Shown here piece by piece: positions 1-33,927 of a DNA stretch of 33,927 bases. This DNA is from a virus. Position 1 is the stretch's first letter. Every line of letters starts with the position of its first letter. Under the pieces are notes generated by a model. It saw only the letters and a list, made by a program, of their open reading frames with translations. It was not told the origin of the DNA and made no database searches. Where the stretch lies: the IMG/VR virus record IMGVR_UViG_3300020055_001573, positions 1 to 33,927 of that record; one strand, 5' to 3'. Position numbers and translations under genes: made by a program.

Positions 1-1526
1 GTGCTACTGCCAGTGTTTGTAGTTGTGTCTGAACTTGCTCCAACTGCTGTTGATGTAGTAGATGCTACTGAACCTACTTCTGTTGAACCTGCAACAACTG
101 CTGTTGCTGTTGCAGTTTGTTCTGCGTTAACTGCATCTGCTGCTGCTATGTCAGATTGTATATCTGCACTTGTTTGTTCTGCGGCTGCTACACTGGATTG
201 TGAGTTTGCAACTGCTCCTGAGCTTGCTGCACTTGCTACGTTGTCTGCTGCTGCCACTGCGGCTGCTGCTACACTCAAAGGATTAGTACTAGGTGCATTA
301 GACGCTGATGATTCTTCTTGTGCTACTTCTTCTGTAGCTTCTTCTACTGCTGTTTCTTCTACCACAGCAACTTCTTCTACCACAGCTACTTCCTCAATAG
401 CTTCTTCTATTGCTGCTTCTTCTGCGACTGTTTCAACTGGAGCAGGATCAGTTGCCACCGCAACTTGAGTGCTTTCTTGCGTTTGCCCTGTGTCCACTTC
501 TTCAATAGTTTGCGTCTGAGTTTCTGTAAATGTTTCACCTAATGTCTCCTCTAATGCTCCCGATCCGTCATCTAATGATGCTGTTGATGTTTCTTGTACT
601 GACTCTAGGAATGCTTGATCGTCTGTTGTTCCTGCAGGATCTGCTGTATTAGAACTTGCAATTAGTTCTAGTAGTGCATCTTGTTCTGCTGCTAGTGCAT
701 CTGCATAGCCAGGACACGTAGGATCACTCAATGGATCTAAATCACAACTATTATCTTCTTCTGGCGGACGATAAACATACAATCCGTATACCTGTCCTTC
801 TCTAAATTCTGGACCCCACCAACCTAACCAGTATCCTGCATCCATTCCGTATACTTCAATTGTTACTGTATCAACACCTGTTGCGTCTGTACCAAATGCT
901 TGTGGGAATAATTGCTGTCCGTACTGTAGCTGCCAGTTTGCTATTTCATACGAGTAATCATATTCTTTTGAATATAATTCATTGCCTGCGGTATCCTTAA
1001 ATGTTACTGTTACAGTTAATGGATCTTGACAACAGGTTTGATTTGCTGTCGTTTCATTTGCGTTGTAGTTTTTAACTTTCCATTGGTACAAGTATCCAAC
1101 AACATCAATACCTACACTGCGTAGTGCATCAGAAATTACATCTTGTGTTTGGACAATATTTGCTGCATTATAACCAAAACGTATAGCACCATCACCGTTG
1201 ACACCAATGTTAGCACAAGAGCCGCTTGTATTTCCTGCCCACGAGCCGTCACCATTATTATCTGTACTTTGTATTAAGCATCCGTGGCCGTTGCCAGGTT
1301 TCACACTCCAAGCATTTGGATCATTAGTTAATAATGGATCAAAGTAGGTTATATCTTCTTCAAGATAATCAGGATCGCCAGGCAAGCCATAGATGATGGA
1401 AGTATCTACTGTACCAGTAGTACCGTCACTAAACGTAGTTTCTTGTGCTAAACTATTAGAGGCCCAAAAGCAGAACCATAATCCCAGCACCGAGGATGCC
1501 TTTAACAGCCCCTTCCATTTGGTCAT
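1..1526 (-). CDS. Secreted virion-type protein, C-terminus cut by window edge
   Basis: An open frame runs from ATG at 1526 to the window edge with no stop, giving at least 508 residues. The start is supported by an AGGAG six or more bases upstream and by a clean signal peptide (MTKWKGLLKASSVLGLWFCF, then WASNSLA before QETTF). The next 250 residues are a globular region rich in Gly, Asn, Asp and Tyr with several Cys (SGSCANIG, QTCCQDP, SCDLDP, PTCPGY) and a GMDAGYWLGWWGPEF segment. After that comes a Glu/Val/Ala low-complexity stretch and then an Ala/Ser/Thr-rich coil. It overlaps the end of the upstream gene by 71 bases, so the two are probably translated as a pair. Similar proteins recur in marine T4-like phages as uncharacterised virion or membrane proteins; the function is not known to me. 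Confidence 0.8.
   Translation of the reverse strand, partial: MTKWKGLLKASSVLGLWFCFWASNSLAQETTFSDGTTGTVDTSIIYGLPGDPDYLEEDITYFDPLLTNDPNAWSVKPGNGHGCLIQSTDNNGDGSWAGNTSGSCANIGVNGDGAIRFGYNAANIVQTQDVISDALRSVGIDVVGYLYQWKVKNYNANETTANQTCCQDPLTVTVTFKDTAGNELYSKEYDYSYEIANWQLQYGQQLFPQAFGTDATGVDTVTIEVYGMDAGYWLGWWGPEFREGQVYGLYVYRPPEEDNSCDLDPLSDPTCPGYADALAAEQDALLELIASSNTADPAGTTDDQAFLESVQETSTASLDDGSGALEETLGETFTETQTQTIEEVDTGQTQESTQVAVATDPAPVETVAEEAAIEEAIEEVAVVEEVAVVEETAVEEATEEVAQEESSASNAPSTNPLSVAAAAVAAADNVASAASSGAVANSQSSVAAAEQTSADIQSDIAAADAVNAEQTATATAVVAGSTEVGSVASTTSTAVGASSDTTTNTGSS
305..455 (-). repeat. Glu/Val/Ala low-complexity coding repeat
   Basis: Repeated GAAGAA, GTA and GCA codons encode runs such as VAVVEEVAVVEETAVEEATEE inside the partial secreted gene. 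The repeat also keeps the opposite strand open, creating a spurious plus-strand frame over 1-468. Confidence 0.6.
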
Positions 1527-2685
1527 TACGTCTTGTCTCCTGTTCTATGTTTGTTGGTTGTAGCTCAGGATTTAGTTCCCACTTCTCTTTTGCTTCTACG
1601 CCAATTGATCCATCAAACGGGCAAGGAGTACCTGCCATTTCCATTGCACGATAAACACTAGCATCTTGACACATAAGAGCAACTGCTGCAACCTTCATAC
1701 CCATATTGTAGAGTGTTTTAGAATTTTTTAGTCTTTCACAATTTAAATCACGAACGTGTCCACCGCCCGATGCACCAAGTATTTGTGTTTGCACAGCCGC
1801 AGAATATGTCACCGTACAAGTGTCGTTGCCGCCTAGCATAACAGTAGGTGCAATAGCACTTGGAGGAGGTGATATGATTTCTTGTCTTATATCACTTTTA
1901 TTGTTATTGTTATTATTGTTTGTATTATTATTTGTATTAGTATTCGTATTTGTGTTATTAGAAGTAGTATTATTGGTGTTTACGTTTGTATTGGTATTAT
2001 TACTAGTAACATTACTTGTGCTATTAACTGTTTGATTTACATTTGAATCAGTAGTTTGGTTCACATTTTGATTGATTGTTGAATCACTAGTTTGGTTAAT
2101 AGTCGTGTTATTAGTATTAGTGTTTGTATTGTTTGTGCCACCACTCAATATATTATTATTTGTGTTGGTAGTTGTGCTGTTAATAGTTGTGTCGTTGGTA
2201 TTCACATTGGTGTTTGTATTCGTATTAGTATTATTTGATGTACTATTTACAGTAGTATTATTTGTATTCAAATTAGTATTTGTATTTGTAGAGGTAGTTG
2301 TACTATCAATTGTTGTATTGTTAGTATTTGTATTTGTGTTTGTATTGTTTGTACCGCCACTCAACACATTGTTGTTTGTATTAGTGCTAGTAATTGTTGT
2401 ATTGTTAGTATTCAAATTGGTGTTGGTATTTGTACTATCAATTGTTGTATTGTTAGTATTAGTGTTAGTATTTGTGTTAGTGCTAGTACTGTCAATAGTA
2501 CTTGTATTAGTGTTGGTGTTGTCCGTTGTTACATTACTAGTTGTGTTTGTAGTGGAGTCATTGTTAGTGGTGACATAGCTAGTAGAATCGTAACTAGTCC
2601 CGTCAATTACAGTTTGCGCCCTACTTTCTAAAGATAATAGCATTACTACACCAGCCATTAGTGCCCAAGATGTATACTTCTTCAT
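1456..2685 (-). CDS. Secreted Asn/Thr-repeat protein
   Basis: 409 residues. The N-terminus is a signal peptide (MKKYTSWALMAGVVMLLSLE, SRAQ). About 230 residues of Asn/Thr repeat follow (NTNTNTNN, TTIDSTNTN, LSGGTNNTNTN). A compact C-terminal domain carries Cys and conserved-looking motifs (CTVTYSAAVQTQILGASGGG, CERLKNSKTLYNMGMKVAAV, MCQDASVYRAMEM, GTPCPFDG). The last residues (ILGAGIMVLLLGL) are hydrophobic and may anchor in a membrane. A perfect TATAAATA late motif lies 22 bases before the start. The 3' end overlaps the next signal-peptide gene by 71 bases. I do not recognise a named family. The repeat suggests an extended fibrous or surface-exposed linker, which is inference. Confidence 0.85.
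   Translation of the reverse strand: MKKYTSWALMAGVVMLLSLESRAQTVIDGTSYDSTSYVTTNNDSTTNTTSNVTTDNTNTNTSTIDSTSTNTNTNTNTNNTTIDSTNTNTNLNTNNTTITSTNTNNNVLSGGTNNTNTNTNTNNTTIDSTTTSTNTNTNLNTNNTTVNSTSNNTNTNTNTNVNTNDTTINSTTTNTNNNILSGGTNNTNTNTNNTTINQTSDSTINQNVNQTTDSNVNQTVNSTSNVTSNNTNTNVNTNNTTSNNTNTNTNTNNNTNNNNNNNKSDIRQEIISPPPSAIAPTVMLGGNDTCTVTYSAAVQTQILGASGGGHVRDLNCERLKNSKTLYNMGMKVAAVALMCQDASVYRAMEMAGTPCPFDGSIGVEAKEKWELNPELQPTNIEQETRRNDQMEGAVKGILGAGIMVLLLGL
1903..2571 (-). repeat. Asn/Thr codon repeat tract
   Basis: Degenerate tandem repeat of AAT/AAC and ACT/ACA codons with longer imperfect units (a SGGTNNTNTNT block occurs twice, near 2130 and 2350). It encodes the central linker of the secreted protein. 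Unit lengths vary, which suggests slippage or recombination. Confidence 0.8.
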
Positions 2686-2706
2686 TATTTTTTTTACCCT
2701 CTAATA

Positions 2707-2714
2707 TATTTATA
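2707..2714 (-). promoter_or_regulatory. T4-type late promoter TATAAATA
   Basis: Exact TATAAATA on the minus strand, 22 bases before the ATG at 2685. It matches the T4 late promoter consensus read by a gp55/gp33/gp45-type system. The leader is short and AT-rich with GAGGG before the start. Confidence 0.7.
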
Positions 2715-2793
2715 TAGTACAATTTACAGTACAATTTTTAGATTCCCTCACATATATTTAATCGTTCTGGTGTTAATAATTTAACACCTAGTT

Positions 2794-2801
2794 AATAAAT
2801 A
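2794..2801 (+). promoter_or_regulatory. Late-promoter-like AATAAATA, nearly abutting a start codon
   Basis: AATAAATA lies four bases before the ATG at 2806 on the plus strand and there is no clear Shine-Dalgarno. If used as a late promoter, transcription would begin at about the start codon and give a leaderless mRNA. One mismatch and high AT content make this tentative. Confidence 0.3.
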
Positions 2802-2805
2802 CAGT

Positions 2806-3033
2806 ATGTATAAAGATGAACAAGACGCACTATTTGAAGTGTTTGATGAAATGGATCAATACAGAAAAGAACGTGAACCACAGCCACTAGACGCTGCGGT
2901 TGATGATTTTATTATTGATAAAATAAAAGATGCGCTTATACAAGAAAATTGGAATCAAACTAAGGCAAGTAATTGCTTAGGTATCAAACGCACTACACTT
3001 ATTGCTATGTGCAAACGTCTTAAAATATTTTAA
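2806..3033 (+). CDS. Fis-type helix-turn-helix DNA-binding protein
   Basis: 75 residues and the only plus-strand gene in the window. Residues about 38-75 (IKDALIQENWNQTKAS, CLGIKRTTLIAMCKRLKIF) match the Fis/NtrC C-terminal helix-turn-helix: A-x-x-LG-I-x-R-x-T-L-x-x-x-x-K-x-L. The N-terminal 35 residues are acidic and predicted helical. It is divergent from the secreted Asn/Thr-repeat gene and convergent with the small gene at 3030, sharing four bases at their stops. A Fis-like protein alone on the opposite strand could act as a transcription switch or a nucleoid-type DNA bender; that role is inference. Confidence 0.85.
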   Translation: MYKDEQDALFEVFDEMDQYRKEREPQPLDAAVDDFIIDKIKDALIQENWNQTKASNCLGIKRTTLIAMCKRLKIF

Positions 3034-3206
3034 CCTTCAACAGGTTTATCTTTAATCCACAAACAATCTACACTTTGATTTGGACCTGTAACAAGCACTG
3101 CTGCTTTGCTCATTGCTTTAATACAAGCATCTTTATCGTTGTAATTGCCAATGTGATAATGTTCTATTGTTTGTCCGTTTAGTGCTAACCAAATCAATAT
3201 CCACAT
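3030..3206 (-). CDS. Small membrane-associated protein
   Basis: 58 residues from ATG at 3206, one base after the stop of the upstream paralogue gene. I chose this over a GTG-type start at 3233, which would overlap that gene by 26 bases. The N-terminus (MWILIWLALNG) is a short hydrophobic segment or signal. The rest is a small domain with two Cys (DACIKAMSKAA, SVDCLWIKDKP). An AGGG lies upstream. Family unknown. The position directly after a membrane protein suggests translational coupling. Confidence 0.65.
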   Translation of the reverse strand: MWILIWLALNGQTIEHYHIGNYNDKDACIKAMSKAAVLVTGPNQSVDCLWIKDKPVEG

Positions 3207-3207
3207 A

Positions 3208-3690
3208 TTACCACTTGCCCTGACTTTTACCAATGAAGTAAAAAACTGCTGTTAAAATTGCTGCTCCAATAATTGCTGCAATTATTCCTACAGTCCATTC
3301 TAGTATTGCCTGCTTGCGTTCTTCTGCTGCATAGACTGCTTCCTTGCGCTTCTTGCGCATTTCGCCCTCTATTTTAACAATTTGATCCCAGGCACTTGGA
3401 CCATAGTACAATGAAATATAACTGCGCAATTCTTCACGCATTTCTTTAGCCTTTTGCTTCTGTCCCCACACTTCAAGAGCATTTTGCTCAATTTCACTTG
3501 CGCCGAATAATTTTTTAAAGAATGGAGGATTTTCTGCTTGTTTGTGTGCAAAGTCTAAATCGCTTACACTGGTAGCCCATTGGTTAAGGGTACCTGCCAT
3601 ATCAGATATTTCTTTACCTGTTGCTATTGCACTTTTGATGCCATTGTAAGCTGCGGTTGCCATTCCAATGGCGCTGACTGGATCTATCAA
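3208..3690 (-). CDS. Virion or membrane paralogue A
   Basis: 160 residues when started at TTG 3690. That start follows an AAAGGG and makes the N-terminus (MIDPVSAIGMATAAYNGIK) align residue for residue with paralogue B (MVEIAAAVSMATSAYNGIK). A GTG at 3723 would lie only 13 bases from the late promoter. The middle is a charged coiled coil (LRSYISLYYG, GEMRKKRKEAVYAAEERKQ). The C-terminus is one transmembrane helix (VGIIAAIIGAAILTAVFYFI) with a short KSQGKW tail. No named family is recognised. A tail-anchored topology with the coil in the cytoplasm or virion is inferred. Confidence 0.75.
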   Translation of the reverse strand: MIDPVSAIGMATAAYNGIKSAIATGKEISDMAGTLNQWATSVSDLDFAHKQAENPPFFKKLFGASEIEQNALEVWGQKQKAKEMREELRSYISLYYGPSAWDQIVKIEGEMRKKRKEAVYAAEERKQAILEWTVGIIAAIIGAAILTAVFYFIGKSQGKW

Positions 3691-3712
3691 ATATTGCCCT
3701 TTCTTTGATAGA

Positions 3713-3743
3713 AGAGCCCTCACGCTCTACACTAGTATTTATA
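3713..3743 (-). promoter_or_regulatory. Late promoter TATAAATA plus 5' stem-loop
   Basis: Exact TATAAATA at 3743-3736. Seven bases later comes a stem-loop, AGAGC with GCTCT around a 6-base loop (3728-3713). The transcript start expected about six bases after the motif would put the hairpin at the mRNA 5' end. The TGAGGGCTC in this leader is repeated in the leader of paralogue B. Confidence 0.65.
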
Positions 3744-3754
3744 TAAAATTCTAA

Positions 3755-4231
3755 TTATGCTGCGTTACTAACAATTAAGTTTACAACCCACATTACAAAC
3801 ACAAAAGTTCCTATGCAGGAAACACCTATAATAGTTCCGTCTATTATTAGTGCTTGTTTAGCTGCTCGTCTTCTTGCCTCTGCTATTCGTGCTTCGCGAA
3901 TGCGTCTACGTTCTAACATCATATCTTCGTAGAATTGACTTTGACCTGTGTACAACAAGAATTCTCTTAGTTCTTTTTCTAGCTGCATAGTCTTGTGTTT
4001 TGCTGCTGTGATTTCAAGTGCTTGTGCTTCTACACTAGTGCCACTAAAAAGTCTCTTAACTTTAGAACCTTCTTTGTGTTCAACACTTGCTTCTGCAATA
4101 CTTTCTTTTGCATCAAAGAATTTACCAAATGCACTTGCAACGTCTTGGGCTTCTCGCCCCATTTCTATCGCACGTTTAATACCATTGTAAGCAGATGTTG
4201 CCATACTTACTGCGGCTGCAATTTCTACCAT
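3755..4231 (-). CDS. Virion or membrane paralogue B
   Basis: 158 residues from ATG 4231, preceded by GAGGG. A longer frame to 4273 is less likely because it would read through the leader hairpin. It is about 30 percent identical by eye to paralogue A across its length: MATSAYNGIK at the N-terminus, KRLFSGTSVEAQALEI against KKLFGASEIEQNALEV, then an Arg/Glu coiled coil (LERRRIREARIAEARRRAAK). It has a single C-terminal membrane helix (IIGVSCIGTFVFVMWVVNLI). The tandem copies suggest local gene duplication. Function unknown. Confidence 0.75.
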   Translation of the reverse strand: MVEIAAAVSMATSAYNGIKRAIEMGREAQDVASAFGKFFDAKESIAEASVEHKEGSKVKRLFSGTSVEAQALEITAAKHKTMQLEKELREFLLYTGQSQFYEDMMLERRRIREARIAEARRRAAKQALIIDGTIIGVSCIGTFVFVMWVVNLIVSNAA

Positions 4232-4257
4232 ACCTACGCCCTCGTGGGTACTAGTAA

Positions 4258-4291
4258 TACACTGAGCCCTCAATGTATAATCATATTTATG
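4258..4291 (-). promoter_or_regulatory. Late promoter CATAAATA plus 5' stem-loop
   Basis: CATAAATA at 4291-4284 (one change from T4 consensus). Six bases later there is an 8-bp stem with a GGGC loop (4277-4258: TACATTGA, GGGC, TCAGTGTA, including one G-U pair). It serves paralogue B. Confidence 0.6.
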
Positions 4292-5659
4292 TTAGTTATC
4301 TTTTTTGTACTTAACTGTAGTAAGTCTTTGTACAAGAGGCCCCATCTCAACAGGGTTCCATATTTTTTCTTTAGTACTGCCTGCGTTTGCTACACTATAT
4401 CTAATTTTAAGTGCTACATCTCCGGAATTTTTATCATATATAAAAATACCAGGTCTAGGAAATCCATCTTTGCCTTTACCCATAACAAGTTTAGAATCAA
4501 GGTCAATGTCTTGTGCTCTTAATCTACTAGCAAGGCGACTAAATGTATGCACACTACTTTTGCCTGTTGACTTCAAACTTATAAGTCTTACATTTGGATT
4601 ACCGGATGTAGCTGCCTGAGATGTGTATTCACCTATTTTTGCAACGACACCTGCTTCATTTTTTGCATCTTGTCCTGCTAGTATTTCTTTAAGTTGACGA
4701 TGTGCTTGTTCATAAGCGTCAACCCAGAAATCAGTTTTACTTTCTATTTTACCTTCTGGTCTTTGTATTTCAACACCTAGTGGCCCGAATAGTTTTTGTG
4801 CTGCTACAACAACCCCGTCATTTTTTAATGCTCCGCCACCTACTTGACCAATAGTATCACTACCTGCTTTAAGACTGATAGCAAGTCCTTTCAGTGGACG
4901 CATCTTTCCGTCCTCGCCACGAACAAATGCATCAATATCTGTTTTACGTCCTTTTTGATCACTAAGACCATCGCTGTCTACTTTAATTAAGTCTGCTTTA
5001 CCATTTTTATAAAAGTAATCTGCGTATTTGTCAATTTGTCCACTATTAGCATAGTGAACTGCTGATTGTGCAATGTTTGCCATTTTAGGCCAAAAGTTTT
5101 CTGATCTTAAAAACTCCATTGCAGGACCACGTATAGCAACTTTAAATTCAATAGTATCAGCAATCTTACTATTAAGGTCGGTTACTTTATATGTTTCTGC
5201 ACCTGAGCCAATAGCTTTGTTTAGTGTAGTTTTTAAATCGTCAAAGTTTATGTCTTCTACAGAATTCTTACCACGTTTAATTAATTTTGCAACAACTGCT
5301 GCTGACAATAAGGGTTCTGCAAGATCACCTTTGTTTTCTGCTGTGCTACCTTTTGCACCTGCTGCGTGATTTAATCCTGATTCGATGTTACTTACTGATC
5401 CAGTAAGTGTAAATCCTTGTCCGTTTGGCCTTTGGAACGACATTATGCCGCCTGATCCTCTACCAACTTGTATTGTAGGTCCTTGAATTTTTTCTACCCA
5501 GGTTAATGTTTCTGATTGTTGAAAATCTGGAACTTCTTGCTGGATGATACTTAATAATGCTTGACCGCCTTTACTTCCAGATACGTTTACTTTATGTCCG
5601 TATGAATATGCTCCAGGGCGGCTAATTATACTAGCTTCTCTTATTTCTTCAAATCGCAT
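4292..5659 (-). CDS. Putative packaged nuclease-like virion protein
   Basis: 455 residues. The N-terminus MRFEEIREAS fits the motif shared with virion-type proteins near 27-34 kb and contains I-R-E before A, the kind of site cut by the T4 gp21 prohead protease. A possible PD-(D/E)XK core is visible: E115 in KGDLAEPLLSAAV, then D241-I-D243 in KTDIDAFV, and S262-L-K264 in LAISLKAG, followed by QVGGGALKNDG. That spacing resembles restriction-endonuclease-like folds but the match is not strict, since Ser stands where Glu or Gln is usual. The CATAAATA late motif lies 24 bases before the start and an AGGA is present. Alternative: a structural protein with no enzyme activity. Confidence 0.55.
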   Translation of the reverse strand: MRFEEIREASIISRPGAYSYGHKVNVSGSKGGQALLSIIQQEVPDFQQSETLTWVEKIQGPTIQVGRGSGGIMSFQRPNGQGFTLTGSVSNIESGLNHAAGAKGSTAENKGDLAEPLLSAAVVAKLIKRGKNSVEDINFDDLKTTLNKAIGSGAETYKVTDLNSKIADTIEFKVAIRGPAMEFLRSENFWPKMANIAQSAVHYANSGQIDKYADYFYKNGKADLIKVDSDGLSDQKGRKTDIDAFVRGEDGKMRPLKGLAISLKAGSDTIGQVGGGALKNDGVVVAAQKLFGPLGVEIQRPEGKIESKTDFWVDAYEQAHRQLKEILAGQDAKNEAGVVAKIGEYTSQAATSGNPNVRLISLKSTGKSSVHTFSRLASRLRAQDIDLDSKLVMGKGKDGFPRPGIFIYDKNSGDVALKIRYSVANAGSTKEKIWNPVEMGPLVQRLTTVKYKKDN

Positions 5660-5682
5660 TTTGTATTCCTACTAATTTATAG

Positions 5683-5690
5683 TATTTATG
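5683..5690 (-). promoter_or_regulatory. Late promoter CATAAATA
   Basis: CATAAATA, 23 bases before the ATG at 5659, overlapping the stop codon of the bilin reductase gene. It would start late transcription of the nuclease-like virion protein. Confidence 0.55.
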
Positions 5691-6375
5691 CGATCTTTGG
5701 AAACAACATATCTCTACAGAATATTTCTACATCTTCTTCAGGTAAGCCCAACGACTTCATTACGGCGGGTGTATGAGGGTTTTGCTGCTGATTATGACAA
5801 TAATAATCTTGTGCAGCTTGCACTAAATTTTTGTCCCCATAACCATTAAATTGCGGAACTTCTTCAAACCAAGCACGTAGATTAGACAAAGCAATATCTA
5901 TAATAGGTCCTGCTTCATCTTCTTTGACATTGCCGGCGGCAAGCATTTTATCTGTAAAAATGTTTTGTGCCCATTCTGGTAGTTCACGTTGTTTCTTAGG
6001 AATGAAGTCTTCTACACTTTCTTTATATCCATCGATCATTGGATGGTCGAAAGTAGCACTTGGTGAAAAGTCGTGAAAGGCTCCTGTCATTTTGTTTTTG
6101 CCTGCAATAACATCAAAGCCGTATATAGGCGCATCGTTGTGTAGTACAGGAAAACAACATACGTGCATCATCCACAGGCCTTTAGTCTCACGAGCATCTA
6201 CAACATCAATATGAGCACGGCGAACGCTATCATTACTCCATACCCTATTAACCCAACCGTTATCTGGTTGATTGAATTCTGAAAGTCCTGGCTCTTCAAT
6301 TTCTTTTGCATATTCATCAAAAATGTCAAGTATTTCCTCCTTACAATCTATTAGTTTATTCCATATTGCACTCAT
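5686..6375 (-). CDS. Ferredoxin-dependent bilin reductase (PcyA/PebS/PcyX family)
   Basis: 229 residues, the usual size for phage bilin reductases (HY2 family), which reduce biliverdin with electrons from ferredoxin. Family marks are RRAHIDVVDA, GLWMMHVCCFP, DAPIYGFDVIAG, TGAFHDFSP and YYCHNQQQNP. H71 and D88 lie 17 residues apart, exactly as His88 and Asp105 of PcyA. At the C-terminal Asp of PcyA (220) and PebS (206), in an NDKT-like motif, this protein has Pro200 (QQQNPHT), so the second reduction may use another residue or the product may differ. It is last in the operon after heme oxygenase and a nitrilase-family gene. Whether it is PebS, PcyX or PcyA-like needs phylogeny. Confidence 0.88.
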   Translation of the reverse strand: MSAIWNKLIDCKEEILDIFDEYAKEIEEPGLSEFNQPDNGWVNRVWSNDSVRRAHIDVVDARETKGLWMMHVCCFPVLHNDAPIYGFDVIAGKNKMTGAFHDFSPSATFDHPMIDGYKESVEDFIPKKQRELPEWAQNIFTDKMLAAGNVKEDEAGPIIDIALSNLRAWFEEVPQFNGYGDKNLVQAAQDYYCHNQQQNPHTPAVMKSLGLPEEDVEIFCRDMLFPKIA

Positions 6376-6376
6376 T

Positions 6377-7171
6377 CTATACCTCTAAATCGTAGTAAAA
6401 ATAATTAAGTCCGTTATCGTTTGCAGTGACAAGCCATTCGCCTCTGTATATTATACCGCTGGTACTACTTGTCGTTCCTGTATACACTTTTCCATCTATT
6501 GTATTACAATTATCAACAGTAAGAATTGGTACACCGTATCGGGCGGCCATCCATAAGTGTATATCCCCGTATTCTTTAATTTTTTGATTGCTCTTCTCGT
6601 CGCCTGCTTTTTCAGCTCTAAATCCATTTGTACTATGACAAATAAAATCTACATTATTGTCTGCATAATATTGCAAATTTTCGTTAGCAATTACTTTTTG
6701 ATTTAGTTCACCCCATAAATCATTACAGACAAAACTACCCACACTAAAATCGTAACGACCATTTGCATTTATACCCTCAAAATTTGTAATTACAGAACTC
6801 TGTCCTGGATAACATTCATCTGCGGGTATAACCATTTGCTTACTATAAGTTCCTGCAGGCTGTCCTGCATCATTGTAATATTTTATTTGACTTTGTTTCA
6901 CTAAGCCAAAATCTACAGGTTGAATATAAAGTGTTGGCAAACCTATACTTACACCTGCAGATGTTGCTGCTCTTACAACATTACTAAGATGGAATTCAAT
7001 GTCTTCTTCAAATATATCTCGAAATGGTCTTAAATATCCACTAAGGGCGCCTTCAGGAAATAAAATAAAATCTACTTTATTGTCTGATGCCCATTCTAAA
7101 GCTGTTAGTATTTGACTTACATTTTTTTTTACATTATTTGTAACAGGAATTTGTGCGCCAGCTATTCTCAT
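6377..7171 (-). CDS. Nitrilase-superfamily C-N hydrolase
   Basis: 264 residues, the normal length for the carbon-nitrogen hydrolase superfamily, with the Glu-Lys-Cys triad readable: E40 in FPEGALSGY, K111 in YSKQMVIP and C149 in GSFVCNDLWG. These enzymes cleave amides or nitriles; NAD synthetase glutaminase domains and omega-amidases are relatives. The start overlaps the heme oxygenase stop by four bases (ATGA) and the stop is one base from the bilin reductase start region, so the three are translated as a unit. Substrate unknown. Placement between two bilin enzymes suggests a role in heme or bilin metabolism, but it may instead supply ammonia or salvage nitrogen. Confidence 0.85.
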   Translation of the reverse strand: MRIAGAQIPVTNNVKKNVSQILTALEWASDNKVDFILFPEGALSGYLRPFRDIFEEDIEFHLSNVVRAATSAGVSIGLPTLYIQPVDFGLVKQSQIKYYNDAGQPAGTYSKQMVIPADECYPGQSSVITNFEGINANGRYDFSVGSFVCNDLWGELNQKVIANENLQYYADNNVDFICHSTNGFRAEKAGDEKSNQKIKEYGDIHLWMAARYGVPILTVDNCNTIDGKVYTGTTSSTSGIIYRGEWLVTANDNGLNYFYYDLEV

Positions 7172-7698
7172 TTTACATCTATCATTTGTTGAAATAATTT
7201 TGTAGCAAAATCAAAACATATTTTTGCTTCATCTGCCATAGAATCGTTGCAACGAGATCTAATCGATTCTTTTAGACTATCGACATCTGTTTCAAATTGA
7301 TATAAACGACCTTCGCCAGGAACTTTTTTTGAAATCATTTGTCCGCCGCTTGCATCTCCCATATGCCTAACGTAAATATGGGCCATTAATTTATCTGGAT
7401 CGTCTTTTATAGACATAAGATGATCCATATAGTCTTTGACAACCGGAAGTAACGGAGGTTGATTCGGATTCGTTTCGCCCCATAGTTCTTGATAGTCTTG
7501 GTGTATTGCGGGTGCTCTTCTTGTGTCTAACAGATTGTGTAACATACTTAAAGTTTCTAATAAATTATACTGAGGGTGCAGATTAAAAAGAAATGTAGCA
7601 TATCTTTCATTTGATATGTCACCGCTCATTAGTTCTTTTACAAACTCTTGGCGTTCTGCATTTTTATGATGTTCCCAAGTTAATTCTTTTAGACTCAT
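7168..7698 (-). CDS. ho1: Heme oxygenase (biliverdin-forming)
   Basis: 176 residues, shorter than cyanobacterial Ho1 (about 240) and like phage heme oxygenases. H11 in the HKNAE segment is the expected proximal heme ligand (H-x-x-A-E). HIYVRHMGDASGGQMI contains the G-D-x-S-G-G helix that binds the oxygen side of heme. It would cleave heme to biliverdin, CO and iron, feeding the bilin reductase two genes downstream. The start overlaps clpS by four bases (ATGA) and the stop overlaps the hydrolase by four. Confidence 0.92.
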   Translation of the reverse strand: MSLKELTWEHHKNAERQEFVKELMSGDISNERYATFLFNLHPQYNLLETLSMLHNLLDTRRAPAIHQDYQELWGETNPNQPPLLPVVKDYMDHLMSIKDDPDKLMAHIYVRHMGDASGGQMISKKVPGEGRLYQFETDVDSLKESIRSRCNDSMADEAKICFDFATKLFQQMIDVK

Positions 7699-8006
7699 TC
7701 TTCTTCTACTCTTACCTGAAGTGGAAATCCGTGTGATCTACTTGCATTAGTAGCTTCTAAGGATTTAGTTTCTGCTATTTCGTACTTATACGTGCCTACG
7801 ATGGCTGAACCTTCATTATGAATTTGCATACATAAATTTTCTGCACCTGATTGGCTATGCTTAAAGATTTCCTGTAAAACACCAATTACCCATTCCATTG
7901 GTGTAGCATCGTCATTGAGCATAATAACATTATATAGTGAAGGCTCTTTAATTTCTTTTTTGATTTTTTCGTCAATAATGACATCTTGTGTAGTATTAGT
8001 ATTCAT
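7695..8006 (-). CDS. clpS: ClpS adaptor of the ClpAP protease
   Basis: 103 residues, close to bacterial ClpS (about 106). Family blocks are present in order: a flexible acidic N-terminus, YNVIMLNDDATPMEWVIGVL, IFKHSQSGAENLCMQIHNEG, VGTYKYEIAETKS and GFPLQVRVEE. The NDD-TPMEW loop and the helix after it form the N-degron pocket in known ClpS proteins. Phage ClpS could redirect host ClpAP toward or away from N-end-rule substrates. AAGGAG precedes the ATG, and a strong stem-loop at 8025-8046 lies in the leader between hsp20 and this gene. Confidence 0.93.
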   Translation of the reverse strand: MNTNTTQDVIIDEKIKKEIKEPSLYNVIMLNDDATPMEWVIGVLQEIFKHSQSGAENLCMQIHNEGSAIVGTYKYEIAETKSLEATNASRSHGFPLQVRVEEE

Positions 8007-8024
8007 TTTATCTCCTTTAAAGAT

Positions 8025-8046
8025 GGGGGAGTATAAAAACTCCCCC
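8025..8046 (-). terminator. GC-rich stem-loop between hsp20 and clpS
   Basis: Perfect 8-bp stem GGGGGAGT with ACTCCCCC around a 6-base loop. The loop on the minus strand is TTTTAT and no U-run follows the stem, so it is more likely a partial terminator, processing site or 3' stabiliser of hsp20 mRNA than a full terminator. Confidence 0.6.
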
Positions 8047-8054
8047 TAGACAGA

Positions 8055-8516
8055 TTACTTGCTGTCTAATTCGCCTTCGATATAAGAATTATCTTGAATC
8101 TTAATTTTCTTAGGCTGTAGTTCTTCTGGAACTTCACGCTTCAAGTGGATGTTTAGCATACCTAATTCAAGATTTGCACAATGCACTTCTACGTGATCAG
8201 CAAGTGTAAACTCTCTACGGAAGTTGCGTCCGCCGATTCCTTTGTGTAGGTAGTTTACTGTTTCATCGCCTTTCGGAGATGTACCTTCTACTCTCAAAAT
8301 GTTACCATCTTTGGTTACATCTAAGTTATCCATACCAAAGCCTGCAACCGCAAGAGAGATCATATACTCGTCTTCGTTGATTTGTGCAATGTTGTATGGA
8401 GGGTAACCATTTGATGCGCTATTTGCAAAACGTGCTTCCATTTCATCAAATAGTCTATCAAAGCCAATAGTTGCTCTGTGAAAGTTAGGTAGGTCTAGAG
8501 TTGTTAGTCTTGTCAT
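8055..8516 (-). CDS. hsp20: Small heat-shock protein (Hsp20/IbpA family)
   Basis: 153 residues. The start TRLTTLDLPNFHRATIGFDR resembles IbpA. An alpha-crystallin domain covers about residues 40-135: YNIAQINEDEYMISLAVAGF, LDVTKDGNILRVEG, HKGIGGRNFRREFTLADHVE and ANLELGMLNIHLKREVPEE. The C-terminal PKKIKI is the I-x-I/V-type anchoring motif. It is an ATP-independent holdase that binds unfolding proteins; T4-like marine phages often carry one. It is first in the hsp20-clpS-ho1 operon, with AAGGAG seven bases from the ATG. Confidence 0.95.
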   Translation of the reverse strand: MTRLTTLDLPNFHRATIGFDRLFDEMEARFANSASNGYPPYNIAQINEDEYMISLAVAGFGMDNLDVTKDGNILRVEGTSPKGDETVNYLHKGIGGRNFRREFTLADHVEVHCANLELGMLNIHLKREVPEELQPKKIKIQDNSYIEGELDSK

Positions 8517-8550
8517 TTTGTTTCTCCTTTAATAAGCAAGATTAATGTAA

Positions 8551-8580
8551 GGACCCTTTCGGCGTCCAAGTTTATTTATC
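8551..8580 (-). promoter_or_regulatory. Late promoter GATAAATA plus 5' stem-loop
   Basis: GATAAATA at 8580-8573. Five bases later there is a hairpin GGAC...GTCC (8567-8551) with an inner GCC-GAAA-GG segment, i.e. a GNRA tetraloop. It would place the hsp20-clpS-ho1-hydrolase-bilin reductase operon under late control. Confidence 0.55.
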
Positions 8581-9721
8581 ATTTGCCAATCGTACTCGAT
8601 TCATAAATTGCATTATGAGTTTGAGTACAACGAACAAATGTTGTACACTTTGACAAGTGCTTCAATCGCACTGCCCCAGCATATGTGCAGGTGGATCTAA
8701 CACCCCCGAGGATCTCTTGTACAGTATCTGCTACGGATCCTTTGTAAGGTACTAGAACCGTCCTGCCTTCTGACGAGCGATAATCTTTCAACCCGCCAAA
8801 ATGCTTTTCGTTTGCGCTTTTACTACTCATACCGTAGAATTGCACAAACTTCTTTTCTTCATAAACGGACTCAAAGAATCCGTCATCTGTTTTAGTCACT
8901 TCATTAGTTTCGTAAGTCTTAGTGATTACTTCGCCGCCACCTTCATCGTGTCCGGCAAGCATACCACCAAGCATCACAAAGTCAGCACCTGCTGCAAATG
9001 CTTTTGCTACATCGCCTGGAGTTGTACAACCACCATCAGCGATAATATGCCCGCCAAGCCCGTGAGCAGCATCCGCACACTCAATGACTGCGGATAGTTG
9101 CGGATAACCAACACCAGTTTGTATACGTGTCGTACAGACCGACCCAGGGCCAATCCCAACTTTAATAATATCTGCTCCAGCAAGAATAAGTTCCTCCGTC
9201 ATTTCGCCTGTAACAACGTTACCTGCAATGATTACAATGTGTGGATAACGCTGTCTAAAATTGCGCACAAATTCAGCAAAACGTTCTGAATATCCGTTAG
9301 CAACATCAATGCAAACATACTTTAGATTACTGTCTGCTTGTTCATATACATCGCGGAACTTCATTTCGTCTTTGTCTGTAATACCAATGCTCATAGCAAC
9401 ATAGTTGGTACGATTGTAGTCGTCAGTATCAAAGAAGTTTACTAGTTCGTTTACACTATAAGTTTTAACTAGACAAGTAAAAATACCTTCTCTAGCAAGA
9501 CTGTCAGCCATTTCAAATGTGCCAACACCGTCCATATTACTTGCCATAATAGGAACTCCTCGCCAATGACGATGTTCTATATTATCTGGAAAGTCTGGTT
9601 CATAGTTACGGAATGTGTAACCACGTTCTAGATCAACTTCTTTGCGGCTGCCAAGTGTTGAACGCTTAGGACGAATCAAAACGTCCTTATAGTCTAGTTT
9701 TACATCTTCTTCGAGACGCAT
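8579..9721 (-). CDS. guaC: GMP reductase
   Basis: 380 residues and strikingly close to E. coli GuaC (347): [107 protein letters not shown]196 in GSVCTTR is the catalytic Cys. It reduces GMP to IMP with NADPH, moving guanine nucleotides toward adenine nucleotides, which suits a phage with AT-rich DNA. The extra length comes from insertions near residues 40-54 and 262-285. The start has GAGGA upstream. The end overlaps the late motif of the hsp20 operon. Confidence 0.95.
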
Positions 9722-9724
9722 TTT

Positions 9725-9976
9725 CTAGTATCCTCTTTCCTGTTCTTGTTTACGTAGTTTTTTCAACCAACGTGCTCTGCCTGCAGCTTTTGCTTTCTTC
9801 CTTTTTAAGCTAGGTTTAGTATAAAATTCTCTTTCACGTAGTTCTTGAAGTATACCAGCTTCTTGAACTTTCTTTTTAAATTTACGTAATGCAAAATTAA
9901 AGTCTCCATTACGTACTTCAACACTGAGTCCTTTGACATTGTGATCTTGATTGTTGAAATTCTTATTACGTTTCAA
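9725..9976 (-). CDS. rpsU: Ribosomal protein bS21
   Basis: 83 residues. The S21 core is plain: LSVEVRNGDFNFALRKFKKK, EAGILQELREREFYTKPS and a basic tail (LKRKKAKAAGRARWLKKLRK). bS21 sits on the 30S platform near the anti-Shine-Dalgarno and affects initiation; phage copies are known in marine myoviruses. The start is TTG at 9976 with a perfect AGGAGGT four bases upstream. A consensus sigma70 promoter lies inside the preceding gene at 10035-10064. The guaC start follows after three bases, so the two are cotranscribed. Confidence 0.95.
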   Translation of the reverse strand: MKRNKNFNNQDHNVKGLSVEVRNGDFNFALRKFKKKVQEAGILQELREREFYTKPSLKRKKAKAAGRARWLKKLRKQEQERGY

Positions 9977-10361
9977 TTGTACCTCCTAGGTTCGATAAGA
10001 AATCTAGCGTATAATTTCTATTTTTACTAATATGATTATACACTGTATCTTGGCTGTTTGTCAACCAATAAGTTTTAGGTTTTGCAATAAAGTATCCAAG
10101 CAAATCTCTTATATGAGGACTTACGTAATCAACGTCTATAATTGCTAAATCGCATACGCCAAAAACATTAAGTAGCCATTCAACTTCTTTGTCATTATAT
10201 TCTGGCTTGTCATAGATGTAAACATTGATGTCAAAATCTATTTTGCCAAGAAAATCATATTGCAGTGATTTTTGTGTATCAGCAGAAGGATACATCAAAA
10301 GCATTTGATAATTATCATCCCTAAGAATATCAAACGGCGTGATAAGTTGTACTTTAGTCAA
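9966..10361 (-). CDS. Conserved marine phage protein, function unknown
   Basis: 131 residues. The sequence alternates strands and helices: KVQLITPFDILRDDNYQMLL, DFDINVYIYDKPEYNDKEVE, CDLAIIDVDYVSPHIRDLL, AKPKTYWLTNSQDTVYNHI. The acidic strand LAIIDVDY followed by a helix suggests an alpha/beta (Rossmann-like) fold, but no catalytic motif is evident. The 3' end overlaps bS21 by 11 bases and contains that gene's promoter. Starts two bases after the coiled-coil membrane gene ends. Confidence 0.75.
   Translation of the reverse strand: MTKVQLITPFDILRDDNYQMLLMYPSADTQKSLQYDFLGKIDFDINVYIYDKPEYNDKEVEWLLNVFGVCDLAIIDVDYVSPHIRDLLGYFIAKPKTYWLTNSQDTVYNHISKNRNYTLDFLSNLGGTIET
10035..10064 (-). promoter_or_regulatory. 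Consensus sigma70 promoter for bS21
   Basis: TTGACA at 10064-10059, 18-base spacer, TATAAT at 10040-10035. It lies inside the upstream coding region, about 60 bases before the bS21 start. Confidence 0.75.
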
Positions 10362-10363
10362 TA

Positions 10364-12607
10364 TTAAGACTCTTTGTTAATTTTATTAAAGATTGTGTTT
10401 TCTGATTGTTCAGCATTTTGCGAATAACCTTCTTGCTCTTTGTAGTTATCGCTTGTCGAAGTGTCTTCCCAAGGAAGTGAATCAATTAAACCCTTCACAT
10501 ACAGATTTTTATACCTTTTTAGTGTATCGTTAGGATGTTGTTCCTTCCAGGCTGTTTTGCTTGCTTGAAACTGTTCGTCTTTTTCCTTTTCTTCGTACTC
10601 AAGTTCTCTTTTAATTTCTTCAGGGTGTTTAATTTTTTTAGAAACTACTTCGTCGTGTTCGTCTTTGTAGAAGAACTTGTTTCTTGTTGGCGTCCATCCT
10701 TCAGGACGGTCCTCATCAGTCTGTACTTCAGGCTGTTCCATTGTTGTATTTGGAACATCTGTGTCGGTAATATCATCTTCTGATACCACGTCTCCCAAAT
10801 CTGCATCTGTTGTAGTAGTAGGTTCTGTATCATCTACTCTCTCTCCTTCGTCCACTCTGTTGGAAGTGTCTCCTCCATCATTTGTGGCTCTATCATCGGT
10901 AGTATCTCTGCCAACCTCGACGGTGTCATCGGCGGCTGAACTTTCTGTGTTGGAGTCTCCTCTGCTTTCTCTTCCGGTTCTGTCTTCTTCTGTCCTATCT
11001 GATTGTTCATCATTAGGTCTATCAGGTGTTTCATTTAATTTCTCCTCTTCCGCAGGCGGCGTAGGATCGTCAATATCAAAACCAGGGTTGTCATTGATTT
11101 TCTGCGCTCTTAGTCTTTCATATTCTGCCCAGTCGAGCCGATGTCCCTCCTTCTGATCGTCTTTACGTTTGCGATGTAGTTCAAACGTATATTGACTTGC
11201 GATCAAAAGTAACACGGCCAATGGGTCAAAAACAAAGATGATAACTAGTATCACCCAGCGGACTGCTTCTTCTAGTAGGTCTTGGTCTGCTTTCTCTCCG
11301 TAAACAAACTCAGCCAAATATTTTACTGGACCTACTTCAGCTTCTAATTTTCTATATTCTGCTTCTAAGGCATATTTTTCTTCTGTAAGTGTATCAATTT
11401 CTGTGTTAGCATTTTTTATTCTAGCGTTTTGTTCTTCGATTGCAGCATCTATTTCAGCTGCCTTATCTTCTTGTGCTAGTTGCGCTCTTAGTCGTTCAAT
11501 TAATGCTTGTGACTGTGCAACCTGCGATTCTGCACTTTCACGTAGTCTTTGTATTTCATCTCTTGCTGTTTGGATTGCAGGTGATTCAGTTCCTCGAACA
11601 TTGTCTATTTGTGCAAGAATTTCAAGTTCTCTATCCTTAATAGCATCTGTTTGTTCACCTCGTATACGGGAAACAAGCATACCTAGTCTATCACGTTCGT
11701 CTGCCAAGGCATCTTGCGCTTCTTTACGTAAATTACTAATTTGAGAATTTATATCTGTGATTCTAACACGCTGTTGTTCAATCCAAGCATTTACTGCTCT
11801 GCGTGTGTTGTTACCTACAAATCCGTCAGGGTTTGAACCTATTGTTTGTTGTGCTTGTCTAATCTGTTCACGTTCGCCGCTTGCAATTTGTCCTTGTACT
11901 TTGACTATACTTTCTTCAATCTGTGCAATTTGTGCAAGCAGAGGATCTACAGCACTAGTATCTACTACCAAGGCACTGATTCTGTCTTCATACTGGTTTG
12001 CTTGCTCATTAAGCCTACGTAGTTCTTCAGATAAATTAGATAGTTGATCCTCATAAGGTTTTGTTCTAGTCGCATCAGTTTCACGAGCATCAGCTATAAT
12101 TTGATTTTGTTGATCAATAGCAGGCTGTATGCGTTCGAATGCTTTATCTATACGTTCCTGCTCTTTATCAATTTGTGCTTGTATATTCGCATCTGCACCT
12201 ACACCGTTAGATTGTAGATCTTCAATACGTTCTTGTGCTCTTACAACAATACCTTCTTGACGTGCAATCTCTGTTGTAAGCCTTTCAACTTGTGCAACAC
12301 TTTCTTGGCTTGCACTTGTTTGTTCAATGTGTGCTTTAGATAAGAAACCAAATATGCCCATTGAAGTAATAAACATCAAAACAAGCACCGCAACTGTAAG
12401 ATAAGTTTTTAACCACCAAGTTGCTTGCTGCCAATATCTGTGTAGCCATACAGCAGTTACAAGTTTACCAACTTCTAACACACTGCCCATAATAATAATA
12501 GGTATAGCAGCCGCAGCAAAAATAGCCACAAGGCCTGCTACAGAATAATATATTGCCACAGCACTAATAGATAGTGCTGTCAGCATTGTAAGTAATGCAA
12601 ATATCAT
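10364..12607 (-). CDS. Large coiled-coil membrane protein
   Basis: 747 residues. Hydrophobic helices at about 1-50 and 68-90 (TVAVLVLMFITSMGIFGFL) are followed by a long coiled coil (about 95-430) rich in Glu, Gln, Arg and Ala. A third hydrophobic segment near 455-480 (VILVIIFVFDPLAVLLLIA) leads to an acidic Thr/Asp tail and a charged C-terminus. Within the coil, GSNPDGFVGNNTRRAVNAW resembles the G-x-D-G-x-x-G-x-x-T-x-x-A-v core of peptidoglycan-binding domains. That could place the coil in the periplasm between two membrane anchors, for example in lysis timing or superinfection control. No named family is assigned. Confidence 0.8.
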   Translation of the reverse strand: MIFALLTMLTALSISAVAIYYSVAGLVAIFAAAAIPIIIMGSVLEVGKLVTAVWLHRYWQQATWWLKTYLTVAVLVLMFITSMGIFGFLSKAHIEQTSASQESVAQVERLTTEIARQEGIVVRAQERIEDLQSNGVGADANIQAQIDKEQERIDKAFERIQPAIDQQNQIIADARETDATRTKPYEDQLSNLSEELRRLNEQANQYEDRISALVVDTSAVDPLLAQIAQIEESIVKVQGQIASGEREQIRQAQQTIGSNPDGFVGNNTRRAVNAWIEQQRVRITDINSQISNLRKEAQDALADERDRLGMLVSRIRGEQTDAIKDRELEILAQIDNVRGTESPAIQTARDEIQRLRESAESQVAQSQALIERLRAQLAQEDKAAEIDAAIEEQNARIKNANTEIDTLTEEKYALEAEYRKLEAEVGPVKYLAEFVYGEKADQDLLEEAVRWVILVIIFVFDPLAVLLLIASQYTFELHRKRKDDQKEGHRLDWAEYERLRAQKINDNPGFDIDDPTPPAEEEKLNETPDRPNDEQSDRTEEDRTGRESRGDSNTESSAADDTVEVGRDTTDDRATNDGGDTSNRVDEGERVDDTEPTTTTDADLGDVVSEDDITDTDVPNTTMEQPEVQTDEDRPEGWTPTRNKFFYKDEHDEVVSKKIKHPEEIKRELEYEEKEKDEQFQASKTAWKEQHPNDTLKRYKNLYVKGLIDSLPWEDTSTSDNYKEQEGYSQNAEQSENTIFNKINKES

Positions 12608-12648
12608 ATAATATTTAACCCCATATGATCTCCAAATTAAACTGTAAT

Positions 12649-13158
12649 TTAATCATTCCACCTATAATAGATATGATCTCCTATACGGCCAATGAGTTGA
12701 AATCCCCGTGCCCAACTTGGCGCAACATAAGTTGCGTGATAATGTGTAGACCCTTCAGTAATACCTCTAAAGTCACCATAGTTCACAATCATATATGCTG
12801 TTTGTTGTGCTTTGCGCCACGCATCTGTGTCTTTTGGATCGTCTGATTTACCATCACAATACCAACTAAACTGACATTGATTTCGGATAGGAACAGGCTC
12901 CCCTGTTTTCCAGCTAGGTTTATGGCGTCCATCGTACACAACATTACATACCGAATTCGGATATCTACTGTCATCTACTCGATTAAGAACAACATCAGCT
13001 ACAGCAACCTGATCTGCAAAATTAGATCCTCGTGCTTCGTGGTAAATGTTAAGAGCTAGACAATATTCCTCTGGATGCGCATCTTTTGTAAAAAGTTCTT
13101 GAGCATTTGCCGTAGCGGCAACAAACAACATTACTGTTGTCAAAATTAGATGTTTCAT
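12649..13158 (-). CDS. SleB-type cell wall hydrolase
   Basis: 169 residues with a signal peptide (MKHLILTTVMLFVAATANAQ). The Hydrolase_2/SleB core is recognisable: EYCLALNIYHEARGSNFADQ, VAVADVVLNRVDDSRYPNSV, CNVVYDGR, CQFSWYCDGKSDDP, DFRGITEGSTHYHATYVAPS, WARGFQLIGRIGDHIYYRW. E41 in YHEARG is the expected catalytic acid. It cleaves peptidoglycan, probably as an exported endolysin or wall-remodelling enzyme. GAGGGG lies before the ATG. It follows the 142-residue basic gene by 21 bases. Confidence 0.9.
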   Translation of the reverse strand: MKHLILTTVMLFVAATANAQELFTKDAHPEEYCLALNIYHEARGSNFADQVAVADVVLNRVDDSRYPNSVCNVVYDGRHKPSWKTGEPVPIRNQCQFSWYCDGKSDDPKDTDAWRKAQQTAYMIVNYGDFRGITEGSTHYHATYVAPSWARGFQLIGRIGDHIYYRWND

Positions 13159-13179
13159 TGATTTATCCCCTCACGTTAT

Positions 13180-13608
13180 TTACCGGCGCATTCTTGCAAG
13201 ATCTTTTGCTTCATTAGTACCTCGCATAATAGGTACAGCATTAGATTTGTGCATAGTGCCAATGCCAACGATAAGGTCTCCTGTATATTGTTGTGATTCT
13301 TTACGAGGTGCAAATCCTGCAATGTTATTAGATAGGCTAGGATATTGCTTGGTTTCGCGATGTACGGTAGGTTTTGGTTTGTATGTTTCAAACTCTTTTT
13401 TGCGTGGTTTGTGTTCGCCGCGAAGGTACGAAAGATACTGTTCGAACTGCTCGAACTGTGCCGAATGACAGTTTTGTTGCCGCATACGTTTGTTGTATGC
13501 TCGCCATTCTTGTTCTAGTTTAAGTCTTTGATTGTTGGTTAGTTTCTTAGGCTTACGCTTCTTGTAGTTGGTCGTAGTCATATACGGCCCTACTAAATGC
13601 ATCGTCAT
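13180..13608 (-). CDS. Conserved basic marine phage protein
   Basis: 142 residues from ATG 13608, seven bases after CAGGAG. Opens with MTMHLVGPYMTTTNYKKRKP, then a basic region with helices (NNQRLKLEQEWRAYNKRMRQ). The conserved-looking C-terminus is YPSLSNNIAGFAPRKES, QQYTGDLIVGIGTMHKSNAV and EAKDLARMRR. Proteins with this start and end recur in marine phages as hypotheticals. Basic character suggests nucleic-acid or ribosome contact; this is inference. It has the best sigma70 promoter in the window, so it is probably expressed strongly and early. Confidence 0.75.
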   Translation of the reverse strand: MTMHLVGPYMTTTNYKKRKPKKLTNNQRLKLEQEWRAYNKRMRQQNCHSAQFEQFEQYLSYLRGEHKPRKKEFETYKPKPTVHRETKQYPSLSNNIAGFAPRKESQQYTGDLIVGIGTMHKSNAVPIMRGTNEAKDLARMRR

Positions 13609-13614
13609 AATAAA

Positions 13615-13672
13615 ACTCCTGCTATTTTGTTAATAGTGTTACTATTATAGCAGGAGTTTGAGGGGTTGTCAA
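13615..13672 (-). promoter_or_regulatory. Perfect sigma70 promoter inside a 13-bp inverted repeat
   Basis: TTGACA at 13672-13667, 17-base spacer ending TGC, and TATAAT at 13649-13644. Arms AAACTCCTGCTAT (13660-13648) and its exact complement ATAGCAGGAGTTT (13627-13615) flank the start site; the right arm contains the Shine-Dalgarno CAGGAG. A smaller palindrome AATAGT-N3-ACTATT sits between them at 13632-13646. Confidence 0.8.
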
Positions 13673-14166
13673 CTGTTTTTCTTTCCTTCCATTAGAGCGA
13701 CTGCTGCATCGTAATCTTCTTGTGCAATAACACCTTCACGCAACAACTTCTGTCTATTTGCCTCGTGCTTTAGAGCAATCTCTTCTTTTGATCCGCCAAA
13801 GTATGCTACTGCGTGACCTTCTTCAATAAGGATATCTGTAACACGCTCTGCTGGTTGTCCTTCATAGCGTTCTACTTTGAAGTCGCCTAAGATACGTCCG
13901 AACTTGCCTTTCATATCTTCGCCTTTTTTGTTTTCAGTTGTAATTAGTTTGCCGCCATCTTGAAGGAGTTCTTTCAATCTAGCCTTTGCTGCTTCACCAA
14001 ATAGATCTTCTACTTTATCTCTTGTGCGTGATTCAGGAGTATCTATCCCCATAATTCGAACACGTTCATCTCTCAGTGTTACACCAAATCCTAAGTCAAT
14101 ATCTACGTCAACAGTGTCACCGTCGACTACCTTAATAACTGTGACGTCATATTCATTTTGTTGCAT
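13669..14166 (-). CDS. Staphylococcal-nuclease-like (TNase) protein
   Basis: 165 residues, the usual thermonuclease size. VTVIKVVDGDTVDVDIDLGF carries the Ca-binding Asp cluster. R37 and E45 in VRIMGIDTPES and R91 in GKFGRILGDF match the catalytic Arg35, Glu43 and Arg87 of staphylococcal nuclease. Unlike the secreted bacterial enzyme there is no signal peptide, so it acts in the cytoplasm, perhaps on host DNA or RNA. T4-like marine phages often carry one. The promoter of the next gene overlaps its last codons. Confidence 0.9.
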   Translation of the reverse strand: MQQNEYDVTVIKVVDGDTVDVDIDLGFGVTLRDERVRIMGIDTPESRTRDKVEDLFGEAAKARLKELLQDGGKLITTENKKGEDMKGKFGRILGDFKVERYEGQPAERVTDILIEEGHAVAYFGGSKEEIALKHEANRQKLLREGVIAQEDYDAAVALMEGKKNS

Positions 14167-14188
14167 TTTTGCCCTCTCTTGTTAATGC

Positions 14189-14530
14189 TTATTCTTGTGG
14201 CGGTTTGTTACCCCATTTGCGTTCGTATGTGTCGTCTGTTGCATACGAGTCTGCCCATTTGTTTTCTGTAAACTTTGCAAAGTCAATTAACATTAAAATT
14301 TCTTCGTAGTTTTCAGATATCCATTGTTCGTGTTCTGCAAGTTGTTCTTTCATATCTTTTAAGTCACGTGCCATATTGATTTCATCTTCAACTGCCATAC
14401 GACTTGTTAGTTCACTTACTTCCCCCTTGAGTGTTTCTATTGTTTGTGCTTGTTGTGCTGTCCACCATACAAATGCACTTACTTGCATAACGATCGCTAT
14501 AACAACACCTATTCCAAATTTTGCGTTCAT
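14189..14530 (-). CDS. Single-pass membrane protein with coiled coil (spanin-like)
   Basis: 113 residues. N-terminal membrane helix at about 4-25 (KFGIGVVIAIVMQVSAFVWW), then a coiled coil (QTIETLKGEVSELTSRMAVE, ARDLKDMKEQLAEHEQWISE), then a short polar tail. This N-in, coil-out layout resembles i-spanins, but no partner o-spanin lipoprotein is nested here. It sits next to the TNase gene and 97 bases after the porin-like gene. Function is uncertain. Confidence 0.65.
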   Translation of the reverse strand: MNAKFGIGVVIAIVMQVSAFVWWTAQQAQTIETLKGEVSELTSRMAVEDEINMARDLKDMKEQLAEHEQWISENYEEILMLIDFAKFTENKWADSYATDDTYERKWGNKPPQE

Positions 14531-14561
14531 AGGAATTCCTTTACAGTTATATACTACGTTA

Positions 14562-14600
14562 TTTAGTCAAGACTAAAGGGCGATGTTGCCACCGCCCTTT
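14562..14600 (-). terminator. Terminator-like hairpin after the porin gene, with adjacent palindrome
   Basis: Stem AAAGGGCG with CGCCCTTT (14575-14600), 27 bases after the porin stop; the following U-run is short (TTTAGTC). A perfect 7-bp palindrome TTTAGTC-AA-GACTAAA (14562-14577) overlaps it and lies in the leader of the next gene, where it could be an operator. Confidence 0.6.
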
Positions 14601-14626
14601 TACACTGTTTCTTCTATGTGTTTTTC

Positions 14627-15409
14627 TTAGAAACTAAAACCAACTGTTACACTTGGAGTAAACTCTTCTGAGTCTAGGTTGTAGTTTAGTTCTGTACCTA
14701 GTTCTAAACCTGAAACTGTACGACCGTATGAAGCACCTACGTTCTGTAGCACATCATCTGCATCACCGTTTGCATATGCTGTTAGACCCATCATAGAACC
14801 ATCAACTTCAAAAGCAATTTGCTCGTCTGCTGAACCGTATGTTAATGTTGAACCTAGCATAATGTTTGCAACTTCAACTCCGTCAGCACGACCACCTAGT
14901 GTCCAGTTTTCTGTGTCTAGGTTGTAGTCACCACTTGCTGTGATTGATGCAAATCCTGTTCCCATTGTGTAAGCACCTTGAACATTTGAAATGTCTGAGA
15001 TATCTGCATTCCAATCTGTTAAGCCTACTGCAACTTGTGCATCGCCTACAGATACTTTAAGTGATTCTTCCATTGCTGGCGCTGCTAATGTTGCACCGTT
15101 TTCGCCTTCAACAAATACACCGTCTTGATCACCAAATGATAGTGTTGCTCCTGCAACATCTGCACCAATTTGCCATTGGTCTAGTGTAAAAGTACCACCG
15201 TCTACTGATTCAACATTGAATGAACCAAATGCAACATTACCTGCACTTAGGCCTGCACCTAGTGTAAGAGTTGCTTCTTTGTCACTGTTGATTTCAACTT
15301 CCATTGAGCCAGTTAGCATTGCACCTACCGGCATTGGATTAACAGTGTCTGCGTTTGCTACAGTCGCGGCCATTGCTGCGGCTGCTGCTAAAATAAATAC
15401 ATTGCGCAT
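14627..15409 (-). CDS. Porin-like outer-membrane beta-barrel protein
   Basis: 260 residues. Signal peptide MRNVFILAAAAAMAATVANA, then a chain of amphipathic strands with Gly and Thr turns (ATLTLGAGLSAGNVAFGSFN, GATLSFGDQDGVFVEG, VSVGDAQVAVGLTDW, IMLGSTLTYG). The protein ends in VTVGFSF; a terminal Phe after alternating hydrophobic residues is the sorting signal read by the BAM complex. Acidic, no Cys. Size and pattern suggest a small porin or general barrel made by the infected cell. A phage porin could replace the receptor and block superinfection, as Lc porin of phage PA-2 does; that is inference. Flanked by terminators on both sides. Confidence 0.8.
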   Translation of the reverse strand: MRNVFILAAAAAMAATVANADTVNPMPVGAMLTGSMEVEINSDKEATLTLGAGLSAGNVAFGSFNVESVDGGTFTLDQWQIGADVAGATLSFGDQDGVFVEGENGATLAAPAMEESLKVSVGDAQVAVGLTDWNADISDISNVQGAYTMGTGFASITASGDYNLDTENWTLGGRADGVEVANIMLGSTLTYGSADEQIAFEVDGSMMGLTAYANGDADDVLQNVGASYGRTVSGLELGTELNYNLDSEEFTPSVTVGFSF

Positions 15410-15445
15410 TAATTTACCTTTCTTTTTATTTTTGTTATTGCGTAA

Positions 15446-15474
15446 AAAAGGGCAAGTGATCAGCTTGCCCTTTT
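15446..15474 (-). terminator. Rho-independent terminator
   Basis: 11-bp stem AAAAGGGCAAG with CTTGCCCTTTT around a 7-base loop; on the minus strand the stem ends in a run of six T. It lies downstream of pseudoazurin and just before the porin gene. Confidence 0.8.
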
Positions 15475-15564
15475 GACTTTTTATTTACATATTTTTAGAT
15501 GTGTATAACCTAAATAAGAACTATTCTTGATTATAATAGCATTAAGTGTTGTATCTGTGCAACA
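15475..15564 (-). promoter_or_regulatory. Intergenic stretch with hairpin and possible weak promoter
   Basis: Directly after the pseudoazurin stop is a 7-bp stem AGTGTTG...CAACACT with an 8-base loop and no U-run. It is followed by TGCTATTAT, an extended -10-like box whose nearest -35 is a weak TTGCAC. A short palindrome AAGAA-CTA-TTCTT follows. This may start a porin transcript that must pass the 15446-15474 terminator. Confidence 0.3.
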
Positions 15565-15987
15565 CTAGGATAGGTTAGCTAAAAGCTCTTTTAGTTTTTT
15601 CTTAGACTTGCCTTTTACCTTAGCACCTGAGATATCGTTATCGCCATCACCTACAACTACAATGGCAATCATACCCATTGACTTGTGTGGTGTGCATTGA
15701 TACAAATAAACACCCGGTGTATCAAATGTGTAGGCATATTCTTTGCCTTGTTTTGATTTCTTTGGTGCTTCCCAACCATCTGGGCCCGCGATAAATTCTA
15801 CATTGTGACCTTTACTTTTTGGTAGCCAAGTAATGGTGTCACCTACATCAATACGTGCAATGTCTTCTGAATACACCATCTTAGCACCGTCGTCACGTTT
15901 GTTCAACATATCGATTGAGATATCTGCTGCCAACGCTCCTGTGGCCATTGCAAAAATTAGTCCTAGTGTAGTTAAAAAAATCCGCAT
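15565..15987 (-). CDS. Pseudoazurin (type 1 blue copper protein)
   Basis: 140 residues: a signal peptide (MRIFLTTLGLIFAMATGALA) and a cupredoxin domain. Copper ligands are H61 (GHNVEF), C98, H101 and M106 (YQCTPHKSMGM); the spacing 37-3-5 is that of pseudoazurins (38-3-5). ISIDMLNKRDDGAKMVY and the two C-terminal helices after VVVGDGD are also pseudoazurin traits and not plastocyanin. It carries single electrons in the periplasm, for example to nitrite or nitrous oxide reductase, cytochrome c peroxidase or oxidases. One base after the 72-residue gene. Cyanophages carry plastocyanin; a proteobacterial pseudoazurin points to a proteobacterial host. Confidence 0.92.
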   Translation of the reverse strand: MRIFLTTLGLIFAMATGALAADISIDMLNKRDDGAKMVYSEDIARIDVGDTITWLPKSKGHNVEFIAGPDGWEAPKKSKQGKEYAYTFDTPGVYLYQCTPHKSMGMIAIVVVGDGDNDISGAKVKGKSKKKLKELLANLS

Positions 15988-15988
15988 C

Positions 15989-16207
15989 TTATCCTCCTAC
16001 ATAGATTGCGTTGTTTGGACGATACCAGTTCTTCTGGTTGTGAATTCGTCCTAGTAAATCCCTTATCTCTGCTGCTTCTGTTTGCAAGATTTCAGGATCT
16101 TCTCCGTCAAGTATCCGCTGACTTCTGCGCATAACTTTATTGTTTAGTGCTTCTTCGATAATACGAATGTCCTTTACGCTAAGTTCAAACTTTAAATTAG
16201 GTTTCAT
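15989..16207 (-). CDS. Small helical protein, unknown
   Basis: 72 residues from ATG 16207, with GGAGGG upstream and an ATGA overlap with the preceding 42-residue gene. This is better supported than the start at 16219. KFELSVKDIRIIEEALNNKV, MRRSQRILDG and EAAEIRDLLGRIHNQKNWYR suggest two to three helices. No family recognised. It is translated just before pseudoazurin. Confidence 0.7.
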   Translation of the reverse strand: MKPNLKFELSVKDIRIIEEALNNKVMRRSQRILDGEDPEILQTEAAEIRDLLGRIHNQKNWYRPNNAIYVGG

Positions 16208-16332
16208 AATGCCCTCCATATTACTTTAGCATACTGTGCATCTAGATCGTCCCTAAAATCTATTGCATCTAATACATTATCAAATATTTTTTTGACAGTT
16301 TTGTCTCTAAATATACCGATAACTTCTATCAT
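16204..16332 (-). CDS. 42-residue small protein
   Basis: ATG 16332 to TGA 16204: MIEVIGIFRDKTVKKIFDNV, then LDAIDFRDDLDAQYAKVIWR, then AL. Both ends are four-base ATGA overlaps, with the gene before it and the gene after it, which is strong evidence that it is translated. Mixed charged and hydrophobic with no signal. Function unknown. Confidence 0.7.
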   Translation of the reverse strand: MIEVIGIFRDKTVKKIFDNVLDAIDFRDDLDAQYAKVIWRAL

Positions 16333-16544
16333 TTTTTTACGCTCAAATTACTTGGGCTATACTGTTCGCCGTTATAGCCACTTCCTGTTGCGTTCGGTCC
16401 TGTTTCTACGCCGCTGTTGCAAGCAAATACAACAACACATAAAAAGAATGCGCTCCATAGTGTAGCTCGTTTGCTCCAAAGGATAAACCCATCCATTGCT
16501 TGTTCTGCTTGTTTTTGTGCGGCTGCTCTTACATCATCACTCAT
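16329..16544 (-). CDS. Small membrane or lipoprotein-like protein
   Basis: 71 residues from ATG 16544, chosen over 16550 because 16544 makes the ATGA overlap with the 31-residue gene. A cytoplasmic-looking amphipathic N-terminus (SDDVRAAAQKQAEQAMDGFI) leads to a membrane helix (LWSAFFLCVVVFA) ending in Cys, then a Gly/Asn/Ser tail (CNSGVETGPNATGSG). The FAC-N could be a lipobox, but the N-region is long for a lipoprotein signal. Function unknown. Confidence 0.6.
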   Translation of the reverse strand: MSDDVRAAAQKQAEQAMDGFILWSKRATLWSAFFLCVVVFACNSGVETGPNATGSGYNGEQYSPSNLSVKK

Positions 16545-16636
16545 TGACATAGATCCTCATACTTTGTTGTATGAGCTCTGTGTAGCACACCGTTTGGGGT
16601 TTCTATTTTGAAAAGGTTTAAAAAGAATTTTAACAT
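16541..16636 (-). CDS. 31-residue small protein
   Basis: ATG 16636 to TGA 16541: MLKFFLNLFKIETPNGVLHR, then AHTTKYEDLCQ. AGGAG lies six bases upstream and the stop overlaps the next start (ATGA). It is the first gene after the sigma70 promoter at 16661-16689. Amphipathic N-terminus rich in Phe, Leu and Lys. Function unknown. Confidence 0.65.
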   Translation of the reverse strand: MLKFFLNLFKIETPNGVLHRAHTTKYEDLCQ

Positions 16637-16660
16637 CCGTGTCTCCTATGTGTGTAATAA

Positions 16661-16689
16661 TATATAGCACGGATTGTAAGAGAAGTCAA
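16661..16689 (-). promoter_or_regulatory. Sigma70 promoter for the small-gene/pseudoazurin operon
   Basis: TTGACT at 16689-16684, 17-base spacer ending TGC, TATATA at 16666-16661. An inverted repeat ATCCGTG (16674-16668) and CACGGAT (16641-16635) is centred near the start site; its right arm includes the start codon of the 31-residue gene. Confidence 0.7.
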
Positions 16690-16694
16690 CAACT

Positions 16695-16977
16695 AAAGGT
16701 GCGCTAAAATGTAGCAGGCCCGTTCTGTTGCCCGGTGGAGCCTATACCGCGAACTTGCCCTTAGGCTGCTTCTAAGACTTCTGCGTCAAAGAAAAGTTCA
16801 GGTTTAAAATTGCTGTTTGCAATTATTGTGTTTGCTGATTTACGGTCTCGCCTACCGGTAACTCCACGTTCTCTATTACGCCTGTCGATTCCCGGAACAC
16901 CCCCATAGAAGTTTATTGGTGGAGGTGGGGAGATTCGAACTCCCGTCCAGTTCGTCGTTGATTGGCTTCAACGTTAC
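16695..16977 (-). ncRNA. ssrA: Circularly permuted two-piece tmRNA
   Basis: On the minus strand the acceptor piece comes first: T arm GGGAG-TTCGAAT-CTCCC, acceptor strand CACCTCC, then ACCA with encoded CCA ending at 16917. A 12-base spacer (16916-16905) follows. Then the coding piece starts GGGGGTG (16904-16898), which pairs fully with CACCTCC, including a G3-U70 wobble, the identity element for alanine charging. The D-loop-like TTCCGGGAATCGACAGGC follows. The resume codon GCA opens the tag ANSNFKPELFFDAEVLEAA and stops at TAA. Outer ends are estimated. Circular permutation is known from alphaproteobacteria and marine picocyanobacteria. It would rescue stalled ribosomes and tag nascent proteins. 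Confidence 0.92.
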
Positions 16978-16981
16978 AGTT

Positions 16982-17013
16982 TATTTATACTACCACTTGG
17001 CTACACTTGTCAA
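16982..17013 (-). promoter_or_regulatory. tmRNA promoter: sigma70 and late motif overlapping
   Basis: TTGACA at 17013-17008, 18-base spacer, TATAAA at 16989-16984. The same bases form an exact T4 late motif TATAAATA (16989-16982), immediately after the TAG of the preceding gene. Either reading starts RNA near 16977. Confidence 0.65.
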
Positions 17014-17202
17014 CCGTTTTTGTGAACGGACAGCATCCATAATACGAAGTATTTGTTTCTTTTTATTACCAGGACGGTCATAGTGATTTTTTGCAGCCCA
17101 GGTTTGATCTGCTTCTAGTTGTTGAGCAAACTTTTCACCTAATATTTTTTCTAAGTAGCACAAATCATCAGTGCTGAGTTCATCAAATTTTTTAGATACC
17201 AT
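16990..17202 (-). CDS. Small charged protein, unknown
   Basis: 70 residues from ATG 17202, overlapping the end of the preceding gene by 11 bases; a longer frame to 17304 would lie wholly within that gene. KKFDELSTDDLCYLEKILGE, FAQQLEADQTWAAKNHYDRP and KKKQILRIMDAVRSQKRLTS suggest a helical protein with a basic end. GGAAAG lies upstream. The tmRNA promoter overlaps its 3' end. Function unknown. Confidence 0.6.
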   Translation of the reverse strand: MVSKKFDELSTDDLCYLEKILGEKFAQQLEADQTWAAKNHYDRPGNKKKQILRIMDAVRSQKRLTSVAKW

Positions 17203-17461
17203 TTTGTTTTTCTTTCCAGGCTTGTTCGAACTGTTCTGCATAGTCATACAAAGGTGCACCATTGGCACCATCATACCAAAGGCGTTTGAAATATCCTTCT
17301 GCACTTTGGACTACTGTTTCAGGAGTGGCGTCGAGATGGCCTTTAACCATATAAAATAATCTGTATTCTTCTTTAAGATCATTTCGAAGCATAACGTATT
17401 TACATTCCTTGTAAATGTAGGCGCTAACATCAATCCTTTTTTGACTTTTTCTTTGTACCAT
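17192..17461 (-). CDS. Small conserved-looking protein, unknown
   Basis: 89 residues if started at ATG 17461; this overlaps the previous gene by 32 bases and lacks a good Shine-Dalgarno, so the real start may be internal (ATG 17392). Sequence AYIYKECKYVMLRNDLKEEY, FYMVKGHLDATPETVVQSAE, GYFKRLWYDGANGAPLYDYA. It is aromatic and charged, with no membrane segment or known motif. Confidence 0.6.
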   Translation of the reverse strand: MVQRKSQKRIDVSAYIYKECKYVMLRNDLKEEYRLFYMVKGHLDATPETVVQSAEGYFKRLWYDGANGAPLYDYAEQFEQAWKEKQNGI

Positions 17462-17591
17462 AAAAGCCTGTTGTATATTCTACATTCTCACTTCGCTTGT
17501 ATGGTTCACATTCCTGTGGTTTATTAGTTTTCAACCATTCATCAATTAATTTTTGTGATTCGGGATCTATCTTGCGTGGTACTGGATTCAT
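17430..17591 (-). CDS. Small basic-tailed protein, unknown
   Basis: 53 residues from ATG 17591. The start at 17627 is rejected because it would lie inside a terminator stem. NPVPRKIDPESQKLIDEWLK, TNKPQECEPYKRSENVEYTT and a basic tail GTKKKSKKD. Function unknown. Confidence 0.55.
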   Translation of the reverse strand: MNPVPRKIDPESQKLIDEWLKTNKPQECEPYKRSENVEYTTGFYGTKKKSKKD

Positions 17592-17605
17592 TAAATTTCT
17601 TTCAT

Positions 17606-17634
17606 AAAAAAAGGGTTGACTAAGCAACCCTTTT
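17606..17634 (-). terminator. Rho-independent terminator
   Basis: 10-bp stem AAAAGGGTTG with CAACCCTTTT around a 6-base loop, followed on the minus strand by further T (run of seven). It closes the HAD/H1-like transcript. Confidence 0.8.
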
Positions 17635-17636
17635 GA

Positions 17637-17813
17637 TTACATTGCGTTCTTTTTATCTTGGATTTCGGCTCTACGTGTTTTTGTAAGTTTGCCTAGATCA
17701 CCGAGTGCCTTACGAGCTCTAGTTGCTGCTGCTTTGACACCTTTTTCATCAAAGGTTTCGGCTTCTTTGAGATAGTTATTAAACGCTTGTACGATTTCTT
17801 CGTGTAAAGTCAT
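17637..17813 (-). CDS. Short histone-H1-like helical protein
   Basis: 58 residues from ATG 17813, with AGGAGG upstream and an ATGA overlap with the HAD gene. LHEEIVQAFNNYLKEAETFD, VKAAATRARKALGDLGKLTK, TRRAEIQDKKNAM. Ala/Lys/Arg-rich helices resemble short histone-H1-like or DNA-binding proteins seen in marine phages. This is a composition argument only. Confidence 0.7.
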   Translation of the reverse strand: MTLHEEIVQAFNNYLKEAETFDEKGVKAAATRARKALGDLGKLTKTRRAEIQDKKNAM

Positions 17814-18394
17814 ATTGTTCCTCCTGTTACGATTTCGTATATTTTTTTCCAATCCCATACACAAATTGCATTACCTGCATAGTCTTTGTTATGTTCGTGG
17901 TTAACTAAAATACCATTAAGACCCATACTAATACCTAGGTCAACGTTTTGAGGTTTATCTTCAATCCACCAACAATTGGAATCTCGATAACACTCAAGTG
18001 CTTCATCTTTGTCTGCACCTGTATCTAAATATACAAATTTTTCAAATACAGTAGGTCCAAACATTTCGATCAAGTTCTTTGTGCGTAAATGCTGTGCATA
18101 ATAATCATCACTCAAGCTAGTTATTGCGTGAAACACAAATCCGTGTTCTTCATTCAATTTTTTAACATACTTGATAGCATCACGCAGTGGTGGAAGTTTT
18201 CTTATCCACGCACTTTCATTAAACATACGGCATAACTTTTTTGCTTCGTCTTTGGATATGCCATATTTTACATCCATATTGTAATTGCCGGGTGCTACAA
18301 CTTCATAGCCGTGTTTCTTCATCCAACGTCCGTAGGCATATTCCCAATCGAATAGCACACCGTCACAATCTGTTAAAATCAATTTATTTTGCAT
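17810..18394 (-). CDS. HAD-superfamily phosphatase, deoxyribonucleotidase-like
   Basis: 194 residues, near the size of 5'(3')-deoxyribonucleotidases. Motif I LTDCDGVLFDW gives nucleophile D9 and acid/base D11. AITSLSDD is motif II. The C-terminal WWIEDKPQNVDLGISMGLNG is motif IV with the metal Asp after Glu. A cap region lies between motif I and II. It likely removes phosphate from nucleotides, balancing pools alongside the RNR genes, or acts on another small phosphate. It has its own sigma70 promoter. Confidence 0.85.
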   Translation of the reverse strand: MQNKLILTDCDGVLFDWEYAYGRWMKKHGYEVVAPGNYNMDVKYGISKDEAKKLCRMFNESAWIRKLPPLRDAIKYVKKLNEEHGFVFHAITSLSDDYYAQHLRTKNLIEMFGPTVFEKFVYLDTGADKDEALECYRDSNCWWIEDKPQNVDLGISMGLNGILVNHEHNKDYAGNAICVWDWKKIYEIVTGGTI

Positions 18395-18429
18395 TTTGCC
18401 TCTCTTTTGCCTTTTCTATTTTATATTGT

Positions 18430-18458
18430 ATAATAGCACAAAATAGATATGTTGTCAA
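18430..18458 (-). promoter_or_regulatory. Sigma70 promoter for the HAD gene
   Basis: TTGACA at 18458-18453, 17-base spacer ending TGC, TATTAT at 18435-18430, 36 bases before the ATG. A 7-bp inverted repeat CTATTTT/AAAATAG (18416-18446) surrounds the -10. Confidence 0.75.
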
Positions 18459-18461
18459 CCT

Positions 18462-18758
18462 TTATTTGTCTGCAACAAAAACATCAGGAGAGCCTTGATT
18501 GGTGTGAGGATTGCAATGTGGGGATTCTGGACAACTACTATCAGGTGCAGCATTATCTACAGTATTGTTTACTATTAATTTATTATTAATGTAAACATTT
18601 TTTGTATTAGAAGCATCTAGTTCTCCGCCGCCAGCATTATTAGGATCATTATCAACAGCGATCAACAAATTATTAGCATAGACATTATCCTGTCCTTGAA
18701 CAACTGTTGTGTGTCCGCAAACACGAACATCTGTATGTCTATGCACTGCTATTGTCAT
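18462..18758 (-). CDS. PAAR-like baseplate spike tip protein
   Basis: 98 residues. Short hairpin repeats NVYANNLLIAV and NVYINNKLIVNN, the opening HRHTDVRVCGHTTVVQGQD, and the end CPESPHCNPHTNQGSPDVFV resemble PAAR proteins: T/S-G-S-x-x-V-x-V motifs with His and Cys placed to bind one metal at the tip. In T4 the equivalent is gp5.4 on the gp5 needle. The start overlaps the stop of the next gene upstream by one base (TAATG). Assignment is by motif only. Confidence 0.7.
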   Translation of the reverse strand: MTIAVHRHTDVRVCGHTTVVQGQDNVYANNLLIAVDNDPNNAGGGELDASNTKNVYINNKLIVNNTVDNAAPDSSCPESPHCNPHTNQGSPDVFVADK

Positions 18759-19048
18759 TAAGCCATTTGTATCCCAGTTGTGCTGCTAACGTACTGTTTC
18801 GCCATTTCTGAATCTGTTTTATGCACTACCAGCACTGCACTTTTATTTATTTCTACTTTTGCATCAGGATTGATTGTAAAAGTAAATGGTCCTAATCCAA
18901 TGCCTTGTTGTGTTGCCATAATAGCCATAGGCTTTTGCACTGTAATAAAATTGCTGTCTTCCTCTATGAAACGAGCAACAAGTTCTTCACCTGCTGTTGT
19001 TTTTATAGTGATAGTGTCTTGAGATTTGTATGGTGTTTCTAATAACAT
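18758..19048 (-). CDS. Conserved T4-like phage protein next to the PAAR gene
   Basis: 96 residues, mostly beta: LLETPYKSQDTITIKTTAGE, ELVARFIEEDSNFITVQKPM, IMATQQGIGLGPFTFTINPD, KVEINKSAVLVVHKTDSEMA, KQYVSSTTGIQ. The first half, a strand pair with TTAGEELVARFIEED, looks like an Sm-like barrel. Homologous hypotheticals are common in marine T4-like phages. Coupled with the PAAR-like gene, so a baseplate or virion role is possible. Confidence 0.7.
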   Translation of the reverse strand: MLLETPYKSQDTITIKTTAGEELVARFIEEDSNFITVQKPMAIMATQQGIGLGPFTFTINPDAKVEINKSAVLVVHKTDSEMAKQYVSSTTGIQMA

Positions 19049-19060
19049 AAATTATTTTAC

Positions 19061-19318
19061 CTAACTAAGTGAATGTCCTGTTCCATTATAGGCTGTGTCT
19101 TCTAATTCTTGTTGTAAATTTTCGAAGCCGCCTATCTTTTTTCCGTTCATAATAATTTGCGGGAAAGTTCTAGCACCCGGAAAAGTTTCTAGAATTTTAT
19201 CTCTATCAAAATCAGTGCCTAACTGCAAATATTCAAAAGCAATATTTCTGTTAAGCAAAAGTTGTTTGGCCTTTTCGCAAGAAGGACAAGCAGGCTTGCC
19301 CCAAATTTGTATTGTCAT
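19061..19318 (-). CDS. grx: Glutaredoxin
   Basis: 85 residues, one thioredoxin fold. C11-P-S-C14 is the redox centre, TFPQIIMNGKKIGGFENL holds the cis-Pro and the GG glutathione-binding turn. Reduces the disulfide in ribonucleotide reductase using glutathione. Overlaps the nrdB stop by four bases, so its output is tied to the RNR small subunit. Confidence 0.93.
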   Translation of the reverse strand: MTIQIWGKPACPSCEKAKQLLLNRNIAFEYLQLGTDFDRDKILETFPGARTFPQIIMNGKKIGGFENLQQELEDTAYNGTGHSLS

Positions 19319-20418
19319 AGTGAAAATCCTTTCAGTTTGTCCTTATCAACATCTTGTTTGATACCGCCAACAATATAACTTTCAACTTCAGTTTCTTGTG
19401 GAGCAACCTGTAATCCTGATGAACTTAACCAATGAGTTGTCCAAGGTAGCGGATTTGTATTGACGGGCTGATCGAATATTGCCTGGAAGCCTAATGCTTT
19501 TAGTCTGCGGTTGGCAATGTACTCAACATACTGATGTAGTAGTTGTGTGTTCAATCCGATCATTGAACCATTTTGAAACAGATACTCTGCCCAATCTTTT
19601 TCTTCTGCAACACACTCACGCCACAAGTCATAAACTTCTTCTTCGCAATCTTTAGCAATTTTAGCCATTTCAGGATCGTCTTTGCCTTGTGCCCAAAGTT
19701 TAAGAACGTGTGTGCTAAGTGCCAAATGCTGTGCTTCGTCTCTAGCGATAAGTGAAATAATCTTAGCCGAGCCTTCCATTAGCTTCAGTTCACCAAATCC
19801 AAACGTACAAGCAAAACTTACATAGAAACGTAAACCTTCAAGAATGTTTACAGTCATCATTGCAAGATACATTTTCTTCTTAACATCACGTATACTACCT
19901 TCACCGCGATGGAAATATGCATCTGCCGCTTCGTTAAATGCATCATAATGTTTAGTTACGCTGGTCGCTCTTGCAATGATTTTTTCGTCGTCTAAGATTG
20001 TATCAAATACTTCGCTTGGATCAGGATACACATTTTTCATAATGTGTGTATAAGACCGACTGTGAATAGTTTCAAAGAAGTCCCAAGTAACAATGCAACC
20101 TTCTAGTTCTGGTAAACTTACGTGCGGCAAAAATGCTAGGCACGGACCACGTCCTTGTACACTGTCTAGCAGTGTTTGATATTTAAGATTCGAAGTAAAG
20201 ATGTGCTTCTGCTCAGGTCGGAAGTTTTGATAATCCGCTCTATCCTTTTGTAATGATACTTCTTCTGGACGCCAGAAATATCCTAGCATCGTTTGATTTA
20301 GTTTGTCAAACACAGGAAATTTGAATGTGTCATATCTCTGTGTGTTTTGTTCTGCTCCGAAGAACATAGGCTGCTTTGTAAAGTCAACCTTTTCTTTGTT
20401 AAATACTGTCTTTGACAT
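19315..20418 (-). CDS. nrdB: Ribonucleotide reductase class Ia, small subunit
   Basis: 367 residues, as T4 and E. coli NrdB. In TWDFFETIHSRSYTHI, E116 and H119 are iron ligands and Y123 is the radical Tyr (matching E115, H118, Y122 of E. coli). ARDEAQHLALSTHV provides the second E and H pair. It houses the diiron-tyrosyl radical that starts reduction of ribonucleotides by NrdA. Own sigma70 promoter just after the nrdA stop; overlaps grx by four bases. The C-terminus (KDKLKGFSL) should dock on NrdA. Confidence 0.97.
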   Translation of the reverse strand: MSKTVFNKEKVDFTKQPMFFGAEQNTQRYDTFKFPVFDKLNQTMLGYFWRPEEVSLQKDRADYQNFRPEQKHIFTSNLKYQTLLDSVQGRGPCLAFLPHVSLPELEGCIVTWDFFETIHSRSYTHIMKNVYPDPSEVFDTILDDEKIIARATSVTKHYDAFNEAADAYFHRGEGSIRDVKKKMYLAMMTVNILEGLRFYVSFACTFGFGELKLMEGSAKIISLIARDEAQHLALSTHVLKLWAQGKDDPEMAKIAKDCEEEVYDLWRECVAEEKDWAEYLFQNGSMIGLNTQLLHQYVEYIANRRLKALGFQAIFDQPVNTNPLPWTTHWLSSSGLQVAPQETEVESYIVGGIKQDVDKDKLKGFSL

Positions 20419-20448
20419 TTGTCATCCTATAATCATTTTTGTACTACT

Positions 20449-20477
20449 ACTGTACATTCTTTTGTTTTATTTGTCAA
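20449..20477 (-). promoter_or_regulatory. Sigma70 promoter for nrdB-grx
   Basis: TTGACA at 20477-20472, 17-base spacer ending ATG, TACAGT at 20454-20449. A palindrome TGTAC-N7-GTACA overlaps the -10 and start site. Confidence 0.65.
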
Positions 20478-20478
20478 G

Positions 20479-22782
20479 TTAAATTGCACACGCTTCACAA
20501 GCTTCTTCGTCTTGTTCGTCTAGTATAGACGGTTGTAGTGCAGTTTCTAGTTCTTCCTTTAGTTCACTTGGATCTTCTTTGTAATCGTAGGTGTTTTGAT
20601 AGTAAGAAGTTTTCCAACCATACTTATATGTGTTCAACAAATCCTGTAACATTACGCTCATCGGAACTTCGTTATCAGGATACTGTGTAGGATTGTAACT
20701 CCAATTGCCGCTAATTGCTTGATCAAAAAACTTTTGCATTACAGCAACTACATTAATATAACCTTCATTGCTTGGCATATCCCAAAGCAGTGTGTAAGAG
20801 TTTTTTAATGTTTGGAACTGTGGAACAATTTGCTTAAGAGGCCCTTTTTTGGACTTCTTAACGGACAAGTATCCGCGTGGTGGTTCGATTCCGTTAGTTG
20901 CGTTCGACACAACGGAACTGCTTTCTGATGGCATCTGAGCGGACAATGTCGAATGTCGAAGGCCGTGTTGTTTGATATCATTGCGTAAACCATCCCAATC
21001 ATAGTTTAACTTGTTCTCCACTATTGCATCAACATCTTTCTTGTAGGTATCTATTGGAAGGATGCCGTCGCTGTATTTAGTGCGGTTAAATGCATCACAG
21101 GCGCCTCTTTCCTGCGCCAATTTGTTGCTGGCTTTAAGTAGATAGTATTGGAACGCTTCGGATAAATCGTGTACTAGTTTCCAAGCACTTTGGTCTGCGT
21201 AATTTGCTTTGTGCTTTGCAAGATAATGAGCCAATCCAATATACCCAACTCCTAACGAACGTCTTGCTTTTGTTGAAATTTCTGCTGCCTTGATTGGATA
21301 GCGTTGGTAGTCAATAATTTCTTCTAAAGCTCTTACTGCTAAATCACACAATTCTTCTAAATCGTCTAGCTCTTTGATAACACCTACATTGATTGCACTA
21401 AGAATACACAGCGCAATTTCTCCTTCTTCGTCATCAATGTGCTGTAGTGGCTTAGTGGGTAGTGTAATCTCTTGACATAAATTACTCATATACACTGGAT
21501 CTTTGAACGAGCTGTGTGTATTACAGTGATCAACATTCATAATATAGATGCGTCCTGTTTCTGCACGTTCTTTAATTAGAGCAGAAAACAATTCCATTGC
21601 ATCAATCTTCTTTTTCTTAATGCTTGTGGCACGCTCATATTTTTCATATAGTTCTTTAAACTCATCTGGATCACCAAAGTATGCTTCGTATAATCCTGGA
21701 ACATCGTGAGGTGAGAAAAGAGTTATTTCGTCTCCAGCAAGTAGACGTTCATACATTGTCTTATTAAGTTGTATTGAGTAGTCTAGTTTACGTACACGGT
21801 TGTCTTCTGTACCTTTGTTGTTTTTCAATACTAGAATGTCTTCAATCTCTTGATGCCAAAACGGGAAGTGTGTAGTAGCTGAGCCACCTCTTACTCCGTT
21901 TTGTGTGCAACATCTGACTGTTGCTTCGAACTTTTTGAGGAACGGGACGATTCCTGTATGTGCAACTTCGCCTCCTCTAATTTTTGAATTAACTCCTCTG
22001 ATGCGCCCTGCGTTAATGCCGATGCCAGCTCTCTGCGCTGTGTAACGTCCAATAGACATATCACTGGCAAAAATGGAATCAAGGGTGTCGTCTGAATCAA
22101 CAAGGACGCAACTTGCAAATTGTCTAACGGGTGTTCTGACTCCTGCCATAACCGGCGTTGGAATGTTGATTCTAAAAAGTGAGGTCGCATCGTAGTATCT
22201 CCTTACGTAGTGCATACGGCTTTCTTTTGGATAACCTGCAAATAAAGTTGCAGCAATCATCATATACATAAATTGAGGCGTTTCAAATATTTCACCTGTT
22301 GACCTATCTTGACACAGGTACTTGTCTACAACCTGACGTAATCCTGCGTAGGTAAAGTTTTCATCTCTTTTGTGGTGAATATAGCTGTCTAATCGTTCTA
22401 TTTCTTCATCAGAATATACATCTAAGATACCCGGATCATACACGCCTCTATCAATATTCTTTTCAATCATTTCTTTAAGAGATATACTTTCATAGCGACC
22501 AAATACTTGTTTATTTGTACCATAAGAAAGTAAACGTGCTGCGGCATATTGGTAATTCGGATTGTCTAAGGAAATTAAATCATTAGCAGAACGTATAAGA
22601 ACTTCTTGAATTTCGTGAGTTGCCATTCCGTCATAAAATTGAATGTTTGCATTCATCTCAATTAAACTGCTGCTTACTCCGGCTAGACCCTCACAAGCGT
22701 GTTCGACTACTTTATGTATTTTATCGATATTCAAGTGTTCTTTTGTACCGTCACGTTTGACGATCATTGTTCCGTTAGACAT
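20479..22782 (-). CDS. nrdA: Ribonucleotide reductase class Ia, large subunit
   Basis: 767 residues, full length. N-terminal ATP-cone (MIVKRDGTKEHLNIDKIHKV). Active-site landmarks: FASCVLVDSDD (first Cys of the disulfide pair), SNLCQEITLP (thiyl Cys and Glu), AQMPSESSSVVSNATNGIEP, and a C-terminal CEACAI tail that passes electrons from glutaredoxin. Makes dNDPs for phage DNA. Starts 31 bases after the upstream gene with AGAGGA before ATG; an AATAAATA near 22811 may be chance, since RNR is normally early or middle. Confidence 0.97.
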   Translation of the reverse strand: MSNGTMIVKRDGTKEHLNIDKIHKVVEHACEGLAGVSSSLIEMNANIQFYDGMATHEIQEVLIRSANDLISLDNPNYQYAAARLLSYGTNKQVFGRYESISLKEMIEKNIDRGVYDPGILDVYSDEEIERLDSYIHHKRDENFTYAGLRQVVDKYLCQDRSTGEIFETPQFMYMMIAATLFAGYPKESRMHYVRRYYDATSLFRINIPTPVMAGVRTPVRQFASCVLVDSDDTLDSIFASDMSIGRYTAQRAGIGINAGRIRGVNSKIRGGEVAHTGIVPFLKKFEATVRCCTQNGVRGGSATTHFPFWHQEIEDILVLKNNKGTEDNRVRKLDYSIQLNKTMYERLLAGDEITLFSPHDVPGLYEAYFGDPDEFKELYEKYERATSIKKKKIDAMELFSALIKERAETGRIYIMNVDHCNTHSSFKDPVYMSNLCQEITLPTKPLQHIDDEEGEIALCILSAINVGVIKELDDLEELCDLAVRALEEIIDYQRYPIKAAEISTKARRSLGVGYIGLAHYLAKHKANYADQSAWKLVHDLSEAFQYYLLKASNKLAQERGACDAFNRTKYSDGILPIDTYKKDVDAIVENKLNYDWDGLRNDIKQHGLRHSTLSAQMPSESSSVVSNATNGIEPPRGYLSVKKSKKGPLKQIVPQFQTLKNSYTLLWDMPSNEGYINVVAVMQKFFDQAISGNWSYNPTQYPDNEVPMSVMLQDLLNTYKYGWKTSYYQNTYDYKEDPSELKEELETALQPSILDEQDEEACEACAI

Positions 22783-22810
22783 TTTATTCCTCTTTTCTTT
22801 TCATATTTGG

Positions 22811-22818
22811 TATTTATT
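22811..22818 (-). promoter_or_regulatory. Possible late-like motif AATAAATA before nrdA
   Basis: AATAAATA at 22818-22811, 28 bases before nrdA and overlapping the stop of the preceding gene. One mismatch to consensus; a late motif before RNR is unexpected. Confidence 0.25.
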
Positions 22819-23239
22819 GAAGTGTTGGCATCTTATATTCAATCTCTGAGTAGGCAGTACGAGGTATATCGTTTTTATGAACATAAGTGTCTCCGTTGAA
22901 TCCGATCACAACACTGTTAACATATAGTAGATAATATGTGCTACACTTTGCGTTGTCTCGTACAATATGTATCTCATACGAGTCTTGGGAAAAAACGTCT
23001 GATAATTGCAAGGTGTAACAAATTGCTAAAATCTTAACGAAGGGACAATAATTATTTTCCTTCAAAAGCTCCCAAGGATCAGGCCAGGTGCTTTGGCTAT
23101 AAGGATCTGTTGCTATCGTAACTAAAGGTGCTTTGTTATACAGGTCTATTACATCCTGCATCGGGTCAAGAGAAGTCTCTAAACTTTTACGAAAGTCACT
23201 CCAGTATTGCAATCTTTCTTCGTATTTTAGGTTAAACAT
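22814..23239 (-). CDS. Protein of unknown function after the fibre gene
   Basis: 141 residues. KYEERLQYWSDFRKSLETSL, DPMQDVIDLYNKAPLVTIAT, DPYSQSTWPDPWELLKENNY, CPFVKILAICYTLQLSDVFS, YEIHIVRDNAKCSTYYLLYV, VVIGFNGDTYV. Aromatic-rich alpha/beta protein without signal or membrane helix. Four bases after the beta-helix gene, so it may be a fibre chaperone or an accessory virion protein; inference from position only. Confidence 0.7.
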   Translation of the reverse strand: MFNLKYEERLQYWSDFRKSLETSLDPMQDVIDLYNKAPLVTIATDPYSQSTWPDPWELLKENNYCPFVKILAICYTLQLSDVFSQDSYEIHIVRDNAKCSTYYLLYVNSVVIGFNGDTYVHKNDIPRTAYSEIEYKMPTLQ

Positions 23240-23243
23240 CTAC

Positions 23244-24842
23244 CTACTGTTTTATTGTTACTTTATAGGAGAAACTTGCTGAGTCTCCACTAGTAGAGTT
23301 TAACATAGTCAGGGCGGCTGTGTCAACCGTTCCGTCACTATTTTCGTCATAAAGTTCTGCATTAAATTGCAAATTTTCATCAAATGCAGAGTCTCCGACA
23401 TAAACATATTCATCAGTGATTTGGATATCATTGTTAGCAGGATCGATCATCATTTCTATCTTTCCTGTTCTTTTTGCATTTACTGCATCACTTGTGTAGA
23501 TGTAATCGATTAGATAGCTTTTTGCAGTATCTGCTGAAAATCTTAATGTCTTTTCAAATGCACTATTGTTGCCTATTGTAATAGTTGCAGGAAATCCTGA
23601 TACACTAATATTTGTACCTGTTATTTCAGGAATATATGGATAGTTAATAAAATATAATGGATTTATAGATAGCTGTGCAGTTCTGACAAACTGATCATTA
23701 TCCGAAGTATTATTCGGCTTATTGAAATTTATAATAGATGTTTGAGCATTGCCATCTGTACCACCGTGGTTACCTACATTTTTAAATATATTGTTTTGGC
23801 TTAGATTAAAGAAACCTTCAACAATGTTGATACCTTCGCGGTAAACATTATCAAAAACACAATTTGAAATTTTATTATTAGACGGTCCTGTAGTTTGTCC
23901 TGTAGTACCTAATGTTGTTCCATAGCCAAAGTAAATTCCTATATCTACATTATTGAAACGTATGTTATCAAATATATTTTCCTTAATGTCAAAATCAGAA
24001 TATATACCATCAGAATAATTTTCTATTTCAATTCTCTCAAAAACATTATTGTTACAACTAACAAGCGTACTTAATGATTGTAATTTAATAGCTTGGTTTA
24101 ATCTAACAGCATCTCCAAAGTCCCAAGTACCCATAAATTTTAGATCTGTGAACTTACTTTCTTTACAACTTTGTAAAAGCAAACCGATTGCGTTTGCACT
24201 CTGTATTGTCATACCACTTAATTCAATTTCACGGGCTTGGTTTGCTGTTGTGCTTGTCGCATCATTTGCTGGTGCACCCGGGGTGCTTTCGTCATTTACA
24301 GTTTCAAAAGCATTTACTGTGGATTGTATATAAGTTTTGTCTATGCCTGCGCCTCTTATTGTTGCAAAAGGCGGCAAATACAAAGTTCTAGAAATTTGAT
24401 ATATTCCTGGCTCTAGGTGTAATACGACCCTTGATGAAGGTGTACCTTTATTTGCTGCATTTAGATATAATTGATCTATTGCTCTTTGTAAAGCATCTGT
24501 TTGGTCACTTCCGTCACCTGCTGCTCCAAATGCTTTTACACTTACAATATCATCTAGTCTATCTTGTAGTGTGCGAAGCACAGGAGAGTTTACAGTATCT
24601 CCTGTTTGCACATAACCGTCGACGCTTTTATAAGAATACGTGTTTGCAAATTGGAATAAATTATCGTGCTCACTTAATAGTTTTGTATTTCCTACATAAG
24701 GTGAACCTTCTGATACCGCTCCATTACCTATGTATAATTCTTGTGAATCTATTGACCAGCCAAACTCGCCTGATGCAAGTTGTGGTAAATCAGTCTTTTG
24801 ACCTCTGCGAATTTGTATTCTTGATATTGATACGACAGCCAC
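23244..24842 (-). CDS. Tail fibre / spike with right-handed beta-helix
   Basis: 532 residues from GTG 24842 with GTAGGAG upstream. The N-terminus (RIQIRRGQKTDLPQLASGEF, then GWSIDSQELYIGNG) is the virion-attachment repeat seen at the start of many phage fibre and tropism proteins. VKAFGAAGDGSDQTDALQRA opens a pectate-lyase-3 type beta-helix, with turns such as LEPGIYQISRTLYLPP and RGAGIDKTYIQS, and Asn-rich coils to about residue 400. A C-terminal beta domain follows. Likely binds or degrades host surface glycan. Confidence 0.88.
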   Translation of the reverse strand: MAVVSISRIQIRRGQKTDLPQLASGEFGWSIDSQELYIGNGAVSEGSPYVGNTKLLSEHDNLFQFANTYSYKSVDGYVQTGDTVNSPVLRTLQDRLDDIVSVKAFGAAGDGSDQTDALQRAIDQLYLNAANKGTPSSRVVLHLEPGIYQISRTLYLPPFATIRGAGIDKTYIQSTVNAFETVNDESTPGAPANDATSTTANQAREIELSGMTIQSANAIGLLLQSCKESKFTDLKFMGTWDFGDAVRLNQAIKLQSLSTLVSCNNNVFERIEIENYSDGIYSDFDIKENIFDNIRFNNVDIGIYFGYGTTLGTTGQTTGPSNNKISNCVFDNVYREGINIVEGFFNLSQNNIFKNVGNHGGTDGNAQTSIINFNKPNNTSDNDQFVRTAQLSINPLYFINYPYIPEITGTNISVSGFPATITIGNNSAFEKTLRFSADTAKSYLIDYIYTSDAVNAKRTGKIEMMIDPANNDIQITDEYVYVGDSAFDENLQFNAELYDENSDGTVDTAALTMLNSTSGDSASFSYKVTIKQ

Positions 24843-24869
24843 TTGTGTCTCCTACATATTAATTATATG

Positions 24870-24877
24870 TATTTATT
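24870..24877 (-). promoter_or_regulatory. Late promoter AATAAATA before the fibre gene
   Basis: AATAAATA, 27 bases before the GTG start and overlapping the metalloprotease stop codon. It overlaps a 7-bp palindrome TACATAT-N5-ATATGTA (24853-24871). Confidence 0.45.
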
Positions 24878-26160
24878 CAATCGATCACTTCTTCTTTGAT
24901 ATACCGTGCCTTAGATTGTATTGGTTTTAGTTTGTGATTATCAATTTTTTCACGTTCGTTATGTACTAAACTTACATCAAATCTAATTCTATTCAAAGAA
25001 TATGCTGTATCAGACCATTGTCTATCACCAGCTGATTTTGTTTGTTGATCACGTGTAACTTCAAAACAGGCCAGTAAAGAATTAGAATGGAATATACCAT
25101 TCCTACCGTATGACATTAAATCATCGTATCTACCACAGATATCATTCCATCCGTGTCCGAATTCTGGAAAAATATATCCTGTTGCCTGCCAAGCTTGATT
25201 TTCTGGTCCGTGAGCAAGTCCTACCGAGTGTCCTATTTCGTGTAAATCTGTATAGATATCACACCTACTCATAGAAGCAGGAGGCTTACCTTCTCTAAAA
25301 GTTGTGTTAACATTTGCAACACCGCAGGTATCAGGGTATGATGTGCCGTATCCTAATACAATATCAACCGGTAAACCTGTAGTAATATTTTCTAACTGTC
25401 TAGTCCTATGCCAGTGCCCTATATATACTTTTGTTAGTTTAAATTCAATATGCACTCCGGAGTTTGCATATATTTCATTATACTGCTGCACCTTTCTTTC
25501 CCATTTTTTCCACTGTGAAGAATCTGATGCATATTCGTCCAAAATTTCTACAGGTACATCTTCTCCATATTTATAATGAGATGCATATTCCACGATGCCT
25601 AATTCCCAGGTAACAAGTGTAGTGTCATCTTCTCCATAATAAATGAAATTCTGGCGGCTTCTGTTTTCATAGCCTACACAGTCTACTCTGTCATAAGTTT
25701 CACATACAGGTTCTGGATCAATTGTATATTGTATTTCTTGTCTGCCTAGCGTGAATATTCCTGTACCAACTTCACCGTCGCCGTAAATTTCTACAGTATC
25801 TCTCCCTACTCTTATTGCTTTACCAATAGTTGTACTATGATGGACCATACCCCAAGGTTCGTCGCGGCCTAGCATATCAATATATTCTACATCAATTATT
25901 GCAGGTTTAAATCTGTCGCCTATTGCTTGTTCTATTTTTAAGGTTAGTGTTCTATCAAACCCACATTTCCAAGATCTTCTATCTTTTGTTGAGTAACGAT
26001 TGCCTTGTTCGTCTTCGTAAATAAACCACTGAACACCAGGATAGTCTTTACTGCAACCAGTTTTTATAAGTTTATCACCATACGCGGCACCTGTCCAAAA
26101 ACCTACAACAAAAAATGTTAAAAATAAAAATAATTTACGCATACCTTTCATAATAATCAT
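24877..26160 (-). CDS. Exported metzincin zinc metalloprotease
   Basis: 427 residues from ATG 26160; ATGs at 26151 and 26142 are close alternatives, and a longer frame to 26304 would lie inside the exonuclease gene. Signal sequence RKLFLFLTFFVVGFWTGAAY. The zinc site HEIGHSVGLAH is a full H-E-x-x-H-x-x-G-x-x-H metzincin motif (residues 307-317), and LMSYG at about 349 is the Met-turn. The N-terminal 200 residues are beta-rich with several Cys. It would act in the periplasm or outside the cell. It lies before the fibre gene, so cleavage of surface protein or processing of a virion part are options. Substrate unknown. Confidence 0.85.
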   Translation of the reverse strand: MIIMKGMRKLFLFLTFFVVGFWTGAAYGDKLIKTGCSKDYPGVQWFIYEDEQGNRYSTKDRRSWKCGFDRTLTLKIEQAIGDRFKPAIIDVEYIDMLGRDEPWGMVHHSTTIGKAIRVGRDTVEIYGDGEVGTGIFTLGRQEIQYTIDPEPVCETYDRVDCVGYENRSRQNFIYYGEDDTTLVTWELGIVEYASHYKYGEDVPVEILDEYASDSSQWKKWERKVQQYNEIYANSGVHIEFKLTKVYIGHWHRTRQLENITTGLPVDIVLGYGTSYPDTCGVANVNTTFREGKPPASMSRCDIYTDLHEIGHSVGLAHGPENQAWQATGYIFPEFGHGWNDICGRYDDLMSYGRNGIFHSNSLLACFEVTRDQQTKSAGDRQWSDTAYSLNRIRFDVSLVHNEREKIDNHKLKPIQSKARYIKEEVID

Positions 26161-26815
26161 ACACTCTATTCCACCATTCTTTTTCCCATTCAGCAAATTC
26201 GTCTGGCCAAATATCAAACTGCTGGTATTCTCCTGCACGGCTGCACATAAAAACGTGTCCTTCACGTATGTCAGTGCCGTGTACTTCGTTGTGTGCAATA
26301 GCATAGGCGGTTAATTGTAAAAAATAATCAACTACCCATTCTTCTTTCTTGGGCTTGTTAGTTTGTTTAAAATCCATTATGCAGGGCTGGCCTTTGTAGG
26401 TGCCAACTAGATCTGTAGTACCTGCATAGATGTTTGGAACATATAAAGGAACTTCGCTGCCCCATATTTCGTCTACATCTACCATTGCTTGTTCTTTAAT
26501 TTGTGTAGCCATCATATGGGCTTGTTGAGCATAAGGATTACTGCCGGGATCAGGCCAGTCACCTGTATCAATATAATCTTCTAGGTACTTGTGCATTCTA
26601 GTACCTACACCTGCTGCTTCAGTTACAATCTCTTGTGCTTTCTTTTCGCCTACACGCTTCTTCCAGGCAATAAGATGTGTTTTATCCTTTGTTGCATCAA
26701 GTATAGTAGTAACACTTGCTACAGGTGCACCACCCGGAGCAGCATATCTACGTTTACCGTCTACTTCTACTCGTTTCAAGCGTTCGTATTTAAATTTTTC
26801 AGTTATCAGACTCAT
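26135..26815 (-). CDS. PD-(D/E)XK exonuclease (RecB/Cas4-like)
   Basis: 226 residues from ATG 26815, preferred to TTG 26821 for its GAAGAG spacing. Core residues: H75 (GVGTRMHKYLED), E121 (GSEVPLYV), D135 (GTTDLVG), D148-x-K150 (IMDFKQT) and Q167 in DYFLQLTAYA, i.e. the full PD-(D/E)XK set with Q motif. This exonuclease is common in marine T4-like phages and probably degrades or resects host or phage DNA. It overlaps the NifU-like gene by 17 bases; its own 3' end overlaps the protease start. Confidence 0.88.
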   Translation of the reverse strand: MSLITEKFKYERLKRVEVDGKRRYAAPGGAPVASVTTILDATKDKTHLIAWKKRVGEKKAQEIVTEAAGVGTRMHKYLEDYIDTGDWPDPGSNPYAQQAHMMATQIKEQAMVDVDEIWGSEVPLYVPNIYAGTTDLVGTYKGQPCIMDFKQTNKPKKEEWVVDYFLQLTAYAIAHNEVHGTDIREGHVFMCSRAGEYQQFDIWPDEFAEWEKEWWNRVYDYYERYA

Positions 26816-27149
26816 TATCAATCTCTTCTATATCGCTAATATCCCAAGACTGATGAAAGGAGAAAGGATCGCTGTAAAAAGGATTTACTGTTGAGTGAGG
26901 ATCTTCTATACCTTCTACACCTGTTACTTCTGGTACCATATTCCTTAGCATATTTTCCACACCATTACGAAGTGTGAAATAACTTCCGGCACAACCAGAA
27001 CAGGCTCCACTCAACTCTACAATTACAATTCCTTTTTCGAAGTTTATAAAATTTATAACACCTCCGTGTTGTTCTACAACTGGAGTTACATATTCATTTA
27101 AAATTCTTACAATATGTTCTACAATCTCACTATGGGTTCGTTCAGTCAT
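26799..27149 (-). CDS. NifU C-terminal domain (Nfu) iron-sulfur carrier
   Basis: 116 residues. HIVRILNEYVTPVVEQHGGV and VELSGACSGCAGSYFTLRNG with C50-S-G-C53 are the Nfu domain; two copies bind one 4Fe-4S cluster at a dimer interface. The C-terminal 30 residues are acidic and extra to the domain. It could deliver or repair clusters for host ferredoxin (electron source of the bilin reductase) or for phage enzymes. Own sigma70 promoter and AGGAGGT. Confidence 0.9.
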   Translation of the reverse strand: MTERTHSEIVEHIVRILNEYVTPVVEQHGGVINFINFEKGIVIVELSGACSGCAGSYFTLRNGVENMLRNMVPEVTGVEGIEDPHSTVNPFYSDPFSFHQSWDISDIEEIDNESDN

Positions 27150-27170
27150 AAGACCTCCTAGTAATTACTT

Positions 27171-27199
27171 AGTGTAGCATCAGTGTGGAAAGTTGTCAA
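27171..27199 (-). promoter_or_regulatory. Sigma70 promoter for nfu-exonuclease-protease
   Basis: TTGACA at 27199-27194, 17-base spacer ending TGC, TACACT at 27176-27171, 22 bases before the ATG. Confidence 0.7.
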
Positions 27200-27204
27200 G
27201 TGGT

Positions 27205-27447
27205 TTATAGATCCTTAAGGTCAACAGCATTTTTTGCCATTTTACCTACAGTGTCGCTAGGACGACCTGGATTGCCTTTGAGATTCTTAACATCGTCTAC
27301 TTCACTTGATTTAAACTCAATCTTTTCTTGATCAAAGTTTGTAACAAGTTGCTGAAGTTTTGGATCAGCATCATATGCTGCTTTAAAAACTTCGTAATTA
27401 AACTGGCCACGGCCTTGGTTTTGCATAAACTTATCTAGTTTAATCAT
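27205..27447 (-). CDS. Small protein, possibly the -1 frame extension of the upstream gene
   Basis: 80 residues if begun at ATG 27447: KFMQNQGRGQFNYEVFKAAY, DADPKLQQLVTNFDQEKIEF, then VDDVKNLKGNPGRPSDTVGK. There is no good Shine-Dalgarno at usual spacing (an AGGAG lies 14 bases away, in a hairpin loop). The same frame stays open upstream for 28 more codons, to the A8 slip site in the preceding gene, with protein-like codons (ELVSEGVDSDFIYTVLRQQK). It is either a separate small protein or the C-terminal part of a frameshift fusion. Function unknown. Confidence 0.65.
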   Translation of the reverse strand: MIKLDKFMQNQGRGQFNYEVFKAAYDADPKLQQLVTNFDQEKIEFKSSEVDDVKNLKGNPGRPSDTVGKMAKNAVDLKDL

Positions 27448-27451
27448 AGAT

Positions 27452-27474
27452 AAAGCGGCAACTCCTGCCGCTTT
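27452..27474 (-). other. Stem-loop near the 27447 start
   Basis: 9-bp stem AAAGCGGCA with TGCCGCTTT around a 5-base loop on the plus strand. On the minus strand only TTTATC follows, so a terminator is doubtful. It lies within the open extended frame and its loop holds AGGAG. Confidence 0.5.
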
Positions 27475-27524
27475 TTGTTGTCTTAGAACAGTATAAATGA
27501 AGTCGCTATCTACGCCTTCAGAGA

Positions 27525-28412
27525 CTAATTCTTTTTTTTAGAACTTTCGTTCATTTGGCTCCACTGTTCATCACAGTCTGCCTTTGACATACCTAGTGCC
27601 ATATACTTCTTACAGAACGCATCTTTTGACATTTTTTCAGCATCGGCCATCATTTCTTTTTTAGAAGCGCCTTCGCTGATAGGCTTGCCTTTGATGTTTT
27701 TAGACTCACGCTTTTCTCTGCCAGCTTCTTCTTCGCCACCTGCTGCTGCATCATCTGCTTCAAAGTCGTCGCCTTCTGGTTCAATGTCCATATCCATATC
27801 ATCGCCGTCGACAGTTGGTTCCATATCCATATCGTCGTCGCCCATTGTATCCATTGGTTCAGCTTCGCCTGTTAATTGTCCAACACCTTGTGTTAGCGAA
27901 CCACGAGTTGATTCCATTGCTGTATACATCGCTTCAAGTGCTGGCTTTACAGTGTTTGTAAATGTTTCACTTGCTTCTGAACCCATTTCATCGCGGATAG
28001 CGTCTGCTAGTTCTAGCATTGATTCTGTTTGCATTTCAGCTGTGTCTTCCATCCAACCAGTAACACGGTCGACCATATCTTTTGCTGCCATTACAAGTTC
28101 AGCTTTATCTTCTTCGCCTTCATTTACTTGTTGAATCGCTTCGTCAATTGCTATTGATACATCATCTCTTTCAGCCAGTGCAGCATTAAGAACATCAAGG
28201 AAGAGTTTGTTTTTTGAATATTCTTCTTTTTGTACTGCATCAAAACTTTCAGTAGTTTCAACATTAAAAACTCTTGTGCGAATTTTGTTTCGAGCATCTT
28301 GAAGTTGTTCTGTTGTAAATGCATCAATGTTTATTTTTGAGCCAAAGCGTTTTGCTAGACTTTCATTCAGCGATTTTGCTGTAACTGGTTTTGTAAATTC
28401 TCTAATGTTCAT
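27525..28412 (-). CDS. Acidic virion-type protein with capsid-targeting-like N-terminus
   Basis: 295 residues. MNIREFTKPVTAKSLNESLA opens with the shared M-x-I/F-x-E motif. A helical first half (FDAVQKEEYSKNKLFLDVLN, AELVMAAKDMVDRVTGWMED) is followed by a very acidic Asp/Met/Glu stretch (GDDDMDMEP, DDMDMDIEPEGDD), then a Lys/Met helix. The stop TAG directly follows TCT-AAA-AAA-AAG-AAT, which contains the -1 slippery heptamer A-AAA-AAG. GGGAAGAG lies before the start and GATAAATA 31 bases upstream. Probably a scaffold-core or internal head protein; inference from composition and motif. Confidence 0.75.
   Translation of the reverse strand: MNIREFTKPVTAKSLNESLAKRFGSKINIDAFTTEQLQDARNKIRTRVFNVETTESFDAVQKEEYSKNKLFLDVLNAALAERDDVSIAIDEAIQQVNEGEEDKAELVMAAKDMVDRVTGWMEDTAEMQTESMLELADAIRDEMGSEASETFTNTVKPALEAMYTAMESTRGSLTQGVGQLTGEAEPMDTMGDDDMDMEPTVDGDDMDMDIEPEGDDFEADDAAAGGEEEAGREKRESKNIKGKPISEGASKKEMMADAEKMSKDAFCKKYMALGMSKADCDEQWSQMNESSKKKN
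27531..27537 (-). other. Candidate -1 ribosomal frameshift heptamer
   Basis: A-AAA-AAG read in the zero frame, within an A8 run (27539-27532). A -1 slip makes GAA the next codon and continues to 27205. A weak 5-bp stem (TGAAG...CTTCA) begins about 10 bases downstream. A ninth A, lost by sequencing error, would give the same fusion. Confidence 0.4.
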
Positions 28413-28442
28413 TATCTCTTCCCAAATGAATTGTTTATATGT

Positions 28443-28450
28443 TATTTATC
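28443..28450 (-). promoter_or_regulatory. Late promoter GATAAATA
   Basis: GATAAATA, 30 bases before the ATG at 28412, just after the stop region of the 139-residue gene. Confidence 0.55.
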
Positions 28451-28451
28451 T

Positions 28452-28871
28452 CTAAGAAAAAATATATCTGTCTAAAATGTTTCTTACGCGATCTGATTCT
28501 GCTAAAGCAATATCCAATCTAGTTTCCCTAATATCTCTTTTGAAGGGATCTGTTGTAGTTTTTAAACTATTTTTGTAAAAAATTGCATCATTATAATGTT
28601 TTGACATCTTTGTTTCTAATGACATTACCTTTTCTACAACATCTTTTCCTACTGCAAGATTTTTTGCTATAGCTAGAGCAGTGCTCTTAAATTCAGTTCT
28701 CACTACCTGCCTATTTTCTTTTGCATTATATATAAGATATCCTTTAGGACTTTTGCGTACTACAATATGTTTGATCCTGATGGAATTACCTTTTTGATGC
28801 GGGATTGGTACAGATTCTAAACCTTTATTGACAATTTCATCTAATTGTCTAGCAATATATTCAGAATTCAT
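28452..28871 (-). CDS. Virion-operon protein, unknown
   Basis: 139 residues. SEYIARQLDEIVNKGLESVP, IRIKHIVVRKSPKGYLIYNA, KENRQVVRTEFKSTALAIAK, then a long helix with MSLETKMSKHYNDAIFYKNS and LDIALAESDRVRNILDRYIF. It lacks the shared capsid-targeting motif of its neighbours. Overlaps the 67-residue gene by 11 bases. No family recognised. Confidence 0.75.
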   Translation of the reverse strand: MNSEYIARQLDEIVNKGLESVPIPHQKGNSIRIKHIVVRKSPKGYLIYNAKENRQVVRTEFKSTALAIAKNLAVGKDVVEKVMSLETKMSKHYNDAIFYKNSLKTTTDPFKRDIRETRLDIALAESDRVRNILDRYIFS

Positions 28872-29064
28872 TTGGCATCACCATAACAGTTCCGTTGTGC
28901 AGTAACTTACTTATTACACTCTTACGAATAAGGTTATTGATAATGACTTGATCTCTTTCATCAAATGAACTCAAGGGTATAGGTCTAGTGATAGACTCTA
29001 ACAAGGACCTTTCTTCGTTAGTAACAAATATTTCAAAACTTGTAATAAGTTCGTTTAGCTTCAT
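28861..29064 (-). CDS. Small protein with shared N-terminal motif
   Basis: 67 residues. MKLNELITSFEIFVTNEERS carries the shared M-K-L-x-E-L start. The rest resembles a small winged-helix or helical bundle (LESITRPIPLSSFDERDQVI, INNLIRKSVISKLLHNGTVM). Four-base ATGA overlap with the gene before it. Function unknown. Confidence 0.7.
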   Translation of the reverse strand: MKLNELITSFEIFVTNEERSLLESITRPIPLSSFDERDQVIINNLIRKSVISKLLHNGTVMVMPNEF

Positions 29065-29267
29065 TTTATTGCTGCCAATTGTTGCTGTAAATTCTTGAGT
29101 TGCATTTGGGTAGTTTTAATTTGCTGTTGGATCTGCTTTTTCATCATATTCTTTTGATTCGGATCCATACCCATTTGGTCAGGTGCGCCCATTGGTTGTT
29201 TGTTCTGACCCATTGTTTGTTGATTTTGAGGAGGATTATTTTCTAAACCTAATTCATTTATTTTCAT
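29061..29267 (-). CDS. Gln/Met-rich small coiled-coil protein with shared motif
   Basis: 68 residues. MKINELGLENN begins with the shared motif; a Gln/Asn/Met/Pro linker (QTMGQNKQPMGAPDQMGMDP) leads to a coiled coil (KKQIQQQIKTTQMQLKNLQQ). Resembles small scaffold or core proteins in composition. ATGA overlaps on both sides. Confidence 0.7.
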   Translation of the reverse strand: MKINELGLENNPPQNQQTMGQNKQPMGAPDQMGMDPNQKNMMKKQIQQQIKTTQMQLKNLQQQLAAIK

Positions 29268-29608
29268 ATTCTTCCTCCTCTGCCGCTTCTAGCGCCTGTG
29301 CGCTTGCGTGGCTTGATTCTGCGCCTACCAGTATTAACTTTTGCTAATCTCTTAGTAGTAGGACTTGTTCTAAACGTTCTGGAACGTTTGATGTCAATTG
29401 TAGAGCCTTTACTTCTTCTTGTTCTCTTTAGTGTGTTACTAGCACTCATTTTTTTAGGAGCATTACAAGTTGCTGCCTTTGCAACAACCCTGCCCTTTCT
29501 TGGCCCACTTGTGCATCTATACTTTCTTGCAACGTGTCCTTTTGTACCAGACCTTTTTTTATGACCGAAGACTGTTGCTACTCCTTCTGTAATCTCGCGT
29601 AGTAACAT
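29264..29608 (-). CDS. Protamine-like basic virion protein A
   Basis: 114 residues. MLLREITEGVATV has the shared motif with I-T-E before G, a T4-type prohead protease site. The rest is extremely basic: HVARKYRCTSGPRKGRVVAK, AATCNAPKK, KRTRRSKGSTIDIKRSRTF, TGRRRIKPRKRTGARSGRGG. The R-K-Y-R-C-x-S-G-P-R-K-x-R-V-V-A-K core with a second Cys is shared with the next gene. Likely packaged with, and condensing, phage DNA; inference. Confidence 0.8.
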   Translation of the reverse strand: MLLREITEGVATVFGHKKRSGTKGHVARKYRCTSGPRKGRVVAKAATCNAPKKMSASNTLKRTRRSKGSTIDIKRSRTFRTSPTTKRLAKVNTGRRRIKPRKRTGARSGRGGRI

Positions 29609-29901
29609 TAACGTCTCCTTTTATTCAGAGCCTGCACTCGACGACTTGCTGGATTGATACGTTTAGTTTTACGTGCTTTTCTTGCCATCCTAGCACCTAA
29701 TCTTGCTTTTGTTCTTTTGAACTGCATACGCTTTTTGATATCAGGTGCTGCAAAACATTGAGCCATTTTAGCTACTACTCTATTTTTGCGTGGGCCTGAA
29801 GCACAACGATATTTACGCACAACCTTCTTACCAGATCGAGCCCAGGTTTGACCTTCATCAAGGTCCTCTATTTGGTCAATAAAAAACTCACGTAGTAACA
29901 T
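29608..29901 (-). CDS. Protamine-like basic virion protein B
   Basis: 97 residues. MLLREFFIDQIEDLDEGQTW has the shared start and L-D-E before G. The core VVRKYRCASGPRKNRVVAKM plus AQC matches protein A; the tail (RTKARLGARMARKARKTKRI, NPASRRVQALNKRRR) is basic. It shares one base (TAATG) with protein A. CATAAATA lies five bases before the ATG. Tandem paralogue of A. Confidence 0.8.
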   Translation of the reverse strand: MLLREFFIDQIEDLDEGQTWARSGKKVVRKYRCASGPRKNRVVAKMAQCFAAPDIKKRMQFKRTKARLGARMARKARKTKRINPASRRVQALNKRRR

Positions 29902-29906
29902 ACAGT

Positions 29907-29914
29907 TATTTATG
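29907..29914 (-). promoter_or_regulatory. Late promoter CATAAATA, close to start codon
   Basis: CATAAATA with only five bases before the ATG at 29901, so the start site would fall at the start codon and the mRNA would be leaderless, or the motif is not used. Confidence 0.4.
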
Positions 29915-29918
29915 TGAG

Positions 29919-30164
29919 TTAGGATAGGTTTATAAGTATAACGACAATAGTTGATAGCAATCCTGCAATAATAGTGCCTGTGGCACCTATCAATACTTTT
30001 GTCATAGAAGCTTGGCCAGTTGTAATTAATTCAGCAAGGTCGTCAACTTTTTCTTCAACTTTTGTAAGTCGTCCTTCAAGAACTTCGTAACGTTGAGCGC
30101 ATAGATCAACGTGAGCTTCTAAATTCTCTCTTTCTAATTGAGTTGTCGACACATCATTCTCCAT
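29919..30164 (-). CDS. Holin-like coiled-coil protein with C-terminal membrane helix
   Basis: 81 residues. A coiled coil (LERENLEAHVDLCAQRYEVL, EGRLTKVEEKVDDLAELITT) precedes one membrane helix (VLIGATGTIIAGLLSTIVVI). The order, coil then C-terminal anchor, is that of XhlA-type haemolysin/holin partners. It could equally be a membrane tether for virion assembly. Confidence 0.7.
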   Translation of the reverse strand: MENDVSTTQLERENLEAHVDLCAQRYEVLEGRLTKVEEKVDDLAELITTGQASMTKVLIGATGTIIAGLLSTIVVILINLS

Positions 30165-30212
30165 AAAGTAAACTCGTAGTTAGCCTTTAAATTATTCTTT
30201 CTAATGTGCCTG

Positions 30213-30239
30213 GTTACTAACGTAACATTATTATTTATC
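30213..30239 (-). promoter_or_regulatory. Late promoter GATAAATA plus 5' stem-loop
   Basis: GATAAATA at 30239-30232, overlapping the stop of the 131-residue gene. Five bases later a perfect 5-bp stem GTTAC with GTAAC and a 4-base loop (30226-30213). Confidence 0.5.
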
Positions 30240-30626
30240 ATCTGAAGTAAAAACTAGATTAATATCGTCAGGATTTTTGGTATCAAATGCTTGTAGATCT
30301 AAAGAAATATTTTCATCTAAACCTGTAATAATAGGTATTAAATGAAAGTCTTCATTTAAAATGTCTACAGATAATGCACCTTCATACTCTATATCAAAAC
30401 TATAACGCCAAAGTTTTGTTACTTTCTTATACTTTTTTCCAAAATTTATATCTTGCGGTATTGAATCTAGGATTTGAGGTGCTTTGATATATGTAGGATT
30501 AACTCTTAATCCTATTGTCTGTAAAACTGTGTGAAAATTTTGTTGCTGGCGTACTTTTTTTGGATCATCTCCCCTACGAGCCCGTGTTTCAGTTATATCT
30601 ACTAGAGTGTATAAATCAAATCTCAT
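30231..30626 (-). CDS. Virion-region protein, unknown
   Basis: 131 residues. RFDLYTLVDITETRARRGDD, KVRQQQNFHTVLQTIGLRVN, YKKVTKLWRYSFDIEYEGAL, DILNEDFHLIPIITGLDENI. Alpha/beta, no signal. Similar hypothetical proteins are found in marine T4-like phages. Preceded by a terminator and followed by a late promoter. Confidence 0.75.
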   Translation of the reverse strand: MRFDLYTLVDITETRARRGDDPKKVRQQQNFHTVLQTIGLRVNPTYIKAPQILDSIPQDINFGKKYKKVTKLWRYSFDIEYEGALSVDILNEDFHLIPIITGLDENISLDLQAFDTKNPDDINLVFTSDDK

Positions 30627-30644
30627 ATCGTATTTAAAGCCATA

Positions 30645-30675
30645 AAAAAAGAGCCCACATAAATGTGAGCTCTTT
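30645..30675 (-). terminator. Rho-independent terminator
   Basis: AAAGAGC with GCTCTTT, extended by CACAT/ATGTG after one mismatch, then a run of seven T on the minus strand. It follows the 94-residue virion protein gene. Confidence 0.8.
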
Positions 30676-30711
30676 GATGTGCCTAAGCACGGTCCCTAAG
30701 GTAGTTAGGTA

Positions 30712-30996
30712 TTATGGATTGCCAGTGAATGTTGCAACTGCGCTTAGTGCTTGACCTTTTACTGTCGCTGCATAAGCTGAAGCATCTGGACCGCCTTGGA
30801 TAGCAAAGTGCATTACACCTGCGTTGTTTGCTGTACCTGCTACACCTGCAATTGTGTGGCCGTCTGTTTCTAGTGCTAAACGGATAGCTGTTAGAGCTGC
30901 ATCGTCTGCAACTGCTGCGTCTGTTACTAGAACTGTTGTTGTTGGGCCTAGGCCGTTACCAGCTTTTGCCACTGCATTATTTGTTACTTCTGCCAT
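30712..30996 (-). CDS. Small abundant-type virion protein (possible capsid decoration)
   Basis: 94 residues. AEVTNNAVAKAGNGLGPTTT, AALTAIRLALETDGHTIAGV, AGTANNAGVMHFAIQGGPDA, YAATVKGQALSAVATFTGNP. Ala/Thr/Gly-rich, no Cys, no charge clusters. The strong AGGAG, late promoter, 5' stem-loop and dedicated terminator make it a single-gene, high-output late unit, as for small decoration proteins. Function inferred from this. Confidence 0.7.
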   Translation of the reverse strand: MAEVTNNAVAKAGNGLGPTTTVLVTDAAVADDAALTAIRLALETDGHTIAGVAGTANNAGVMHFAIQGGPDASAYAATVKGQALSAVATFTGNP

Positions 30997-31021
30997 TTTA
31001 TTTCTCCTATATCTCTAATGG

Positions 31022-31061
31022 CAAAACGCACTTTCTTGCGTTTTGTATAATATTATTTATC
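31022..31061 (-). promoter_or_regulatory. Late promoter GATAAATA plus strong 5' stem-loop
   Basis: GATAAATA at 31061-31054. Eight bases later a 9-bp stem CAAAACGCA with TGCGTTTTG (31045-31022, 6-base loop). The stem could also end the upstream transcript, but no U-run follows on this strand. Confidence 0.6.
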
Positions 31062-31085
31062 AAATATAAGAAAAATATAGGTTTA

Positions 31086-31949
31086 TCAGCGTTTTTTTGC
31101 TCTGGAATGTAAAGCTCTAAGATTTTGTACAAAAGCAGGACCTGCTTTTACTATATCGTCTAGCATTTCAATTGCTGGAAGATATGCATTTACCATACTT
31201 GCACTTGCTGCCTTATTATCCTTTGCAGCAGATAAGAATTTTTTAGTTAGTGCAAGATTTTTATCACCTACTAGATATCTGTACAATGCAAGATCTCCCT
31301 GACTTACAGAAACATCTGGAATACTTACTGTAGGTTCTGGATCAATGACATTTGCTTTTTCTAGATTTTTTATTGCAGCAAATTTTTCAAAGTCCTCGAT
31401 AATGTCTGAACTTCTTAACTTAGCTCGTACAGCAAATATCAGTCTAGTAGCTAGTAGTCTTTTTTCTGCTTTTGTAAGTTTGCCGAAATTAGATAAGTTT
31501 CTTCTTATGGCTTTATAATCAGCATTTGTAATGCTTAAAGAACTTTCTAATTTGATAAACAGGTTTGCAACCTGCATAGGTTGTCTACCTTGTCCTAGAT
31601 ATTGAATGTATCTGTTCAAATCTAAAATAGGTAATTTTGTTTTTGCTTTTAATTTTTTTGCTGCACCAGGATCTTTGAGCTTTGCTTGGGCACTGTCATC
31701 ACCTACAAGGAAATAGATAAAATTGTACAAGTCAGTACCCATTATACGGTAATACTTGTAAAGCTCAAAACCTGATGTTTTTTTACAATACCTTTGTACA
31801 TAACCTTCAAAGTCTTTGTACTGACGCATTGTTTCTAAAGCCAACAGAGTTAAGTATAACCGTTCACAACAATCTGTATAAGTCAGCTTTCTAGAGCTGC
31901 CATTGTCTTTGGTCATTCTTGCTTCGTGTAGGTCTTTAATAAAATCCAT
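31086..31949 (-). CDS. Virion-type protein, probable internal head protein
   Basis: 287 residues. MDFIKDLHEARMTKDNGSSR has L-H-E before A, a T4-type prohead protease site, at residues 7-10. Almost all helical after that: LYLTLLALETMRQYKDFEGY, NRYIQYLGQGRQPMQVANLF, RLLATRLIFAVRAKLRSSDI, basic C-terminus (HSRAKKR). Overlaps the next upstream gene by one base. No family named. Confidence 0.7.
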   Translation of the reverse strand: MDFIKDLHEARMTKDNGSSRKLTYTDCCERLYLTLLALETMRQYKDFEGYVQRYCKKTSGFELYKYYRIMGTDLYNFIYFLVGDDSAQAKLKDPGAAKKLKAKTKLPILDLNRYIQYLGQGRQPMQVANLFIKLESSLSITNADYKAIRRNLSNFGKLTKAEKRLLATRLIFAVRAKLRSSDIIEDFEKFAAIKNLEKANVIDPEPTVSIPDVSVSQGDLALYRYLVGDKNLALTKKFLSAAKDNKAASASMVNAYLPAIEMLDDIVKAGPAFVQNLRALHSRAKKR

Positions 31950-32353
31950 TAGCCTCTAGCCATTTGGTCAGCTTGTCTTGCAATTTCATCATCGTCAGGC
32001 GCTGCGTCCATATCGTCATCATCTGGCTCTGCTTCTGGTTCTTCGGGCTCAGGCATTTTGACTGCTCTAGCCTGCTTTGCTTTAGCTACAATATCTTCTA
32101 GTTCTTCCTTATTAACTCCTGCTTTCTTGAGTGCTTCTGCAGGTGTTTTTGCTTGACCGTCTGGCAATTCAGCAAGCATCGTGCCTAGCATACTTGCCTT
32201 GTTCCAAACTGCATCATCTGGCCATTTTACACCCGAACTTGGCTCTAAAGAATTTGTAATTTGTCTACCTAGTCTGCGAATTTCTACAAACTTTCCTGCG
32301 CCACGATCGTAAATAGAATCACGTGGTCCTTCTGTTACTTCATTAATTTTCAT
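31949..32353 (-). CDS. Acidic virion-type protein with capsid-targeting-like start
   Basis: 134 residues. MKINEVTEGPRDSIYDRGAG has the shared motif with V-T-E before G. A middle helical part (NSLEPSSGVKWPDDAVWNKA, EALKKAGVNKEELEDIVAKA) is followed by an acidic tail (EPEEPEAEPDDDDMDAAPDD). Coupled to the 287-residue gene by TAATG. Confidence 0.7.
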   Translation of the reverse strand: MKINEVTEGPRDSIYDRGAGKFVEIRRLGRQITNSLEPSSGVKWPDDAVWNKASMLGTMLAELPDGQAKTPAEALKKAGVNKEELEDIVAKAKQARAVKMPEPEEPEAEPDDDDMDAAPDDDEIARQADQMARG

Positions 32354-32363
32354 TTCTATTTCC

Positions 32364-33578
32364 TTAATTTGGTTGCCATCTTGTACGTGGCACTAGTTTA
32401 GTTTTTGATCCAAGGGCAACGTAACCTTCGCCGCCTTTTTCGCCTTTTGTAGTTGCCTTAACGTCTGCGTCAGCATCGTCTAATTGATCTATGATATGAT
32501 CCTTAACAGACATAATTTGTTTTACAAGCCCTAGTATTGCTGCTAGACCGTTCGTTTGTTTATCTAGTTCTGCTAGTTTTGCTTGCTGTCCTTGACTTAC
32601 TTTTGATGTTTTCAGCCAGTCAAAAAACCCTGTTTCTAATTTATCTAACTGCCTTGCTCTAGTCATTTGATTAACATAAGTGTAAATGATTCCTGCGGGA
32701 TTACTTAAACCTTTTGTTCCTTGCAGGAATGTATCTACTGCTTTAGAGCTACTTTGCACTCTTTTCCTTATGCTGTCAACCTCTTTTGTATTCACTTTAG
32801 GTTGATGTGTGACATATGTTTGTCCTAGCACTACTGCGTCTTGGGAATTAAGTTCTTTTACATCTTTAATAGGTGTGCCCGACTTGCTGCCCCACTCGTC
32901 AAACTTTGAATGGACTACTACACCGACTTTTGAACCTGCTATGCGTCCACCAAGAGGGCTTTTCGTGTCGACTGTGTATTTGACGTTGTTGGGCTCGAAT
33001 TCTACTGCGCCGTCAGTAGTGCTAAAAGGTTTACGTGGACTGTATAATAGATCGCCATATACATATCCTCTAAAGTTTGGCGGTGTAGCCGCTTTCATTA
33101 CGTTAAACACTTCAGACATTTCCTCACCAAAGTCTGCTCTCCAAGGTTCTTCTTCTACACCTTTACCTGAGTTTTGAATAAATTTGTTTAGGTCTTCTGC
33201 AGAAGTTGATTTATTTCTACCCCAACCATTCTTGCCTACTAGAACAAAAGTGCCGTCTGGTTCTCTACCCCAATAGATAGTTGGATTGCCGTCCCACTTG
33301 ATAGCAACATCGCCTGAATCTGAACCTAGCTTTTCAAGGATGTTTGCGGCTTCTATGCCACCTTGTGACCCTTTTACAAATACAAGATCTTCTAGGTGTT
33401 GGTATTCACGACCTACTTTCGCTGCTTCTGTAATTGTATTACCTGTGTATTGAAAACTAGATCCTACAAGTTGTCTCTCGTAAGGGTGCTTGCCTCGCTT
33501 CTTTTTAGCAGGCATTGGATCCTTACCTTTGACTTGATCGGCTGCTTTGCCGCCGCCTTTTATTTCGTAAAATCTCAT
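32364..33578 (-). CDS. Ligase-fold (nucleotidyltransferase-like) virion protein
   Basis: 404 residues. MRFYEIKGGGK carries the shared start; I-T-E before A at residues 49-52 is a likely prohead protease site, so the first 51 residues may be a targeting propeptide. The rest has marks of the DNA/RNA ligase superfamily: motif I K94-W-D-G97 in VAIKWDGNPTIYW, a motif III-like GYVYGDLLYS (171-180) and a motif IV-like KVGVVVHSKF (217-226). Marine T4-like phages have homologues usually called hypothetical (I believe the DUF6267 type). If active, it would adenylate K94 and could be injected with the DNA. Activity not proven. Confidence 0.65.
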   Translation of the reverse strand: MRFYEIKGGGKAADQVKGKDPMPAKKKRGKHPYERQLVGSSFQYTGNTITEAAKVGREYQHLEDLVFVKGSQGGIEAANILEKLGSDSGDVAIKWDGNPTIYWGREPDGTFVLVGKNGWGRNKSTSAEDLNKFIQNSGKGVEEEPWRADFGEEMSEVFNVMKAATPPNFRGYVYGDLLYSPRKPFSTTDGAVEFEPNNVKYTVDTKSPLGGRIAGSKVGVVVHSKFDEWGSKSGTPIKDVKELNSQDAVVLGQTYVTHQPKVNTKEVDSIRKRVQSSSKAVDTFLQGTKGLSNPAGIIYTYVNQMTRARQLDKLETGFFDWLKTSKVSQGQQAKLAELDKQTNGLAAILGLVKQIMSVKDHIIDQLDDADADVKATTKGEKGGEGYVALGSKTKLVPRTRWQPN

Positions 33579-33927
33579 CTTACTAGTGTGCTCGCTAATG
33601 TTATAATTCTATTCAGCTGACGATCAGCAAGTGTTTCAGGTACTGACTTACCTTCTTTTTCCATTGCTTCTTTCCAAGGAGCAATTAGTTCTTGATAGTT
33701 AGGATCACCTTTAATCTTTGCAAGCATACTTTCTACAGTGTGCGTGTCTGCTTCAGTAGCACCTTTGCCTAATAGGACAACTGCAATATCGTTCCAGTTA
33801 TCTGCAACTACTTCGTCGCCTTTGTTTGGATCAACTACACCAAATTTAGGACTAAACTTGTAGCCTCTACCTCTTGCAATACTAGACAATAGTATAGCTC
33901 TGTCCTTACCTGAGTATTGTTCTGTGC
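33575..33927 (-). CDS. Virion-region protein, N-terminus cut by window edge
   Basis: The frame is open to the right edge; the last visible upstream residues are TEQYSGKDRAILLSSIARGR, so the TTG at 33889 is not the real start. The visible part is GYKFSPKFGVVDPNKGDEVV, DNWNDIAVVLLGKGATEADT, LADRQLNRIITLASTLVR. Four-base overlap with the ligase-fold gene. Family unknown. Confidence 0.7.
   Translation of the reverse strand, partial: TEQYSGKDRAILLSSIARGRGYKFSPKFGVVDPNKGDEVVADNWNDIAVVLLGKGATEADTHTVESMLAKIKGDPNYQELIAPWKEAMEKEGKSVPETLADRQLNRIITLASTLVR

Follow-up and report, generated by a model that had tools for sequence, protein, structure and literature searches.

Does this virus carry a working tmRNA gene of its own and, if so, what purpose is served by a peptide tag that ends so oddly? 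The questions arise from the minus strand of an IMG/VR virus record of 33,927 nucleotides, the whole of which was analysed and is termed the window. A sequence-only reading had noticed there a phage-encoded, circularly permuted tmRNA with a long tag and an atypical ending. This tag is unlike the host's at a position contacted by ClpX, yet it is conserved in divergent phages, which makes the purpose of a phage tmRNA testable: the degradation behaviour of the tag would tell directed degradation apart from ribosome rescue alone.

A permuted tmRNA gene and its relatives

The gene is a real, circularly permuted two-piece tmRNA (Table 1). Rfam model RF04321 (tmRNA_permuted) matches positions 16977-16761 of the minus strand over its full length (model positions 1-213) with 96.3 bits (E 1e-17), about twice its cut-off of 47 bits. 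RF01849 (alpha_tmRNA) matches 17016-16713 (minus strand) with 63.6 bits against a cut-off of 50, and is the only clade-specific Rfam model above its cut-off at this locus; beta_tmRNA scored 60.6 bits in the window, under its own cut-off of 84. Direct inspection of the strand confirmed the permuted order: acceptor piece; spacer; coding piece. What had been read from the letters holds: the CCA is encoded, 12 bases separate the pieces, G3-U70 lies within an acceptor stem of 7 bp, and the tag has 19 codons. The tag frame, from the resume codon GCA to TAA, closes with Ala-Ala and a stop. Rfam and ARAGORN had both been proposed as checks; ARAGORN missed the gene, reporting no tmRNA in this region. 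An origin from an alphaproteobacterium or a marine cyanobacterium had also been suggested: the alphaproteobacterial part stands, alpha_tmRNA being the sole clade model over its cut-off, and the cyanobacterial part is not favoured. That the gene is phage-encoded agrees with the source of the record and with syntenic phage relatives.

Table 1. Parts of the tmRNA locus, with the clpS gene; positions are those of the window
Feature	Position	Strand	Remarks
-35 box TTGACA of the tmRNA promoter	17008..17013	-	within end of upstream ORF
TATAAATA, -10 box; matches the T4-type late promoter box too	16982..16989	-	conserved in relatives
Acceptor piece, transcribed first, encoded CCA end (CCA at 16919-16917)	16917..16977	-	Rfam and strand read
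T arm GGGAG-TTCGAAT-CTCCC	16944-16928	-	within acceptor piece
3' acceptor strand CACCTCC	16927-16921	-	pairs with GGGGGTG, including G3-U70
12-nt spacer ATAAACTTCTAT between pieces	16905..16916	-	same spacer in L013
Coding piece, begins GGGGGTG (5' acceptor strand)	16712..16904	-	3' end approximate, from alpha_tmRNA model
Tag frame ANSNFKPELFFDAEVLEAA (16820-16764) and stop TAA (16763-16761)	16761..16820	-	strand read
Upstream ORF, 104 aa, end overlapping promoter	16990..17304	-	syntenic with tmRNA in relatives
Downstream ORF, 76 aa	15989..16219	-	syntenic with tmRNA in relatives
ClpS, Clp protease adaptor; co-carried with tmRNA in phage group (association)	7695..8006	-	homology, contig survey

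An 89-aa upstream protein, used as query, retrieved 80 related loci, and a permuted tmRNA occupies the same position in many of them. Seven pairs and an invariant G3-U70 are found in the acceptor stems of 44/44 distinct copies that share the window-type 5' end; having seven pairs was the criterion of selection. Of the seven loci that did not fit, at least three (L164, L211, and L217) stop at a contig end, and two more, L241 and its second extract (L254), represent a second, weaker copy on one contig. (That contig, G048, has two permuted tmRNA matches, of 120.8 and 30.7 bits, less than 1 kb apart.) Within the 44 copies the bases change while the pairs persist: pair 5-68 is GC in 22, CG in 14, TA in 5, and AT in 3; pair 6-67 is CG in 24, TA in 15, and AT in 5. 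The T stem, for which copies were not selected, has 5/5 pairs in 41/41 copies, with several pair types. The identical gene is present in three other assemblies (four in all). This identity, together with an acceptor stem kept in 44 relatives while its bases change, places the gene beyond chance. Folding energy for the precursor as a whole (z -1.79) was unremarkable and by itself uninformative.

The upstream sequences point the same way. TATAAATA or TTAAATA ends 3-4 nt ahead of the acceptor piece in 44/44 distinct copies, and a perfect TTGACA lies 16-18 nt before the TATAAAT-type box in 39/41 unique phage upstream regions (31 at 17 nt). None of 28 bacterial tmRNA upstream regions has a TTGACA/TATAAAT promoter at that distance. 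With sigma-70 promoter spacing, transcription is expected to start at about 16977, the predicted 5' end; therefore, little 5' trimming would be needed. A T4 late promoter, suggested by TATAAATA, was considered as the driver and set aside on account of the TTGACA in 39/41 copies. In the window, TATAAATA alone is not enriched (4 found, 3.67 expected), and at 2714 and 3743 it stands directly before gene starts, without TTGACA. A sigma-70-type promoter thus appears more likely for the tmRNA; since the -10 box is compatible with a late promoter of T4 type as well, timing may be early, late, or both. The tmRNA of phage Melnitz is placed just downstream of an early promoter (PMC9004378). Covarying stems and a common promoter over 44 distinct copies constitute comparative evidence of selection maintaining phage two-piece tmRNAs.

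The gene is nonetheless dispensable, because it is missing from this place in some sister phages whose upstream DNA is 92% identical (L130, L131, L133, L136, L137, L139, L140, and L141). In the two that were read (L130 and L131), a different ORF, with a TTGACA start of its own, follows instead.

Phage-encoded two-piece tmRNAs are not in themselves new: published work gives 53 across 2021 isolate genomes, and marine or aquatic samples account for 50 (PMC9004378); a current tmRNA database holds 79 phage sequences (PMC11915505). The window gene is a further case of those already known from Pelagibacter phage Mosig EXVC030M (MT647606) and methylophage Melnitz, which are likewise T4-like marine myophages with a phage-encoded, permuted tmRNA of alphaproteobacterial type (PMC9004378). 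Three relatives have Gp23 capsid genes, which put the window's group among the T4-like myophages too. Like the window, Mosig has a heme oxygenase and bilin reductase pair; unlike the window, it has no ClpS, and its tag, read here as GEDNFALAA, is short with the usual end. Melnitz ssrA has a predicted glutamine riboswitch, whereas none reached the Rfam cut-off in the window. Dozens more phage-encoded two-piece tmRNAs were found in public viral contigs; megablast of the region against isolated phages gave no match, nor did the exact 30-nt 5' motif in the bacterial genomes searched. Five further tmRNAs with phage-type tags (L391-L395) occur in genomes G096 and G101, bins labelled Muricauda and Rhodobacteraceae. 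Three have the phage promoter box, and in G101 there is a host-type tmRNA as well; those with phage-type tags are probably on phage contigs inside bacterial bins, hinting at the host.

Above both Rfam cut-offs, the window gene shares with RF01849 and RF04321 the encoded CCA, G3-U70, and a conserved GGCAACAGAA near the 3' end. It differs in its 12-nt spacer, in its 19-codon tag ending EAA, and in an ordinary TTCGAAT T loop; the GGCGGTAC-type loop is found in the alpha consensus and in most relatives, L157 and L351 among them. Rhodobacteraceae chromosomal tmRNAs (tags ANDNRAPVALAA and ANNNRAPMAMAA) are also two-piece, and their tags likewise start AN-N, but they have a short tag, a hydrophobic -3 residue, and no TTGACA/TATAAAT promoter at the window's distance.

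A tag class ending in -EVLEAA

The window tag, ANSNFKPELFFDAEVLEAA, has 19 codons and the C-terminus -EVLEAA, with Glu at -3 and the terminal Ala-Ala kept. It had been described as longer than the 11-residue E. coli tag, and so it is; the E. coli count includes a non-encoded first Ala, so the like-for-like figures are 20 versus 11. The LEAA ending, noted earlier as atypical, is real and is conserved in further phages. Among the surveyed phage permuted tmRNAs the tag ends in LAA, VAA, MAA, IAA, or AAA, save for one ANA and the EAA of the window. Alphaproteobacterial tags of the host type, read from most of the 36 genomes that gave a match, are short, and in them Ala-Ala is preceded by L, V, I, M, or A. 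The canonical ssrA degron has a hydrophobic or small residue at -3, and the window's Glu departs from this; its ending stood alone in that survey and is shared by the EVLEAA group only. Most phages in the window's own group keep -ALAA, among them L233 and L237, whose tag ANKNFAPEVFFDEVALAA is the closest long tag with an FFD motif; their tmRNA has a near-identical 5' part and the same genome place, and differs in this canonical ALAA end.

A degenerate tag search found two tmRNAs (L351 and L352) that encode exactly the window tag, yet have a different T arm and a much longer spacer. Their tag codons differ from the window's at four sites, 4/4 synonymous (chance about 0.0016, assuming that about 20% of changes are silent). 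A looser search added four complete tags that end in -EVLEAA: ANANFKPELFFDFEVLEAA in L354, L356, and L359; and ANANFKPELFFDFDEVLEAA, with one extra codon inserted in frame, in L355. Another, L353, is cut off by a contig end. The L354, L356, and L359 phages have the gene order of the window, with NrdA only about 55% identical. Over the last six tag codons, variation is confined to GAA/GAG and TTA/CTA, which are silent. Because -EVLEAA recurs in distinct phage tmRNAs with exclusively synonymous changes in these codons, the comparison indicates that it is a conserved phage tag class, not decay. Sequencing error or decay as the source of the tag is rejected on the same grounds: it is identical in four assemblies, and its end changes only synonymously. 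A tag nearly twice the usual length, with an atypical ending common to distant viruses, suggests a disposal label of the phages' own.

Long tags in themselves are no novelty, being present in further phage tmRNAs; six (L049, L097, L060, L037, L026, and L045) have very long tags of 24-29 residues, for example ADFKANGNVTFVNFGAKLPTNEEFALAA. What is new is the tag class, and -EAA tags may have an earlier listing, the papers searched being an open-access subset and the terms narrow.

Part of the tag similarity may reflect recent exchange between phages rather than long selection, because the tmRNA is visibly mosaic. The 5' part and first pseudoknot region of the window gene are shared with L157. 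Its exact spacer occurs in L013, where the T loop likewise belongs to the ordinary TTCGA type, and its tag occurs in L351. In each mosaic copy both acceptor strands are matched to each other. Recombination between phage tmRNAs would be the simplest reading.

What the tag may do

The sequence features very probably describe a working phage-encoded, alphaproteobacterial-type two-piece tmRNA that would use host processing, charging, and SmpB to apply an -EVLEAA tag, with ribosome recycling under phage control. The TTGACA/TATAAAT promoter would yield a single transcript beginning at the acceptor piece. Two-piece processing is known for Caulobacter tmRNA; here, host tRNA-processing enzymes would remove the 12-nt spacer, leaving two RNAs joined through the acceptor stem and helix 2. 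Host AlaRS would charge the RNA with alanine via G3-U70. Host SmpB presumably loads it on stalled ribosomes, because a search of 17 relative phage contigs, many of which are fragments, yielded no SmpB. The ribosome would resume at GCA (16820), add Ala plus ANSNFKPELFFDAEVLEAA, and be freed; the net effect in infection would be recycled ribosomes under phage control.

The fate of the tagged product turns on ClpXP, for which the terminal Ala-Ala is the most important element of the tag (PMC7652416). Because Ala-Ala is kept, recognition of the Glu -3 tag is probably weakened rather than lost: products would still be directed to ClpXP, with Glu lowering affinity and perhaps diverting them to a different protease. 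The earlier idea that a phage version could retag or spare proteins is therefore still a hypothesis.

The window also encodes ClpS. Among 50 related contigs, tmRNA is present in 21/21 with ClpS, and ClpS in 0/19 without tmRNA; among the 35 contigs not chosen by their tmRNA, ClpS is found in 11/16 with tmRNA versus 0/19. Hsp20 has a pattern identical to that of ClpS, the tree has only two independent tmRNA-ClpS pairs on supported branches, and tmRNA-bearing phages outside the group mostly lack ClpS. A functional link between tmRNA and ClpS was set aside for these reasons, and the co-occurrence is left as an association.

What, then, might the phage gain? The paper describing Melnitz offers only speculation: the tmRNA might keep the hijacked translation machinery going, or mark host proteins for recycling (PMC9004378). 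One tentative possibility is that -EVLEAA is a deliberate change of degron, such that ribosomes are rescued while products escape ClpXP or use another protease or adaptor, phage ClpS turning ClpAP from ssrA-type tags. Glu at -3 is conserved across several distinct phage tmRNAs, where the other surveyed phage tags (save one with N) and the alphaproteobacterial host tags read have L, V, I, M, or A. Mutation of the antepenultimate Leu raises the KM of ClpXP, but the effect is modest and Ala-Ala is retained (PMC7652416). ClpS lowers the affinity of ClpAP for ssrA-tagged proteins (PMC8138137), and every ClpS-bearing contig has a tmRNA; yet ClpS and Hsp20 travel as a block, the independent-pair test on the tree is not significant, and large tmRNA-bearing contigs outside the group have no ClpS. 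Moreover, most group phages retain -ALAA. A broader proposal is similarly doubtful: that marine alphaproteobacterial phages evolved a separate, selected, module-swapped tag class (19-20 encoded residues, ...FKPELFFD-x-EVLEAA), which rescues ribosomes while re-routing or slowing degradation of tagged proteins, beside a phage ClpS that shifts host Clp proteases.

Three further readings are much less likely. The phage RNA could be a decoy or inhibitor that competes with host tmRNA, for which the CDS-less tmRNA of phage DS6A is a reported precedent (PMC11915505); an intact tag frame conserved through synonymous change makes this highly improbable. It is scarcely credible that the gene is a neutral relic, a captured bacterial tmRNA decaying with a damaged tag end. 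Dispensability at this locus and the unusual ending would fit such a history, but compensatory stem changes, the invariant G3-U70, the conserved promoter, synonymous-only change at the tag end, and identity in four assemblies contradict it. As for a chance structure or assembly artefact, the silence of ARAGORN is outweighed by an Rfam E value of 1e-17 and many syntenic relatives, which refute it and reduce its probability to almost nil. A working tmRNA remains the preferred reading.

Spacer genes, host, and genome neighbours

Some relatives carry small ORFs between the two pieces. In ten tmRNAs (L224, L226, L227, L229, L230, L231, L232, L236, L238, and L192) the spacer contains a small protein gene that encodes MNWDWHWISWFKGTPFQWGEF...GPLLIRVF and has GAGGAT before its ATG. 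Compared with L224, L229 has three codon differences, silent only, and L192 has five silent and five changed codons. Other small ORFs, some membrane-like, lie in the spacers of L196, L166, L242, and L354. A search of open-access papers with narrow terms, and thus weak evidence of absence, found no report of a protein gene lying inside a permuted tmRNA gene or its spacer.

The virus is taken to infect marine bacteria, and its host is likely alphaproteobacterial, perhaps one of the Rhodobacteraceae, judging from sequence resemblance. Some group tags (ANDNRAPEMALAA) resemble Rhodobacteraceae tags (ANDNRAPVALAA). At 15565-15987 the window encodes a pseudoazurin/plastocyanin-like copper protein with a signal peptide; it shares 66-69% identity with proteins of Rhodobacteraceae, the nearest named bacteria if one mislabelled-looking bin is left aside.

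At 5686-9721 a bilin reductase gene (53% to pelagiphage Mosig) forms a block with those for heme oxygenase, ClpS, Hsp20, and an IMPDH/GMP reductase homologue. All five also stand together in L405, a divergent relative with an EVLEAA tag. At 1456-2685, with a TATAAATA box just upstream, the window encodes a secreted-looking protein of 409 aa composed largely of Thr/Asn-rich repeats.
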